A stretch of DNA of 64,000 nt. Source: Kushneria aurantia DSM 21353 (lineage in GTDB: Bacteria > Pseudomonadota > Gammaproteobacteria > Pseudomonadales > Halomonadaceae). The stretch spans positions 161,340 to 225,339 of the forward strand of contig NZ_KB907863.1 in assembly GCF_000382245.1 (NCBI RefSeq). The letters run 5' to 3'. Shown in pieces: positions 1 through 64,000 of this stretch. The translations under genes and the position numbers were made by a program. How positions within the stretch are numbered: position 1 is the stretch's first letter; every line of letters begins with the position of its first letter. The notes under the pieces are model-generated. The model searched no databases and had not been told where the DNA came from. It saw only the letters and a program-made list of their open reading frames with translations.

Positions 1-1537
1 AGGCGTCGATGGCGAGACCGCCGTCCCAGCGCGCCGTACCACTGCTCTGCAGTTGCCCTTCACCGCTGGTAACGGTCAGCGGCGACCAGTTGAAGTGGCG
101 CAGATCGCCGCTTCCCACGAGCGACACACCCAGCGGCTCGACCGTCGGACCCTCGGCATCGGCGGACAGGCTCAGGCGGTAATCGCGTAGCGAGCCCTCG
201 GCATTGAAGGCGAGATTGTCGAGCTGCCACGCCTGCTCGTTGGCGTTCGGTGCGAGCGGCCAGCGCAGCGCAGGGGCATCGAGAGCCAGACGAAACGGCA
301 GGTCCGGGGCCAGCAGATCGCTGTGTGCCTGCAGCCGGGCGGCTATCGGGCCAGTGGCGTCGATATCGAGGCTCAGATCGGCCAGCGAACCGTCGACACC
401 GATAGCAAGACGCTCGCCGGGCAGCGGTGCGCCGCTCAGTTTGGCATTGGCCGACAACGTCAGCGGATAATCACCGCTCAGACCGGCCCGTGCCGTCATC
501 GACAGCTGTGCCAGTGATGAATCCAGCTCGAAGCGGCTGAGTTCAACACTGGACTGGTCGGTTCGGGCCACCAGCGACAGCTGATTGACGGTCAGCGGCG
601 TATCGCCGACCAGGTAGAGATTGCGGACGGTGAACTGCTCGATGTCCACATCCAGCGGCAGCGTTATGTCCGGCAAAACGATGCGTCCCTGATCGTCAAC
701 TTGACCCCAGCTGCCGGCCAGCGGATTGGCCACCGACCGCTCGGCAAAAGCGGCAAGCTGTGCCAGGGGGCCGGGCGCGGCGACCCGTTCAGCGGCAGCC
801 AGCGCTGCGGAATTCAGAGCAAAGGTGGTATCGCCGGCTGCCACCAGCGTTGGCGCGGGCGGTTTCACCACGCTCTCGGCCGCCTCGATAGCGCTTGCGC
901 TGACAATCTCGGCGTTGGCGACACGGCGCGCAGTGCGCGTATCAACCGAACTCGCCAGCGGATCGGCATAGTCGAGCCCCGGCGTGCCCGGCAGTATCAC
1001 GCTGGTGTTGCGAAGCTCGGTAGGCGCGAGATTCAGCTGACTGCCTTCCAGAGTGGCGGCGCTGGTAAAGCGCCCCAACTGCAGCTGCGTGCCGTCGGCC
1101 AGGCGGACATCGATATCGGCCAGCGACAGCTCGCGCAGTTCGATCGGCAGCGGCGTTGCGAGCCGCCCCCCGCCGCTCTGCGTCTCCTGCGGCGCTGGCG
1201 CTGTGCTGTCGCCGGTATCATGCAGGCGCACCCTGACGCCCGCGGCGGCCAGTCGATCGATGCACAGCCGGCCGCCCAGCAGGCAGTCATCGGCCCACTG
1301 CAGCTCGAAGCGCCGCGCCGACAGCGTCAGCGCGGGGGTATTCACTTCCAGACCGTAGAGCGCGAAGTCGTCCAGTGGTGCGCCCTCGACCCGTTCGAAA
1401 GCGAGATAGCCACGGGACTGTGCCTGCTCCAGCAGCCACTGCGTTCCCCAGGGCGACAGCGCCGTGCCCGCCAGAGTGAGCACAAGCCCCAGCAGGGTCA
1501 GGGTCGACCACAGCATCGCACGAAGGATCAGTCTCAA
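1..1537 (-). CDS. tamB: Translocation and assembly module protein TamB, N-terminal part (runs off the window)
   Basis: About 512 codons are visible and the frame stays open to the window edge, so only the N-terminal part of a protein that usually exceeds 1200 residues is present. TamB is an inner-membrane-anchored, periplasm-spanning beta-helical protein that works with TamA in outer-membrane protein assembly or phospholipid transport. I chose a TTG start whose first base overlaps the tamA stop (TTTTGA), giving MRLILRAMLWSTLTLLG, a basic end followed by one hydrophobic anchor (about residues 8-27). The rest is rich in alternating hydrophobic/polar strands (for example ELRELSLADIDVRLADGTQL), typical of the AsmA/TamB beta-taco fold. 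The next in-frame ATG is at codon 8, so the start is uncertain by a few residues. Position directly behind tamA is the strongest evidence. Confidence 0.87.
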   Translation of the reverse strand, partial: MRLILRAMLWSTLTLLGLVLTLAGTALSPWGTQWLLEQAQSRGYLAFERVEGAPLDDFALYGLEVNTPALTLSARRFELQWADDCLLGGRLCIDRLAAAGVRVRLHDTGDSTAPAPQETQSGGGRLATPLPIELRELSLADIDVRLADGTQLQLGRFTSAATLEGSQLNLAPTELRNTSVILPGTPGLDYADPLASSVDTRTARRVANAEIVSASAIEAAESVVKPPAPTLVAAGDTTFALNSAALAAAERVAAPGPLAQLAAFAERSVANPLAGSWGQVDDQGRIVLPDITLPLDVDIEQFTVRNLYLVGDTPLTVNQLSLVARTDQSSVELSRFELDSSLAQLSMTARAGLSGDYPLTLSANAKLSGAPLPGERLAIGVDGSLADLSLDIDATGPIAARLQAHSDLLAPDLPFRLALDAPALRWPLAPNANEQAWQLDNLAFNAEGSLRDYRLSLSADAEGPTVEPLGVSLVGSGDLRHFNWSPLTVTSGEGQLQSSGTARWDGGLAIDA

Positions 1538-3402
1538 AATTCCGGCCCTATCCCGAAGTGAATACGGAAGGCGTTGTCGTCGTCATCCAGGGGATGGGCG
1601 ATATCCAGTCTTATCGGCCCCACCGGCGAGATCCAGCGCACGCCGGCGCCGAAGCTCTTTTTCAGCTCGTCCGGCCCCCAGTCGTTGAAGGCGTTACCGG
1701 CATCGAAAAAGGTCGCCCCCCACCAGTCACCGGTCACACGGCGCTGATACTCGAGCGAGGTAACCAGCAGTTGCTCGCCGCCCAGCAGCTCACCGTCGTC
1801 GTTGCGCGGCGCAATGGTCTCGTAGTCGTAACCACGCACGCTGCGATCACCACCGGTGAAGAAACGCAGCGACGGCGGTATCTGACTGAAGTCATCGGTC
1901 AGGGTTGCCCCCAGAGTAGCGCGGCCGATAAAACGATTGTTGTCGCCCAGGCTTCTGATCCACTGGGTGTCGAGACGTGTGCGCAGAAAGTCGGCATCCG
2001 ACGCCCAGCTTTCACTGGAACCCTCGACGAGAATGTCCTGCCGATCCCCCCACATGGGAAACCGCTGATTGTCGACGCGCGTGCGCGACCAGCTGGCGCC
2101 GGGCACAAAGAGCAGCACCTGGCCGTCCTGATCGGCCTGGGTGAAATCTTCATAGCTGGCGCGCAGGTAAACGTTCTGCGTCCAGTCGTTTTCAAAGCGC
2201 CACTGACGCCCCAGCGATATCGAGCTCTGCTGACTGCGGGTATCGGTGTCGGTCTGATCGGTATTCTCAAGGCCATAGCGCAGGTAGTAGCTGTCACGCC
2301 ATGGGTTTTCCAACGGCAGGCTGTATTCGCCGGAGAAGGTCTGTTCGGGGCCGGAGAGATAAAGCTGATTTTCAAGGCTGTCGCCGCGTTCGCTGAGCCA
2401 GGGAATATGCCAGCTGAACTGGGTACGCGGGCCGACGTCGGTGGCAAAGCCTACCCCCACCTCAAACTGCTGGCGATCGGCGGGTACGACCTCGACGCCG
2501 ATCGGCACCCGGTCGCTGGCCTCCGGCGCTTTCAGTTCGACGCGATCGATAAAGCTTTCGTTACTGCTGCCATCGGGCTCGACCACGCGCGCATCGGGCG
2601 ATGATGCAATACGGCTGGCGCTGGTGTAGCCCTGTCGGTCGAGGCGCGGCCTGAGCCCGACACTGCGGAACCAGCCGCTGTTATTGAGACGCTGGCTGTA
2701 GCGTGCCACATCGGTGGCGAGATAGCGGTCTCCGGGTGCGAAAGGGGCCATGTTGCGCACGCGGTTGTTGCGGATCTGGCTGCCGCTGACAAGGATATCG
2801 CCGAAGCGATAGCGCGTTCCGCTGTCGAATATCAAAGTGATATAGGCGGCGTTTTCCCACGGGCGCACTTCAATGCGGCTGCGCAGATAGCGAGCATCGA
2901 AATAGCCACGCTCCAGCGCCAGTGCGCTGAGACGCGACTTGAGCGCCTCATAGGGAGCGTGACGCAGTCTTTTATCCCGCATCTGCTGCAGGGGGCTATC
3001 GGCTACCGCTTGCTGAAAGGGTTCATCGTCGCTGGCCGCGCCACGCAGCTCGACGGTCAGCGAACGCAGTTTGACCGCCGGGCCATGCTGCACTTGCAAA
3101 CGCACCCTATCGCGACTGACAAGGTCGATCTCGATTTCCGGCGCATAGTAGCCAAAGGGGCGCAGGGCATTTTCGACACGCTCGTGCACCTCGGCACTGT
3201 AGCCCTGCAGCTCGGCGTCGGCAGGAATATCCAGCGGCTCCAGATAGTTGCGAATATTGGTCGCCAGCTCTCCGGTGACGCCGCTGACATCGGCTTCAAT
3301 TGCGTTGGCGACGGGCGCCGCCAATGCACTCGAAACGCCGAGCAGAACAGCGACGGTCAAGCGCTGTGTTACGCGGTAGGTCGCGGCACCACGACACGAC
3401 AT
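1534..3402 (-). CDS. tamA: Autotransporter/outer-membrane assembly protein TamA (Omp85 family)
   Basis: A 622-residue outer-membrane protein of the BamA/TamA family. Starting at the ATG giving MSCRGAATYRVTQRLTVAVL places a clean signal peptide at about residues 1-34 (cleavage after PVANA). Three POTRA-like segments fill about 36-270, and the beta-barrel ends with the Omp85 features RGYD (in GDRSVRGYDYETI) and a C-terminal aromatic residue (GIGPEF). A GTG ten codons upstream (3432) would extend the N-terminus but puts residues in front of the signal sequence; an AAGGAAGAG lies between the two. TamA pairs with TamB, whose gene starts on the tamA stop codon. The gene upstream on the same strand ends about 50 bp before this start, so the three form a likely operon. 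Confidence 0.9.
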   Translation of the reverse strand: MSCRGAATYRVTQRLTVAVLLGVSSALAAPVANAIEADVSGVTGELATNIRNYLEPLDIPADAELQGYSAEVHERVENALRPFGYYAPEIEIDLVSRDRVRLQVQHGPAVKLRSLTVELRGAASDDEPFQQAVADSPLQQMRDKRLRHAPYEALKSRLSALALERGYFDARYLRSRIEVRPWENAAYITLIFDSGTRYRFGDILVSGSQIRNNRVRNMAPFAPGDRYLATDVARYSQRLNNSGWFRSVGLRPRLDRQGYTSASRIASSPDARVVEPDGSSNESFIDRVELKAPEASDRVPIGVEVVPADRQQFEVGVGFATDVGPRTQFSWHIPWLSERGDSLENQLYLSGPEQTFSGEYSLPLENPWRDSYYLRYGLENTDQTDTDTRSQQSSISLGRQWRFENDWTQNVYLRASYEDFTQADQDGQVLLFVPGASWSRTRVDNQRFPMWGDRQDILVEGSSESWASDADFLRTRLDTQWIRSLGDNNRFIGRATLGATLTDDFSQIPPSLRFFTGGDRSVRGYDYETIAPRNDDGELLGGEQLLVTSLEYQRRVTGDWWGATFFDAGNAFNDWGPDELKKSFGAGVRWISPVGPIRLDIAHPLDDDDNAFRIHFGIGPEF

Positions 3403-3452
3403 AGATTCTGCACTCTTCCTTGAATCAAACACTATCCATGGACATTAGAGGC

Positions 3453-4247
3453 TCAGGGATCGAACACACCCCGAAGCGACTCCTGCGCCGCCTGCAACTG
3501 AATCTGGTTCTGCCGCAGCCGATCGACGCCCGCATCCAGGGCGTCGAGCCGCTCGCCAATGCGCTCCAGCTGTGCATCTCGACCGCTGACGCTGTCGTCG
3601 AGCGACCCAAGGCTTGTGGAAAGCTGCTGCTGCCGTTGGCTCAGTGCTGACAGTTGTTCATCCAGCCGCTGCGACAACGCCTGCTGGCGCTGTTCGATCT
3701 GCGCCAGTTGCGACTGCGTCTGCTCTACTCGCTCATCAGTACCACTACGCAGCGTGGCGATAGCACTGTCGAGCGCCTCGAGCGACTGCTGCATGGCCTG
3801 CTGCGTCTGCTGCAGGGTGGCGTCCGCCTCACCGAGACGGTCGAGACGCGACGGCAGGTCCACCTGCGGCTGTGCAGCCAACTGCTCCTGCTGCTGATCG
3901 AGGCGCTGACGCTGGCTCTCGATCAGTTCCTGCTGCTCCATCTGCGCCTGGCGCAGGCTGTCGAGCATGGCGCTGACGTTGGAGGAGAGCTCGTCGCGAC
4001 GATCAACCCCCTCCTCGGCCATATTGGCGACTTCGTCAAAACGCGCCAGCAGCGCCTGCCGCTGCTGGTAGTAGGTCACTCCCAGAGCTGTCAGCGCTAC
4101 AAGCAGCAGTAGCACCAGCATATAAAGCGGCCACAGCCTGACCCGGCGGACGCCGGCGGTGCGGCGGTGAGCGCCGGCGGTCGATACGGATCGCGATGCG
4201 TGACGCTCGGCGCGCAGAATCGGTTCGTCCTGGTCCTTGTCCGGCAT
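3453..4247 (-). CDS. Membrane-anchored coiled-coil protein of unknown function
   Basis: A 264-residue protein I do not recognise as a named family. It has a basic, hydrophilic N-terminal cytoplasmic tail (about 1-37), one transmembrane helix (about 39-59, WPLYMLVLLLLVALTALGV), and then almost entirely Gln/Glu/Leu/Arg heptad sequence (about 62-255) predicted to form a long periplasmic coiled coil. The end is QESLRGVFDP. The chosen ATG (MPDKDQDEP) has GGAAG seven bases upstream; an in-frame start 17 codons upstream lacks one. It lies just upstream of tamA and tamB on the same strand, suggesting a role tied to envelope assembly, but that is inference from position only. It resembles in layout, not in sequence, other single-pass coiled-coil envelope proteins. 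Confidence 0.7.
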   Translation of the reverse strand: MPDKDQDEPILRAERHASRSVSTAGAHRRTAGVRRVRLWPLYMLVLLLLVALTALGVTYYQQRQALLARFDEVANMAEEGVDRRDELSSNVSAMLDSLRQAQMEQQELIESQRQRLDQQQEQLAAQPQVDLPSRLDRLGEADATLQQTQQAMQQSLEALDSAIATLRSGTDERVEQTQSQLAQIEQRQQALSQRLDEQLSALSQRQQQLSTSLGSLDDSVSGRDAQLERIGERLDALDAGVDRLRQNQIQLQAAQESLRGVFDP

Positions 4248-4448
4248 GAGGCTTCCAGTCAGATTGGCCACCGATGGCATTTCGGCGCATTCGAACAAAT
4301 TCGGTTTGGATAGTGCATGCTACGATGGTTCGCTATCGAAAAGCCAGAGCCGTTACGCTGTCAAAGGGTAAAGGCACGGCGCGAACCAGCGGGCCTTTCG
4401 ACACAGGTTTTTATGGCCGCCCCGACGTGACACTGCATGGAAAGTGGT

Positions 4449-5093
4449 ATGCCTCTTGAACTCCCCTCGCTGCCCTATGGCTATGACGCACTGTCGCCGG
4501 TGATCTCTGCACAAAGCCTTGGAAATCATCATCGAAATGTCCATGGCGGTTATATCGAGCGCCTGAAGGCACTCGGCCATGGCGATTTCTCGCTGGAAAG
4601 CATTATGCTGACAATGCGCGGTGAAGCGCACGCCTGCGCCTGCCAGGCGTGGAATCACACCTTTTTATGGCAGTGTTTGACGCCCTGGTATCAGACACCG
4701 GCGGAAGGCCCACTGCAGCACGCCGTAATGGCGCGCTGGGGAAGTTTCGAGGCGCTTTTGCAGGCGCTGCACGCCAGCGCCGGCGCCCACTTCATGGGAG
4801 GCTGGACATGGCTGGTGGTAACCGCCGCCGGACGGCTCGATATTATCAACGCCGCCGATGCCGGCTCCCCTCTGCTGGGCGGCTATCATCCGCTGCTGGC
4901 CATCGATATGTGGGAGCACGCCTGGGTGCCGGATTACCTCGGTGACCGCCACAAGTATCTCGACCGCCTCGAGACGATCATCAACTGGCCCTTTGTCGAG
5001 CAGTGTTTTGACGACGCTGTGGCAGCCGCACAAGGGCGCCGCCCGCTGGTGCAGTTCGCTACCCTGCCGCAAACGGGCATGCCACCCCGTTGA
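4449..5093 (+). CDS. sodB: Superoxide dismutase, Fe-type, divergent
   Basis: A 214-residue Fe/Mn-family superoxide dismutase that disproportionates superoxide in the cytoplasm. All four metal ligands are visible: His26 (SLGNHHRN), His69 (QAWNHTFLW), Asp152 and His156 (DMWEHAW). Gln65 just before WNH and the AGSPL segment mark the iron type rather than the manganese type; Tyr34 is also kept. Unusually, the two residues that hydrogen-bond across the dimer interface in FeSOD (E. coli His30 and Tyr163) are both valine here (V30 and V159), and the C-terminus carries about 20 extra residues. The start MPLELPSLPYG aligns exactly with E. coli SodB and follows GGAAAG; an ATG four codons upstream is less likely. 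Monocistronic, divergent from the coiled-coil gene and convergent with the ugd-like gene. Confidence 0.9.
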   Translation: MPLELPSLPYGYDALSPVISAQSLGNHHRNVHGGYIERLKALGHGDFSLESIMLTMRGEAHACACQAWNHTFLWQCLTPWYQTPAEGPLQHAVMARWGSFEALLQALHASAGAHFMGGWTWLVVTAAGRLDIINAADAGSPLLGGYHPLLAIDMWEHAWVPDYLGDRHKYLDRLETIINWPFVEQCFDDAVAAAQGRRPLVQFATLPQTGMPPR

Positions 5094-5119
5094 CCGGAGC
5101 GGCACCGCCCCGGCAGTAC

Positions 5120-6433
5120 TCAGAAGTCGTTATCGCCCAGCGTGCCCGGCATGGGTTCGCTGCGACGCCCCACGCCGCGATAGGTGAAGCCCTGCTCGGC
5201 CACGTAGGACGGGTCGTAGATGTTACGCCCGTCGAGCAGCAGCGGGGTTTTCATCAGCGTCGAGAGACGCCGCCAGTCAGGGTTCCAGTACTCCTTCCAT
5301 TCGGTCACCAGTAGTAGCGCATCGACCTCATCGCAGGCCTTTTCGGGCGACTCGGCAAGCGTCAGCAGCGGATGATCGCCGTAGTAGCGCGCGATAGCCG
5401 GCAGCGCGGCCGGGTCATGAAGATGAACATGAACGCCCTGAGCCCAGAGCGCATCCAGCAGACGCAGTATCGGCGCATGGGCGATACGCGGGGTTCCGGG
5501 TTTAAAGGCAGCCCCCCAGATCGCCACACGACGGCCGCCAAGATTGCCGTGGAAGTGCTGCCACAGCTTGCGAAACAGCACCTCCTGCTGCTGTGTGTTG
5601 ATGTCGATGACCCGCTCCAGCAGGCCGTCGCGCTGCCCCTCACGGGCGCGCACACTGGAAAGCCGGTAGAGATTGCGCGCGAAGCTGGGACCGCCGAAGC
5701 CACTACCCGGATACAGATAGTCGCGCCCGATACGGCGGTCGGCGCCCATCGCCTGACGCACGAGATCGATATCGACATCCAGGCTGTCAGCCAGGCCGGC
5801 CAGTTCGTTCATGTAGCTGACGCGTGTTGCCAGCATGCCGATCACCGCCAGTTTGGTGAGCTCGGCAGCGCGGCGCGGCATCAGGCGCAGATTGTTCTCG
5901 CGGCGATTGAAAGCGCGCAGCAGCTCGGCAATATGGCGCGTGGCCCAGTCGTTTTCACTACCCAGTATCCAGCTGTCGGGGCGGGTGAAAGTGGTCAGCG
6001 CCCGCCCTTCTTCCAGCACTTCAGGCAACGCCACCGCGACCTGATGCTCGCGGCGCAGCAACTGCTCCAGCTCTTCGGTGTGGCCAATGGGAAAGGTGCT
6101 GTTGTTGACCAGCACAAAATCATGGGGCTCCTTGCCCAGCGTCTGCTCGACCCAGCGATCGGCATCCTGTCGCTGATCGGAGGATACCGCGAGCCAGTAA
6201 ACGCTGGCGCTGGGCAGAGAACGGGCGCTGTCGCAAAGCGTCAGCGAGCCGCTTTCGATGCTGTTGCAGAGCTGGTGGTAAAGCCCGGGCTCGTTGACGA
6301 TCCAATCGGTCTCGACCAGCTTTTCCCAGGGCTGAGCCGGATGCGGCCACCACCAGACATGGTGGCCGACCATCGACAGCGCAGCCGCCGCAGTGGCCGC
6401 GCTCAGTTCACTGCCATGTACCACTACCTGCAT
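5120..6433 (-). CDS. UDP-glucose/GDP-mannose dehydrogenase family protein, probably catalytically inactive
   Basis: A full-length (437 residue) homologue of UDP-glucose 6-dehydrogenase. The C-terminal UDP-binding domain is well kept (VAIWGAAFKPGT, TEWKEYWNPDW, DGRNIYDPSYV), as is the helix around AELTKLAVIG and YPGSGFGG. However, the catalytic cysteine in GFGGSCFPKD is serine here (Ser250, GFGGPSFARN), the following catalytic Asp is Asn254, the family Asn208 is Ile198, the N-terminal dinucleotide motif GxGxxG reads GSELSA, and the acidic residue that ends beta-2 is replaced in VWWWPHP. These are missense changes in an intact frame, so the gene is conserved as a protein but is unlikely to oxidise UDP-glucose. 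It starts two bases after the galU stop and is surely co-transcribed with it. A UDP-sugar-binding or regulatory role is possible but unproven. Confidence 0.85.
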   Translation of the reverse strand: MQVVVHGSELSAATAAAALSMVGHHVWWWPHPAQPWEKLVETDWIVNEPGLYHQLCNSIESGSLTLCDSARSLPSASVYWLAVSSDQRQDADRWVEQTLGKEPHDFVLVNNSTFPIGHTEELEQLLRREHQVAVALPEVLEEGRALTTFTRPDSWILGSENDWATRHIAELLRAFNRRENNLRLMPRRAAELTKLAVIGMLATRVSYMNELAGLADSLDVDIDLVRQAMGADRRIGRDYLYPGSGFGGPSFARNLYRLSSVRAREGQRDGLLERVIDINTQQQEVLFRKLWQHFHGNLGGRRVAIWGAAFKPGTPRIAHAPILRLLDALWAQGVHVHLHDPAALPAIARYYGDHPLLTLAESPEKACDEVDALLLVTEWKEYWNPDWRRLSTLMKTPLLLDGRNIYDPSYVAEQGFTYRGVGRRSEPMPGTLGDNDF

Positions 6434-6435
6434 TG

Positions 6436-7326
6436 TCAGGCCTCACTCTGGTAACGCTTGAGTAGCTCGCGGAAACCCTCGCCATATTTGGGGTGGCGAC
6501 GCGCCAGCGCGATCGTTGCTTCCAGATAGCCGAGCTGGTGACCGCAGTCGAAGGTTTCACCCTTCATTCGATAGGCCGCTACCTCACCGCTGCCGCGCAG
6601 CGTGTCGATGGCATCGGTCAGTTGAATCTCGTTACCGGCACCGGGCGTTGTTTCGGCCAGAATCGGGAAGATGGCGCCGGGCAGCGTATAGCGACCGATG
6701 ACGGCAAGCGTCGACGGCTCGGTGCCGGGGTCGGGCTTTTCCACCATACCGGTAATTTTTGCACTGCCGCCGGCTTCGGGCGTTTCCCCTTCGAGCGCCA
6801 CAATGCCGTACTTGTAGGCGACCTCGGCAGGCACGTCCTGCACCATGATCTGCGCCGCACCGGTGCTGTCGTGCGCCTTGATCATGCCGGCCAGATCGTT
6901 GTGCTCGAGCCCCGCACAGTCGACCAGTACGTCCGGCAGCAAAACGGCGAACGGCTCGTTGTCGCCAATGATCGGACGCGCGCAAAGAATGGCATGACCC
7001 AGGCCCAGCGCCTGCGGCTGGCGTACCGAGATGATCGACACATCGTCGGGAATGATGCTGCGCAGCTCATTAAGCAGTTCGGTCTTGCCCTTGGCCTCGA
7101 GCTGACTCTCCAGTTCAAAATGCTTGTCGAAATGATTTTCGATCGCTGCCTTGGTGGAGTGCGTGACAAGGACGATCTCCTTGATGCCTGCTTCGACGGC
7201 CTCCTGCACGACATACTGGATCACCGGCTTGTCGACGATGGTGATCATCTCCTTGGGAATGGCCTTGGAGGCGGGAAGGCAGCGGGTACCAAAACCTGCA
7301 ACGGGAAGCACTGCTTTACGGATCAT
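6436..7326 (-). CDS. galU: UTP-glucose-1-phosphate uridylyltransferase
   Basis: A 296-residue GalU that makes UDP-glucose from UTP and glucose-1-phosphate for cell-surface glycans and, here, for trehalose synthesis by OtsA. The N-terminal nucleotide-binding signature is complete (VLPVAGFGTRCLPASKAIPK, PKEM), followed by DKPVIQYVVQEAVEAGI, the uridine-binding VLLPDVLVD segment, and the substrate-binding GMVEKPDPG and YTLPGAIFPIL motifs. Length matches bacterial GalU (about 280-300). The start MIRKAVLPVAG is standard. The ugd-like pseudoenzyme follows with a two-base gap, the usual galU-ugd pairing of gammaproteobacteria. The promoter should lie in the 300-bp divergent gap shared with mtaD. Confidence 0.96.
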   Translation of the reverse strand: MIRKAVLPVAGFGTRCLPASKAIPKEMITIVDKPVIQYVVQEAVEAGIKEIVLVTHSTKAAIENHFDKHFELESQLEAKGKTELLNELRSIIPDDVSIISVRQPQALGLGHAILCARPIIGDNEPFAVLLPDVLVDCAGLEHNDLAGMIKAHDSTGAAQIMVQDVPAEVAYKYGIVALEGETPEAGGSAKITGMVEKPDPGTEPSTLAVIGRYTLPGAIFPILAETTPGAGNEIQLTDAIDTLRGSGEVAAYRMKGETFDCGHQLGYLEATIALARRHPKYGEGFRELLKRYQSEA

Positions 7327-7625
7327 TCCTTGTTCCTTTTATTTCAAGAATGTTGAGACACCACTGACGGATAGCATAACGTCCGATGGGGTGCTGCAGA
7401 CAATGCTCTTGTTCGTCCGGACCACGAACCTGCCCGGAGAATATCTAAAATAGCTGATTGCACGCCTTCTTACATTTCACAGTTGGTTGTGCTGATGTAT
7501 CCGGATAGCCTGTTGCAATTTTACCCGGAAAAAAAGATAACGGTATAAAAAATTGCTGTCCCTGGCAGCCGAGACCGAGTATGTGGCCAATAGACTGCTA
7601 GAATAAGCCATATTATGGAGGGTTC
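7327..7625. promoter_or_regulatory. Divergent intergenic region between galU and mtaD
   Basis: This 299-bp AT-rich gap (for example around 7434-7475 and 7518-7555) must hold the promoters of galU (minus) and mtaD (plus). The mtaD ribosome-binding site GGAGGG sits just before the ATG at 7626. One copy of the repeated 16-mer described separately lies at 7534-7549; TTTACC 18 bases upstream of its TATAAA makes a fair sigma-70 promoter reading toward mtaD. I see no RNA gene or riboswitch. Confidence 0.5.
7534..7549 (+). repeat. 16-bp intergenic repeat AAGATAACGGTATAAA, copy 1
   Basis: Exact copy of a 16-bp sequence that also occurs at 21710-21725 and 47506-47521, all on the plus strand and all outside genes. 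The TATAAA end resembles a -10 box. This copy is 77 bp upstream of the mtaD start. Function unknown. Confidence 0.7.
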
Positions 7626-8972
7626 ATGTCCAGTCACCACCTTACAGCCGAACGGGTTATCGAATGCCGCTGGCTACTGCCAATGAGCGACAATCTGCCG
7701 CTGCGAGAACACCATGCGCTTGCCATTCGGCAAGGCCGTATCCTGGATAGCGGCCCCATCGATGAGATGCGCCGGCGCCACTCGCCGCAGCAGCGGCTTG
7801 AACTGACCCATCATGCCGTGATGCCGGGGCTGATCAATGCCCATAATCATGCCGGAATGGCGCTGATGCGTGGCTATGCCGACGACCTGCCGCTGATGCA
7901 ATGGCTCAACGAGCATATCTGGCCGGCGGAAGCGGCGCACATGAATACCGCTGCCATTGTCGATGGCACGCGGCTGGCGATAGCGGAGATGCTACGCTCG
8001 GGCACCACTACCTTTGCCGATATGTATTTCGCCCCCGAAGAGGTTGCCGACCTGCTCGACGAGAGCGGCATGCGCGCTCAGCTGTGCACGCCGCTGATGG
8101 ATTTCGAAACCCCCTGGGCGCGGGATTTCCGCCATGGCATTGAAAAAAGCGTCGCCCTGGCCGAGCGTCTGCGCGGTCATGACAGACTGCGCGTGGCCCT
8201 TGGCCCCCATGCCCCCTATACCGTCGGTGACGACAGTCTCGAGCAATTGGTCGAGGCTCGCGATCGACTGGGCGTACCGATCCAGATGCATATTCACGAA
8301 ACGCACGACGAGGTGACGCAGTCGCTGCAGCAATACGGCGCTCGCCCGCTGGAACGACTGCGCCGCGCCGGTGTGGTGACGGCCGATCTGCAGGCCGTGC
8401 ACCTGACGCAGTTGAATGATGAAGAAATCGACCTGCTGGCTACCAGCGGGGCCAGCGCCATCCATTCGCCACAGTCCAATCTCAAGCTGGCCAGCGGCTT
8501 CTGCCCCGTAGCCCGGCTGCTGGAAGCCGGCGTGCGTGTCGCGCTGGGCACCGACGGTGCCTGCAGCAACAATGATCTCGATATGTTCGACGAGATGCGT
8601 AGCGCCGCGCTACTGGCCAAGGGAGTCAGCGGCAACGCCGCTGCGCTACCGGCCATGGCAACACTCGCCATGGCGACGCGAGAAGGCGCTGCCGCGCTGG
8701 GCATGGCCGATGTGACCGGCCGCCTGGAGCCCGCAATGGCGGCCGACATCATGGCTGTCGATCTTGACAGTCTCGAAGCACAGCCGCTACACGACCCCGC
8801 CTCGGCATTGGTCTACGCAGTCAATAGCCGTCAGGTGAGCCATCTTTGGGTGGCCGGCGAACTGTTGCTGGACGAAGGCCGCCTGACGCGCGAGGACGAG
8901 ACCGAACTGATGGCGCTGGCGAAGAAAAGAGGCAGAGAGTTGGCACAGGGCCGCGAAGGAGAGAAGCAATGA
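7626..8972 (+). CDS. mtaD: 5-methylthioadenosine/S-adenosylhomocysteine deaminase (TRZ/ATZ amidohydrolase)
   Basis: A 448-residue amidohydrolase-superfamily enzyme predicted to deaminate 5-methylthioadenosine (and possibly S-adenosylhomocysteine). Metal-binding motifs are in order: VMPGLINAHNHAGMALMRG (HxH), HIHETHDEV (His), the AIHSPQSNLKL strand, and LGTDGACSNNDLDMF with the catalytic Asp. In Pseudomonas aeruginosa the orthologous gene (PA3170) is an MTA deaminase and is followed, as here, by ubiG and the mupP phosphatase, which supports this substrate over other triazine-hydrolase relatives. The ATG follows GGAGGG. Its stop overlaps the ubiG start (ATGA), so the three genes are one operon. 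Product methylthioinosine would feed purine salvage. Confidence 0.9.
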   Translation: MSSHHLTAERVIECRWLLPMSDNLPLREHHALAIRQGRILDSGPIDEMRRRHSPQQRLELTHHAVMPGLINAHNHAGMALMRGYADDLPLMQWLNEHIWPAEAAHMNTAAIVDGTRLAIAEMLRSGTTTFADMYFAPEEVADLLDESGMRAQLCTPLMDFETPWARDFRHGIEKSVALAERLRGHDRLRVALGPHAPYTVGDDSLEQLVEARDRLGVPIQMHIHETHDEVTQSLQQYGARPLERLRRAGVVTADLQAVHLTQLNDEEIDLLATSGASAIHSPQSNLKLASGFCPVARLLEAGVRVALGTDGACSNNDLDMFDEMRSAALLAKGVSGNAAALPAMATLAMATREGAAALGMADVTGRLEPAMAADIMAVDLDSLEAQPLHDPASALVYAVNSRQVSHLWVAGELLLDEGRLTREDETELMALAKKRGRELAQGREGEKQ

Positions 8973-9685
8973 GTGAATCAAAAAGCAGCGTCGACCCCGG
9001 CGAAATTGCCAAATTCGACCAACTTGCCAGCCGCTGGTGGGATCGCGACGGCGAGTGCAAGCCGCTGCACGACATCAACCCGCTGCGCCTTGACTATATC
9101 GACCAGCGTGCCGGCGTGACCGGCTTTCGCATCATTGATGTCGGCTGCGGCGGCGGCATTCTCAGCGAAGCGATGGCACATCGCGGCGCCGAGGTCAGCG
9201 GTATCGATCTTGGCGAAGCGCCGCTGGCAGTGGCGCGACTGCATCAGCAGGAGAGCGGCCTGTCGATCGACTACCAGTGCCTCAGCGCCGAACAGATGGC
9301 AGAGCAGGCAGCCGGCACTTTCGATGTGGTGGTGTGCTTCGAGATGCTGGAACACGTTCCCGAGCCGGAAAGCGTAATCGCCGCCTGCGCGCGGCTGGCA
9401 CGTCCCGGCGGCCATGTGTTTTTCTCAACCATCAATCGCAACCCCAAATCATGGGCGATGGCAATCGTTGGCGCCGAGTACGTCCTCAATCTGCTGCCGC
9501 GCGGAACGCACAGCTATCAGCGCTTCATTCGACCTTCCGAACTGGCACGCTGGGCACGCAACGCCGGCCTGGAGGTGCGCGATATCACCGGGCTCGTCTA
9601 TAACCCGCTGACGCGCCACTATCGGCTGAGCGACAGCGATATCGACGTCAACTACTTCATGCATACCCGGGTCGCCGAATCATGA
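8969..9685 (+). CDS. ubiG: Ubiquinone biosynthesis O-methyltransferase
   Basis: A 238-residue SAM-dependent methyltransferase that carries out both O-methylation steps of ubiquinone synthesis. It opens with the UbiG-typical FDQLASRWWDRDGECKPLHD and NPLRLDYI, then motif I (IDVGCGGGILSEAMA), CFEMLEHVPEP, and FFSTINRNPKSW and GTHSYQRFIRPSEL near the end. The start MSESKSSVDPG at 8969 overlaps the mtaD stop as ATGA; longer in-frame starts upstream lie inside mtaD and do not fit the family. The stop overlaps the mupP start in the same way. Length agrees with E. coli UbiG (240). Confidence 0.96.
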   Translation: MSESKSSVDPGEIAKFDQLASRWWDRDGECKPLHDINPLRLDYIDQRAGVTGFRIIDVGCGGGILSEAMAHRGAEVSGIDLGEAPLAVARLHQQESGLSIDYQCLSAEQMAEQAAGTFDVVVCFEMLEHVPEPESVIAACARLARPGGHVFFSTINRNPKSWAMAIVGAEYVLNLLPRGTHSYQRFIRPSELARWARNAGLEVRDITGLVYNPLTRHYRLSDSDIDVNYFMHTRVAES

Positions 9686-10353
9686 GTCTCACACCAGCAC
9701 CGGTGGCGCTGCTGTTCGATCTCGACGGTACCCTGGTGGATACCGCACCCGACCTGGCCGGCGCCGCCAACGCGCTGCGCGCCCGGCACGATCTACCGCC
9801 CCTGCCCTACGAGCCGCTGCGCCGCGAGGTTTCCGAAGGTGCCGGGGCGCTGGTGACGCTGGCCCTGAGGCGGGAGGCAACCCATCCTGATTTCGACGCT
9901 GCAAGAGAGCAGCTGCTGAGCCTGTACGGCGAGGCCGTTGCGGTCAGCAGTGCCCTCTTTGAGGGATTGCGGGAGGTACTGGATCACTACCGCGACGCTC
10001 GCAGGCCCTGGGGCATTGTGACCAACAAGCCGCGACGCTTTGCCGTAGCGCTGCTGGAAGCCCTGCAAATAGAAGCCGATGTGCTGCTGTGTGCCGATGA
10101 CATGGCGGTCAAAAAACCCGATCCAGCGCCGCTGCTGGAGGCGGCTCGGCAGCTGTCGGTAGCTCCCGGACGATGCTGGTATATCGGCGACCATCGTCGT
10201 GATGTGGAAGCCGCGCGCGCCGCGGGAATGACGGCTATCGCGGTGCGTTATGGCTATCTGCGCGAGGGGGATGACCCCGGCCGATGGGGCGCCGATCGTG
10301 TGGTCGAAACGCCCACCGCGCTTGCCGCGTTACTACTTCAGAAAAACGGCTGA
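9682..10353 (+). CDS. mupP: N-acetylmuramic acid 6-phosphate phosphatase, HAD family
   Basis: A 223-residue haloacid-dehalogenase phosphatase with the full set of motifs: nucleophile Asp in LLFDLDGTLVDT, Thr in GIVTNKPRR, Lys in AVKKPDP and acidic residues in WYIGDHRRDVEAA. The alpha-helical cap makes it phosphoglycolate-phosphatase-like, and it could be mistaken for Gph. The position immediately after mtaD and ubiG matches Pseudomonas PA3172/mupP, which works with AmgK and MurU in cell-wall recycling by removing the 6-phosphate of MurNAc-6-P. The start overlaps the ubiG stop (ATGA). Convergent with cpoB, which ends 13 bp downstream. Confidence 0.87.
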   Translation: MSLTPAPVALLFDLDGTLVDTAPDLAGAANALRARHDLPPLPYEPLRREVSEGAGALVTLALRREATHPDFDAAREQLLSLYGEAVAVSSALFEGLREVLDHYRDARRPWGIVTNKPRRFAVALLEALQIEADVLLCADDMAVKKPDPAPLLEAARQLSVAPGRCWYIGDHRRDVEAARAAGMTAIAVRYGYLREGDDPGRWGADRVVETPTALAALLLQKNG

Positions 10354-10366
10354 GCGTTGCAGCTCA

Positions 10367-11146
10367 TCAGCTGGTCTGTTCACGAAATTCACGCGCTCGG
10401 TCGGCAGCATCGCTGTCGCCATGTTCGCTGATAACGCGATCCAGCATCTGCTGGCTCTGACTGCCATTACCCTGACGGGCGTAAACCAGTCCCAGCTTGT
10501 ACATCGCGTCGGCGACCTTGCTGTTCTGCGGGTAATCGTCGATGACGGTGCGGAAAGCCTTAGCCGCCTGATCAAGCTCCGATTGCGCCGAATAGAGCTC
10601 GCCAAGCCAGTACCACGAATTACCCACCAGGGTTGAATTCGGGTAGTTCTCATTAAAGGATTGAAAAGCCGAGATCGCCTGCTCGAACTGGCGATCGCGT
10701 ACCAGGTTGAAAGCATCACGGTAGGCGCTGTCAGCATCGTTGCTGGCACCCGACGACCCGCCGCTACCCGAGCCGCCATTACTGCCGGATGCTGCTGCCT
10801 GATTGATGGGGTCGCTGGAGCTGCTGCCGGCACCACCGCTGCTTGCGCTGCCCTGCCCATCGGAACCGGCGCTGTCACGCTGATTGAGCTGCTCTTCAAG
10901 ATCCAGATAGCGCTGTTGCGACAGCTTCTGCTGCTGATCGAGCTGGTGGCGCAACTCCTCGATCTGGCCACGGAGCTGATTGATATCCTGCTCCTGACTC
11001 TGCAGCCGATTGAATATTTCCAGCGTACCCGTGGCTGACGAACCCGTGGTTGCCTGGTTGTAAAAGGAGCCCTGCGCGGATGCCCAAACGGACAGCGGGA
11101 GCACAAGTGCTCCCGCGCCGCACAGTCTCAGGAGACTGTGTTTCAT
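10367..11146 (-). CDS. cpoB: Cell division coordinator CpoB (YbgF), Tol-Pal-associated
   Basis: A 259-residue periplasmic protein coordinating septal peptidoglycan synthesis with outer-membrane constriction. Visible parts are a signal peptide (about 1-25, ending WASAQ), a trimerising coiled coil (about 43-90, RLQSQEQDINQLRGQIEEL), a low-complexity Gly/Ser/Asn linker (about 93-136), and a C-terminal block of tetratricopeptide repeats (about 138-255, beginning DSAYRDAFNLVRDRQFEQA). The family layout is complete; the Gly/Ser linker is longer than in E. coli. It is the last gene of the tol operon, 14 bp after pal. Confidence 0.94.
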   Translation of the reverse strand: MKHSLLRLCGAGALVLPLSVWASAQGSFYNQATTGSSATGTLEIFNRLQSQEQDINQLRGQIEELRHQLDQQQKLSQQRYLDLEEQLNQRDSAGSDGQGSASSGGAGSSSSDPINQAAASGSNGGSGSGGSSGASNDADSAYRDAFNLVRDRQFEQAISAFQSFNENYPNSTLVGNSWYWLGELYSAQSELDQAAKAFRTVIDDYPQNSKVADAMYKLGLVYARQGNGSQSQQMLDRVISEHGDSDAADRAREFREQTS

Positions 11147-11160
11147 GGATGAGCTCCGGA

Positions 11161-11676
11161 TCAGTAGTCGATAACGACGCGACGATCCTGTGCCCAGGCC
11201 TGTTCGGAGTTGCCCGAAGCGGCAGGACGCTCTTCACCGTAGCTGACAACTTCCATCTGCGAAGGCGAAACGCCCTGGATGGAGAGATACTGACGTACAG
11301 CGTTAGCACGACGCTCGCCGAGGCCCAGGTTGTATTCACGGGTACCGCGCGGGTCGGTATGACCTTCGAGGACAACGCTGGTGCTCGGGTTGCTCTGCAG
11401 GTAGCGCGCCTGCTGGTTCAGCATCGACTCGAACTCGGGACGAATGGCGTCGCTGTCGAAGTCGAAGTAAACGCGGTTTTCACTGGGTGCCTGCTGACCC
11501 ATGCCCTGACCGCTGGCACCGGAGCTGCTGCCCATGCCGGAAGTGGAGCCACTGCTGCCGCTGGTCATGCCGGTAGTGTCGCTACCGTCCTGGGTGCCGC
11601 CGCCACTGGAACAACCTGCAACCACAGCCAGCGAAAGCGCTACCGCCAGCGTTTTGGCGTAGGAAGAAAACTGCAT
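11161..11676 (-). CDS. pal: Peptidoglycan-associated lipoprotein Pal
   Basis: A 171-residue outer-membrane lipoprotein. The start MQFSSYAKTLAVALSL is preceded by AAGGAGAT; an in-frame ATG 16 codons upstream has no such site. The lipobox LAVVAGC puts the lipidated cysteine at about residue 22. A Gly/Ser/Thr/Met-rich tether (about 23-58) leads into the OmpA-like peptidoglycan-binding domain (VYFDFDSDAIRPEF, VVLEGHTDPRGTREYNLGLG, RRANAVRQYL) with the conserved Asp and Arg residues that bind diaminopimelate. It is bound by TolB and anchors the outer membrane at division sites. Between tolB and cpoB. Confidence 0.96.
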   Translation of the reverse strand: MQFSSYAKTLAVALSLAVVAGCSSGGGTQDGSDTTGMTSGSSGSTSGMGSSSGASGQGMGQQAPSENRVYFDFDSDAIRPEFESMLNQQARYLQSNPSTSVVLEGHTDPRGTREYNLGLGERRANAVRQYLSIQGVSPSQMEVVSYGEERPAASGNSEQAWAQDRRVVIDY

Positions 11677-11724
11677 ACCGATCTCCTTGCTCATTAAAAG
11701 AATGGACTGCTTCATTCTAGTCAT

Positions 11725-13020
11725 TTAATTCAGAAACGGCGACCAGGAGGGTTCGCGCACCTGGCCGTCCGGCGAGGGCAACACAAAAGAAGCCCTGCCA
11801 TCAGCCGAAACAGCACCGAGCACACCACGCGCTCCCTGCTGAGTGGCATATATCACCATTGTGCCGTTGGGCGCAACTGCCGGGGCTTCATCCTGTGACG
11901 TTTCGGTCAGCACTGTCAGGCGGCCGCTGTCGAGATTCTGTTTGGCGACCTGATAACCACGATCAGTACGGGTGACAAGAAAGACCATTTTGCCGTCAGG
12001 ACCATAATGACCGCCGGCATTGTAGTTGCCGGTAAAGGTAAGCCGGCTGACGTTACCGCCCGAGGCATTCATGGTGTAGAGCTGGGGCTGGCCGCTGCGA
12101 TCGGAGGTGAACAGGATCGTGCTGCCATCCGGGCTCCAGTCCGGCTCGGTATCGATCGCACTCGAGTTGGTCAGGCGCGTGAGCGAGCGCGTAGCCACAT
12201 CCATGACGTAGATTTCGGGATTACCGTCCTTCGACAGCGACATTGCCATTTTCCGTCCGTCCGGCGACCAGGCCGGCGCGCCGTTGATCCCCTGGAAGGA
12301 GGTGAGCTGCACCCGCCGACCACTGGAGAGCTGCTGAACGTAGATGGCAGGCCGCCCGGACTCGAAGGAGACGTAAGCCAGTTTCTGGCCATCCGGCGAC
12401 CATGCCGGGGACAGGATGGGCTGATCCGAGGTCAGAATCTGGCGGGTGTTGTGACCATCCTGATCGGCAATGTAGAGCGCATAGCGAATGTTGGGATCAA
12501 TACCGTTGGCGGTCACATAGGCAATGCGCGTCTGGAAAGCACCGCGGATACCGGTAATCTCCTCGAATATCCGGTCAGCGATATAGTGCGCTCGTGAGCG
12601 CAGTTGCTCATCGCTGGAAGTGACGATCTCGCCCAGCAAACGGCGTTGACCGGCAATATCGTACAGCTCGTAGCTGATACGGTAGCCATTGCCGGAAGCC
12701 TCTACGCGCCCTACCACCAGATAGTTGGCACGCACCCGACGCCAATCGGCGTAAACGATATCGTCGCCGCTGGCGGGCAGCGAGATCAGATCACCACGCG
12801 ACAGCGGCGCAAACATGCCGCTGCGCTCCAGGTCGCGCGCGACCACCTCGGAAATATCGGTCGAGGGGCTAACCCCCTCACCACGCATGGGGACCACTGC
12901 AATGGGTATGGCGTCGTCATTGCTGCGGGTAATTTCAATGGTCAGGTCGCCGGAAGCCCGCGCCATCAGGCTGGTCATCATCAGCAACATGAAACCGGTC
13001 AGTGCCATCCATCGTTTCAT
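11725..13020 (-). CDS. tolB: Tol-Pal system beta-propeller protein TolB
   Basis: A 431-residue periplasmic protein. The start [13 protein letters not shown] gives a standard signal peptide ending near MARA, with GAGGA upstream; an upstream in-frame start would add 19 residues before it. The N-terminal domain (about 24-160) binds TolA; the rest is a six-bladed propeller made of repeats of the form [32 protein letters not shown] and [16 protein letters not shown], which binds Pal. It links the inner-membrane TolQRA motor to Pal. A 77-bp gap separates it from tolA, larger than others in this operon and able to hold an internal promoter. Confidence 0.96.
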
Positions 13021-13097
13021 CAGCACACATCCTCGCGTCATCAATAACCCCCTGCATCCGGCAGAGCACTTATCCATAAAAGCTTACCCATGAAGCC

Positions 13098-14186
13098 TCA
13101 GCGTACGTCTTCCGGGTTAAAGCGTAGATTAAAGCTGCGGAACTGCTGACGCGCCGCAGCCGGCAACTCACTCATTTCAGTGAAGGGCGCGGCACGCTCG
13201 ACCGCCTGTATCGCAGAGCGATCGAAAGCCGTATCGCCGCTGGAGCCGGTAACCGTGGCATTAACCAACTCGCCGGTAGGCAGTAGCTGCACTCTGACGG
13301 TGGTGACCAGCCCCTGACCGGCATTGGGCGGACGCGTCCAGTTCTGCTCGACAGCGCGTCGCACCAGGTTCATGAAGCCGTTGGCAGCCTGCTCGGCCTG
13401 GCGGGCATTGGCAATCGACTCGGCCTCGTTGGTGATTTCATCGCCCAGCGCATCGCGGCTGGCCGCAGCGGCCGCTTGAGCGGCCTTGCGCTGGGCTTCC
13501 GCCTCGGCCTTGCGTTTGGCTTCCGCCTCGGCCTTGCGCTTGGCTTCTGCCTCGGCCTTGCGCTTGGCTTCCGCCTCGGCCTTGCGCTGCGCTTCCGCCT
13601 CAGCCTGGCGCTGGGCTTCTGCTTCCGCCTGGCGCTGCGCTTCCGCCTCCGCCTTGCGCTGGGCTTCTGCTTCCGCCTGGCGCTGCGCTTCCGCCTCGGC
13701 CTTGCGCTGGGCTTCTGCTTCCGCCTGGCGCTGCGCTTCTGCTTCCGCCTGGCGCTGCGCCTCCTCTATTTGACGCTGGCGGGCGGCTTCTTGCTGCTGC
13801 TCGGCCAACTGACGCGCTTCTTCGGCACGGCGCTCGGCGGCTTCCTGCGCCTGACGCGCGGCTTCTTCACGGGCCCGGGCCTGCTGCTGCGCCTCGGCTT
13901 CGGCCTGCTCCTGTGCGACATTGTCGGGAGGCTCGGGAGCAGGCGCAGGTTCCGGCTGCTCTCTTTCAGGCCCCTGCTGCGCCTGGGGACGAGACTCCCG
14001 AGCCTGCTGGGCCTGATCGGTAGCGGTCTCTAGCGAGATCAGCTCGGCCTGCACCACGGCATTGGAAGTGTCGGTCACCTCCCCCTGGGGCCAGCGCACC
14101 ACACCGGCAATCAGGATGGCGAGGTGCAGCCCCACTGCAAGCAGTATGGGCAGCGTATAGCCCGTACGGCGATAGGGTCCGGCCAT
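13098..14186 (-). CDS. tolA: Tol-Pal system protein TolA
   Basis: A 362-residue inner-membrane protein that transmits TolQR energy to the outer membrane. There is a single N-terminal transmembrane helix (about 11-31, with the SHLS-like motif replaced by GLHLAIL), a Pro/Gln/Glu segment (about 55-95), a long Ala/Glu/Gln/Arg/Lys helix (about 95-258) and a compact C-terminal domain III (about 262-362, NWTRPPNAGQGLVTTVRVQL, FNLRFNPEDVR). Part of the helix is twelve tandem copies of an eight-residue unit, annotated separately. It starts three bases after the tolR stop. Length varies between strains in this family through repeat number. Confidence 0.95.
   Translation of the reverse strand: MAGPYRRTGYTLPILLAVGLHLAILIAGVVRWPQGEVTDTSNAVVQAELISLETATDQAQQARESRPQAQQGPEREQPEPAPAPEPPDNVAQEQAEAEAQQQARAREEAARQAQEAAERRAEEARQLAEQQQEAARQRQIEEAQRQAEAEAQRQAEAEAQRKAEAEAQRQAEAEAQRKAEAEAQRQAEAEAQRQAEAEAQRKAEAEAKRKAEAEAKRKAEAEAKRKAEAEAQRKAAQAAAAASRDALGDEITNEAESIANARQAEQAANGFMNLVRRAVEQNWTRPPNAGQGLVTTVRVQLLPTGELVNATVTGSSGDTAFDRSAIQAVERAAPFTEMSELPAAARQQFRSFNLRFNPEDVR
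13473..13760 (-). repeat. Tandem 24-bp repeats inside tolA, 12 units
   Basis: Twelve consecutive 8-codon units covering about residues 143-238 of TolA, alternating AQRQAEAE, AQRKAEAE and AKRKAEAE. DNA units are near identical, so copy number can change by slippage. The protein effect is a longer or shorter periplasm-spanning helix. Confidence 0.9.
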
Positions 14187-14189
14187 GCG

Positions 14190-14633
14190 TTACCCCTGCC
14201 CGTCGCCATCGGCGGGCGGATCGGAGATCAGCCCGACATTGGGAACGCCAGCGCTTTGCAGCGACCCCATCAGGCTTACGACCTGGCCGTAGGTCACGTT
14301 GCGATCACCGCGCACCATCACCGGCGTTGCGGGGTTACGGTTGAGAACCGCAGTGACCTGGCGAGTGATCTCGTCCAGTGAACTGGTCTGCTGCTGTTCG
14401 CCAAGGCTGATGTAGTAATTGCCATCGCGATCAACCGTTACCACCAGCGGCTCATTATCGCTCTGCACCGGCTCGGAACTGACCTGCGGCAGGTCGACAT
14501 CGACGCCCTGGTTAATGGTCGGAGCGGCGATAATAAAAATCACCAGCAGCACCAGCATGACGTCGATGAAAGGCACCACGTTCATGTCACTGGAGAGTTT
14601 TCTGCGCCTCTTGCGACGATAGGACCCCTGCAT
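14190..14633 (-). CDS. tolR: Tol-Pal system protein TolR
   Basis: A 147-residue ExbD/TolR-family protein that forms the proton-driven motor with TolQ. The single transmembrane helix carries the essential Asp in NVVPFIDVMLVLLVIFIIA, followed by the periplasmic domain with ITRQVTAVLNRNPATPVMVR and RNVTYGQVVSLMGSLQSAG. The N-terminus is basic (SYRRKRRRKLSSDMN). It lies between tolQ (15-bp gap) and tolA (3-bp gap). Confidence 0.96.
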   Translation of the reverse strand: MQGSYRRKRRRKLSSDMNVVPFIDVMLVLLVIFIIAAPTINQGVDVDLPQVSSEPVQSDNEPLVVTVDRDGNYYISLGEQQQTSSLDEITRQVTAVLNRNPATPVMVRGDRNVTYGQVVSLMGSLQSAGVPNVGLISDPPADGDGQG

Positions 14634-14648
14634 GACGAACTCCCCTTT

Positions 14649-15335
14649 TCAGCTCTGATCGCCGCTGCCGCGGTTTTGCAGATTACGGTGCAGAAAGCCG
14701 TGGAACTCCTCGGCGAAATTCTCCAGTCGCACCATCAGATGATCAACGCGGCTGGTCAGGCGGTTGTAGGCGATGTTGGCCGGTATAGCGGCAAACAGAC
14801 CCATGGCAGTGGCCACCAGTGCCTCGGCGATAGCCGGCGCGATGGTGCCCAGCGATACCTGCTGCGCGCCGCCCAGCGCCTGAAAGGTGCCCAGAATGCC
14901 CCACACCGTACCGAAAAGGCCGATATAGACCGCCGACGAGCTGATGATCGCCAGAACGGAGAGATGCGTACTCATGCGCTCCTCCTCACGGGACATCGCG
15001 ACCCGCATGGCGCGTTCGACACCCTCGAGTACCGCATTGTGAGTGCGCGCCTTCGGCAGCAGCCGATTGAACTCTCGAAAACCGGCGCGAAACAGATGCG
15101 CGCCTCCCTGCGGATTGTCGGCAGGCACCTCACGATAGAGCTCATTGAGATCGATTCCCGACCAGAACTCCTCCTCGAAGGCGTCCAGCTCGCGGGCGTC
15201 GCGGCGCAGCGCGAAACTACGCTGAAAGATCAGTACCCAGGAGAGCACCGAAGCGGCCAGCAGCAGCAGCATGATCAGCTGTACGACCAGTCCGGAGTGT
15301 AAAAACAGCGAAAACACCGACATCGATTCGTTCAC
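14649..15335 (-). CDS. tolQ: Tol-Pal system protein TolQ
   Basis: A 228-residue ExbB/TolQ-family protein with three transmembrane helices (about 14-34, 132-155, 168-190 from the chosen start). Conserved parts are FEEEFWSGIDLNELY, LFRAGFREFNRLLP, and the motor helix GLFGTVWGILGTFQALGG, plus EALVATAMGLFAAIPANIAYNRL. I prefer a GTG at 15335 because it has GAGG five bases upstream, begins after the ybgC stop and gives a length close to E. coli TolQ (230); in-frame ATGs at 15353 (overlapping ybgC) and 15323 are alternatives. Second gene of the ybgC-tol cluster. Confidence 0.94.
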   Translation of the reverse strand: MNESMSVFSLFLHSGLVVQLIMLLLLAASVLSWVLIFQRSFALRRDARELDAFEEEFWSGIDLNELYREVPADNPQGGAHLFRAGFREFNRLLPKARTHNAVLEGVERAMRVAMSREEERMSTHLSVLAIISSSAVYIGLFGTVWGILGTFQALGGAQQVSLGTIAPAIAEALVATAMGLFAAIPANIAYNRLTSRVDHLMVRLENFAEEFHGFLHRNLQNRGSGDQS

Positions 15336-15342
15336 GACAACC

Positions 15343-15762
15343 TCATTGTGCATCCCGAGAGTCATTGATCATGGCCGCAAGCAGTTCCTCGGGCCACTGC
15401 GCAGGTTTGTAGCCTGTTGCGTCGATACAGGCAATATCGACAGCACCGCTCAGAAGTAGTTTATTCTCGTAAAGCACCTGCTGTTCGAAGGTCACGGTAT
15501 AGCGTTTGGGCGCATTGGCGCAGGTCACGACCGTCAGCAGATCGTCCAGCCGAGCCGGCTTGCGATAGCGACACGACAGCGTTCTCACCACCAGCGCAAT
15601 ATTGCGCTCGAACAGACGTTGCTGATCGAAGCCGCGCTCGCGCAGCCACTCGGTGCGACCTCGCTCCATATAATGAAGATAGCGAGCATGGTAGACGATA
15701 CCGCCGGCATCGGTATCCTCGATATAGACACGCTGATCGAGCCTGCTGGCCGAAGAGGTCAT
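15343..15762 (-). CDS. ybgC: Tol-Pal associated acyl-CoA thioesterase YbgC
   Basis: A 139-residue hotdog-fold thioesterase, the usual first gene of the tol-pal cluster. The catalytic Asp and substrate loop are in [24 protein letters not shown], which is the 4-hydroxybenzoyl-CoA thioesterase/YbgC signature. It acts on acyl-CoA or acyl-ACP in the cytoplasm; its link with Tol-Pal is by conserved position. Its ATG overlaps the ruvB stop codon (ATGA), so the Tol genes are translationally joined to the ruv genes. Confidence 0.94.
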
Positions 15763-16805
15763 GGCAGCGTCTCTCCCTCATCGTTGGGTGCGTCGGGCAC
15801 ATCGTCACCGGGGGAAAGGCCAAAATGCTGCCAGGCAAGTCGGGTTACCATACGACCGCGGGCGGTGCGCAGCATGAAACCCTGCTGAATCAGGTAGGGC
15901 TCCAGCACATCCTCGATGGTGTCGCGCTCCTCGCTGATCGCCGCCGCCAGGCTCTCGACGCCCACCGGACCGCCGTCGAACTTCTCGATCATGGTCAGCA
16001 GCAGACGCCGGTCCATGTGATCAAGGCCGTGGCGATCGACATGCAGCATATTGAGCGCGCGATCGGCGATCTCGGCGGTCAGGCGTCCATCGCCCTTCAC
16101 CTGGGCGAAATCACGTACCCGGCGCAGCAGACGATTGGCAATACGTGGCGTGCCGCGGGCGCGTCGCGCCACCTCAACGGCGCCTTCATGGTCGCTGTCG
16201 AAGCCCATCAGAGCGGCGCTGCGATTGACGATATGGGTCAGCTCATCGATAGCGTAGAACTCAAGGCGCTGAACGATGCCGAAGCGGTCGCGCAGCGGCG
16301 CGGTCAGCAGCCCGGCGCGCGTGGTGGCGCCGACCAGTGTAAAGCGCGGCAGGTCGAGCTTGATCGAGCGCGCGGCAGGCCCTTCGCCGATCATGATATC
16401 GAGCTGGTAATCCTCCATCGCCGGGTAGAGGACTTCTTCTACCGCCGAGGAGAGACGATGAATTTCGTCGATAAACAGGACGTCGCCGGGCTGTAGATTG
16501 GTCAGCATGGCGGCCAGGTCGCCGGCCTTTTCCAGCACCGGGCCGGAAGTCGATTTGATATCGACCCCCATCTCGGCGGCGATGATATGGGCCAGCGTGG
16601 TCTTGCCCAGTCCGGGGGGACCGAAGATCAGCGTGTGGTCGAGACTGTCGCTGCGCTGACGCGCCGCGGTAATGAAGATATCGAGCTGCTCGCGCACCTG
16701 CGGCTGACCGATATAGTCGCCCAGCGCCCGCGGGCGAATGGCGTGATCGATGCGCTCTTCCTCGCCGTGGGAAGCGCCGGCCACCAGGCGGTCGTTTTCA
16801 ATCAT
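15759..16805 (-). CDS. ruvB: Holliday junction branch migration ATPase RuvB
   Basis: A 348-residue AAA+ motor that drives branch migration with RuvA. Walker A is [20 protein letters not shown], Walker [10 protein letters not shown], sensor 1 GATTRAG, and the arginine finger region is [15 protein letters not shown]; the winged-helix end has [18 protein letters not shown]. The start [10 protein letters not shown] matches E. coli MIEADRL; in-frame TTG five codons upstream is not needed. The first 13 bases of this start are duplicated just upstream, as noted in a separate entry. Third of the ruvC-ruvA-ruvB set. Confidence 0.97.
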
Positions 16806-16824
16806 GACGGGCGTTTTCAATCAT
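16793..16824 (-). repeat. 13-bp direct repeat at the ruvB start
   Basis: The 13 bases ATGATTGAAAACG that begin ruvB (16805-16793) also occur at 16824-16812, six bases apart. The upstream copy opens a separate 8-codon reading frame that ends in TGA after the true ruvB start. It looks like a local duplication. Confidence 0.75.
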
Positions 16825-16874
16825 ATTGGCGTCCTGCCATCCATGGGTTCACGGCCGAAGCAACGGCGCCCTGC

Positions 16875-17504
16875 TCAACCGCCACTCAGGCGATCAGCGA
16901 GCGCCGCCTTGATCAGCGCCTCGGTGGAGAGCGACGGCTCCAGTTTGGAGAGCATACGAGTCGCTTCGGCCGGCTTGTAGCCCAGCGCGATCAGCGCCGC
17001 TTCGGCATCGGCGCGAGGGTCATCCCCTGAAGACGCCGCGCCCTGTGCGTCGCCCATTGGCAGGGTCGCGCTGTCGCTGTCGAGCTGACGAAACTCCGGC
17101 CATTGCCTGAAGCGATCACGCATCTCGACGATCAGCCGGTCCGCCGTCTTTTTGCCCACGCCGGGAAGACGAGTCAGCGTCTTGCTGTCGCCGTCGGCAA
17201 TGCTCTGCATCAGTTGGCGGCGCTCCATGCCGGAGAGAATCGCCAGCGCCATGCGCGGCCCCACCCCGGAAATGCGAATCAGCTCGCGGAAAAGACGCCG
17301 CTCGGGTTCATCGATAAAACCGTAGAGCAGATGGGCATCCTCGCGCACGCTGAGATGGGTGTAGAGCCGTACCGTCTCGCCCGCCGCCGGTAGCGCCATC
17401 AGTGTGTTCATCGAGGCTTCGAGCTCATAGCCCACGCCCTGCACATCGATCACCACCAGCGGCGGCTGTTTTTCCAGTAATTGACCCTGAAGACGACCTA
17501 TCAT
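16875..17504 (-). CDS. ruvA: Holliday junction branch migration protein RuvA
   Basis: A 209-residue tetrameric DNA-binding protein that loads RuvB on Holliday junctions. The N-terminal OB fold starts MIGRLQGQLLEKQPPLVVID and contains VGYELEASMNT and HLSVREDAHLLYGF; the middle domain has two helix-hairpin-helix motifs (LIRISGVGPRMALAIL and LTRLPGVGKKTADRLIVEM); the C-terminal domain III (AEAALIALGYKPAEATRML) binds RuvB. A longer in-frame start 35 codons upstream overlaps ruvC and is rejected. It lies 37 bp after ruvC and 69 bp before ruvB. Confidence 0.97.
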   Translation of the reverse strand: MIGRLQGQLLEKQPPLVVIDVQGVGYELEASMNTLMALPAAGETVRLYTHLSVREDAHLLYGFIDEPERRLFRELIRISGVGPRMALAILSGMERRQLMQSIADGDSKTLTRLPGVGKKTADRLIVEMRDRFRQWPEFRQLDSDSATLPMGDAQGAASSGDDPRADAEAALIALGYKPAEATRMLSKLEPSLSTEALIKAALADRLSGG

Positions 17505-17541
17505 GCGTTCTACTGCCCGCCTCTGCCTCGTGGAGTTGTCT

Positions 17542-18087
17542 CTACACCGTGCCCGGCGGACGGAAGGCGCGCCAGCTACTGCTGCGCCGACCGCGTGTGC
17601 CGCTGGCACTCGGCATGGGTGTACCGCGTGAAGAGAAAAAGTGCGTCAGGGCGATAGCCAGCGCATCGGCGGCGTCCTCCTGGGGCAGATCGGAAAGCCC
17701 CAGCGTTGACTGCACCATCAGCTGAATCTGCCCCTTGTCGGCATTGCCGTGGCCCGCAACGATCTGCTTGACGCGACGGGCAGCATACTCGTGCACTGCC
17801 AGACCGTGGTTGGCCGCGCAGACGATGGCGGTACCGCGCGCCTGGCCCAGCTTGAGCGCCGAATCAGCGTTGCGGGCCAGAAAGACCTGCTCGATGGCCA
17901 CCTCAAGCGGCCTGTGCACGGCGATCACCTCGGCGATCCCGGCATAGACCTGCGCCAGCTTCTGCCCGAGGTCGTCGGCATTGATGCGCACACAGCCGCT
18001 GGCGACGTAGTGCGGTCGGCCGTCGTCGATATCGATCACACCGAAGCCGGTGCGCCGCGAGCCGGGGTCGATGCCGAGCAGTCTCAT
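17542..18087 (-). CDS. ruvC: Holliday junction resolvase RuvC
   Basis: A 181-residue endonuclease that cuts Holliday junctions. Catalytic acidic residues are in [14 protein letters not shown] (Asp7), [11 protein letters not shown] (Glu) and [14 protein letters not shown] (two Asp). The basic segment [20 protein letters not shown] is standard. The Ser/Arg-rich C-terminus (about 155-181) is somewhat longer than E. coli RuvC (173). It starts four bases after the aspS stop. In many relatives yebC lies between aspS and ruvC; it is absent here. Confidence 0.97.
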
Positions 18088-18091
18088 CGCC

Positions 18092-19870
18092 TCAACTGCT
18101 CGCGGTGCTCTCGGCCGCCTTCTGACGCAGGCGAATATGCAGCTCCTTGAGCTGCTCGCCGCTGACCGGGCCGGGCGCCTCGGTCATCAGGCAGGCAGCG
18201 CTCTGGGTCTTGGGAAAGGCGATCACATCACGGATGGTGCGCCCGCCGGTCATCAGCATCACCAGCCGGTCGAGACCAAAGGCAAGACCGCCGTGGGGCG
18301 GCGCGCCATGGGCAAGGCCATCGAGCAGGAAGCCGAACTTCTCGCGCGCTTCCGCCTCGCCAATACCCAGCGCCTCGAACACCTGGCGCTGCACCTGCTG
18401 GTCGTGAATACGGATCGATCCCCCGCCCAGCTCGGTGCCGTTAAGTACCATGTCATAGGCGCGCGACAGCGCCTGCTCGGGATGCGCGAGCAGACTGTCG
18501 GCGTCCACCGGCGCAGTGAAGGGGTGATGCAGCGCCGCCAGTCGGCCGCTGTCGTCACGCTCGAACATGGGGAAATCGACCACCCACAGCGGCGCCCATT
18601 CGCGGGTGTAGAGCTCGAGATCGGCGCCAAGACGCACGCGCAGCGCGCCCATTGCCTCGTTGACCACCTTCGCCCGGTCGGCACCAAAGAAAAGGATGTC
18701 GCCATCCTCGGCGCCAACGCGGTCAAGCAGGGTCTCGACGACCCCCTCCATGAACTTGACGATCGGCGACTGCAGCCCCTCGAGGCCTTTCGCACGCTCG
18801 TTGACCTTGATCCACGCCAGCCCGCGGGCGCCATAGATGCCCACGAAACCGGTGTAGTCGTCGATCTCCTTGCGGGTCAGTTTCGCCCCGCCGGGCACGC
18901 GCAACACCGCCACGCGGCCGTCCTCGGCATTGGCCGGACCGGAGAAGACCTTGAAGTCGACATCCTTCATCAGGTCGTCGACATCGACCAGCTCCAGCGG
19001 ATTACGCAGGTCCGGCTTGTCGGAACCGTAGCGGCGCATCGCGTCGTGCCACGTCATGCGCGGGAACTCGGGCAGATCGACGCTCAGCACTTCATTAAAG
19101 AGATGGCGAATCATCTCCTCGGTGATCGCCATGATGTCCTGCTCTTCGACGAAGGAGGCCTCCAGGTCGATCTGGGTGAACTCCGGCTGACGATCAGCGC
19201 GCAGGTCCTCGTCGCGGAAACACTTGGCGATCTGGTAGTAGCGGTCGAAGCCCGCCACCATCAGCAGCTGTTTGAAGAGCTGCGGCGACTGCGGCAGAGC
19301 GAAAAACTCACCGGCGTGGGTGCGGCTGGGCACCAGATAGTCGCGGGCGCCCTCGGGGGTAGCGCGGGTCAGAATCGGCGTCTCGATATCCAGAAAGCCC
19401 TGCTCTTCGAGATAGGCGCGCACGCTGTGGGTGATCCGTGAGCGCAGCCGCAGCCGCTCGATCATCTCCGGGCGACGCAGGTCAACGTAGCGGTGACGCA
19501 GACGCACGTCCTCGCCCACCTTGCCGTGCTCGTCGAGCTGAAAGGGAGGCGTCTCGGCGCTATTGAGCACCTCGACCTCTCTGGCCAGCACCTCGATCAT
19601 GCCGGTGGGCAGGTTGGGATTGCGGGTGCCCTCCGGACGCATACGGACACGCCCTTTAATGCGCAGTACATACTCGCTTCTGACCCGGTCGGCGCTGGCA
19701 AAGGCGTCCGGAGTGTCCGGATCCACTACCACCTGAGCCAGGCCGTCGCGATCGCGCATGTCGAGAAAGATGACCCCACCGTGATCGCGGCGGCGATGAA
19801 CCCAGCCGCAGAGGGTGACATCCTGATCGACAAGGCCTTCGTTCATCTGGCCGCAATAGTGACTGCGCAT
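18092..19870 (-). CDS. aspS: Aspartyl-tRNA synthetase, probably non-discriminating (Asp/Asn)
   Basis: A 592-residue bacterial class IIb synthetase. The N-terminal anticodon-binding OB fold is followed by the catalytic core with [14 protein letters not shown] (motif 1), [18 protein letters not shown] (motif 2) and [15 protein letters not shown] (motif 3), and the bacterial GAD insert. At the anticodon-binding site it reads [10 protein letters not shown], with His where the discriminating E. coli enzyme has Leu30; the same His marks the non-discriminating enzymes of Pseudomonas aeruginosa and others, which also charge tRNA-Asn for GatCAB. That is an inference from one site plus overall similarity. 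First gene of the aspS-ruvCAB block; the fmdB-like gene ends 115 bp upstream. Confidence 0.96.
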
Positions 19871-19985
19871 TTCTGATCCTGTGCTGTAATGCTGATGCGC
19901 ATGTTGAAAAACAGGCGCTCGTTGAAAACTCGATGCCGCAGCCCGAACGGGCTACGGCAGTGTTGGCAGGCAGCTGCGAATAAAC

Positions 19986-20297
19986 TCAGCTTTCGCCGCC
20001 GGAGGTCGCCTTGCTGCCTTTACCGCCGGCACCGGAACCGCCATGGGTACTGCCGGCAGCTGAAGACTCTGTGCTGCCACCGCTGCCGCTGTCGCCGGCC
20101 AGATTGCGTCGATTACCGGCCTTGAAATCTGTTTCGTACCAGCCACCGCCGGAGAGGCGAAAGCCCGCCGCCGAAATCAGACGCTCGAGCGCGGGCTGAT
20201 GGCAGGCCGGACACTCGACGAGAGGTTCGGCGCTGATTTTCTGCAATTTTTCCAGTCGCTGGCCGCACTGACGGCACTCATACTCATAAATCGGCAT
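19986..20297 (-). CDS. FmdB-type zinc-ribbon protein
   Basis: A 103-residue protein with a regulatory-type zinc ribbon at its N-terminus: MPIYEYECRQCGQ ... VECPACHQPALERLIS, two CxxC pairs as in the FmdB/CxxC_CXXC_SSSS family. The remainder is Gly/Ser/Thr-rich and probably disordered. Proteins of this family are common directly upstream of aspS in Pseudomonas-like bacteria, though their role is unknown. No strong ribosome-binding site precedes the ATG. A 60-codon in-frame extension upstream lacks homology and is rejected. Confidence 0.87.
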   Translation of the reverse strand: MPIYEYECRQCGQRLEKLQKISAEPLVECPACHQPALERLISAAGFRLSGGGWYETDFKAGNRRNLAGDSGSGGSTESSAAGSTHGGSGAGGKGSKATSGGES

Positions 20298-20676
20298 GGC
20301 GGTTTTACACTCGTACACGAAGTCCTGCGGGCATCGCAGAGCGCGCCCGCGCCACTTGGCCATTGCCACCGACCAGCCGCCGGTGACCTTATTACTGCCG
20401 GCCAATACTGCCTGGGAAACGCTGCATAAATGCCTGCGCGAGCGAATCGCTGCGTTGCGCGGTACCCGAAGGCTCACCTAACCCCATGTTATGTCTCGCC
20501 TTTTGCGTTCCGTGCGCCTTGCCCTTCATCTCGCTCGACGATTTATTCAGCGCTTCCCTTGACGCCGGCGACCGCCATGAAGAGGATGCCAGCTGACGTC
20601 AATTTTTTATTATAGCGCGGCAGCCGCGGGCATGGGCAAGCCGCCACGCCACCTCGCCGCACAGGGAGCCCCCGTC
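20298..20676. other. Intergenic region between the fmdB-like gene and the 2-hydroxyacid dehydrogenase gene
   Basis: A 379-bp divergent gap that must contain both promoters. It has an AT-rich tract at about 20600-20615 (CAATTTTTTATTATAG) and a set of short GC-rich inverted segments near 20420-20460. Short open frames are present but lack recognisable content. I see no RNA gene. Confidence 0.5.
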
Positions 20677-21621
20677 ATGAAAGCCGTGATGCTCGACAGC
20701 GACACCCTCGGCAGCGATATCGATCTGCAGCCGCTGCAGGCGCTTGTCGACGAGTTCGAAGTGTGGCCGCTGACCCGCCCCGAAGAGGTGGTCGAGCGCG
20801 TGCGGGGCGCGCGGATCGTGATCACCAACAAGGTGGTGATCGACGACGACGCCATGGTCGCCCTCGCCTCGCCGGCGCTGATTGCGGTAACCGCAACCGG
20901 CACCAACAATATCGACCACGACGCCGCTCGCCGCCGCGACGTGCAGATTGCCAACGTAACCGCCTACGGCACCGCCAGCGTGGCGCAGCATACCATGATG
21001 ATGGTGCTGGCGCTGGCGACTCGCCTGCCGCTCTATCAGCGCGACATTGCCGACCACCGCTGGGAGCACTCGCCCTTTTTCTGCCTGCTCGATCATCCAG
21101 TCATGCAGCTCGCCGGCAAGCGCATGGTGATCGTCGGCAGCGGCGAACTGGGCCGGGCAGTGGCCGAACTGGCACGCGCTTTCGGTATGCGGGTCGACTT
21201 CAGCGCCCGCCCCGGCAGCGAGGCGCAGGACGAACGCCCGGCACTGGCCGAGCTGCTGCCGCAGGCCGATGTGGTCTCGCTGCACTGCCCGCTGACCGAG
21301 CAGAGCCGACATCTGCTCGACGCCGAGCGGCTGGCGCTGATGAAATCAGACGCCCTGCTGATCAACTGCGGCCGCGGCGCGCTGATCGACGAACAGGCCG
21401 TCCTTGACGCGCTACGCCAGGGGCATCTGGGCGGGCTTGGCGTCGATGTGCTGCCCACCGAGCCTCCTCGCGACGGCCATGTGCTGATCGACGCCGTCGC
21501 TGCCGGTGACCACAACCTGATCGTCACCCCGCATAGCGCCTGGGCCAGCCCCGAAGCGCGACAGAAGGTGGTCGAGCTGACCGCCGATAATATTCGCCGC
21601 TTTCTGCAGGGAGACGACTGA
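20677..21621 (+). CDS. D-2-hydroxyacid dehydrogenase (glycerate dehydrogenase/hydroxypyruvate reductase type)
   Basis: A 314-residue NAD(P)-dependent oxidoreductase. The dinucleotide motif is VIVGSGELGRAVAELARAFG, and the catalytic Arg, Glu and His occur in INCGRGALIDEQAV, VLPTEPPRDGH and VTPHSAWAS. At the end of beta-2 it reads VDFSARPGS, with no Asp and an Arg, as in NADPH-preferring hydroxypyruvate reductases (GRHPR has TGRQP), so NADPH use is plausible. The likely reaction is hydroxypyruvate/glyoxylate reduction, but other 2-oxo acids are possible. Start MKAVMLDSD follows AGGGAG; an ATG 15 codons upstream is rejected. Single gene. Confidence 0.84.
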   Translation: MKAVMLDSDTLGSDIDLQPLQALVDEFEVWPLTRPEEVVERVRGARIVITNKVVIDDDAMVALASPALIAVTATGTNNIDHDAARRRDVQIANVTAYGTASVAQHTMMMVLALATRLPLYQRDIADHRWEHSPFFCLLDHPVMQLAGKRMVIVGSGELGRAVAELARAFGMRVDFSARPGSEAQDERPALAELLPQADVVSLHCPLTEQSRHLLDAERLALMKSDALLINCGRGALIDEQAVLDALRQGHLGGLGVDVLPTEPPRDGHVLIDAVAAGDHNLIVTPHSAWASPEARQKVVELTADNIRRFLQGDD

Positions 21622-21709
21622 GCAGCAGCTCCACTCCGAAAAACGCCGCCACCGGTTATCAACGTCTCCCACAACGATTAACCCGCTCCCTGATTTACTG
21701 TAAACAGCC

Positions 21710-21725
21710 AAGATAACGGTATAAA
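21710..21725 (+). repeat. 16-bp intergenic repeat AAGATAACGGTATAAA, copy 2
   Basis: Exact match to the copies at 7534 and 47506. It lies in the 253-bp gap before the first nucleoside hydrolase, 149 bp upstream of its start. Confidence 0.7.
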
Positions 21726-21874
21726 TTGATGTGCTTTCAATACACCATGCCGATTCGGCTCTCCGGCAGGCGCGTTTTCCGTCCTTGTGGCAGACTGTTC
21801 CAGTAGAGCGCAGCCGCCAGGCGGCTGCGCCGGACACAGGCCACCCAGATCGAAAACCGAGGGAGCAGGGGCAA

Positions 21875-22828
21875 ATGACGACGCAGCCCATCATCTTTGA
21901 TACCGACCCCGGCGTGGATGACGCCCAGGCCATCGCCCTGATCATGGCCGACCCTGACATCGAAGTCGTCGGTATGACGACCACTTTCGGCAACGTACGT
22001 GTCGCCACCGCCACTCACAACGCCCTGCTGCTCGCCGAGCTGGGTGGGCAGCCGCAGATTCCGGTGGCACAAGGGGCCGACTATCCACTGAGCAAGACAC
22101 CCTACCCGGTGCCAACCTTCATTCACGGCGACGACGGTCTCGGCAATCAGCCGCTGCCCACCCCTTCAGGTCAGCCGGACGCGCGCAACGCGGCGCAGTT
22201 TCTCATCGACAAAACGCTCGAGAGACCGGGCGAGATCAGCCTGGTGGCCGTCGGTCCACTGGGGAATCTGGCGATGGCGCTGGCGCTTGACCCCGATATC
22301 GTCAACCGGGTCAAACAGGTCATCATCATGGGCGGCTCGGCGGGCCGAGGCGGCAACGTGACCCCGGTCGCCGAGGCCAACATCTTCAACGACCCCCATG
22401 CCGCCCGCAAGGTACTCACCGCCGGCTGGCCGCTGACCATGGTGGGGCTGGACGTCACCCTGGAGACCGTCATCACCCCGGAGCGCATGGCGCGTATCGC
22501 CGCCGCGCAGAATGAGGACCTTGGCCGGGTACTGTCGAAAAGCTACGACTTCTATGCCGATTTCTATCGCAACAATGTCGGCCTCGACGGCTGCTGCCCC
22601 CACGACAGCTGCGCGGTCGCTTTTCTCAAGCACCCGGAACTCTTCACCACGGTGGAAGGCCATCTCGATGTGATTACCGAGGGTATCGGTGAGGGTCAGA
22701 CGATCTTCGCCCCAGCCGGCCAGCCCTACGTCAGCGACCGCTGGTCGCAGAACCCGCTGGTGAAGGTCTGTATGGGCGTTGACGGCAACGCCGTGGTGGA
22801 CTGGATCGAGCAGACGCTGGCAGGCTGA
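21875..22828 (+). CDS. Inosine-uridine-type nucleoside hydrolase (copy 1)
   Basis: A 317-residue nucleoside N-ribohydrolase that splits ribonucleosides to base and ribose. The calcium/ribose-binding signature IIFDTDPGVDDAQAIAL is complete; further motifs are VGPLGNLAMAL, QVIIMGGSAGRGGN, ANIFNDPHAA, TMVGLDVTLETV and the catalytic His-Asp in CPHDSCAVAFL. Start MTTQPIIF follows GAGGGAGCAGGGG; a longer in-frame start 48 codons upstream is rejected. It is nearly identical to the gene at 24521, with a nucleoside transporter between them, so the set takes up and cleaves nucleosides. Exact base preference cannot be read from sequence. Confidence 0.92.
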   Translation: MTTQPIIFDTDPGVDDAQAIALIMADPDIEVVGMTTTFGNVRVATATHNALLLAELGGQPQIPVAQGADYPLSKTPYPVPTFIHGDDGLGNQPLPTPSGQPDARNAAQFLIDKTLERPGEISLVAVGPLGNLAMALALDPDIVNRVKQVIIMGGSAGRGGNVTPVAEANIFNDPHAARKVLTAGWPLTMVGLDVTLETVITPERMARIAAAQNEDLGRVLSKSYDFYADFYRNNVGLDGCCPHDSCAVAFLKHPELFTTVEGHLDVITEGIGEGQTIFAPAGQPYVSDRWSQNPLVKVCMGVDGNAVVDWIEQTLAG

Positions 22829-22990
22829 TCATGACAACTTCCGGGCAGGAGCGGCTCGCGCCCCAATCGGACGCGACCCGCAGGCGAAAAGGATAAATCA
22901 GCGCCAGGAGCGGAAATCGGCGCTTCCATCATCGCCCACTCCGTCACCGCGCCGATGGAACTTCATTGGCGCTGTCACAAGGACAATAAT

Positions 22991-24262
22991 ATGACACCCT
23001 TCATGGGACTGATCGGCGTCGTCGTACTGCTGCTGATCGCGCTGGTGTTCTCCAGCGACCGCCGCTCGATACGGTTACGCACCGTCATCAGCGCTTTCGC
23101 CATACAGGCCGGCATCGGCGCCTTCGTACTTTACGTGCCGATCGGTCAGAGTGTGCTGGGCGCCATTTCCGGCACCGTCAATCAGGTCATCGATTATGCC
23201 AACGACGGTATTTCATTTCTGTTCGGCGACCTCGCCGACCCCAGCGAGGTCGGTTTCGTGGTCGCGTTCAAGGTGTTGCCGATCATCATATTTTTCTCGT
23301 CATTAACCGCCGTGCTCTACCACCTTGGCATTATGCCGTGGGTATTGCGCCTGCTTGGCGGAGCCTTGCAGAGGTTACTGCACACCTCGCGCACCGAGTC
23401 GCTCTCGGCTGCTGCCAACATCTTCGTCGGCCATACCGAAGCACCCCTGGTGGTACGCCCCTTTCTCAACAGCATGACCCGTTCGGAACTCTTCGCGGTA
23501 ATGTGCGGCGGACTCGCCTCGGTAGCAGGCTCGATGCTGGCGGGCTATGCCGAGCTCGGCATTCCCATGGAGTACCTGATCGCGGCGTCCTTTATGGCAG
23601 CGCCCGGCGGACTCCTGTTCGCCAAGATATTGGTGCCGGAGACGCAGCCACGCGCCGCTGGCACTGATAACGCCAGAGCACTCATCGAAGCCGAGAACAG
23701 ACCCACCAACGTACTCGACGCCGCCGCCAGCGGCGCTACTTCCGGGCTCATGCTGGCGGCCAACGTCGGCGCCATGCTGCTCGCCTTTATCGGGCTGATC
23801 GCGATGATCGACGGTATGTTGGGTGGCATCGGCGGTTGGTTCGGGATGGACGCCCTGAGCCTGTCGCTGATTCTGGGCTGGTTTTTCGCGCCGCTGGCAT
23901 TTCTGCTCGGCATTCCCTGGCACGAAGCGACGTTGGCGGGCTCGTTCATCGGCCAGAAGCTGGTCGTCAATGAATTCGTCGCTTACATCAACCTTGCCCC
24001 CTACATCAGCGGCGAGGCGATCGTCGCCGAGACCGGCCAGCAAATGTCGCGCCATACTGCCGCGATTCTATCCTTTGCGCTGTGCGGCTTCGCCAATCTG
24101 GCGTCGATCGCCATTCTGCTCGGCGGTCTGGGCACGCTTGTCCCCGAGCGACGTCCGGAGATTGCGCGCTACGGACTGAAGGCGGTCCTCGCCGGCACAC
24201 TCTCCAACCTGATGTCGGCTACCCTCGCGGGCATCTTCCTTTCGCTTTCCGGCACCGCCTGA
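22991..24262 (+). CDS. NupC-family concentrative nucleoside transporter
   Basis: A 423-residue inner-membrane protein with about ten hydrophobic helices, of the CNT family that imports nucleosides with H+ or Na+. Family landmarks include [39 protein letters not shown] (nucleoside-binding G-x-T-E-A), [11 protein letters not shown] and [19 protein letters not shown]. Start [11 protein letters not shown] follows AAGGACAAT; a 12-codon extension is possible. It sits between two nucleoside hydrolase copies, which fixes its likely substrate class as nucleosides. The 162-bp gap before it shows no recognisable gene. Confidence 0.92.
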
Positions 24263-24520
24263 CGGCACGCTCGGATAGGCGGGATATGTATCCTGATGCG
24301 GCGGCGCAAGGCGGGCCGGGGTGGAGGGCCATGACGGCCATGCCGGATAAACTGATCGGGAGGACGTTACAGAACCGGGCCCTGGTGCCGAGAGCAGCTT
24401 TCCATGAATCCTTCCCTGGAAGCGTCAGTCGGACGTATTGCCGCACGCTGTGGCAGACTGTCAGGCAACGCAGCCGCCGAACGGCCAGGTTTAACTGAAG
24501 CATCACAGGGAGCCGTGCCA

Positions 24521-25474
24521 ATGACAACGCAGCCCATCATCCTTGATACCGACCCCGGCGTGGATGACGCCCAGGCCATCGCCCTGATCATGGCCGACCC
24601 CGACATCGAGGTGGTGGGCATGACCACCACCTTCGGTAACGTGCGCGTCGCTACCGCCACTCGCAATGCCCTGCTGCTCGCCGAGCTGGGCGGGCAACCG
24701 CAGATTCCGGTGGCGCAGGGGGTCGATCATCCACTGTGCAAAACGCCCTACCCGGTGCCCGCCTTCATACACGGCGACGACGGTCTCGGCAATCAGCCGC
24801 TGCCCACTCCTTCAGGTCAACCGGACGCGCGCAACGCGGCGCAGTTTCTCATCGACAAAACGCGCGAAAGACCGGGCGAGATCAGCCTGGTGGCCGTCGG
24901 TCCACTGGGGAATCTGGCGATGGCTCTGGCGCTTGACCCCGATATCGTCAACCGGGTCAAACAGGTCATCATCATGGGCGGCTCTGTAGCCCGCGGCGGC
25001 AACGCTACCCCGGTGGCCGGAGCCAACCTCTTCAACGACCCCCATGCCGCCCGCAAGGTGCTCAACGCCGGCTGGCCGCTGACCATGGTGGGGCTGGACG
25101 TCACCCTGGAGACCGTCATCACTCCCGAGCGCATGGCGCGCATCGCCAGGGCAATAGGCGGCGAGTTCGGCCGGATACTCTCCGCCAGCTACGATTTTTA
25201 CGCTGACTTTTATCGCCACAACGTCGGCCTCGACGGTGGTTGCCCCCACGACAGCTGCGCGGTCGCCTATCTCAAGCACCCGGAGCTGTTTACCACGGTA
25301 GAAGGGCATCAGAATGTCATTATCGAAGGTATCGGTGAGGGTCAGACGGTCTTCGCCCCAGCCGGCCAGCCCTACGTCAGCGACCGCTGGTCGCAGAACC
25401 CGCTGGTGAAGGTCTGCATGGGCGTTGACGGCAACGCCGTGGTGGACTGGATCGAGCAGACGTTGACGCGATAA
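24521..25474 (+). CDS. Inosine-uridine-type nucleoside hydrolase (copy 2)
   Basis: A 317-residue paralogue of the gene at 21875; I count about 30 differences over the whole length. All signatures are kept (IILDTDPGVDDAQAIAL, HGDDGLGNQPLPTPSG, GGCPHDSCAVAYL). Differences cluster around residues 209-226 (MARIARAIGGEFGRIL against MARIAAAQNEDLGRVL), while long stretches at both ends are almost identical in DNA, as if recently duplicated or corrected by gene conversion. The upstream region also retains a matching piece (TGTGGCAGACTGT), so the copied unit included part of the leader. The start follows AGGGAG. otsB begins 23 bp downstream. Confidence 0.92.
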   Translation: MTTQPIILDTDPGVDDAQAIALIMADPDIEVVGMTTTFGNVRVATATRNALLLAELGGQPQIPVAQGVDHPLCKTPYPVPAFIHGDDGLGNQPLPTPSGQPDARNAAQFLIDKTRERPGEISLVAVGPLGNLAMALALDPDIVNRVKQVIIMGGSVARGGNATPVAGANLFNDPHAARKVLNAGWPLTMVGLDVTLETVITPERMARIARAIGGEFGRILSASYDFYADFYRHNVGLDGGCPHDSCAVAYLKHPELFTTVEGHQNVIIEGIGEGQTVFAPAGQPYVSDRWSQNPLVKVCMGVDGNAVVDWIEQTLTR

Positions 25475-25496
25475 ATGCCATCCTCGCGGAGGGATT

Positions 25497-26270
25497 ATGA
25501 ACCGACCGGCTGATAACATCGACGGCGCACCGCCACTGCCCGATCCGCAGCGCCAATGGGCGCTGTTTCTCGATCTCGACGGCACCCTCGTGGCGCTGGT
25601 CGATCACCACGACGCCATCGAGGTCGACGACGCGCTGCGCCGGCGTCTAAAGCAACTCGATGAGCAGCTCGACGGTGCCCTGGCAGTGGTCAGCGGCCGT
25701 GCCATCGATGACCTCGACCGCCACCTCGGTCTGCCATGGCTGGCGTTGGGCGGCCAGCACGGCGCGGAGTGGCGTGAAAGCGGTGGCGAGCGACAGTTGA
25801 GCGACCGCCATCAGCAGGCGCTGGAAGCGGTGCGCCAGCGCCTTGATGAGCGCCTCGACGCGCATGATGGCCTGGTCGTCGAGGACAAGGGCGCCAGTAT
25901 CGCCATCCATTACCGCCACTGCCCGCAGGCGGCCGAGCCGCTGGAACAGCAGTTGCGTGAGCTTATCGCGCCCTTTCGGGAAGCACTGGAGCTCAACTGC
26001 GGCAAGTTCGTCTTCGAAATCAGAGGCAGCGGACTGGACAAGGGGGCGGTGGTCGCCAGGTTTCTCGCCCTGGAGACCTTCCGCGACCGCACACCGATTT
26101 TCATCGGCGACGATGTGACCGACGAGGACGGCTTCCGCGTCGCCCGCGAAAGAGGCGGCTGGTCGGTGCTGGTCGGCGACCGCGACAGCGATGCCGACTT
26201 CCGGCTGCCCGGCCCGCCCGAGGTACATGGCTGGCTCGACCGCTGGATTGCCGCGCTGAAAAAGGGATAA
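25497..26270 (+). CDS. otsB: Trehalose-6-phosphate phosphatase
   Basis: A 257-residue HAD-superfamily phosphatase converting trehalose-6-phosphate to trehalose. Motif I is ALFLDLDGTLVALVDHH, motif II VVSGRAIDDLDRHLG, followed by GGQHGAEWRE, the cap segment KGASIAIHYRHCPQ, GKFVFEIRGSGLDKGAVV (Lys) and IFIGDDVTDEDGFRVARERGG. The ATG follows GGAGGG. otsA follows after 42 bp on the same strand. Trehalose is an osmoprotectant, in keeping with other osmotic-stress genes in the window. Confidence 0.96.
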   Translation: MNRPADNIDGAPPLPDPQRQWALFLDLDGTLVALVDHHDAIEVDDALRRRLKQLDEQLDGALAVVSGRAIDDLDRHLGLPWLALGGQHGAEWRESGGERQLSDRHQQALEAVRQRLDERLDAHDGLVVEDKGASIAIHYRHCPQAAEPLEQQLRELIAPFREALELNCGKFVFEIRGSGLDKGAVVARFLALETFRDRTPIFIGDDVTDEDGFRVARERGGWSVLVGDRDSDADFRLPGPPEVHGWLDRWIAALKKG

Positions 26271-26312
26271 CGGTACCGGCGGCCGGGCACGCGCCGATTC
26301 AAGGAGGAGAAC

Positions 26313-27710
<1,398 letters not shown>

Positions 27711-27717
27711 AGCAGAT

Positions 27718-27745
27718 GGCGCTGCTGCTACAAAGCAGCAGCGCC
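27718..27745. terminator. Hairpin between otsA and acyP
   Basis: Perfect 12-bp inverted repeat (GGCGCTGCTGCT, loop ACAA, AGCAGCAGCGCC) in the gap between two convergent genes. No clear T-run follows on either side, so it may work with Rho or as an mRNA end stabiliser. Confidence 0.6.
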
Positions 27746-27773
27746 TGTTGGTCGCGACACGTCCCGGGTCGCG

Positions 27774-28040
27774 CTATCCCGTCGTAAACCCCTGCCACGA
27801 TTGCGCCTCCAGCTCCTCGCTGGTGACGCCGGATACGCAGGCCGAAGGCGGCCCCTGCTCGAGCCATTCGAGCAGGGCTGTCACCCTGCTCTCCTCGCCC
27901 GCCATGCCGACTTCCACGCGGCCATCGGCAAGGTTACGGGCGTAGCCCTCGATCTCCAGTTCACGGGCGCGCTCGGCGGTCGCCCAGCGAAAACCGACGC
28001 CCTGTACCACACCTTCGACGATTGCCCTGACGTAGCGCAT
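27774..28040 (-). CDS. acyP: Acylphosphatase
   Basis: An 88-residue acylphosphatase that hydrolyses acyl phosphates. The catalytic Arg and Asn are in EGVVQGVGFRWATAERA and GYARNLADGRVEVGMAG, the standard family motifs. Start MRYVRAIVEG follows GGAGATTGGATC; a 50-codon in-frame extension upstream has no family support. Convergent with otsA; the LysR gene upstream on the same strand ends about 105 bp away. Confidence 0.95.
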   Translation of the reverse strand: MRYVRAIVEGVVQGVGFRWATAERARELEIEGYARNLADGRVEVGMAGEESRVTALLEWLEQGPPSACVSGVTSEELEAQSWQGFTTG

Positions 28041-28119
28041 GATCCAATCTCCTCGATGCCTGTTACTGCATAGCCTGGCAGGTCCGTCGGCGTTGTTCAG
28101 CACGCGATGCCGCGCTACA

Positions 28120-28164
28120 CCTTGAGAAACGATACCTTGAGAAACTAAACCTTGAGAAAGTCGC
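28120..28164 (-). repeat. Three tandem 15-bp units at the 3-prime end of the HypT-like gene
   Basis: On the minus strand the sequence reads TTTCTCAAGGTTTAG, TTTCTCAAGGTATCG, TTTCTCAAGGTGTAG (with the first unit inside the gene up to its stop). Each unit would encode FLKV plus stop or Ser. The array duplicates the last codons and the stop codon of the LysR-type gene. Confidence 0.85.
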
Positions 28165-29062
28165 TGGGCAGCTTCTGCAGCTGATGCCACAGCTTCTCGA
28201 CGCCGGGCTTGTGCACCAGGGCGCAGCGGTAGAGGCGAATATCCAGTGGAATATCCCGGCAGCCGTCGCCGGCGCGCACCAGCTCCCCGCGCTTGAGCTC
28301 TTCACGAATACAGAAATCGGGAATCCAGGCCACCCCCACCCCCTGCAGCGCCATACCCTTGAGCCCTTCTGCCATGGCAGTTTCATAGACGGTATGCAGA
28401 CGCAGTCGCAGCGGGTCGTTACGCAGCAGCACGCGCACGCTGCGGCCCAGAAAGGCACCGCCAGTATAGGCCAGATATGGCACACTGGCGTCATCTTCGA
28501 GGGAGTAACGCGGCCGGCCATCCGGGTTCGCAATACAGACCGGCAGCATGCTGACCTGGCCGATCGAGAACGAGGGGAAGCTCTCGCTGTCGAGTTGCAT
28601 GCTCGCCCAGGGGTCGTGATAGGCCAGCATCAGATCGCAGTTGCCGTCGCGCAGCACATGGATGGCATCCCCCACATTCATCGCCATCAGCCGGGTCGGC
28701 AGCTCACCCACGCCCTTCTGCAGTCGCGAAATCCAGCGCGGGAAGAAAGCCAGTGCCAGTGAATGCGCAGCCGCAATGTCAAGCGCCTCTCTGGCCATAT
28801 CAAGACCGCGCAGGTGGCCAATGCTCTCATCGAGCTGCTCGACCAGACTGCGCGCGGTGATCAGAAAGAGCTGCCCTTCGGCAGTGAGGCTTACCGGCGT
28901 GGTCGAACGGTCCACCAGGGTAACCCCAATGGCCAGCTCCAACGCCTTTATGCGCCGGCTGAAGGCGGGCTGCGTGACATGTCGTCGCCGCGCTGCCGCC
29001 GAGAAACTGCGGGTGGCGTTGAGTGCCACGAAGTCTTCCAGCCAGCGCGTCTCGAGATTCAA
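28145..29062 (-). CDS. LysR-family transcriptional regulator, HypT (YjiE)-like
   Basis: A 305-residue LysR protein. The N-terminal winged helix (about 5-65) reads NLETRWLEDFVALNATRSFS, AARRRHVTQPAFSRRIKALE, AIGVTLVDRSTTPVSLT; this is strikingly close to E. coli HypT (NIETKWLYDFLTLEKCRNFS, NVSQPAFSRRIRALEQAIGVEL). The effector domain also matches along its length (IAAAHSLALAFFP, ALQGVGVAWIPDF). HypT is a hypochlorite-responsive regulator activated by methionine oxidation in E. coli; whether this one senses the same is inferred. Its last codons are tandemly repeated after the stop. Neighbour of cls on the same strand, 39 bp away. Confidence 0.88.
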   Translation of the reverse strand: MNLETRWLEDFVALNATRSFSAAARRRHVTQPAFSRRIKALELAIGVTLVDRSTTPVSLTAEGQLFLITARSLVEQLDESIGHLRGLDMAREALDIAAAHSLALAFFPRWISRLQKGVGELPTRLMAMNVGDAIHVLRDGNCDLMLAYHDPWASMQLDSESFPSFSIGQVSMLPVCIANPDGRPRYSLEDDASVPYLAYTGGAFLGRSVRVLLRNDPLRLRLHTVYETAMAEGLKGMALQGVGVAWIPDFCIREELKRGELVRAGDGCRDIPLDIRLYRCALVHKPGVEKLWHQLQKLPSDFLKV

Positions 29063-29101
29063 TGCGATGCCCTCCCTGCCGGGCGCTGACGGCGTTGACA
29101 G

Positions 29102-30520
29102 CTACTGTACAGGCGATGCGAGATAGGCCGCACGCGCCGCCAGCTTGTGCCACAGCGGCCGCCGCTGAATTTCCTCCAGCGTGACCAGGCGGCAGTTGTC
29201 GAAATCCTCTTCCAGCATCGTCGCCACCTCGGCAGCGAACCCCCTGTCCGCCACCCAGGCGGTAACCTCGAAGTTGAGCCGGAAAGAGCGATTATCCAGA
29301 TTGACCGTGCCTACCGCGGCGCTGTGACTGTCGATCAGCATGGTTTTCTGATGCAGAAAACCGGGTTGATAACGGTATATTTTGATGCCGGCACGAATCA
29401 TCTCGCCCAGAAAGGAGAAGGCGGAGAGAAACACCAGCAGGTGATCGGGCCGCTCGGGGATCATCACCCGCACATCGACGCCGCGCAGCGCCGCCAGCTT
29501 GAGCGAGTCCTGCACGCCCTGATCCGGGACAAAATAGGGGCTGGTGATCCAGAAGCGCTCGCTGGCCTGATTGATAGCGTGCTGAATCATCAGGCTGGCA
29601 GTATCCAACGGGTCGGCAGGCCCCGAAGGCACCACAACAACATTCTGCCGCCCCCCGCGAGAGGGGATCGGCTGCCAGCTGAGCGTCAGGATCTCGCCCG
29701 CCGCCCAGTACCAGTCTTCCCAGAAGGACTCCTGCAGGCCCAGCACCGCCGGACCCTTCACCACCAGATGGGTATCGCGCCAGAAACCGTGACGGGCGCT
29801 CTCGCCGCGATATTCAACGCCCACATTGAGGCCGCCGACCCAGCCGCGGCGGCCGTCGGTCACCACAATCTTGCGATGATTGCGGAAGTTGACCTGGAAG
29901 CGATGGCGCCAGCCGCGCGAGGAGCCGAATTGATGCACATGGGCGCCGGCCTCGCGCAGACGCCTGAACCAGCGATCCGGCATGGCGTGGCAACCGATCT
30001 CGTCGTAGAGAAAATAGACCGCCACACCGCGCTGTAGACAGGCCAGCAGACGCTCCTGCAGCGCCGTGCCGAGGGCGTCGTCGCGAATGATAAAAAACTG
30101 GATCAGCACATAGTCCTGCGCCTGATCGAGGCCGTCGAACAGGCTGGCAAAGGTCGCATGGCCGTTGATCAACAGCTCGCAGCGGTTGTCGCGGGTCATC
30201 GGCAGCATTGCCAGCCGTTCGACCGCACGCAACTCGGCCCTGTCAGGATAGGCGAAGGTCGGTTCGACCTTGCTGCGAAATTGATCCAGCACCCGTCGCA
30301 GCGCGGTGTCGCGCTGCCCGCGGGCGTTGACGTAGCCGTAAAAACGCGGCCGGCCGAATATCCAGTAGGCCGGAATCGCCACATACGGGAAGGTGATCAG
30401 TGAAATGATCCAGGCGACGGCGCCCTGGGAGGTACGGCTCGACATCAGCGCCACGATACCGGACAGCATCCCCAGTAGATGCATGCAGACGATCAGCAGG
30501 CCGCCCAGCAGGGCTGTCAT
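29102..30520 (-). CDS. cls: Cardiolipin synthase A (phospholipase D family)
   Basis: A 472-residue membrane enzyme making cardiolipin from two phosphatidylglycerols. Two N-terminal hydrophobic helices (about 3-25 and 33-55) are followed by two HKD phospholipase D motifs: NHRKIVVTDGRRGWVGGLN and HQKTMLIDSHSAAVGTVNLD. GTANLD-type and WVADRGFAAE segments match ClsA. Length matches E. coli ClsA (486). It lies downstream of uvrB and nei on the same strand. Cardiolipin content rises in many bacteria at high salt, fitting the osmotic theme. Confidence 0.95.
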   Translation of the reverse strand: MTALLGGLLIVCMHLLGMLSGIVALMSSRTSQGAVAWIISLITFPYVAIPAYWIFGRPRFYGYVNARGQRDTALRRVLDQFRSKVEPTFAYPDRAELRAVERLAMLPMTRDNRCELLINGHATFASLFDGLDQAQDYVLIQFFIIRDDALGTALQERLLACLQRGVAVYFLYDEIGCHAMPDRWFRRLREAGAHVHQFGSSRGWRHRFQVNFRNHRKIVVTDGRRGWVGGLNVGVEYRGESARHGFWRDTHLVVKGPAVLGLQESFWEDWYWAAGEILTLSWQPIPSRGGRQNVVVVPSGPADPLDTASLMIQHAINQASERFWITSPYFVPDQGVQDSLKLAALRGVDVRVMIPERPDHLLVFLSAFSFLGEMIRAGIKIYRYQPGFLHQKTMLIDSHSAAVGTVNLDNRSFRLNFEVTAWVADRGFAAEVATMLEEDFDNCRLVTLEEIQRRPLWHKLAARAAYLASPVQ

Positions 30521-30589
30521 ATCAGGTCACCTTGGAAGTATTCGGAAAAATTGGCGCAAGGATACCCTGGGCGGCGCCCCGCGACCATG

Positions 30590-31417
30590 TCAGCCGGGAG
30601 GCGGCTGGCATTGCGGGCAGTAGTAGAGCCTTCTCGACGCCACGCTGTGTTTCTCGATCGGCGTGGCGCAGGCGTGGCAGGGTAGACCGGCGCGGTTGAA
30701 AACGGCATGCCGCCAGCGACGACGCGGTTCGCCGGCGGCGATCATCGGCTCGCGCCACTGGCGCGCGTTGGTCACGCCGGCGTGGCGCCAGGCGCGGTGG
30801 GTAATGTCGAGCATGGTGGCGGCCAGCCGGCGGCGCGCAGTGCCGCTCAGATCGCGCGGGCGCCAGCGGTCGTGCAGGCCGGCGAAGAACAGAATCTCCG
30901 AGCGCAGATAGTTGCCGATGCCGGCGTAGAGGTGTTGATCGAGCAGCAGCGAGCCAAGCCGACGACTGCGCCAGGCGCCGGCATCAAGACGCGCCTCGAT
31001 ATCATCGACGCTGACGTCATGGGTCAACAGATCCGGTCCCAGCTTCGCAAGGAAGGGGTGCTGATCCAGCTCATCGAGGCGCCACAGGGAGATATCCGAG
31101 GCGCTGAGCAGCCACGCCGAGTGGCTGGCGGTGGCGAGATGCAGACGTGGCGAACGTCGCCCCGCCGGCTGCCGACCGCGACGCATGATACGCCACACGC
31201 CGTAGAGCTGGTTGTGAGAGTAGATCACGTGGTCATCCTCGAAGCGCGTCAGCAGCGCCTTGCCCCAGCTGTCGACGCTGACCACCTTCTGCCCCTTGAG
31301 GCGCGCTTCAAAGGGCTTGAGGGTGTCGAAGGCAAACCACACCTCGTCGATTTCGCGCCCCACCAGCACCTTGCCGAGGCGATCGGCCACGCGCCTGATT
31401 TCCGGCCCTTCCGGCAC
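30590..31417 (-). CDS. nei: Endonuclease VIII, DNA glycosylase/AP lyase
   Basis: A 275-residue Fpg/Nei-family base-excision enzyme. The catalytic N-terminal Pro and Glu are present in MPEGPEIRRVADRLG (after Met removal), the helix-two-turn-helix is in LLLDQHLYAGIGNYLRSEIL, and a C-terminal zinc finger with four Cys (CHACATPIEKHS ... YYCPQC) ends the protein. The Nei subtype is supported by YGVWRIMRRG, the Leu-Tyr-Gly loop, and overall similarity to E. coli Nei (263). It would remove oxidised pyrimidines. Same strand as uvrB, 55 bp downstream of it, making a small DNA-repair cluster. Confidence 0.93.
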   Translation of the reverse strand: MPEGPEIRRVADRLGKVLVGREIDEVWFAFDTLKPFEARLKGQKVVSVDSWGKALLTRFEDDHVIYSHNQLYGVWRIMRRGRQPAGRRSPRLHLATASHSAWLLSASDISLWRLDELDQHPFLAKLGPDLLTHDVSVDDIEARLDAGAWRSRRLGSLLLDQHLYAGIGNYLRSEILFFAGLHDRWRPRDLSGTARRRLAATMLDITHRAWRHAGVTNARQWREPMIAAGEPRRRWRHAVFNRAGLPCHACATPIEKHSVASRRLYYCPQCQPPPG

Positions 31418-31472
31418 GTCCTGCTCTCCCTTCCCGGGCCACGGCTCTGCATGTGGCCAGCCGCCGCTGCGG

Positions 31473-33500
31473 CTATTTCAATTCAATCAAACGGGCGTTC
31501 AGCGCCTGCATCTGGTCGCGCAGCGAGGCGGCGTTCTCGAACTCGAGATTCTGCGCCGCCTTGTGCATCTGATCCTCGAGCTTTTTGATCTCACGATTGA
31601 TGTCATCGATATTCATGCGCGACAGCTCATCGGTGCTGTACTGCCCCTCCGACTCGGCCACCTTGCGCTCGCCCTTGCGGCCACGGCGGGTACCGGGCGC
31701 CTGCGCCGCTTCCATGATGTCGGCAACGTTCTTGGTAATGGTGCGTGGGGTGATACCGTGGCGCTCGTTGAATTCGATCTGCTTGCGGCGGCGGCGGTCG
31801 GTCTCGTCCATGGCACGCTGCATCGAACCGGTCACATTATCGCCGTAGAGAATCGCCTTGCCGTGGGCGTTACGGGCGGCACGGCCTATGGTCTGGATCA
31901 GCGAGCGCTCGGCGCGCAGGAAGCCCTCCTTGTCGGCATCGAGAATCGCCACCAGCGACACCTCGGGAATATCGAGGCCCTCGCGCAGCAGGTTGATGCC
32001 CACCAGCACGTCGAACTTGCCAAGGCGCAGGTCGCGAATGATCTCGACCCGCTCGACGGTATCGATATCGGAGTGCAGATAGCGCACGCTGACGTCATGC
32101 TCGTCGAGATACTCGGTCAGATCCTCCGCCATACGCTTGGTCAGGGTGGTGACCAGCACCCGCTCGCCCACCTCGACGCGCGCCCTGACCTCGGAGAGCA
32201 GGTCGTCTACCTGGGTGCTGGCCGGGCGCACCTCGATCTCGGGGTCGACCAGTCCGGTAGGGCGCACCACCTGCTCGACCACCTGGCCGGCGTGCTCCTG
32301 CTCGTAGGGGCCGGGAGTCGCCGAGACGAACACCGTCTGCGGCAGGATCTTCTCCCACTCCTCGAACTTCATCGGTCGGTTATCCAGCGCCGACGGCAGG
32401 CGGAAGCCGTACTCCACCAGCGTCTCCTTGCGGGAACGGTCGCCGCGGTACATGCCACCCACCTGGGGCACGCTGACGTGGGACTCGTCGATGAACACCA
32501 GCGCATCGTCGGGCAGATAGTCGAAGAAGGTGGGCGGCGCCTGGCCGGGCTCGCGGCCGGACAGATAGCGAGAGTAGTTCTCGATGCCGTTGCAGTAGCC
32601 CAGCTCCAGCATCATTTCGATATCATAGAGGGTACGCTGCTCGAGCCGCTGTGCCTCTACCAGCCGATCGTGATCGCGCAGCCACTTGAGCCGCTCGGTC
32701 AACTCCTCCTTGATCGACTCGATAGCGTTGAGGATGGTGTCGCGCGGCGTCACGTAGTGGGTCTTGGGGTAGATGGTCATGCGCGGCACTCTGCCGCGAA
32801 CTTCGCCGGTCAGCGGGTCGAACAGACTGATGGTATCGATCTCGTCGTCGAACAGCTCGACACGCACCGCCTCCTCCTCGGAGTCGGCGGGGAAGATATC
32901 GATCACATCGCCGCGCACCCGATAGGTGCCGCGGCGAAAGTCCATGTCGTTGCGGGTGTACTGCAGCTCCGCCAGGCGGCGCAGAAAATCGCGCTGGTTG
33001 ATCAGCTCGCCGCGGTTGAAGTGCAGCCGCATCTTCAGATACTGATCCGGGTCGCCGAGACCGTAGATCGCCGAGACCGACACCACGATCAGCGCATCGC
33101 GGCGCTCCAGCAGTGCCTTGGTGGCGGACAGGCGCATCTGCTCGATGTGGTCATTGACCGAGGCGTCCTTCTCGATAAAGGTGTCCGACGACGGCACATA
33201 GGCTTCGGGCTGGTAGTAGTCGTAGTAGGAGACGAAATACTCCACCGCGTTGTCGGGGAAGAACGCCTTGAATTCGCCGTAGAGCTGCGCTGCCAGCGTC
33301 TTGTTGGGCGCCATGACGATGGTCGGCCGCTGCAGCCGTTCCACCACATTGGCCATGGTGAAGGTCTTGCCCGAGCCGGTGACGCCCAGCAGGGTCTGAT
33401 GGGCCAGCCCGGCGTCGAGGCCACGCATCAGGCCATCGATAGCGGCCGGCTGGTCGCCGGCCGGTTTGTACTCGGAGGCGATGCGAAACTCGCGAGCCAT
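31473..33500 (-). CDS. uvrB: Excinuclease ABC subunit B
   Basis: A 675-residue DNA damage-recognition helicase-like subunit of UvrABC. Walker [19 protein letters not shown]; the beta-hairpin that clamps [23 protein letters not shown]; domain 2 for UvrA binding; helicase motifs [39 protein letters not shown] and [12 protein letters not shown]; and a C-terminal UVR domain ([21 protein letters not shown]) for UvrC. I chose the second Met (MAREFRIAS), which has GGAG six bases upstream; the first is two codons earlier. Confidence 0.97.
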
Positions 33501-33683
33501 GCACACTCCGTCAAAGTGATCAGTTCAGGAAGGGTCGCCGGAGGCGGCACGTATCGCGCCGCCGATGATCGCCACATGACTGCCGATACCGGCCTGCCAA
33601 TAGAGGGAATGTAGCGGATATGCGTGCGCCACGCCGCTTTTGCAAGGCGCAGCACCCGACCGTCGTCAGGTGCGAGCTCTTCG

Positions 33684-33875
33684 TCAGCGCCGCACGCCAA
33701 ACCCCTGCTGCTCGATAACGGCCATCACGCTGCGCTCGCTGGCTCGGCCCTCGACCTCCAGCCACTCACGCGCCACCTGTACCGTCTCCACGCCTTCGAG
33801 CTCCATCAGTGCCGTCGTCAGACGGTTGACGTCATCGTTATTCTGCAACCCGGTCAGGGTAAAGGTCAGCGCCAT
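33684..33875 (-). CDS. Small HMA-fold protein lacking the metal-binding cysteines
   Basis: A 63-residue protein with the beta-alpha-beta-beta-alpha-beta pattern of heavy-metal-associated domains (MALTFTLTGLQNNDDVNRLT, TALMELEGVETVQVAREWLE, VMAVIEQQGFGVRR). The loop that in copper chaperones reads GMTCxxC is GLQNNDD, with no cysteine anywhere, so it cannot bind metal in the usual way. Start MALTF follows GGAAAG closely; a 20-codon upstream extension is possible but lacks fold similarity. It lies between uvrB and the divergent ygfZ. Role unknown. Confidence 0.75.
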   Translation of the reverse strand: MALTFTLTGLQNNDDVNRLTTALMELEGVETVQVAREWLEVEGRASERSVMAVIEQQGFGVRR

Positions 33876-34063
33876 CTTTCCACATCTCCATCCGTCGTGA
33901 TTCGATTGCGACAGGCGAACCGGAGCGGCTTGCAATCATTGCGACGCACCCCGATGTGCCTGTCCAGCAACCGCGCACAGAAAAGCCCCCAGACTGCGCT
34001 ATCCTTTCTGTTTGCGCAATTTTCATCGGCGGCGATTTCCAAAGACCGTTCTGCGGAGCCATC

Positions 34064-35122
34064 ATGACCTCATCGACATCCAACGCCTGGCAGCAACTCC
34101 TCGAGCAGCAGGGCTTTAACCGTGACGCTCATGGCGAACTGCAGCGCGGCCAGCCACAGGACTCGGCAGCGCTGCAGGCCTCGGCGGCGCTGATGCCGCT
34201 GGAACAGCTCTGCGTGCTGGAAATTCACGGCCCCGACGGCGAAAAATTTCTGCAGGGCCAGACCAGCGCTTCGACCGCACACGCCACCGAACACGTCGGT
34301 CCGCCCACGGTATTCTGCACGCCCAAGGGGCGCACCATTGCCAACGCGCAGCTGATTCACCCCGGCGAAGAGCGCTGGTGGCTGCTGCTGGCGCGCAGCG
34401 TCGCCGAGCCGCTGCGTCAGCATCTGGGCAAATACATTCCCTTTTACAAGGCGGAGATAGCGCTGCGTGATGACCTGGCGCTGTTTGGCGTTGCCGGCGC
34501 CGAGGGCGGCACGCTGCTGGAGAGCGACGGGTTGCCGCTGCCCCGACAACAATGGGGCGTACGGCTGGCAGGCGACAGCGTGATCACCCGACACCCTCAC
34601 CAGCAACCGCGTTTCCTGCTGGCAGCCCCCGTGGAGAGCGCCGGCACACGCTATGCGCGTCTTGCCGAAGGCGCGCTGCAGACCAGCGAAGCGCTATGGA
34701 CGCGGCTCGATATTCAGGCCGGCCTGTTGTGGCTGGATGGCGACCAGACGGAGGCCTGGCTGCCGCAGATGTTCAATTGGGAAGCATTGGCCGGTATCAG
34801 CTTCAAAAAGGGTTGCTACACCGGTCAGGAGGTGGTGGCACGCGCCCATTATCGCGGCCAGGTGAAAAAGCGCCTGATGCACCTGAGTGTTGCCCTCGAG
34901 ACCGCCCCGGCGGCCGGCACCGCCGTTATCGACGCCGAGCGCGGCAAATCGGTGGGAGAAGTGATGCGCGCTGCAGCGCCGGAGGACGGCCGGGTCGAAC
35001 TGCTGGCGATCCTCACGATCAAGGACGAGATGCCGTCGCTGACCATCGACGATCAGCCGGCGCATCTGTCACCGCTGCCCTATGCGCTGGCGCGGCTGGA
35101 CCCGGAAACACTGGAGGGTTAG
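34064..35122 (+). CDS. ygfZ: tRNA-modifying protein YgfZ (folate-binding, iron-sulfur cluster maintenance)
   Basis: A 352-residue protein of the GcvT-like folate-binding family that helps iron-sulfur enzymes such as MiaB. The diagnostic KGCYTGQEVVARAHYRG motif with its single conserved Cys is present, together with FLQGQTSASTAHA, FCTPKGRTIANAQL and ISFKKGC. The start MTSSTSNAWQQLL has GGAG upstream; a 36-codon extension is not supported. Single gene, convergent with the tatD-like gene 12 bp away and divergent from the HMA-like gene. Confidence 0.92.
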   Translation: MTSSTSNAWQQLLEQQGFNRDAHGELQRGQPQDSAALQASAALMPLEQLCVLEIHGPDGEKFLQGQTSASTAHATEHVGPPTVFCTPKGRTIANAQLIHPGEERWWLLLARSVAEPLRQHLGKYIPFYKAEIALRDDLALFGVAGAEGGTLLESDGLPLPRQQWGVRLAGDSVITRHPHQQPRFLLAAPVESAGTRYARLAEGALQTSEALWTRLDIQAGLLWLDGDQTEAWLPQMFNWEALAGISFKKGCYTGQEVVARAHYRGQVKKRLMHLSVALETAPAAGTAVIDAERGKSVGEVMRAAAPEDGRVELLAILTIKDEMPSLTIDDQPAHLSPLPYALARLDPETLEG

Positions 35123-35134
35123 GCGGGCTCGATA

Positions 35135-35887
35135 TCAGCGCCTTAAAAGCCTCTCCAGCGTCGCTCCGGTCTGTGCCGCCAGGGTCTCGGCGCTGATCCC
35201 GCGCAGACGTGCCACCTCGGCGGCCACCAGTGTCACATTGGCCGGTTCGTTGCGCTCACCGGCGGCGCCCTGCGGGGTCATGTCGGGAGCGTCGGTTTCC
35301 AGCACGAAGCTGCCCTCGGGCAGCGCGGCCACCGTACGTTTAAGCTTGTGCGCCCGGTCGTGAGTGACCGCACCGCCAATACCCAGCGTAAAGCCCAGCC
35401 CGATCAGCCGTTCGGCCTGCTGCAGGCTGCCGGTGAAGGCGTGAATCAACCCGCCGGCGGGCAGTGCCAGCTGGCCCAGGCGCTTGCCCACTTCGTCTTC
35501 ATACTTCACGCAGTGGATCACTACCGGCAGCGCGAGCCTTTTGGCCAGTTTCAGCTGGGCGTCAAACAGCCGCCACTGGCGCTCGGGGCTGTCGATCCGC
35601 GCATCGACGCCGCACTCCCCCAGCGCCACCACCTCATGAGACGCCAGTGCCTGCGCCAGCTGCTCGATGTCATCGTCGCCATGATCATCGAGAAACCAGG
35701 GGTGCAATCCGAAGCAGATATCGACCTCACCCGGCCGGCTCAGCGCCGTCAGCGCCCCGATCTCGTCAAGGCGGGTGCCGGCCACCACCAGTCGGCTGAC
35801 GCCCTGCTGGCGGGCACGGCGTATCACCGCCGGGCGATCGGCATCGAAGGCGCTGAACTGTAAATGGCAGTGGGCATCGGCCAGCAT
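35135..35887 (-). CDS. TatD-family metal-dependent hydrolase
   Basis: A 250-residue TIM-barrel hydrolase of the TatD DNase family. Metal ligands are visible: MLADAHCHLQFSAFD (HxH), VALGECGVDAR (Glu), LPVVIHCVKYE (His), GLIHAFTGS (His) and LETDAPDMTPQG (Asp). TatD-type enzymes are 3-prime to 5-prime exonucleases or deoxyribonucleases; this paralogue resembles E. coli YjjV. The start MLADAHCH has GGAG upstream, and a 28-codon upstream extension is rejected. Third gene after prfC and mscL; 16 bp after mscL. Confidence 0.9.
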   Translation of the reverse strand: MLADAHCHLQFSAFDADRPAVIRRARQQGVSRLVVAGTRLDEIGALTALSRPGEVDICFGLHPWFLDDHGDDDIEQLAQALASHEVVALGECGVDARIDSPERQWRLFDAQLKLAKRLALPVVIHCVKYEDEVGKRLGQLALPAGGLIHAFTGSLQQAERLIGLGFTLGIGGAVTHDRAHKLKRTVAALPEGSFVLETDAPDMTPQGAAGERNEPANVTLVAAEVARLRGISAETLAAQTGATLERLLRR

Positions 35888-35903
35888 GGCGATCTCCAGC
35901 AGC

Positions 35904-36395
35904 TCAGGCGGCCGGCTCGGCGCTCTCCAGCCTTGAGGTGCACTGCGGGCAGCGCGTGGCCTCAATCGCAATCGCGCTACAGCAGAAAGGGCAGGCTTTG
36001 GTGGTGGGCGCCGCCGGCTCTTCGTGCTCGAGACGGTGACCGAAATCGCGCAGGCGCTGAATGTTACGCATCAGAATGAAGCAGACAACCGCCACGATCA
36101 GAAAGGAGATCATCGCGTTGAGAAAAATCCCGTAGTTGACGGTCACCGCGCCGGCCGCCTGGGCCTCGGCCAGCGTGGCGTAGGGGCCGGCGGCGTTGGC
36201 CCCCGGCTTGAGCACCACGAAGAGGTTGGTAAAGTTGAGCCCGCCGGTTACCAGCCCCAGTATGGGCGTGAAGATATCCCGCACCAGGCTATTGACGATG
36301 GCGGTGAAGGCGGTACCGATGATAATACCCACCGCCAGCTCCACCACGTTGCCCTTGACCGCGAAATTGCGAAAATCGCTCAGGAATCCGGGCAT
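35904..36395 (-). CDS. mscL: Large-conductance mechanosensitive channel MscL with C-terminal zinc ribbon
   Basis: A 163-residue channel that opens under hypo-osmotic shock. The N-terminal amphipathic helix and first transmembrane helix are standard (FRNFAVKGNVVELAVGIIIG, TAFTAIVNSLVRDIFTPI), and the second helix is FLNAMISFLIVAVVCFILM. After about residue 125 the protein adds a treble-clef type zinc ribbon with two CxxC pairs (CPFCCSAIAIEATRCPQC), absent from E. coli MscL (136 residues) but seen in some other MscL proteins. It lies downstream of prfC on the same strand with a 47-bp gap. Confidence 0.93.
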   Translation of the reverse strand: MPGFLSDFRNFAVKGNVVELAVGIIIGTAFTAIVNSLVRDIFTPILGLVTGGLNFTNLFVVLKPGANAAGPYATLAEAQAAGAVTVNYGIFLNAMISFLIVAVVCFILMRNIQRLRDFGHRLEHEEPAAPTTKACPFCCSAIAIEATRCPQCTSRLESAEPAA

Positions 36396-36442
36396 TCCCT
36401 GTTCCTCTTCCGAATATGGATCGAATGGCGCAACCCGCGCCG

Positions 36443-38029
36443 TCAGTGTTCACGCGTAGCATCAAAGGAGAGATCCGGCCAGCGCTCTTCGGTCAGCTGC
36501 AGGTTGACCCGGGTCGGCGCCAGGTAGGTGAGAAAACCGCCGCCGTCGATCGCCAGGTGGGTGCTGACCTTGTTGCGCAGCTCCTCGAGCTTGCGCTCGT
36601 CGCCGTGAATCCAGCGCGCCGTCTGGACGTTGACCGGCTCGTAGATGCACTCCACCTTGTACTCGTTAAGCAGCCGGTGCGCCACCACGTCGAACTGCAG
36701 CATCCCCACCGCGCCGACGATCAGGTCATTGTTGTCCAGCGGCATGAACACCTGGGTGGCGCCCTCTTCGGAGAGCTGCTGCAGGCCCTTCTGCAACTGC
36801 TTGGTCTTGAGCGGGTCCTTGAGCCGCACGCGGCGGAACAGCTCCGGTGCGAAGTGTGGAATGCCGGTAAAGCGCATCCGCTCACCGCTGGAGAAGGAGT
36901 CGCCGATCTGAATGGTGCCGTGGTTGTGCAAACCAATGATGTCACCCGGCCAGGCCTCCTCGACCTGAGCGCGATCCGCCGCCATGAAGGTCAACGCATC
37001 GGCGATCTTGACGTCCTTTTTGATCCGTACATGGTGCATTTTCATATTGCGCTCGTACTTGCCGGAGCAGACGCGCAGAAAGGCAATACGGTCGCGGTGT
37101 TTGGGATCCATGTTGGCCTGGATTTTGAACACGAAGCCGGTAAAGCTGCCGTCCTCGGCGACCACCTCACGGGCATCGGTCTCCCTGGGGCGCGGTGAAG
37201 GGGCATATTCGACGAAGCCGTCGAGCATTTCACGCACGCCGAAGTTGCCCATGGCGGTGCCGAAATAGACCGGCGTCAGCGCGCCGCGGCGGTAGGCGTC
37301 GAGATCGAATTCGTGCGAAGCGCCGCGCACCAGCTCGATCTCCTCGCGCAGCTCGGCGGCCTGGCTGGCGCCCAGCGCCTCGTCGACCTCGGCACTGTCG
37401 AGGCCATCGATAAAGACATCCTCGCTGATGCGGTTGCCCTGTCCCTGGGTGTAGAGATGCACGCGATCGTTGAGCAGGTGGTAGACGCCGCGAAAATGGC
37501 GCCCCATACCGATCGGCCAGGTAATCGGCGCGCAGGCGATATTGAGCACCGTTTCGATCTCGTCCATTACCTCGACCGGATCGCGGGTATCGCGGTCCAT
37601 CTTGTTGATGAAGGTGAGAATCGGCGTGGTGCGCAGACGACACACCTCCATCAACTTGATGGTGCGGTCCTCGACGCCCTTCGAGCCATCGACCACCATC
37701 AGCGCCGAATCCACCGCCGTCAGGGTGCGGTAGGTATCCTCGGAGAAATCCTCGTGGCCCGGGGTATCGAGCAGATTGACGATGCGCCCCTTGTAGGGGA
37801 ACTGCATCACCGAGGTGGTTACCGAGATGCCGCGCTCCTGCTCCATTTTCATCCAGTCGGAGGTGGTATTGCGGTCCTGGCGCTTGCTCTTGACCGCGCC
37901 CGCCACCTGGATGGCGTTGCCGAACAGCAAGAGCTTTTCGGTAATGGTGGTCTTGCCGGCGTCCGGGTGGCTGATGATGGCAAAGGTACGGCGAAGCGAG
38001 GCTTCGTGGGCGATTTGAGTGTCTGACAT
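36443..38029 (-). CDS. prfC: Peptide chain release factor 3
   Basis: A 528-residue translational GTPase that recycles RF1/RF2. G-domain motifs are complete: P-loop [19 protein letters not shown], switch [43 protein letters not shown]. Downstream domains match RF3 ([40 protein letters not shown]). Length equals E. coli RF3 (529). It heads a prfC-mscL-tatD run on the minus strand. Confidence 0.97.
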
Positions 38030-38437
38030 CGTTGCTCTGAAAAATGGTCGCTCTGGCAGGATGGTGCGCGCCCCGCAGCAGCAAAGCGGCGAAGTTTTGC
38101 AAATAAAAATCGAGCCAGTGAACGTGGACTGTCGTCAATGGTGATCCATTGTAGCGGTGCGAAGTCGGCATGTCGTGTCGAGGCGGCGGCACAACGCGCT
38201 GTCATATGCTTGACCGAGATGTGACAAGCGATAAAGGAGCCCTGATATGAGCCCCCTACCTACTCGCTGAGCTGCGACTGCGGTCGCACTACCCTGACCG
38301 CTCATGGCGAACTGGTGGGCATGTCGCCACCCAACCGGCATCGATAGCATGACGCTGCGGTGCAATCCACATCCGGACACTGTTACCGGACGTCAGCCGG
38401 GTTAGAATAAAATGACATCCTTCGGCATGGCGTATTG
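38030..38437. promoter_or_regulatory. Intergenic region between prfC and regB
   Basis: A 408-bp divergent gap. It holds the prfC promoter on the minus strand, a probable gene remnant at 38247-38347, and the regB promoter region. CTGTTA 17 bases before TAGAAT (near 38379-38407) is a weak sigma-70 candidate for regB. No RNA gene seen. Confidence 0.45.
38247..38347 (+). pseudogene. Probable remnant of a small cysteine-containing protein gene, frameshifted and truncated
   Basis: An ATG at 38247 has a good AAGGAG seven bases upstream, but its frame stops after seven codons. Inserting one base in the run of five C at 38252-38256 restores a frame reading MSPPTYSLSCDCGRTT and on through AHGELVGMSPPNRHR to a stop at 38345. 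The CxCG motif followed by a short beta pattern is like the start of GFA or DUF6151-type zinc proteins, whose second cysteine pair would come later and is missing here. I therefore read it as a decayed gene. It could also be chance. Confidence 0.42.
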
Positions 38438-38438
38438 A
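38412..38438 (+). promoter_or_regulatory. Possible 8-codon leader ORF coupled to regB
   Basis: ATGACATCC through TGA encodes MTSFGMAY, and its stop overlaps the regB start as TGATG. regB itself has no visible ribosome-binding site, so translational coupling is possible. No clear site precedes the leader either. Confidence 0.25.
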
Positions 38439-39715
38439 TGACCCAGGCGTTCATTTTCACCACTCCGGCACGCAACCTGGTCCGGCTGACCGTGGCACGC
38501 GGTATCAGCTGGACCTGCTTCCTGCTCGTTGTCATTTTCGGCATCGAGGTGCTGGACTTTCAGTTACGCATCGTGCCGATCATCGCCATCATCGTCATCA
38601 TGGGGCTTTTCAACGTTGCCACCTGGTGGCGGCTGGGCCATCCCCGCCCGATTACCGATCTCGAATACCTGATTCATCTGCTGATCGACATCGCCGGGCT
38701 GACGCTGATCTTCTATTTCACCGGCGGGCCCACCAATCCGGCCATTGCCTATTACGTGATCCCGATCGCCATGGCGGCGGCCACTCAACCCTGGCGTCAC
38801 GCCTGTATCGCCGCCGCCTCGGCACTGCTGGGTTACTCGGTGCTGATGCTGCAGTTCGAACCGGTACCGGAGCTGCGTCAACCCATCGGCGACGGCCTGT
38901 TGACGCTCGATGTGCTGGGCATGTGGCTCAACTTCACCCTCTGCGCCGGTATTATCGCCATCGTCATCTGCCGCATGGCGATCACCCTGCGCCAACGCGA
39001 TCATATGCTGGCGCGCACTCGCGAGGCGGCACTGCGCAACGAGCAGATTCTGGCCGTCGCCAGCCAGGCCGCCGGCACCGCCCACGAGCTGGGCACGCCG
39101 CTCTCTACCATGACCATGTTGATCGACGAAATGCGCGCCGAAAAGATCAGCGAGACCCAGCGCGAGGACCTTGACCTGCTGCGCAGCCAGGTCGACACCT
39201 GCAAGAACCATCTGCGCGAGCTGGTCGCCAGCGCCGATCGCCGCCAGGGTGACCCGCCGCAGCGCGTCAACGCCGCGTACTGGCTGGAAAAACTGCTGCA
39301 GCGCTGGCTGGTGATGCGCCCCGATGTCAGCCACCATCTCGAAATCGCCGACCGCGACATCGAACTGATGGTTGACCCGACCCTCGATCAGGCGGTCATG
39401 AACCTGCTCAACAATGCCGCCGACGCCGAGCCCAACGGCATCGTCATCGGCCTGGAGGCGGACAGCGACGAGCGCGTGCTGTCGATCGTCGATCGCGGCC
39501 CGGGCATCTCGATGGAAGTCGCCAGCCACATGGGCGAGAGCTTCATCTCGGGGCGCTCGCGCGGCCTTGGCATCGGACTGTTCCTCACCCACGCCACCCT
39601 CGATCGTTTCGGTGGTAGCGTTAGACTTTACAATCAGCAGCAGGGCGGCACCCTGACCGAGGTGAGGCTGCCGCATCCCGATAACAAGACAGCCAGGGAT
39701 CACGCATTTACTTAA
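38438..39715 (+). CDS. regB: Redox-responsive sensor histidine kinase, RegB/PrrB/RoxS family
   Basis: A 425-residue membrane kinase with six predicted transmembrane helices (about 20-195). The quinone-sensing segment FYFTGGPTNPAIAYYVIP corresponds to the conserved GGxxNPF motif of RegB, and the dimerisation/phosphoacceptor motif is AAGTAHELGTPLSTMTMLID. A cysteine in SQVDTCKNHLREL matches the position of the redox-active RegB Cys. The ATPase domain has NLLNNAADAEPNG (N box), VDRGPGIS (G1) and GRSRGLGIGLFL (G2). It begins at the ATG overlapping a short leader ORF. The cognate response regulator follows after 13 bp. Targets would be respiratory and redox genes. Confidence 0.93.
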   Translation: MTQAFIFTTPARNLVRLTVARGISWTCFLLVVIFGIEVLDFQLRIVPIIAIIVIMGLFNVATWWRLGHPRPITDLEYLIHLLIDIAGLTLIFYFTGGPTNPAIAYYVIPIAMAAATQPWRHACIAAASALLGYSVLMLQFEPVPELRQPIGDGLLTLDVLGMWLNFTLCAGIIAIVICRMAITLRQRDHMLARTREAALRNEQILAVASQAAGTAHELGTPLSTMTMLIDEMRAEKISETQREDLDLLRSQVDTCKNHLRELVASADRRQGDPPQRVNAAYWLEKLLQRWLVMRPDVSHHLEIADRDIELMVDPTLDQAVMNLLNNAADAEPNGIVIGLEADSDERVLSIVDRGPGISMEVASHMGESFISGRSRGLGIGLFLTHATLDRFGGSVRLYNQQQGGTLTEVRLPHPDNKTARDHAFT

Positions 39716-39728
39716 CGGGGATAACGAT

Positions 39729-40262
39729 ATGCATGAAGCACCCTTTCTGGTGGTCGATGACGACCCGGTTTTCTGCCGCATTCTGGAGCGCTCACTGAAG
39801 CGCCAGGAGTTCGACGTCATGGTAGCCGCCACTGCCGAAGAGGCGCTGCGCCTCGCCCGACAGCGGCCACCGGAATACGCCACCCTCGACCTCAAGCTGG
39901 AAGAGAGCTCCGGTTTGCGCCTGCTCCCCGAGCTGCTGTCGATCAGCCCTGCCTGCCGCATCGTGATACTGACCGGCTATTCGAGCATTACCACCGCCGT
40001 CGAGGCGATCAAGCTGGGCGCCGTCAACTATCTCTGCAAGCCGGTCGAGGTCGCCGAGGTGCTGCACGCGCTGGACGCCCAGGAGGGCAATCCGGATGCC
40101 GAGATCGCCGACAACCCGCCCTCGGTCAACCGTCTCACCTGGGAACACATCCAGCGGGTGCTGCAGGACAACGAGGGCAACATCTCCGCCACCGCCCGCA
40201 GCCTGGGCATGCACCGCCGCACGCTGCAGCGCAAGCTGCAGAAAAGACCGGTACGACAGTGA
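39729..40262 (+). CDS. regA: Redox response regulator, RegA/PrrA/RoxR family
   Basis: A 177-residue response regulator. The receiver domain (about 1-120) has the acidic pocket VVDDDPVF, the phosphoacceptor Asp in YATLDLKLEESSG and the conserved Thr and Lys in ILTGYSSITTA and YLCKPVE. After a short proline-containing linker, the Fis-type helix-turn-helix is WEHIQRVLQDNEGNISATAR and LGMHRRTLQRKLQKRP, almost invariant in this family. It pairs with regB immediately upstream and is expected to bind DNA as a phosphorylated dimer. GGGGATAACGAT precedes the ATG. Confidence 0.94.
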   Translation: MHEAPFLVVDDDPVFCRILERSLKRQEFDVMVAATAEEALRLARQRPPEYATLDLKLEESSGLRLLPELLSISPACRIVILTGYSSITTAVEAIKLGAVNYLCKPVEVAEVLHALDAQEGNPDAEIADNPPSVNRLTWEHIQRVLQDNEGNISATARSLGMHRRTLQRKLQKRPVRQ

Positions 40263-40284
40263 CGAACCACACAGGAAGGTTTCG

Positions 40285-41100
40285 ATGACACCACATGAGC
40301 GCCTCGCAGAAGCCACACGTATCGCTCACGAGGCGGGCCGTCGCATTTATGCCGCCCGCGAAGAGGGGCATCTGCAGCAAAGTCTCAAACACGGTAACGA
40401 ACTGGTCACCGACACCGACATCGCCGTGGACCGCTACATCAGCGACGAGCTGGCGCGCTGCTTCCCCGGCGAAGCGCGGTTGACCGAAGAGCTGTCACCG
40501 GAGCGCCACGAGCTGGACGAGAACGCGCCGCTATGGGTCGTCGATCCCATCGACGGCACGGTCAATTTCGCCCACGGCCACCACTATGTGGCGGTATCCA
40601 TCGCCTGGATGGAGCGCGGCCGCCTCCAGCTCGGCGTGGTCCATGCGCCCTTTCTCGGCGAAACCTTCAGCGCCGTTGCAGGGCATGGCGCCCATCTCAA
40701 TGACCGCCCGATCGCCGTCAGTGAGGTGCGCAGCCTCGAAAACGCCCTGATCGCCACCGGTTTTCCCTACGACCGCGATGCCCGCGCGCCCTTGATGCGC
40801 CGCCTTCATGCGGTGCTGGAGAACTGCCGCGACATTCGCCGCGACGGCTCCGCCGCGCTCGACCTGTGCAACGTGGCCTGCGGCCGGCTTGACGGCTACT
40901 ACGAGAGCTGCTCGCCGTGGGATTTCGCCGCCGGGCTGTTGATCGCCCGCGAGGCCGGCGCCCGCACCGGCCACGTCTATGACTGCCCGGAGGGGCTGAC
41001 GCAGGCGCTTTACGGCGAAAACATGGTGGTCACCTGCGCCGATATCTACGCCACCCTGCGCGATCTGATCGAACAGGCCGACAGCGGCCGCTATCGCTGA
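40285..41100 (+). CDS. Inositol monophosphatase family protein
   Basis: A 271-residue Mg-dependent phosphatase of the inositol monophosphatase/CysQ superfamily. Metal-binding motifs occur in order: TDTDIAVDRYI, EELSPERHEL, WVVDPIDGTVNFAHGHHYVA and SPWDFAAGLLIAREAGA. The substrate could be inositol-1-phosphate or another sugar phosphate; sequence does not decide. It differs from SuhB in detail. The start follows CAGGAAGGT, 22 bp after the response regulator, so it may share its transcript. Confidence 0.9.
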   Translation: MTPHERLAEATRIAHEAGRRIYAAREEGHLQQSLKHGNELVTDTDIAVDRYISDELARCFPGEARLTEELSPERHELDENAPLWVVDPIDGTVNFAHGHHYVAVSIAWMERGRLQLGVVHAPFLGETFSAVAGHGAHLNDRPIAVSEVRSLENALIATGFPYDRDARAPLMRRLHAVLENCRDIRRDGSAALDLCNVACGRLDGYYESCSPWDFAAGLLIAREAGARTGHVYDCPEGLTQALYGENMVVTCADIYATLRDLIEQADSGRYR

Positions 41101-41178
41101 AAGCGACGCCATGACGCTATGATGCATCAAGGCGGGCTCTCGACTCGCCGACCGTGACCGTGCCAGGGAGAGCGCAGC

Positions 41179-43035
41179 ATGTCCTTTATTCTTGAAGCGG
41201 CCGTAATGCTGGGCGCCGCGGTGATCGCGGTCCCCCTGTTCGCCCGCTTCAAGCTGGGCTCGATTCTGGGCTACCTGTGCGCCGGCCTGATACTCGGTCC
41301 CTCGATCAGCGGTTTTATTGCCGAACCGGAGTCGGTACTGCACTTCTCCGAGATCGGCATCGTCATGCTGCTGTTCGTGATCGGCCTTGAACTGGAACCG
41401 TCGCGGCTGTGGCAGCTGCGCAAGCGGCTGTTCGGTCTCGGCTCGTTGCAGCTGGTACTGACCGCCCTGCTGCTGCTGCCGCTGGGGCTGGCGCTGGGGC
41501 TTGGCAATACCGCAGCCACTCTGCTGGGACTGACCCTGGCGCTCTCCTCCACCGCCTTTGCGCTGCAGCTTTTAACCGAACATCAGCAGCTCGCCAGCCC
41601 TCACGGCCAGACCGCCTTCGCCATTTTGCTGTTTCAGGATCTGGCGGTCATTCCGCTGCTGGCGCTGATGCCAGTGCTGGGCAGCAACGGCGACGCCGAA
41701 AGCGGCGGACCGCTGTGGCTATCGCTGTTACAGGCGACCGGGGTCGTCGTTGCCACCCTCGTGGTGGGGCGCTATCTGTTTCCACGTGTGCTGCGCATGG
41801 TGGCGGGTAGCCAGGTGCATGAGGTGTTCACCGCCGCCGCCCTTTTCATGGTACTGGGCACGGCCTGGGTGATGGAGCATGCCGGGCTTTCCATGGCGCT
41901 GGGCGCCTTTCTGGCCGGTGTGCTGCTGGCCGACACCCCCTATCGCCACGAGCTGGAAGCCAACATCGAACCCTTCAAGGGCATCCTGCTGGGACTTTTC
42001 TTCCTCGCCGTGGGCATGTCGGTGGACCTCGCACTGGTGCTGCAGAGCGCTCCCATCGTGGTCGGCATTACGCTTGCCATCCTGCTGTCGAAGATGCTGG
42101 TACTGACCCTGCTGGGGCTGGCGACCCGCATGCCGCGCCAACAGATTCCACGGCTGGCAACCGTCATCGCCCAGGGCGGCGAGTTCGACTTCGTGCTGCT
42201 GACCACGGCGGTCGCCGCCGGCGTCATCGACCAGCGCATCGCCAGCCTGTGCATTGCCGCCGTCACCCTGTCGATGGCGGCCACCCCCTTTCTCTACCGC
42301 TACGGCAGCCGGCTGGGCGAGCGGTTGCGCCCCGCCGGGCGGCGCTGGGAGACCCAGTTTCCCGATGACGATCCGCCGGTGATCATCGCCGGGCTGGGCC
42401 GCTTTGGCCAGATCGTGGCGCGAATGCTGCGGATGCAGAACGTGCGCTTTACCGCCCTCGACCCCAATATTCGCCAGGTCGAATTCATTCGCCAGTTCGG
42501 CTCGCGTATCTACTACGCCGACGCCACCCGGCTCGACCTGATGCGTGCGGCGGGGCTTGAAAAGGCCAAAATGCTGATTATCTGCGTCGACAATGAAGAG
42601 ACCTGCACCACCATCGCCCGGCTGGCGCGGGAGCATTTTCCTCACCTGGAAGTCTATGCCCGGGCGCGTAATCGTCATCACGCCTGGCACCTGCAGGACC
42701 TGGGCGTCAGGGTGGCAATACGCGAGACCTTCTCGGCCGGACTCGAACTCTCGCAGGAAGCGCTGATCGGACTGGGCTACCCCAGTGCCCGGGCCGCCGA
42801 GGCGGTACGCCTGTTCCGCGACTTCGACCAGCGTATGTTCGAGGATTCGCGTCGCTACCGCCACGACAACGATCAGCTGCTGCAAAACGATCGCGCCGCC
42901 ATGGAGGAGCTCTATCGTCTTTTTCAGCAGGAGGAAGCCACACCGCTGGAGGAGCGCGATAAAGAGCCGACAGCGCATGGCGACAGCGAGGAAGACGACC
43001 CGGATCAGCAGCGCTCAGCGAGGAAAGCTTCCTGA
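41179..43035 (+). CDS. Kef-type glutathione-gated K+/H+ antiporter (CPA2)
   Basis: A 618-residue protein with a 12-13 helix CPA2 transport domain (about 1-385; GSILGYLCAGLILGPSI, LALSSTAFALQLL, AFLAGVLLADTPYRHELE) and a cytosolic RCK nucleotide-binding domain (about 398-520; VIIAGLGRFGQIVARML, YYADATRLDLM, VYARARNRHHAWHL, RETFSAGLELS). Arg residues in GLGRFGQ and ARARN match glutathione-binding residues of E. coli KefC, so gating by glutathione adducts is likely. The C-terminal tail (about 570-618) is acidic. No ancillary KefF/KefG oxidoreductase gene is adjacent. Confidence 0.92.
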   Translation: MSFILEAAVMLGAAVIAVPLFARFKLGSILGYLCAGLILGPSISGFIAEPESVLHFSEIGIVMLLFVIGLELEPSRLWQLRKRLFGLGSLQLVLTALLLLPLGLALGLGNTAATLLGLTLALSSTAFALQLLTEHQQLASPHGQTAFAILLFQDLAVIPLLALMPVLGSNGDAESGGPLWLSLLQATGVVVATLVVGRYLFPRVLRMVAGSQVHEVFTAAALFMVLGTAWVMEHAGLSMALGAFLAGVLLADTPYRHELEANIEPFKGILLGLFFLAVGMSVDLALVLQSAPIVVGITLAILLSKMLVLTLLGLATRMPRQQIPRLATVIAQGGEFDFVLLTTAVAAGVIDQRIASLCIAAVTLSMAATPFLYRYGSRLGERLRPAGRRWETQFPDDDPPVIIAGLGRFGQIVARMLRMQNVRFTALDPNIRQVEFIRQFGSRIYYADATRLDLMRAAGLEKAKMLIICVDNEETCTTIARLAREHFPHLEVYARARNRHHAWHLQDLGVRVAIRETFSAGLELSQEALIGLGYPSARAAEAVRLFRDFDQRMFEDSRRYRHDNDQLLQNDRAAMEELYRLFQQEEATPLEERDKEPTAHGDSEEDDPDQQRSARKAS

Positions 43036-43065
43036 GCGCCCCGGAACCAGCTGCAAGGAGAGACC

Positions 43066-43899
43066 ATGACGCCACTGGAGACACTGCAGGCCCTCGACAT
43101 TCGCGCTACCGGCGAGGCTCGGCCGCTGAGCGGTGGCGATATCGGCCGGGTGTGGCACGTCCCCACCGAGCACGGCGAGTTGCTGGTCAAACACGCCGAC
43201 AGCGACGCACTGAGCGCCGAGGCCGAGGGACTGGAAGCGCTGCGCGACGCCGCCAGCGGCCTGCTCGTTCCCGAGGTGGTGGGCCTGCTCGAGGGTGCGC
43301 TGGTGATGACCTTTCTACCCCCGACGCGGCCCTCGAAGGCCGATCAACAGCGTCTTGGCGAGGGGTTGCGCAAGCTTCACGACCACACCGTCGATGAGCA
43401 CGGCTGGCACCGCGACAACTTCGCCGGCACCACGCCGCAGATCAATACGCCGAACAATGATGGCCGCGTTTTTCAGCGCGAACAGCGCATCATGGCGCTG
43501 GCGCGGCGCTGCCGCGATCAGGGGCGTCTTGACGCCGCCCTGTACGAGCGGCTGGAGCGTATCGCCCATGCGCTTGAGAGCTGGCTGCCCAATGCCCCCG
43601 CCAGCCTGCTGCACGGCGACCTGTGGTCGGGCAACGTACACTTCAGCGACAAGGGCCCGGCGCTGATCGACCCGGCCGTCTACCGCCACTACCGTGATGT
43701 CGATATCGCCATGCTGGAGCTGTTCGGGACACCCGACGCGGCCTTTTTCGAGGCCTACTGGAACGCCGGCGCGCCCGATGACTGGCCGCGCCGACGCGCG
43801 CTTTTCCAGCTCTACCCGCTGCTCAATCACCTGCACCTTTTCGGTGGCGCCTATCTATCCGGTGTCAGGGCGGCAGCCGAACGGCTTCCCGAGCGCTGA
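43066..43899 (+). CDS. Fructosamine/ketosamine kinase family protein
   Basis: A 277-residue kinase of the FN3K family, which phosphorylates glycated amines and so helps remove protein glycation. The phosphotransferase motifs are SLLHGDLWSGNVHFSDKGPAL (catalytic loop) and LIDPAVYRHYRDVDIAMLEL, and the nucleotide-binding part contains VKHADSDALSAEAEGLEALR. The typical ending YPLLNHLHLFGGAYL is present. The stop overlaps the start of the next gene as TGATG. It begins an overlapping gene string that continues to 47437. Confidence 0.92.
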   Translation: MTPLETLQALDIRATGEARPLSGGDIGRVWHVPTEHGELLVKHADSDALSAEAEGLEALRDAASGLLVPEVVGLLEGALVMTFLPPTRPSKADQQRLGEGLRKLHDHTVDEHGWHRDNFAGTTPQINTPNNDGRVFQREQRIMALARRCRDQGRLDAALYERLERIAHALESWLPNAPASLLHGDLWSGNVHFSDKGPALIDPAVYRHYRDVDIAMLELFGTPDAAFFEAYWNAGAPDDWPRRRALFQLYPLLNHLHLFGGAYLSGVRAAAERLPER

Positions 43900-44807
43900 T
43901 GCCACAGGCGACATCACAAGGCCGGTGGGTAGCGCTGTTGAAGGGCACAGTCAGCGTCATACTGCTGGTGACCAATACGCTGCTGTGGGGCGTGCCACTG
44001 CTGCTGCTGAGCCTGCTCAGACCCGTACTGCCCTTCAATAGCGCCCGGCGACGGCTGCGCACCGCGCTCGATGCCGTTGCCGGCGGCTGGATCGCCGGCA
44101 ACAACTGGTGGATCCGTCACTGGCTCGCTCCCGACTGGCGGGTCACCCTGCCTAACGGACTGTGTCGCGAACAGCACTGGCTGGTAATCGCCAATCACCG
44201 CAGCTGGGTCGATGTCTTCATTCTGATGTCTGCCCTGCATCAGCGCCTGCCGCCGCCGCGCTTTTTCGTCAAGCGCGAACTGAGCTGGATTCCGATCGTT
44301 GGCCAGGCGTTCCGCGCGCTGGACTTTCCCATTATGCGACGCTATAGCCGCGCACAGCTCAAGCGCCGGCCGCAACTGGCCCGCCGCGACCTTCAGACCA
44401 CGCGCCGGGCGCTTGCCGATGCCGGCGCCTCACCGGTAACCCTGTATAATTTCGCCGAAGGTACCCGCTTCAGCATCGACAAGCAGCGCGCTCAGCGAAG
44501 CCCCTGGCAGCATCTTCTCAAGCCTCGCGCCGGCGGCTGCGCCCAGGTGGTTGAGCTACTGGGCGAACATCTCTGCGGTATAGTGGATATCACGCTTGAT
44601 TATCGCGCCGGGCGCACCGGCTTTGGCGATTTTTTGTGTGGCCGCGGTGGATCTGTCACTATCCGCGCGCGTCGTCTGGAGATTCCGCCATGGATGGCAC
44701 AGGGCGACTACGCCGGCGACCCGCTTTATCGCCAGCGGTTTCAGAACTGGATCAACGTCTTATGGCAGGAGAAGGATCAGCAGCTCTCATGTTCCGACCC
44801 GTTGTGA
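43899..44807 (+). CDS. Membrane acyltransferase, PlsC/YihG-like
   Basis: A 302-residue glycerolipid-type acyltransferase. One N-terminal hydrophobic helix (about 20-40) precedes the catalytic HX4D motif NHRSWVDVFIL, the FFVKRELSWIPIVGQAF segment, DFPIMRRYSR and NFAEGTRFSI, the last being the substrate-binding motif of PlsC-type enzymes. Most similar in layout to E. coli YihG. The start overlaps the fructosamine kinase stop (TGATG) and the 3-prime end overlaps the next gene by 19 bp. It may acylate lysophosphatidate or a related lipid. Confidence 0.88.
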   Translation: MPQATSQGRWVALLKGTVSVILLVTNTLLWGVPLLLLSLLRPVLPFNSARRRLRTALDAVAGGWIAGNNWWIRHWLAPDWRVTLPNGLCREQHWLVIANHRSWVDVFILMSALHQRLPPPRFFVKRELSWIPIVGQAFRALDFPIMRRYSRAQLKRRPQLARRDLQTTRRALADAGASPVTLYNFAEGTRFSIDKQRAQRSPWQHLLKPRAGGCAQVVELLGEHLCGIVDITLDYRAGRTGFGDFLCGRGGSVTIRARRLEIPPWMAQGDYAGDPLYRQRFQNWINVLWQEKDQQLSCSDPL

Positions 44808-45649
44808 TTCTTCTGCTGCTGGTGCTGCTGGCCGGCTGCGCCTCGGCGCCGCGCGGTGGCGGTAGCAGTATCGGTCCAGCGCCACAGGGTTACACCACCG
44901 TACGCGCCGGCGATACGCTCTCCGCCATTGCCGCTCGTGCCGGCATTCCGCTGCTGCGCCTGGAGCGCTTCAATCCCGCTGTCGACGCTCGCGACCTGGC
45001 GATCGGCCAGCGCCTGATGCTGCCGGATCAGAGCGAACGTGCACCGGGTAACGGTCAGTACCGCTATCGCGTACGCGCCGGCGATACCGCCAGTGACATC
45101 GCCCGCCATTTCGGCACCAGTGTATCGCGCATCACCGCTGCCAACTCGGGCCTTGACGCCGATCGCCTGCGCATCGGTCAGATGCTGACCGTGCCGGTAG
45201 GCAGCGCCTCGGCATCAAGCCGCAGCAGCACCGCAACTGCCTCCAGTGGCGCGGCGCCCGCCAGCGCCATCCCCCGCGATGTCGGCCCCTGGGCGTGGCC
45301 GGCAAACAACTATCGGATCGTGCGCCGGTTTGGCCCCGACGCCCGTGGCTCACTGCAGCCCATGCTGCTGGAGGTCAGCGGCGACAACCGTGCACGCGCG
45401 GTCGCCCCCGGGCGGGTGCGTTTTGCCGGTACCATGCGTCAGCTGGGCGGTGTAGTGATCGTCCACCACGAACGCAATCTGCAAAGCGTTTACGCCCAGT
45501 GCGACAATCTGCTCGTCAACAACGGACAGCAGGTCACCACCGGCACGCCGATCTGCGATATCCGCCGTGACGGTAACGGCCGCCACCGGCTGCTGTTCGA
45601 CACACGCCTTGCCGGCCGCCCCTTCAATCCCGGACAGATTCTGCGATGA
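44789..45649 (+). CDS. LysM lipoprotein with degenerate M23 (LytM) domain, NlpD/YgeR-like
   Basis: A 286-residue lipoprotein. The start MFRPVVILLLLVLLAGC gives a lipobox with Cys at about residue 17; earlier in-frame starts lie inside the acyltransferase. Two LysM modules follow (about 32-78, AGDTLSAIAARAGIPLLRLE; about 90-136, AGDTASDIARHFGTSVSRIT), then a Ser/Thr/Ala linker and a C-terminal LytM-like domain. The catalytic His pairs of M23 are missing: HxH reads VYAQCDN and the first motif lacks HxxxD. Such domains activate amidases rather than cut peptidoglycan. It overlaps both neighbours. Confidence 0.87.
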   Translation: MFRPVVILLLLVLLAGCASAPRGGGSSIGPAPQGYTTVRAGDTLSAIAARAGIPLLRLERFNPAVDARDLAIGQRLMLPDQSERAPGNGQYRYRVRAGDTASDIARHFGTSVSRITAANSGLDADRLRIGQMLTVPVGSASASSRSSTATASSGAAPASAIPRDVGPWAWPANNYRIVRRFGPDARGSLQPMLLEVSGDNRARAVAPGRVRFAGTMRQLGGVVIVHHERNLQSVYAQCDNLLVNNGQQVTTGTPICDIRRDGNGRHRLLFDTRLAGRPFNPGQILR

Positions 45650-46881
45650 GCGCCAATGACACCATAACGTCACGGGAGTGTCCGCGCCCTGTCATCGGTG
45701 AGCGCGAAGATACCATTACAGCAGACGACAACAGGCTCAGGATGCGCGTCGCCTTCGTCAGTGAAACCTGGCACCCCGAAATCAACGGCGTTACCCATAC
45801 GCTCGGGCATCTGGCGCACCATCTTCACGACCGTGGCGCACGCCTGCAGCTGATCCGGCCACGGCCACCCCAGCCGCATCGTGACGAATTGATGAGCGAA
45901 GAACTGCACACCGGCGCCATTCCCATTCCCGACTATGACGGCGTTCGCATGGGGATTCCGGCGCCACTGCGACTCGCACGCTTATGGCGCGAGCAGCGAC
46001 CCGACGTCATCTATATCGCCACCGAAGGGCCGCTGGGCACGACGGCTCTGCTGCAGGCCAGACGGTTGGGCATTCCGGTGGTCAGCGGCTTTCATACCAA
46101 TTTCGATCAGTACAGCCAGTACTACATCCTGCTGAAAATACTGCGCCCGCTGGTGCGCCCTTTTCTGCGCCTGTTTCACAACGCGACCACCACCACCCTG
46201 GTCCCTACTTCGGCGCAGGCCGAAGCGCTCACGGACTACGGCTATCGTCATGTCAGGGTGCTCGGCCGCGGGCTCGACAGCCGGCGTTTCTCGCCGGCGC
46301 ATCGCAGCCGCACGCTGCGCGCCGAATGGGGCGCCAGCGACGACACCCCGGTGGCGCTGCATGTCGGCCGCCTGGCCGCGGAAAAAAACGTCATGCTGCT
46401 GATCGACAGTCTCGAGGCGATGCGCCGTCGCCACCCCGGGATGGTTGCCGTCATTGTCGGCGACGGGCCACAGCGCGCCGCTCTGGAGAAACGACTCCCC
46501 TGGGTACATTTCGCCGGCTTTCAACGCGACACGGCACTGGCCGCCCACTACGCCAGCGCCGATATTTTCCTCTTCCCGTCGCTGTCAGAGACCTATGGCA
46601 ACGTGGTCATCGAGGCGATGGCCAGCGGCCTGGCGGTGGTGGCCTTCGACTGCGCCGCCGCCGGCGAGCTGATCGAGGACAACCACCAGGGCCGACTGGC
46701 GCCACCCGAGGACAACGGCGCTTTTGTCGACGCCGCGGTGGCACTCTGCGATGATAGAGCCGCGACACAGGCCATGGGCGAGGCGGCAAGTGAGCGCGTG
46801 AAGGCGCTGGAGTGGCCGGCGATCGGTAAAACCTTCACGAACTATCTGCTGGAGACACAGGAGGTGAGCGGTGGCAGATGA
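45646..46881 (+). CDS. Glycosyltransferase family 4, lipid glycosyltransferase-like
   Basis: A 411-residue GT-B glycosyltransferase. It reads VAFVSETWHPEINGVTHTLG and FHTNFDQYSQYY in the N-terminal domain, and VGRLAAEKNVMLLIDS, VIVGDGPQRAALEKRLP and SETYGNVVIEAMASGLAVVAFD (E-x7-E) in the C-terminal one. The N-terminal motifs resemble SQD2/MgtA-type enzymes that transfer sugars to diacylglycerol. I kept the ATG at 45646, which overlaps the previous stop as ATGA; an internal Met at codon 33 (MRVAFVSETW) is also possible. Its 3-prime end overlaps the PAP2 gene by 11 bp. Confidence 0.88.
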   Translation: MSANDTITSRECPRPVIGEREDTITADDNRLRMRVAFVSETWHPEINGVTHTLGHLAHHLHDRGARLQLIRPRPPQPHRDELMSEELHTGAIPIPDYDGVRMGIPAPLRLARLWREQRPDVIYIATEGPLGTTALLQARRLGIPVVSGFHTNFDQYSQYYILLKILRPLVRPFLRLFHNATTTTLVPTSAQAEALTDYGYRHVRVLGRGLDSRRFSPAHRSRTLRAEWGASDDTPVALHVGRLAAEKNVMLLIDSLEAMRRRHPGMVAVIVGDGPQRAALEKRLPWVHFAGFQRDTALAAHYASADIFLFPSLSETYGNVVIEAMASGLAVVAFDCAAAGELIEDNHQGRLAPPEDNGAFVDAAVALCDDRAATQAMGEAASERVKALEWPAIGKTFTNYLLETQEVSGGR

Positions 46882-47437
46882 GCGACTTCCACTGTTCAAA
46901 CGGCTCGACACTCTCGAGTGGAAGGCCTGTAACCGGCTGGCCCGGCTGGGCGCCTACCGCCCGCTGCTGTTCGTGCTGCGCTGGGCCAGCCGACTGGGCG
47001 ATGCGCCGGCGTGGATCGTGATGTGCTTCGCCATTCCGCTGATCACCCCCTGGTGGCACGGTTGGCTGCTGGCAGTCTGTTTCGGCCTCTCCGCAGCGGT
47101 GGGCGGCATTCTCTACCGCCTGCTCAAGAACCGCCTGTGCCGCGAACGGCCCTACATCTCCTTCGAAATTCCCTGCACCATGCCGCCGCTGGACCGCTAC
47201 AGCTTTCCCAGCGGCCACACCCTGCACGCCGTGATGTTCACCACCCTGGCGGCCATGTTCGTCCCCGTGATGCTGATCGTGGTGCTGCCCTTCGCCATTT
47301 TGGTGGTGCTGTCACGCGTCATCCTGGGTCTGCACTATATTACCGACGTCATCGCCGGCGCCCTGATCGGCTTTCTGCTCGCTCAGGGAACGGCGCTTGT
47401 CATTCTCGCACTGGAGGGCATGCTGCCCACCACCTGA
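46871..47437 (+). CDS. PAP2-family phosphatase
   Basis: A 188-residue membrane phosphatase with about four to five transmembrane helices. The three PAP2 signatures are present: KNRLCRERP (KX6RP), FPSGHTLHAV (PSGH) and SRVILGLHYITDV (SRX5HX3D). It starts with GTG inside the end of the glycosyltransferase gene, preceded by GAGGTGAGCG. Substrates for such enzymes include phosphatidate, undecaprenyl pyrophosphate and phosphatidylglycerophosphate. Beside an acyltransferase and a lipid-type glycosyltransferase, phosphatidate to diacylglycerol is the most natural reading, but this is inference. Confidence 0.9.
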   Translation: MADERLPLFKRLDTLEWKACNRLARLGAYRPLLFVLRWASRLGDAPAWIVMCFAIPLITPWWHGWLLAVCFGLSAAVGGILYRLLKNRLCRERPYISFEIPCTMPPLDRYSFPSGHTLHAVMFTTLAAMFVPVMLIVVLPFAILVVLSRVILGLHYITDVIAGALIGFLLAQGTALVILALEGMLPTT

Positions 47438-47466
47438 AAAGGCCCCCGCCATAAACAACAGAGCGC

Positions 47467-47487
47467 CGCGATGAGCCCAACATCGCG
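47467..47487. terminator. Weak hairpin between the PAP2 gene and gcvT
   Basis: CGCGATG, 7-base loop, CATCGCG lies in the 88-bp gap between two convergent genes. No T-run follows, so its role as a terminator is uncertain. Confidence 0.35.
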
Positions 47488-47505
47488 ACGCCATGACAAC
47501 CACAC

Positions 47506-47521
47506 AAGATAACGGTATAAA
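47506..47521 (+). repeat. 16-bp intergenic repeat AAGATAACGGTATAAA, copy 3
   Basis: Exact match to the copies at 7534 and 21710. It lies four bases beyond the stop of gcvT, pointing into that gene. ATGACA at 17 bases before TATAAA gives a promoter-like pair that would transcribe antisense to gcvT. Confidence 0.7.
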
Positions 47522-47525
47522 TGGA

Positions 47526-48641
47526 TCAGCCGCGATAAAAGCGTGCCGGCACGAACGGCATTTTCGTTACCGTCATATCCAGCCGACGAGCGCGGACTTC
47601 GGCCTGCAGTCGGGTACCGGGCTCGGCGTAGTCGCGCCACACATAGGCCATCGCTACCGGCGCGCCTACGGTGGGGCCGAAGGTACCGGAGGTGACTTCG
47701 CCGATGCGATCTCCTTCCGGACTATAGAGCGGGCTGCCCTCCCGCACCGGTGCGCGGCCGTCACCTACCAGACCGATGCGCTGGCGCTGATGGTCGCGAT
47801 TGGCCTGCTGGGTGAGAATGACATCGGCACCGGGAAAGCCGCCCTCACGCTCACCGCCCTGGCGCCTCGCCTTGCTGATCGCCCAACCCAGTGACGCCTC
47901 GACCGGGGTGGTGTTCTCATCCATGTCGTGGCCATAGAGGCACAGACCGGCTTCAAGCCGCAGCGAGTCCCGTGCTCCGAGCCCTGCCGGTGCGACCTCC
48001 TCCTCGGCCAGCAGACGCCGGGCGAAGGCTTCGGCTTCGGCGGCGGGAATTGAAATTTCAAAGCCGTCCTCACCGGTATAGCCGGAGCAGCTGACCCACA
48101 GTTCAACACCATCGACACTGAAACGGCCGAACTGCATGAAGGTCAACTCGGCGGCCGAGGGACACACACGCCCCATCACGGTACGCGCCTGCGGCCCCTG
48201 CAGCGCCAGCAGGGCGCGATCCTCGATCACCTCGAGCTCACCGCCATCGCCCAGGCCGCTGCGCAACAGGGCGATATCGGCCGCCCTGCAGGCCGCGTTG
48301 ACCACCAGAAAGAGATGGTCGCCGGCGTTGACCGCCATGAAGTCATCATGAATGCCGCCAACACTGCCCGTGAACAGCCCGTAGCGCTGCCGGTCGGTCG
48401 CCAGCCCCACCGCATCGATCGGCGAGACCCGCTCCAGCGCCTGCGCCGGTTGGCTGCCGCGAATCAGTAGCTGTCCCATATGCGAGACATCGAACAGCGC
48501 ACAGCTGGCGCGGGTATGCTCATGCTCGCGCTTGACCCCGGCGGCGAACTGCACCGGCATTTCGTAACCGGCAAAGGGCACGAATTTTGCGCCCTGCTCC
48601 TGCCACAGTGAATAGAGCGGCGTGCGGTGAAGTGTCGACAT
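47526..48641 (-). CDS. gcvT: Glycine cleavage system T protein (aminomethyltransferase)
   Basis: A 371-residue folate-binding protein releasing ammonia and passing the methylene group to tetrahydrofolate. Signature segments: FVPFAGYEMPVQFAAGVKREHEHTR, SHMGQLLIRG, ELWVSCSGYTGEDGFEISIP, ARDSLRLEAGLCLYGHDMDE and GEVTSGTFGPTVGAPVAMAYV. Start MSTLHRTPLY follows GGGAG; a 13-codon extension is rejected. gcvT is on the minus strand while gcvH and gcvP are on the plus strand across the amino-acid symporter gene, an unusual split of the operon. Confidence 0.96.
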   Translation of the reverse strand: MSTLHRTPLYSLWQEQGAKFVPFAGYEMPVQFAAGVKREHEHTRASCALFDVSHMGQLLIRGSQPAQALERVSPIDAVGLATDRQRYGLFTGSVGGIHDDFMAVNAGDHLFLVVNAACRAADIALLRSGLGDGGELEVIEDRALLALQGPQARTVMGRVCPSAAELTFMQFGRFSVDGVELWVSCSGYTGEDGFEISIPAAEAEAFARRLLAEEEVAPAGLGARDSLRLEAGLCLYGHDMDENTTPVEASLGWAISKARRQGGEREGGFPGADVILTQQANRDHQRQRIGLVGDGRAPVREGSPLYSPEGDRIGEVTSGTFGPTVGAPVAMAYVWRDYAEPGTRLQAEVRARRLDMTVTKMPFVPARFYRG

Positions 48642-48698
48642 AAAAACTCCCGGATAGTTAGTGGCATATAGGCGACGCATCCGAACCCAATGGAACGG

Positions 48699-50045
48699 TC
48701 AACGCTGGTTGAGGATGAAATATTCACGCGTCAGGCGAAAAATCAGTGGCGACAACAGGGCCAGCGCGATCAGGTTGGGGATTGCCATCAGGGCGTTGAA
48801 GGTATCCGCCAACAGCCATATGAAGTCCAGTTGTGACACCGCACCCACCGGGATCATCAACACGAAGACAATACGATAGAAACGCGCCGCACGGGGCCCG
48901 AAAAGGTACTGAAAACAGCGCTCGCCGTAATAGGACCAGCCAAGAATGGTGGTGAAAGCAAAGATCGCCAGCGCCAGTGCGACGATGTAATCTCCCGGCC
49001 CCGGCAAAGCGGTCCGAAAGGAGAGCGCCGTAAGGGCGGCACCGGATTCGCCTTCGATCCATTGACCGGAAGTAATGATCGCCAGCGCCGCGATGGTGCA
49101 GACGATGATGGTGTCGATGAAGGTTCCCAGCATGGCGATCATACCCTGCCGCACCGGACTATCGGTCTGTGCTGCGGCATGAGCAATGGGCGCACTGCCC
49201 AGCCCCGCTTCATTCGAGAACACGCCTCGCGCCACGCCAAAACGGATCGCCGCCGCCACCGCGGCACCGGCAAAGCCACCCGCCGCCGACACGGGAGTGA
49301 AGGCGTGTACCACGATCAGCCGCAGCGCTTCGGGAATAGCGGCGCTGTTGATGACCAGCACCACAATGCCTGCAAGCAGATAAGCGATCGCCATCAGCGG
49401 CACCAGTCGTCCGGCCACGCTGGAGATGCGCTTGATTCCACCGAGAATAACGGCGCCCGCCAGCACCATGATAACCAGCCCGGTCAGCCATGCCGGAATG
49501 GAGAAGGAAGTCGCCAGCGCGTCCGCGACCGAGTTGGCCTGCACGGTATTGCCGATACCAAAGGCCGCCAGCGCGCCGAACAGAGCGAAAAGAGCACCCA
49601 GCCAGGCAAAGCGTTGCCCCAGGCCGTTGCGGATATAGTACATCGGACCGCCGACGTAGTTACCGCCGTCATCACGCTCACGAAAGCGCACGGCACAGAC
49701 GGCCTCGGCATATTTGGTCGCCATTCCCACCAGCGCCGTCAGCCACATCCAGAACACGGCACCGGGCCCCCCCAGCGCAATGGCGGTGGCCACTCCGGCA
49801 ATGTTGCCGGTACCAATGGTGGCCGACAGCGAGGTCATCAGCGCGTTGAAGGAGGAAATTTCGCCGCTGTCGCGTTCACCGCTGCGCCCCTGCCACAGCA
49901 TGGCGAAAGCACGACCGAGATTGCGAATCGGCATGCCGCGCAGCCCGATCTGCAGATAGAGCCCTGTTCCCAGCAGCAGCACCAGCATAAGAGGTCCCCA
50001 GACTACCCCGTTGATGCTCGTTATTATCCCATGCAGGACGTCCAT
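48699..50045 (-). CDS. Alanine/glycine:cation symporter (AGCS family)
   Basis: A 448-residue inner-membrane transporter with about ten to eleven helices that imports alanine and/or glycine with Na+ or H+. Family motifs: SFNALMTSLSATIGTGNIAGVATAIALGGPGA, EAVCAVRFRERDDGGNYVGGPMYYI, RGVFSNEAGLGSAPIAHAAA and ILGWSYYGERCFQYLFG. It lies upstream of gcvT on the same strand with a 57-bp gap and diverges from gcvHP, so glycine is the probable substrate and expression is likely tied to glycine breakdown. Confidence 0.93.
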   Translation of the reverse strand: MDVLHGIITSINGVVWGPLMLVLLLGTGLYLQIGLRGMPIRNLGRAFAMLWQGRSGERDSGEISSFNALMTSLSATIGTGNIAGVATAIALGGPGAVFWMWLTALVGMATKYAEAVCAVRFRERDDGGNYVGGPMYYIRNGLGQRFAWLGALFALFGALAAFGIGNTVQANSVADALATSFSIPAWLTGLVIMVLAGAVILGGIKRISSVAGRLVPLMAIAYLLAGIVVLVINSAAIPEALRLIVVHAFTPVSAAGGFAGAAVAAAIRFGVARGVFSNEAGLGSAPIAHAAAQTDSPVRQGMIAMLGTFIDTIIVCTIAALAIITSGQWIEGESGAALTALSFRTALPGPGDYIVALALAIFAFTTILGWSYYGERCFQYLFGPRAARFYRIVFVLMIPVGAVSQLDFIWLLADTFNALMAIPNLIALALLSPLIFRLTREYFILNQR

Positions 50046-50374
50046 TCAACGCTCCTCTCGATCAGTTTCCGCTGTCATCAGGATGGCAATGTACCGCCTG
50101 CAGCAGATGCTGTCATGGCGAGCGGCGCGGCGTTTCAATACCGATGCGGACGGCGCTGATTTGGCCCGTTGCCCTTTTCGCATCGCCCCGTCAGGTTTAC
50201 GATAAGCAAAAAGTTTCCGATCGGAAACAGGCACTCACTCTGCGATGTCGCTTCGCGGTGGACGCCGTCAATGCTTGCGGCCACGATAATAGGCGAGGAC
50301 GCCTCGTTGGCGCTTCGCTATCGATACCATTTGGACCCACGACACCCGCAAGCCGGTCTTGAAAGGAAAATCTC
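50046..50374. promoter_or_regulatory. Divergent regulatory region of the split gcv locus
   Basis: A 329-bp gap between the symporter gene (minus) and gcvH (plus). It contains a perfect 16-bp palindrome at 50213-50228, annotated separately. I looked for a glycine riboswitch and for GcsR-type repeats and saw neither. gcvH has AAAGGAAAA just upstream of its ATG. Confidence 0.5.
50213..50228. promoter_or_regulatory. Perfect 16-bp palindrome, putative operator
   Basis: GTTTCCGATCGGAAAC is its own reverse complement. It lies midway between the divergent symporter and gcvH genes, where a regulator of glycine use would bind. No matching family is known to me. Confidence 0.55.
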
Positions 50375-50776
50375 ATGAGTCAGATTCCCGCCAATCTTCG
50401 CTACTCCGACAGCCACGAATGGATCCAGGACAACGGCGATGGCACAGCCACTATCGGCATCACCGACCATGCCCAGCAGGCGCTGGGCGATGTGGTCTTC
50501 GTCGAACTGCCCGAGGTAGGCGCCGAACTCGCTACTGGTGAGGAGTTCGGTGTGGTCGAGTCGGTCAAGGCCGCCTCGGACCTTTACGCGCCGCTGGGTG
50601 GCGAAGTTGTCGAAGTCAACGCACTGCTCGAAGAGTCACCCGAGAGCGTCAACGAGAGCCCTTACGACGACGCCTGGCTGATCAAGGTACGCCTGACCGA
50701 ACCCGACGAGCTGGAATCGCTGCTCGATGCCGACGCCTATGGCGAACTGGTCGCCGGCGAGGAAGAGAGCGACTGA
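50375..50776 (+). CDS. gcvH: Glycine cleavage system H protein
   Basis: A 133-residue lipoyl carrier that shuttles the aminomethyl group between P, T and L proteins. The lipoylated Lys is in [20 protein letters not shown]. It begins [18 protein letters not shown], standard for GcvH, and ends with acidic residues. The ribosome site is AAAGGAAAA. gcvP follows after 91 bp. Confidence 0.97.
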
Positions 50777-50867
50777 GCCGGTACCGGTCGGCCGCCTTTT
50801 GATGGCGGCCCCTCCCCTGGCGACACCTCGAACACAGCGAGGCTGCCCCCACCCACACGGATATGAT

Positions 50868-53750
<2,883 letters not shown>

Positions 53751-54338
53751 GTGCACCCGGGGGCGACAGTCTTGAGGCTCTTCGTTGCCCTGCTGCCGGA
53801 TGGCGCCAGCTGCGCATCGCTGATTCGCATGCGGTCACGTTTCGCACATCGGCTGGAGGAGGTGCGCTGGGTGCCGGTCGAAAACTGGCACCTGACGCTG
53901 CATTTCATCGGCGAGATCGAGCGCCGCAGCGTTCAGGCCCTGCTGGGCGAAGCGGCGGCACTCGACAGGGCATTCAGCCTTGAGCACCCCACCGGGCTGG
54001 AAGCGGCCGCAGTTCGTCTCGGCGGCTTCCCCGATCCGGACACCAACGGCCGGACCTGGGCGCTGCACCTGATGGACAGTGCGATAATCGATGAGTGGCG
54101 TTGCCGCTGGCGGGAAGCGCTGACACGCTGTGGATTGGGCACGGCGCCTACCGCGACTTTTCTGCCCCATTTAACCATGGCACGCGCGCCGCGGCAGCGC
54201 TCGTGGCCGACTCAAAACCTGCCCCTGGGGCTGCGTTTTAATCGCCTGGCGTTAATCGACAGCAGGCCAGCGCAGAACGGCGCCATGCCCTGCTATGTAC
54301 CACTCTCTTCCGAGAGCGTCTCCTCCGGCACATCGTAG
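53751..54338 (+). CDS. thpR: RNA 2-prime,3-prime-cyclic phosphodiesterase (2H family)
   Basis: A 195-residue 2H phosphoesterase with two catalytic HxT motifs, WHLTLHFIGEI and LPHLTMARAPR. It would open 2-prime,3-prime-cyclic phosphates on RNA. GTG at 53751 immediately follows the gcvP stop; a TTG at 53772 giving MRLFVALLPDG has a better GGGGG spacing and matches the usual family start, so the true protein may be seven residues shorter. Its last 46 bp overlap the end of the convergent LysR gene. Confidence 0.88.
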   Translation: MHPGATVLRLFVALLPDGASCASLIRMRSRFAHRLEEVRWVPVENWHLTLHFIGEIERRSVQALLGEAAALDRAFSLEHPTGLEAAAVRLGGFPDPDTNGRTWALHLMDSAIIDEWRCRWREALTRCGLGTAPTATFLPHLTMARAPRQRSWPTQNLPLGLRFNRLALIDSRPAQNGAMPCYVPLSSESVSSGTS

Positions 54339-55225
54339 CCATAAAGCGCATTGCGCCGCTGCTGGCGAAATTCATCGATCAACTGGCGGTAGCGCCCGGG
54401 CAGTTCATTGCCGCGACGGATCACCACGTAGAGCGGCTCGTAAACCGGGGTGGTCAGCGACATCTCCAGTACCTGACGCTGCCAGGGCGAGCTTTCCAGT
54501 ACCGGTCGCGGCACCACAGTAAAGCCCAGCCCACGCGCGACGGCATCAAGCACTACCCCCACATCGTTGGTGAAGCCGCGCTGCGGGAAATGGCTGATCG
54601 AGCGAAACTCACCGGCGAAATTCTCGCGCAGCACCTGGCTTGCATTGTTGACGCCATCAAAATAGTTGACGAAACCCAGCGCCAGCAGCTCATTGAGAGA
54701 ACTGCCACGAAAGTCACCCGGCACCACCAGGCACAGCGGCTCGTGATGCCACAGTTCATACTCGAGATCGGGATGGCGCGTCATGTCGGTCAGGATGCCC
54801 ATGTCGTGGCGCCCGGCCAGCACGTCCTGCACAATTTCGTTGTTGAAGGCGAAATTGTAGCTGATCGTCAAACCCGAATAGAGCTGCTGATAACCCAGCG
54901 CAAAGGGATAGAACATCAGGCCGACACTGGCCGGGCTGGCGATACGGCAGTCGCCGCTGTCCAGCGACTCATCATCCAGCGAATGGCGAAACTGCTCGTG
55001 TTCGGCAAAGAGCCTTACCGAGTAGTCGTAGGCGCGCCGCCCCGCCTCCGTCAGCGTAAAACGGCGCCCGTGCCGATGCAGCAGGGTGCGATCGAGATAC
55101 TGTTCGAGCTTGCGAATATGCTGACTGACACCGGGCTGGGTCATCGCCAGCTTGCGTGCGGTATGGGTGAAGCTCCCCGTCTCCACCAGGGTGATGAAGG
55201 TTCTGAAATACTGGGCGTTGAACAT
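54293..55225 (-). CDS. LysR-family transcriptional regulator
   Basis: A 310-residue LysR protein. The winged helix-turn-helix (about 1-62) reads MFNAQYFRTFITLVETGSFT, HTARKLAMTQPGVSQHIRKL and EQYLDRTLLHRHGRRFTLT; the effector-binding domain covers about 90-295. No specific target can be assigned. It diverges from yfcL across about 200 bp and overlaps thpR tail to tail by 46 bp, so its stop lies inside the other gene. Confidence 0.92.
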   Translation of the reverse strand: MFNAQYFRTFITLVETGSFTHTARKLAMTQPGVSQHIRKLEQYLDRTLLHRHGRRFTLTEAGRRAYDYSVRLFAEHEQFRHSLDDESLDSGDCRIASPASVGLMFYPFALGYQQLYSGLTISYNFAFNNEIVQDVLAGRHDMGILTDMTRHPDLEYELWHHEPLCLVVPGDFRGSSLNELLALGFVNYFDGVNNASQVLRENFAGEFRSISHFPQRGFTNDVGVVLDAVARGLGFTVVPRPVLESSPWQRQVLEMSLTTPVYEPLYVVIRRGNELPGRYRQLIDEFRQQRRNALYGYDVPEETLSEESGT

Positions 55226-55428
55226 GTAGAATCTTCAGTTCGTATGGGGACCGCCGACAAAAGAATATCAAACGCCCTGGCAGCGTTTGGCAATGCGCTC
55301 GACAGGGATGCAATTGTATCATCAAACACTGTTCTTCGCAGACGCGGTTCCCGCTTTCCGGCGGCCACGCCGCATGCCGTGTTAGCATCGTGGAATTGCG
55401 TCATACACGCCACACAGGGCCAACCGAT

Positions 55429-55716
55429 ATGCAGGATCCCTTTCAGCAAAGAGCGGAGCGCATCCGCACCACCCTACTGGCCATGGAAGGCGAAGCACCC
55501 GATGACGATCTTTTCGCCCTTGGCTACATGATCCCTCAGGTGGAACTGGTACTCGAGATGGCCGAGTACGACCCGCAGCAGGTCGACGCCGACACTTTCG
55601 ACGCCACCTACCGCGACTGGCTCGAGCACACCTTTAGTGAAGACGGCATGTCCTGCGAAGATCGCCAGCGCATCGAAGCGCTGTGGCAGCAGGCACGCTC
55701 ACGCCTTGACGGCTGA
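55429..55716 (+). CDS. yfcL: YfcL family protein
   Basis: A 95-residue, acidic, mostly helical protein. Its middle (APDDDLFALGYMIPQVELVL) matches the E. coli YfcL pattern (DDELFASGYLRGHLTLAI), and the tail ends EDRQRIEALWQQARSRL. Function of the family is unknown. Start MQDPFQQRAERIR is preferred over an ATG 13 codons upstream, which lacks similarity. Lies 50 bp before ppnN on the same strand. Confidence 0.82.
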   Translation: MQDPFQQRAERIRTTLLAMEGEAPDDDLFALGYMIPQVELVLEMAEYDPQQVDADTFDATYRDWLEHTFSEDGMSCEDRQRIEALWQQARSRLDG

Positions 55717-55766
55717 ACATCCCGCCTGGTCCCCACTGTTTTCAAAGGCAAGGAATTTTCTTTTCA

Positions 55767-57143
55767 ATGACCGCAACCAACCGCATCTCGGCCACCATTT
55801 CCCCGGAAGGCAGCCTCGAGGTGCTGTCGCAGCAGGAGGTCAACCGCCTGCGCGACAGCTCATCCAAAGGCGTGCACGAGGTGCTGCGCCAGTGCGCTCT
55901 GGCGATTCTCAATTACGGCCCCCTGATCGACGACAGCCGCAGCGTGATGGAGACCTGGCAGGATTTCGATATCGAGGTCGTCCAGCAGGATCGCGGCGTG
56001 CGCTTGAAACTCAGCAATGCGCCGGCCCACGCCTTCGTCGACGGCCAGATGATTCGCGGCATCCGCGAGCTGCTGTCGTCGGTGCTGCGCGATATCGTCT
56101 ACGTCTCCAACGAGATTGAACATCACCCCCGCTTTGACCTCGACACCTCTGAAGGCATCACCAACGCCGTCTTCCACATTCTGCGCAACGCCGGGGTGAT
56201 GAAACCCTCTCGCGATCCCAGCCTGGTGGTGTGCTGGGGCGGCCACTCGATCTCCCGCGAAGAGTATGACTACAGCAAGGGAGTGGGCTACCAGCTGGGC
56301 CTGCGCGAGCTGGATATCTGCACCGGCTGCGGCCCCGGGGCCATGAAGGGGCCGATGAAGGGCGCCAATGTCGCCCATACCAAGCAGCGCCGGCGCAATA
56401 GCCGCTATCTGGGCATTTCGGAGCCGGGCATCATCGCCGCCGAGTCGCCCAATCCGATCGTCAATGAACTGGTCATCATGCCGGATATCGAGAAACGCCT
56501 GGAGGCGTTTATTCGGCTGGGGCACGGCATCATCATCTTCCCCGGCGGCGTGGGCACCGCCGAGGAAATTCTCTATCTGCTGGGCGTGCTGCTGCATCCG
56601 GATAACGTCGACATTCCCTTTCCGATCATCTTTACAGGCCCGCGCAGCAGCGCCGACTACTTCCGCCGTATCGATGAGTTCATCGCTTTCACGCTCGGTG
56701 AGCAGGCGCGCGAGCGCTACCGAATCATCATCGACGACCCGATCGAAGTGGCTTGCAGCATGAAACAGGGCATCGAGGAGGTAACAGGCTTTCGCCGCGA
56801 GCATCAGGATGCCTTCTACTTCAACTGGCGCCTGAGTATTCCGGAAGATTTTCAGCAGCCCTTCGTGCCCGATCACCGCAGTATGGCGTCGCTGGCGCTG
56901 CACCGTGACCAGCGCGTTCACGACCTGGCGGCCAACCTGCGTCGCGCTTTCTCGGGCATCGTGGCGGGTAATGTCAAGGAGCATGGCGTGCGCGCTATAG
57001 AACGGCAAGGACCTTTCCGCCTCAACGCCGAGAGCGAGCTGATGGCACCGCTGGATGAACTGCTGACCTCTTTTGTCGCCCAGGGTCGCATGAAGCTGCC
57101 GGGCAGCAAATATGTGCCCTGCTACACCCTGAACAATCAATAG
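55767..57143 (+). CDS. ppnN: Nucleotide 5-prime-monophosphate nucleosidase (YgdH family)
   Basis: A 458-residue protein of the LOG superfamily that cleaves purine and pyrimidine nucleotides to base and ribose-5-phosphate; E. coli PpnN (454) is stimulated by (p)ppGpp. The N-terminal region matches PpnN (LSQQEVNRLRDSSSKGVHEVL). The LOG motif is intact: GCGPGAMKGPMKGANVAHT (with Arg/Gly elements) and IFPGGVGTAEEILYLLGVLL. Start at the ATG after AAGGAATTTTC. Co-directional with yfcL. Confidence 0.95.
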   Translation: MTATNRISATISPEGSLEVLSQQEVNRLRDSSSKGVHEVLRQCALAILNYGPLIDDSRSVMETWQDFDIEVVQQDRGVRLKLSNAPAHAFVDGQMIRGIRELLSSVLRDIVYVSNEIEHHPRFDLDTSEGITNAVFHILRNAGVMKPSRDPSLVVCWGGHSISREEYDYSKGVGYQLGLRELDICTGCGPGAMKGPMKGANVAHTKQRRRNSRYLGISEPGIIAAESPNPIVNELVIMPDIEKRLEAFIRLGHGIIIFPGGVGTAEEILYLLGVLLHPDNVDIPFPIIFTGPRSSADYFRRIDEFIAFTLGEQARERYRIIIDDPIEVACSMKQGIEEVTGFRREHQDAFYFNWRLSIPEDFQQPFVPDHRSMASLALHRDQRVHDLAANLRRAFSGIVAGNVKEHGVRAIERQGPFRLNAESELMAPLDELLTSFVAQGRMKLPGSKYVPCYTLNNQ

Positions 57144-57227
57144 TTCGCAACGGCCCCGGTATCAGCCTCGGTGACGGCCAGGGGAGAGAGAGGCAGGACA
57201 GCAGAATGCCCTGCCCTTTCTATCGGG

Positions 57228-57605
57228 CTATTGTACCGTTAGCGGTCGCCACCAGCACCACAGTGCCTGCAGGACCACACCTGTGGTCATGCCCCAGGGC
57301 AGCCAGCGGTACCAGCCGCCGGTCAGGGTGCCGGCATTGCCCATGATGTGGCCCAGCAACGCCACGGCCAGCCCCAGCACCATAGCAATCGGCAGCCTCG
57401 ATAGCGCGCGATAAAAGCGCCGCCGCTCGGCTTCGCTACTGTGACGCCACATCATCAGCGTCGCCATCGCGACCGCCACGGCGCCGGCACCGATCAACAA
57501 AAGCCGTTCGCGGTCTCCGATCAGATAGTAGCCCGGCACGGCAGCGAGCATTGCCAGCACCAGGCCAACCAGCACCGCAAGGCGCTCGCCGTTGACCGCT
57601 TTCAT
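57228..57605 (-). CDS. Small inner-membrane protein of unknown function
   Basis: A 125-residue protein with four predicted transmembrane helices (about 6-28, 34-52, 71-92, 102-120; for example LAVLVGLVLAMLAAVPGYYL). I do not recognise a family. The start MKAVNGERLAV overlaps the stop of the flavodoxin gene as ATGA, so the two are translated together; a longer start ten codons upstream is less likely. Convergent with ppnN. Confidence 0.75.
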   Translation of the reverse strand: MKAVNGERLAVLVGLVLAMLAAVPGYYLIGDRERLLLIGAGAVAVAMATLMMWRHSSEAERRRFYRALSRLPIAMVLGLAVALLGHIMGNAGTLTGGWYRWLPWGMTTGVVLQALWCWWRPLTVQ

Positions 57606-58054
57606 GCCTGCTCGGCCAGCCACTGCTCTACCCATGGAAGCGCTGCGTCATCGGCCATCGGGGTCTCATCGGCGTCTACCTCGAGACGCTCACCGAGGCG
57701 CTGTGCGCCAAGAGTCTCCAGCAGCGCGTCGAGCTTGCGACCGGCACCGCAGAAGCTCTCCTCGTAGTTGCTGTCGCCCATGGCGATCAGACCGTAGCGC
57801 AGCGGTTGCAGATCGGGGCGCTGCGCTTCGAGAGCGTCGCTCAATGCGCTGAAATTGCCGGGAATATCGCCGCGACCGGTGGTCGAGATACAAAACAGTA
57901 CCAGCTCCGGCATGGGGTCGGTCAGATGGGCAAGATGGGGTTCCTCGTAAATCTCGACGCTATAACCGGCCGACTCGAACAGCGGCGCGACCTGCTCGGC
58001 GACATCGAGGGCACCACCGTAAACGGTGGCAACATAAATTCCGACTCTGGGCAT
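57602..58054 (-). CDS. Flavodoxin (YqcA/MioC-like)
   Basis: A 150-residue short-chain flavodoxin binding FMN. The phosphate-binding loop is VATVYGGALDVAEQVA, the ring-stacking loops are STTGRGDIPGN and GDSNYEESFCGAGRKLDAL, and the tail VDADETPMADDAALPWVEQW matches E. coli YqcA more closely than MioC. An electron-transfer role is expected; the partner is unknown. Start MPRVGIYVATVYG is preferred over an ATG 25 codons upstream. It lies downstream of the ihfA terminator, so it probably has its own promoter. Confidence 0.9.
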   Translation of the reverse strand: MPRVGIYVATVYGGALDVAEQVAPLFESAGYSVEIYEEPHLAHLTDPMPELVLFCISTTGRGDIPGNFSALSDALEAQRPDLQPLRYGLIAMGDSNYEESFCGAGRKLDALLETLGAQRLGERLEVDADETPMADDAALPWVEQWLAEQA

Positions 58055-58141
58055 GGAAGCAGCGGTCTCCCGGATGGTTGAAAGAAATCCTGCACGGCAG
58101 GCGGGGTGGCGCAGCGCCACAGGCGGCATCGGCCCAACATG

Positions 58142-58162
58142 AAAACCCCGCCGGATGGCGGG
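58142..58162 (-). terminator. Rho-independent terminator after ihfA
   Basis: On the minus strand CCCGCC, loop ATCC, GGCGGG is followed by GTTTT. It lies 31 bp beyond the ihfA stop and ends the pheST-ihfA transcript. Confidence 0.8.
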
Positions 58163-58192
58163 ATCGGGATCGGCATGTCGTCACGACAGCGC

Positions 58193-58489
58193 TCAGAGGT
58201 CGTCGTTATCCTCGACAAGCGACTTGAGTTTCTGTCCGGGGCGAAAGGTCACCACTCGGCGCGCGGAGATAGGAATCTCCTCGCCGGTTTTGGGATTACG
58301 ACCCGGCCTTTCACGTTTATCGCGCAGGTCGAAGTTGCCAAAACCGGAAAGCTTGACCTGCTCGTTTTCACGCAGACAGCCACGAATTTCTTCGAAGAAC
58401 TGCTCGACCAGCATCTTCGCCTCTCGCTTGGAAAAACCCAGCGACAGGTGTAGATGTTCGGCCAGATCCGCTTTGGTTAACGCACTCAT
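58193..58489 (-). CDS. ihfA: Integration host factor subunit alpha
   Basis: A 98-residue DNA-bending histone-like protein that pairs with IhfB. The start [20 protein letters not shown], core [21 protein letters not shown] and [16 protein letters not shown] (with the intercalating Pro) are all standard. It closes the classical pheS-pheT-ihfA order, 33 bp after pheT, and is followed by a terminator. Confidence 0.97.
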
Positions 58490-58522
58490 TTCATACCCCG
58501 GAAGACAGTTCCGCGACTGCGG

Positions 58523-60919
58523 TCAACCGCGCAGCACGGCCCCAAAACGCTCCGCCGTGACCGCCACGATATTATCGATGATCTGGTTGATTTCACCGTC
58601 TGTCAGCGTGCGCGAAGGATGCTGCCAGGTCAACCCCAGCGCCAGACTCTTGTACCCCTCGGCAACGCCTGCGCCGCGGTAGATGTCAAAAAGTCGCAGC
58701 GACACCAGGCTATCGCCGGCCTCGGTACGAATCACATCCAGCAGCGACTGTACCGTCAACGACTCCTCGACGATCAGCGCCAGGTCACGACGCACTTCGG
58801 GGTAGCGCGACAGCGGCGTAAAGCGCGGAACCCGTCCCCGCGTCAGCGCCTCCAGCTCGATCTGAAACGCATAGATATCGGTCTTGATGCCAAGGCTTTC
58901 AAGCACCCGGGGATGCAGCGCCCCCAGCCAGCCCACGCAGCGACCGTCACGCACCAGGCGCGCGCTCTGTCCGGGATGCAGCGCAGGGTGTTCGGCCGTT
59001 TCAAAACGCCACGCCTCGCCGCTACCGCCGGCCTCGATGAGACGCTCAACGTCGCCCTTGAGATCGAAAAAGTCCACTGTATCGCGACGCGCCGACCAGC
59101 CCTCGGCATCGCGGCCGCCGCAGAGCATACCGGCCATCATGGGGGTCTGCGTCAGCTCACCCGCTTCATCTGCAAAGCCGCCTTCGAAAATCCGCCCGGT
59201 CTCGAACAGCCGTATGCGCTGCTGCTGGCGATTGAGGTTATACATGACAGCGCGCACCAGCCCTGCCCACAGGCTCGAACGCATCACCGACATGTCGCTG
59301 GAGATAGGGTTGGCAAGCACCGGCGCTGTACTCTGCGGCGCAAAGGCGTGCTGCAGCGCCTCCGAGACAAAGCTATAGGTAATGGCCTCCTGATAGCCCG
59401 CCGCAACCAGCAGATGGCGAAGCCGATCGAGCGGCACCCGGTCACCGGCAACTCTCTTCGGCGCCAGCTCGGCACGCGGGTAGCGTACCGGCAGACGGTT
59501 GTAGCCGTGGATGCGTGCCAGCTCTTCGATCAGGTCCTCTTCCCGCTCGATATCGAAGCGCCACGGCGGTATGCCGACCTGCCAGCGACCGTCACCACTC
59601 GGCTCGAGCGTCATTCCCAGCCGAGTGAGAATGTCGACGATATCATCATGCGCCAGCGCCATCCCCAGAATCCGCGCCACGCGCGTAGCGTCAAGAAAAA
59701 CCCGGCGATGCACCGGCAGTTGCTGGTGATCGCAGACCTCCACCGTCGGTCCCGGCGTACCGCCCGCGATATCGAGCAACAGTCGAGTGGCGCGTTCGAT
59801 GGCACGCACCTGCTGGCTCGGGTCGACGCCACGCTCAAAGCGATGCGAGGCGTCGGTGTGCAGGCCGTAGCGGCGCGCCCGGCCGGCTACCGCCAGCGGC
59901 GCGAAAAAGGCCGATTCAAGCAGCACATGACGGGTCTGCGAATTGACACCGGAACGCGCCCCGCCCATCACACCGGCAATCGCCAACGGGCCCTCGGCGT
60001 CAGCAATCAGCAGGGTGTCGCCATCCAGCGCCACCTGCTGGCCGTCGAGCAGTTCGAGCTTCTCGCCTTCGCCGGCGTAACGCACCTCGATATGCCGGCC
60101 AAGCCGCTCGAGGTCGAAAGCGTGCATCGGCTGGCCCAGCTCCAGCATGACGTAGTTGGTGACATCCACCACCACATCGATCGAACGTATGCCACTGCGC
60201 CGCAGACGCTCCGCCATCCACAGCGGGGTAGGCGCGCTGATATCGACATCGCGCAGAATGCGCGAGGCGTAGCGCGGGCAGGCGGCGGCATCCGCCACGC
60301 GAATGTCGAACTGCTCATCGCCCACCGGTATGACCGCTTCGACGGGCGGCACCTGCACTGCGAGGCGGTTGAGTACGCCCAGCTCACGTGCCAGACCGGC
60401 CAGGCTCAGGCAGTCACCGCGGTTGGGAGTCAGGTCCACCTCGATGGTGTGGTCATCGAGCGTCAACCAGCGGCGCAGGTCCTCACCTGGCGGGGCTTCG
60501 TCGGGCAGCACCCAGATGCCGGGAGACTTCTCCTCCACCAGCCCCAGCTCGGATTCGGCGCAGATCATGCCACTTGACGCGACACCGCGCAGTGTCGTCT
60601 CGGCGATCTGCATGTCACCCGGCAGTACCGCGCCGGGCAGCGCCAGCGCCACCTTCTGGCCGGCTGCAACGTTGGGCGCGCCACACACCACCTGGCGTGG
60701 CGCCCCACTGCCGTCATCGAGCTGGCAGACGCGCAGTCGATCGGCGTCGGGATGCGGCGCCAACTCGGTCACCCGGGCGACCACCACCGCGCTGAAATCG
60801 GCGGCCACCGGCGTCACTGCATCAACTTCCAGCCCCGCCATGGTGATCTGATCGGCGATGGCCTGAACATCCTGCGTAACCGCCACCCACTGACGCAGCC
60901 AATTGTCGGAAACTTTCAT
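58523..60919 (-). CDS. pheT: Phenylalanyl-tRNA synthetase beta subunit
   Basis: A 798-residue subunit of the alpha2-beta2 enzyme, with B1-B8 domains including an N-terminal EMAP-like tRNA-binding fold (VVVARVTELAPHPDADRLRV), VDLTPNRGDCLSLAGLAREL, the editing B3/4 domain, DNA-binding-like B5 (RVFLDATRVARILG), and the C-terminal ferredoxin fold (FTPLSRYPEVRRDLALIV). The second Met (MKVSDNWLRQW) is chosen because CGAGG sits four bases before it. pheS ends 43 bp upstream. Confidence 0.97.
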   Translation of the reverse strand: MKVSDNWLRQWVAVTQDVQAIADQITMAGLEVDAVTPVAADFSAVVVARVTELAPHPDADRLRVCQLDDGSGAPRQVVCGAPNVAAGQKVALALPGAVLPGDMQIAETTLRGVASSGMICAESELGLVEEKSPGIWVLPDEAPPGEDLRRWLTLDDHTIEVDLTPNRGDCLSLAGLARELGVLNRLAVQVPPVEAVIPVGDEQFDIRVADAAACPRYASRILRDVDISAPTPLWMAERLRRSGIRSIDVVVDVTNYVMLELGQPMHAFDLERLGRHIEVRYAGEGEKLELLDGQQVALDGDTLLIADAEGPLAIAGVMGGARSGVNSQTRHVLLESAFFAPLAVAGRARRYGLHTDASHRFERGVDPSQQVRAIERATRLLLDIAGGTPGPTVEVCDHQQLPVHRRVFLDATRVARILGMALAHDDIVDILTRLGMTLEPSGDGRWQVGIPPWRFDIEREEDLIEELARIHGYNRLPVRYPRAELAPKRVAGDRVPLDRLRHLLVAAGYQEAITYSFVSEALQHAFAPQSTAPVLANPISSDMSVMRSSLWAGLVRAVMYNLNRQQQRIRLFETGRIFEGGFADEAGELTQTPMMAGMLCGGRDAEGWSARRDTVDFFDLKGDVERLIEAGGSGEAWRFETAEHPALHPGQSARLVRDGRCVGWLGALHPRVLESLGIKTDIYAFQIELEALTRGRVPRFTPLSRYPEVRRDLALIVEESLTVQSLLDVIRTEAGDSLVSLRLFDIYRGAGVAEGYKSLALGLTWQHPSRTLTDGEINQIIDNIVAVTAERFGAVLRG

Positions 60920-60962
60920 CATGCCTCGCTATGCCGAAATCGAATGTCAAAGGGGGAATCGG

Positions 60963-62012
<1,050 letters not shown>

Positions 62013-62029
62013 TCACGACCGCGATGTAT

Positions 62030-62064
62030 AAAAAACGCTCAAAAATCGCCGGGACCGATTTTTG
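62030..62064 (-). promoter_or_regulatory. Putative pheST attenuator hairpin
   Basis: On the minus strand CAAAAATCG, 7-base loop, CGATTTTTG, AGCG and then TTTTTT. It resembles a rho-independent terminator placed 48 bp before the pheS start, where E. coli has the pheM attenuator. I cannot see a phenylalanine-rich leader peptide with a good ribosome site. Confidence 0.55.
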
Positions 62065-62109
62065 ACGCCGCGAGGCGGCCCCGGGTACCCGGCCCGGGAT
62101 GGCGGACAC

Positions 62110-62142
62110 AAAAAACAGGGGAAGAGCCAAGGCTCTTCCCCT
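62110..62142 (-). terminator. Rho-independent terminator after rplT
   Basis: Twelve-base perfect stem (AGGGGAAGAGCC and its complement, AA/TT at the turn) followed on the minus strand by GTTTTTTG. It lies 48 bp beyond the rplT stop and is likely to end the thrS-infC-rpmI-rplT transcript or set its balance with pheST. Confidence 0.85.
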
Positions 62143-62189
62143 GCGACGTCAACGCGGGCGAGGCAGGCTCACCCGGTTGGATATCGTCA

Positions 62190-62540
62190 TCAGGCCGCCC
62201 TGGCTTTCTCGACGATAGCGCCAAAGGCCTGCTTTTCGTGTACCGCGAGATCGGCGAGAATCTTGCGATCGATCTCTATCCCGGCCTTTTTCAGGCCGCT
62301 GATGAAGCGGCTATAGGACATACCGTGGGTGCGGGCCGCAGCATTGATACGTGCGATCCACAGCGCGCGGAACTGACGCTTGCGCTGGCGGCGGTCACGG
62401 TAGGCATACTGCCCGGCCTTGATAACCGCCTGCTTGGCAACACGGAAAGTGCGCGAACGAGCACCATAGTACCCTTTCGCCTGCTTGAGAATCTTCTTGT
62501 GACGGCGACGGGCGACGACACCACGCTTGACGCGAGCCAT
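62190..62540 (-). CDS. rplT: 50S ribosomal protein L20
   Basis: A 116-residue basic ribosomal protein, typical length 117-118. [40 protein letters not shown] and [20 protein letters not shown] are all conserved. It binds 23S rRNA and in E. coli represses translation of rpmI and itself. It lies 32 bp after rpmI and before a strong terminator. Confidence 0.98.
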
Positions 62541-62572
62541 GGGAACCTCCTGACTTCAGTGTATTGATCGAC

Positions 62573-62767
62573 TCAGATGTAGGGCAGCATGCGGTTGATA
62601 AGCGCACGATCCGCATCGTGGATCTGCTTCATCCCGCGTAGATGACGCTTACGCTTGGTCGACTTCTTGGTCAGGATGTGGCTACGAAAGGACTGCTTGT
62701 GCTTGAAGCCCTTGGCGGTACGCTTGAAGCGTTTGGCGGCACCGCTGTTGCTCTTGATCTTCGGCAT
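62573..62767 (-). CDS. rpmI: 50S ribosomal protein L35
   Basis: A 64-residue basic protein: [20 protein letters not shown] then [20 protein letters not shown], standard for L35. It lies between infC and rplT. The 163-bp leader upstream contains two paired inverted repeats that could form the L20 control structure. Confidence 0.98.
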
Positions 62768-62802
62768 GGGAAGTTACTCCACTCACTTCGAAAAGCGCTT
62801 CA

Positions 62803-62910
62803 ACAAACGGGCGACGCGATCGTCACGGCCGTTTGTACCCTGCGCTCTCTTTTTCAGGAAACCCGAGGCCAACACGCCATCTCGCGACCCGGAAGCCTCA
62901 GGATGGCGTG
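62803..62910 (-). promoter_or_regulatory. Structured leader between infC and rpmI
   Basis: Two inverted repeats stand in a row: CACGCCATC at 62873-62881 with GATGGCGTG at 62902-62910, and ACAAACGG at 62803-62810 with CCGTTTGT at 62829-62836. In E. coli L20 controls rpmI-rplT translation through RNA structure in this interval; a like role here is inferred. Confidence 0.45.
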
Positions 62911-62930
62911 CTCGTTAAACTGCCCGCGGA

Positions 62931-63470
62931 TCACTTTTTACGAGGGGCGAGCATCATGATCATCTGACGCCCCTCCATCCTCGGACGGGACTCTACCACG
63001 GCAAGCTCCCCCAGGTCACTCTCGACGCGCTCCATCAGCTTGCGGCCGATCTCCTGGTGGGCCATCTCACGCCCGCGAAAGCGCAGCGTCACCTTGCCCT
63101 TGTCACCGTCCTCCAGAAAGCGGGTCAGGTTCTTGAGTTTGACCTGATAATCGCCTTCATCAGTGGCAGGCCGGAATTTGACTTCCTTGACCTGGATCTG
63201 TTTCTGCTTCTTTTTCTGAGCAGACTTCTGCTTTTTCTGCTCAAACAGATACTTGCCGTAGTCCATGATCTTGCAGACGATGGGGTCGGCGTTGGATATC
63301 TGTACAAGATCAAGCCCGGCCTCTTCGGCTCGGGCAAGCGCCTCGCTCATGGGAACCACGCCCAGCTGCTCACCTTCATTGTCGATAAGCCTGACCTCAT
63401 CCGCGCGAATGCGGTCATTAATGGGGGCTCTTTTATCCTGAGGGCGTCCGCGTTGATTATTGCGCTTGAT
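62931..63470 (-). CDS. infC: Translation initiation factor IF-3, probable ATC start
   Basis: A 179-residue initiation factor preventing early joining of ribosomal subunits. N-domain: [25 protein letters not shown]; linker with [16 protein letters not shown]-domain: [36 protein letters not shown] place the start at ATC ([16 protein letters not shown]) because a GGGAG lies eight bases before it and it gives the usual length; a GTG six codons upstream (63488) has no ribosome-binding site. Rare start codons of infC (ATT in E. coli) are the basis of IF-3 autoregulation. It starts about 43 bp after the thrS stop. Confidence 0.95.
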
Positions 63471-63512
63471 CGTTAAGTCTCCCTGCACAAGAAAGAGAAG
63501 GGGAAAGAGAAG

Positions 63513-64000
63513 TCACTGTCGGCGCTCTGATGCGATACGGGACAGAAACTCCGAGACCGGCATGGTGCCGATGTCTTCTCCCGTGCGCGTTCTGACAGCA
63601 ACGCTATCCGATTCGATCTCCTTATCGCCGACAACCAGCAGATAAGGCACCTTTTGCAACGTATGCTCGCGAATTTTAAAACCGATCTTCTCATTCCTCA
63701 AGTCCGACGATGCTCTAATGCCGGCCTGCTGGAGGCGTTCGGTCAGCGCGCTGGCATAGTTCGCCTGGGCATCGGTGATATTGAGCACCACCGCCTGCTC
63801 GGGTGCCAGCCACAGCGGCAGCGCACCGGCATGATGCTCCAGCAGGATGCCGATGAAGCGCTCGAATGAACCAATGATAGCGCGGTGCAGCATTACCGGT
63901 GTGTGGCGGTTGCCATCCTCGCCAACGTACTGCGCGCCGAGTCGACCGGGCATCATGAAATCGACCTGCATGGTACCCACCTGCCACTCGCGGCCCAGGC
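63513..64000 (-). CDS. thrS: Threonyl-tRNA synthetase, C-terminal part (runs off the window)
   Basis: About 162 codons from the 3-prime end. It contains class II motif 3 ([21 protein letters not shown]) and the anticodon-binding domain ([16 protein letters not shown] ... [33 protein letters not shown]). The preceding residues [20 protein letters not shown] are also conserved. It is the first gene of the thrS-infC-rpmI-rplT set. The N-terminal three quarters lie outside the window. Confidence 0.97.

What the first reader, a model, noticed from the sequence alone, without database searches (positions are those of the whole stretch)
5120..6433. Predicted dead UDP-glucose dehydrogenase kept next to galU
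Seen in sequence: a full-length, intact frame whose C-terminal UDP-sugar domain is well conserved but whose GxGxxG is GSELSA, whose catalytic Cys is Ser250 (codon at 5684-5686), whose following Asp is Asn254 and whose conserved Asn is Ile198. Known: Cys, Asn and Asp at these sites are needed for the two-step oxidation in this family. Inference: selection preserves a non-enzymatic role, perhaps UDP-glucose sensing or control of GalU, since the two genes are separated by only two bases.
Basis: partly seen in the sequence, partly recalled or inferred. Interest (0 to 1): 0.75.

Follow-up and report, generated by a model that had tools for sequence, protein, structure and literature searches.

The report
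Conserved dead UDP-glucose dehydrogenase beside galU
This gene makes a protein that looks like the enzyme UDP-glucose dehydrogenase but has lost the parts needed for the reaction while keeping the sugar-binding pocket; several groups of bacteria have kept it beside the genes that make UDP-glucose, so it probably senses or regulates that sugar rather than converting it.

Summary
In detail: 437 aa, intact, two bases behind galU, no GxGxxG, Ser250 for Cys, Asn254 for Asp, Ile198 for Asn. It is not a one-genome oddity. Orthologues, whole or in pieces and mostly judged by score, are in 269 of 275 genomes of the window's family, and Cys-less relatives occur in seven more family groups of the class. 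They form one side of one branch against other UGDs (SH-aLRT 100). Genus dN/dS is about 0.05, like galU. In 50 homologues position 250 is never Cys and the NAD motif is lost, while Arg234, Phe246, Lys311 and Arg403 are invariant and Lys194 is kept in 49. Ile198 and Asn254 are lineage details. Outside the family the gene adjoins pgi in 34 of 35 loci. Some genomes have it without an intact active UGD, others carry both in one cluster. Best reading: a UDP-sugar-binding pseudoenzyme that senses or regulates the Pgi/Pgm/GalU node. Binding and partner are inferred. Ten literature searches listed no description.

The parts
5120..6433 (-). pseudo-UGD gene (pUGD), 437 aa, UGD-fold protein without catalytic Cys and without NAD motif
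6436..7326 (-). galU, UTP--glucose-1-phosphate uridylyltransferase, immediately upstream on the same strand (2-base gap)
   Evidence: TIGR01099 331.4 bits against cut-off 326.8
6398..6415 (-). GSELSA (residues 7-12) in place of GxGxxG; position 9 is Gly in 1 of 50 pUGDs and in 52 of 53 comparison UGDs
6344..6346 (-). Pro30 in place of the Asp at the end of the second NAD-domain strand (D in 52 of 53 comparison UGDs, in 0 of 50 pUGDs)
5852..5854 (-). Lys194, taken as equivalent of Lys220 of human UGDH; kept in 49 of 50 pUGDs (Arg in one, L021)
5840..5842 (-). Ile198 in place of the Asn of active UGDs (human Asn224); 26 of 50 pUGDs keep Asn
5732..5734 (-). Arg234, taken as equivalent of the human Arg260 that reaches across the dimer to the glucose; 50 of 50 pUGDs
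5672..5701 (-). GFGGPSFARN (residues 245-254) in place of GYGGSCFPKD, the UDP-glucose-wrapping loop
5684..5686 (-). Ser250 in place of catalytic Cys; in 50 pUGDs N17 S13 H7 G6 A3 Y2 T1 Q1, no Cys
5672..5674 (-). Asn254 in place of catalytic Asp (human Asp280)
5561..5563 (-). Trp291, in 50 of 50 pUGDs and in 0 of 53 comparison UGDs: candidate new interface residue
5501..5503 (-). Lys311 (FKP motif of the UDP-binding domain), 50 of 50
5222..5233 (-). DGRN (residues 401-404) with Arg403, invariant UDP-binding-domain motif

Best explanation
The gene encodes a member of an old UDP-glucose dehydrogenase pseudoenzyme family (pUGD) that looks like a single origin. Shown here: UGD fold by sequence and model; loss of the catalytic Cys and of the NAD-binding motif in the family members read at those positions; retention of UDP-sugar-pocket residues; purifying selection in the genus; conserved linkage to genes of UDP-glucose synthesis (galU, pgi, often a phosphohexomutase). 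Inferred: it still binds UDP-glucose, or the related UDP-glucuronate, and cannot oxidise it; it changes conformation or oligomer state on binding; and it uses this to tune an enzyme of the node, GalU or Pgi, as a product sensor (feedback subunit), through a surface that active UGDs lack (Trp291, Arg288, Gln332, Trp383).
For: Fold: AlphaFold2 model pLDDT 89.2, pTM 0.82; best PDB matches are BceC UGD (TM 0.87 by query, 32% identity) and P. gingivalis UGD bound to UDP-glucuronate. Selective loss, in 50 representative full-length pUGDs (19 Halomonadaceae, 31 others) and 53 comparison UGDs: of 126 columns conserved in at least 95% of the comparison set, 51 are kept in at least 90% of pUGDs and 36 fall under 20%. 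The lost ones include GxGYVG, Asp30, the VGTP and DG loop, N, E and K of NPEFLKEG, S, C, P and K of SCFPK and D, D and R of DDMR. In the N-terminal half 12 are kept and 22 lost; in the rest 39 kept and 14 lost (Fisher p 0.0007). Kept: R234, F246, K311, R403 in 50 of 50, K194 in 49 of 50. Published roles: Cys276 and Asp280 in catalysis, Lys220, Arg260 contacting glucose across the dimer (passages of PMC3184952). One branch separates 44 pUGDs from 30 other UGDs, SH-aLRT 100. Selection: median dN/dS 0.052 against 0.044 for galU. Linkage: pgi next to it on the same strand in 34 of 35 distinct loci outside Halomonadaceae, the exception lying beside a phosphohexomutase gene; galU upstream in 10 of 10 genus loci and 18 of 22 named Halomonadaceae loci. 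Independent of active UGD: G521, G747 and G909 show only the pUGD when searched with an active UGD at E 1e-10, and G039 has only a broken class-1 ugd beside it. G612, G489 and G380 carry an intact-motif active ugd, galU, pUGD and pgi in one cluster.
Against: No binding, activity or interaction was measured. Linkage can persist for expression reasons alone. In 4 of 22 named Halomonadaceae loci galU is not within the fetched 3.5 kb upstream while pUGD stays (L051, L052, L056, L058), so the pair is separable. Six of 275 family genomes lack a detected pUGD, four of them 99-100% complete (G014, G126, G127, G274), so it is not essential everywhere. Two family genomes that are 99-100% complete have a copy that is not whole: in G251 the end lies in another frame, in G052 the last quarter was not found beside it. 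Lys194, and often Glu142 and Asp138, remain, which would also suit a different reaction. The model is a single chain made from 45 sequences.
Confidence: 0.55

Rival explanations
1. Same fold, new chemistry: the protein is an enzyme that acts on a UDP-hexose without NAD and without the Cys (for example an epimerase, lyase or hydrolase), using Lys194 and nearby acids.
For: Lys194 kept in 49 of 50; Glu142 in 40 of 50; position 138 is Asp or Glu in 45 of 50. The pocket is retained.
Against: The residue at the Cys position is free to vary (eight residue types). Of the 11 positions at least 90% conserved in pUGDs but differing from the comparison majority (L10, A16, N110, L122, Y239, L240, F246, R288, W291, Q332, W383) none is an obvious new nucleophile, though N110 and Y239 are polar.
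Confidence: 0.17
2. Ligand-independent scaffold: it holds GalU and Pgi (or other envelope-sugar enzymes) together and its pocket is only structural.
For: Tight gene order with galU and pgi, with the tblastn match spans of pgi and pUGD overlapping by a few bases in L152, L158 and L164; a pUGD-specific invariant Trp291 and others suggest a new surface.
Against: Pocket residues are invariant while the proteins diverge to about 35% identity, more than a pure scaffold would seem to need.
Confidence: 0.15
3. Regulatory partner of active UGD: it mixes with active UGD subunits and tunes them.
For: UGDs are dimers or hexamers with cross-subunit Arg contacts (PMC3184952 passages), and that Arg is invariant here. 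37 of 37 Halomonadaceae genomes tested have a class-1 ugd match, in one of them (G039) only in pieces; the window's genome has one at G000:C34 with Cys and GxGxxG (L002).
Against: G521, G747 and G909 have pUGD and no other match to an active UGD at E 1e-10, and G039 has only a broken one. In the window's genome the active enzyme is the distant class-1 type (25% identity over 247 residues).
Confidence: 0.07
4. It is an active UGD with Ser250 as nucleophile, or performs only the first, alcohol-to-aldehyde, oxidation.
For: Ser is a conservative change, and a Cys276Ser human enzyme accumulates a covalent adduct (PMC3184952 passage).
Against: NAD motif lost (Glu at the Gly9 position, Ala at Gly12, Pro at Asp30; VGTP and DG loop gone), and relatives have Gly, Ala, Tyr or His at 250.
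Confidence: 0.04
5. A decaying ugd on its way out.
For: Copies that are not whole exist: G120, G222, G266, G251 and G052.
Against: Median dN/dS about 0.05; open frames in 10 of 10 genus genomes; a clade shared by several families. In G120 and G222 galU beside it is split too, which suggests sequencing error there; G251 and G052 are not explained that way.
Confidence: 0.02

Closest known systems
Class-2 bacterial UDP-glucose 6-dehydrogenase (TuaD/RkpK/BceC type; PDB 2y0e, 3gg2)
   Same: Three-domain fold over the whole length (TM about 0.87), UDP-binding domain, cross-dimer Arg, Lys194, Lys311, DGRN
   Different: No catalytic Cys, no GxGxxG, no Asp30, shortened NAD loop, DDMR loop lost; pUGD-only invariant Trp291
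Class-1 UGD (E. coli Ugd type, class names recalled), the active copy in the window's own genome (L002, G000:C34)
   Same: Superfamily and UDP-sugar pocket residues
   Different: Keeps GTGYVG, Cys, Lys and Asp although it is further from an active class-2 UGD (30% identity to L012) than four pUGDs are (37-42%)
galU-ugd-pgi-gne-pgm module of Acinetobacter polysaccharide clusters (passages of PMC3726653)
   Same: Same gene order as the f43 loci here: galU, UGD-family gene, pgi, and in 7 of 9 a phosphohexomutase
   Different: The paper treats that ugd as the enzyme; its sequence was not compared here. Here the gene in that place is the pseudoenzyme, and in three f43 genomes an active ugd is also present upstream of galU
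GalF, paralogue of GalU named 'GalU regulator' in NCBIfam TIGR01105 (its non-catalytic role is recalled)
   Same: Works like: a sugar-nucleotide enzyme relative without activity, proposed as a regulator of GalU
   Different: Unrelated fold; GalF is a nucleotidyltransferase relative, pUGD a dehydrogenase relative
UgtP and OpgH, UDP-glucose sensors of cell size in B. subtilis and E. coli (recalled, no call)
   Same: Precedent for proteins of UDP-glucose metabolism acting as its sensors
   Different: Glycosyltransferases acting on FtsZ; no sequence relation claimed

Membership tests
UDP-glucose/GDP-mannose dehydrogenase superfamily (fold) | N, central and C domains of PF03721, PF00984, PF03720; full-length structural match | tested here: met
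   27.2, 76.4, 89.5 bits against 27.0, 25.4, 30.0; TM about 0.87
UDP-glucose 6-dehydrogenase (enzyme) | Catalytic Cys | tested here: not met
   Ser250; no Cys in 50 of 50 pUGDs, Cys in 52 of 53 comparison UGDs (the one without is L200)
UDP-glucose 6-dehydrogenase (enzyme) | NAD-binding GxGxxG and Asp at the end of the second strand | tested here: not met
   GSELSA and Pro30
UDP-glucose 6-dehydrogenase (enzyme) | Asn and Asp of the active site (human Asn224, Asp280) | tested here: not met
   Ile198 and Asn254 in the window; 26 of 50 pUGDs keep each
UDP-glucose 6-dehydrogenase (enzyme) | UDP-sugar pocket: Lys, cross-dimer Arg, FK, DGR | tested here: met
   K194 49/50, R234, K311, R403 50/50
UDP-glucose 6-dehydrogenase (enzyme) | NAD-dependent oxidation of UDP-glucose | not testable with these tools
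   needs an assay
pUGD clade described here | Branches with the Cys-less homologues apart from other UGDs | tested here: met
   SH-aLRT 100, one change of label; quick search without bootstrap
pUGD clade described here | Adjacent to galU, pgi or a phosphohexomutase gene | tested here: met
   window: galU 2 bases upstream; relatives; not so for 4 of 22 named Halomonadaceae loci within the stretch fetched
Regulatory pseudoenzyme (works like GalF) | Binds ligand and changes activity of a partner | not testable with these tools
   inferred from pocket retention and gene order

The most novel reading that the evidence does not exclude
A previously undescribed family of UGD pseudoenzymes, spread over several gammaproteobacterial families, is the UDP-glucose receptor of the Pgi-Pgm-GalU node: it reads the product through the old substrate pocket and sets the flux of hexose phosphate into envelope sugars by acting on Pgi or GalU.
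Probability: 0.35. Interest if true: 0.8.

Novelty: new variant of a known kind. Interest (0 to 1): 0.62.

Why it matters
The protein passes the NCBIfam cut-off for a nucleotide sugar dehydrogenase, so pathway reconstructions of Halomonas-type chassis organisms could count a non-enzyme as a source of UDP-glucuronate. If it is a UDP-glucose sensor it would supply a feedback element for an important branch point between central metabolism and envelope synthesis, in a protein family seen here in eight family groups, and it would be a clear case of a metabolic enzyme turned into a conserved non-enzymatic partner within its pathway's gene cluster.

Tried and rejected
Decay of a pseudogene: rejected as the general reading on dN/dS, open frames in the genus and phylogenetic depth, though single broken copies exist. 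Partner of active UGD as the general role: weakened by genomes with pUGD and no intact active UGD found. Active ugd in the same place in near outgroups: around 14 class-2 UGDs fetched from other families of the order (one of them L200, itself Cys-less), galU was within about 5 kb of one (L196, ugd then galU) and pgi of none. Around pgi, 19 genomes were searched and 16 loci of 15 of them fetched, two of these (G014, G274) being family members without pUGD: galU and pgm were within about 5 kb in 6 loci, pgm alone in 1, and no UGD gene in any. So an in-place origin from an active ugd is not shown. The Acinetobacter module could not be examined directly, only read of in passages. A second pseudoenzyme next door (SOD-like ORF 4437-5093): my first suspicion, written in note 4, of a lost first metal-ligand His was not borne out by the alignment. 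Control with class-1 UGDs: only 1 of 8 loci was picked by my script, so that control is n = 1. The quick tree has no bootstrap; three long rows (L162, L158, L063) are unsure in place, eleven rows were flagged for odd composition, and its 30 'active' rows include L200. dN/dS: NG86 usable for 44 of 45 pairs of each gene, YN00 for 23 of 45 (pUGD, median 0.034) and 35 of 45 (galU, median 0.038); pairs with dS of 3 or more, or undefined, were dropped. The 50 pUGDs were chosen by me as full-length representatives; truncated or duplicate ones were left out. L200 was left in the 53 comparison UGDs. Literature: ten searches; I saw their listings and opened three papers for passages only (PMC3184952, PMC13296553, PMC3726653). 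No listed title or abstract start describes a UGD pseudoenzyme; the library holds open-licence PMC papers only.

Full report
WHAT IS THERE. Window 5120-6433 on the minus strand is a single open frame of 437 aa, two bases behind galU (6436-7326, minus). It belongs to the UDP-glucose/GDP-mannose dehydrogenase superfamily: the central and UDP-binding domains score well and the NAD-binding domain only just passes (27.2 bits against a cut-off of 27.0). It passes the NCBIfam subfamily cut-off for nucleotide sugar dehydrogenases.

SPREAD. The window's genome is one of ten genus genomes searched and 10 of 10 carry the gene, the nine others at 69-82% identity, each with the same spacing behind galU. 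A family-wide search gave a match at E 1e-30 in 273 of 275 genomes; by my count of that table 255 had a best match below 1e-100. That these 255 are all pUGDs is inferred from score; the motif was read in the fetched ones only. Of the other 20, closer looks found the gene whole or in pieces in 14 (for G266 by score only; for G091 a contig-end piece that stops before residue 250) and not in 6: G014, G126, G127 and G274, which are 99-100% complete, and G118 and G264, which are 77% and 71% complete. Not all copies are whole: G120, G222 and G266 are in pieces, in G251 the end lies in another frame, and in G052 the last quarter was not found beside it; G251 and G052 are 99-100% complete genomes. Named loci place the group: Salinicola, Chromohalobacter, Onishia, Litchfieldella, Billgrantia, Halomonas, Vreelandella; two of these were looked up and are Halomonadaceae, the rest by recall. 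The window's own genus was not named by any tool. Beyond this family, Cys-less homologues were found in order-level groups f43, f37, f36 and f26, in class-level groups f200, f148 and f99, and in a Methylococcaceae MAG (L063). The class search is a lower bound, because active UGDs crowd the same score range.

ANATOMY ACROSS THE FAMILY. In 50 representative full-length pUGDs (19 Halomonadaceae, 31 others) aligned with 53 comparison UGDs, position 250 is N17, S13, H7, G6, A3, Y2, T1, Q1; the comparison set has Cys in 52 of 53, the exception being L200. Position 9 of the Gly motif is Gly in 1 of 50 against 52 of 53; position 30 is Asp in 0 of 50 against 52 of 53. By contrast Arg234, Phe246, Lys311 and Arg403 are present in 50 of 50 and Lys194 in 49 of 50. 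Of 126 columns conserved at 95% or more in the comparison set, 51 are kept at 90% or more in pUGDs and 36 are lost (under 20%); losses concentrate in the N-terminal, NAD-binding half (12 kept, 22 lost) compared with the rest (39 kept, 14 lost; Fisher p 0.0007). Eleven positions are at least 90% conserved in pUGDs but differ from the comparison majority, among them Trp291 (50 of 50), Arg288, Gln332 and Trp383. In human UGDH, Cys276 and Asp280 act in catalysis, Lys220 stabilises the transition state and Arg260 reaches across the dimer to the glucose (passages of PMC3184952); by alignment position I take the last two to be Lys194 and Arg234.

STRUCTURE. An AlphaFold2 model from 45 sequences has mean pLDDT 89.2 and pTM 0.82. 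The best solved matches are BceC UGD and P. gingivalis UGD with UDP-glucuronate, TM by query about 0.87. So the fold is kept over the whole length.

ORIGIN AND SELECTION. In a tree of 44 pUGDs and 30 other UGDs the pUGDs are one side of one branch with SH-aLRT 100 (quick search, no bootstrap, some long rows). Within the genus, median dN/dS is 0.052 for pUGD (largest 0.174) and 0.044 for galU (largest 0.090) by NG86 over 44 of 45 pairs each; the eight pUGD pairs with least dS range from 0.015 to 0.038. This is purifying selection about as strong as on galU.

NEIGHBOURHOOD. galU is directly upstream on the same strand in 10 of 10 genus loci and 18 of 22 named Halomonadaceae loci. In the other four (L051, L052, L056, L058) galU is not within 3.5 kb upstream, yet pUGD stays between a ubiG-like gene and a small ORF followed by a TamA-like gene (ubiG named from sequence by eye). 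Outside Halomonadaceae, of 35 distinct loci read with wide flanks (36 with L164, which I take to repeat L064), 34 have pgi next to pUGD on the same strand; the exception, L063, has a phosphohexomutase gene next to it. galU lies upstream on the same strand in 24 of 35, on the opposite strand in 4 and is not seen in 7. The orders are galU-pgi-pUGD (in f37, f99, f148, f200) and galU-pUGD-pgi, often with a phosphohexomutase gene (f43, f36). Within Halomonadaceae codes, G134, G135 and G138 of g13 and five of six g15 genomes also have pgi next to pUGD in the stretch fetched. All these genes serve to make UDP-glucose from fructose 6-phosphate (established biochemistry). Acinetobacter polysaccharide clusters have galU-ugd-pgi-gne-pgm in the same order (passages of PMC3726653).

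RELATION TO ACTIVE UGD. The window's genome has a class-1 ugd with intact motif at G000:C34 (L002). Of 37 Halomonadaceae genomes tested, chosen because one search gave them a single match, all have a class-1 ugd match; in G039 it is only in broken pieces. Of 42 genomes, 41 of them outside the family, searched with an active class-2 UGD at E 1e-10, three (G521, G747, G909) show only the pUGD; G039, the family member, shows none but the pUGD there either. G612, G489 and G380 have an active ugd with intact motif upstream of galU-pUGD-pgi. So pUGD is not simply a substitute for the active enzyme and does not everywhere depend on it.

MECHANISM. Shown: dead as a UGD by the sequence criteria tested; selected; pocket kept; tied to the UDP-glucose node. 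Inferred: UDP-sugar binding, and regulation of GalU or Pgi. The retained cross-dimer Arg makes it plausible that ligand binding is coupled across a dimer, as proposed for the human enzyme. The strongest rivals are a new reaction in the same pocket and a ligand-independent scaffold; neither is excluded.

COMPARISON WITH WHAT IS KNOWN. It is a member of the superfamily by fold; it fails defining features of the enzyme UGD (Cys, NAD motif, Asn and Asp) and meets the pocket ones; it works, by inference, like GalF (named GalU regulator in NCBIfam; other details recalled). Ten literature searches listed no bacterial UGD pseudoenzyme (listings seen). A 2026 paper on Halomonas bluephagenesis as a hyaluronate chassis draws a UDP-glucose 6-dehydrogenase step (passages only); which gene that is was not checked.

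SCORING. A family-wide, operon-tied pseudoenzyme with a retained ligand pocket is of clear interest, with the function still to be shown; I give 0.62.

Noticed in passing
L200:5092-6411 (genome G592, order-level family f38): A second UGD that lost its Cys, apparently independently: loop GYGGSFFPND (Phe for Cys, Asn for Lys), GTNYTG for the Gly motif, Gln for Glu in NPEFL; it falls inside the active clade on a longer branch. Its NAD domain still scores 185.6 bits.
   Followed up: partly
G000:C34:20656-21087 (window's own genome): Remnant of a second class-1 ugd, in pieces with a stop, about 15 kb from the intact class-1 ugd.
   Followed up: no
window 4437-5093 (+): Fe/Mn superoxide dismutase-family ORF convergent with pUGD; an aligned His pair of the first helix is kept but the stretch after it is altered. 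A weaker-scoring SOD-like gene sits in the same place in Salinicola (L041).
   Followed up: partly
L051, L052, L056, L058; window 1534-4298: In four Halomonas/Vreelandella loci pUGD is followed within about 10 bases by a small membrane-type ORF, then a TamA-like gene and a further ORF that may be part of tamB (by eye); the window has a like small ORF and an Omp85/TamA gene behind the SOD ORF. A link of pUGD to envelope assembly is possible.
   Followed up: no
G126, G127, G014, G274: Four 99-100% complete genomes of the family without a detected pUGD; G127 has two full-length galU genes and G126 two partial galU matches.
   Followed up: partly
L284-L286, L289, L290, L299: In other families of the order, phosphohexomutase and galU genes lie near pgi, on the opposite strand, with no UGD gene found there.
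   Followed up: no
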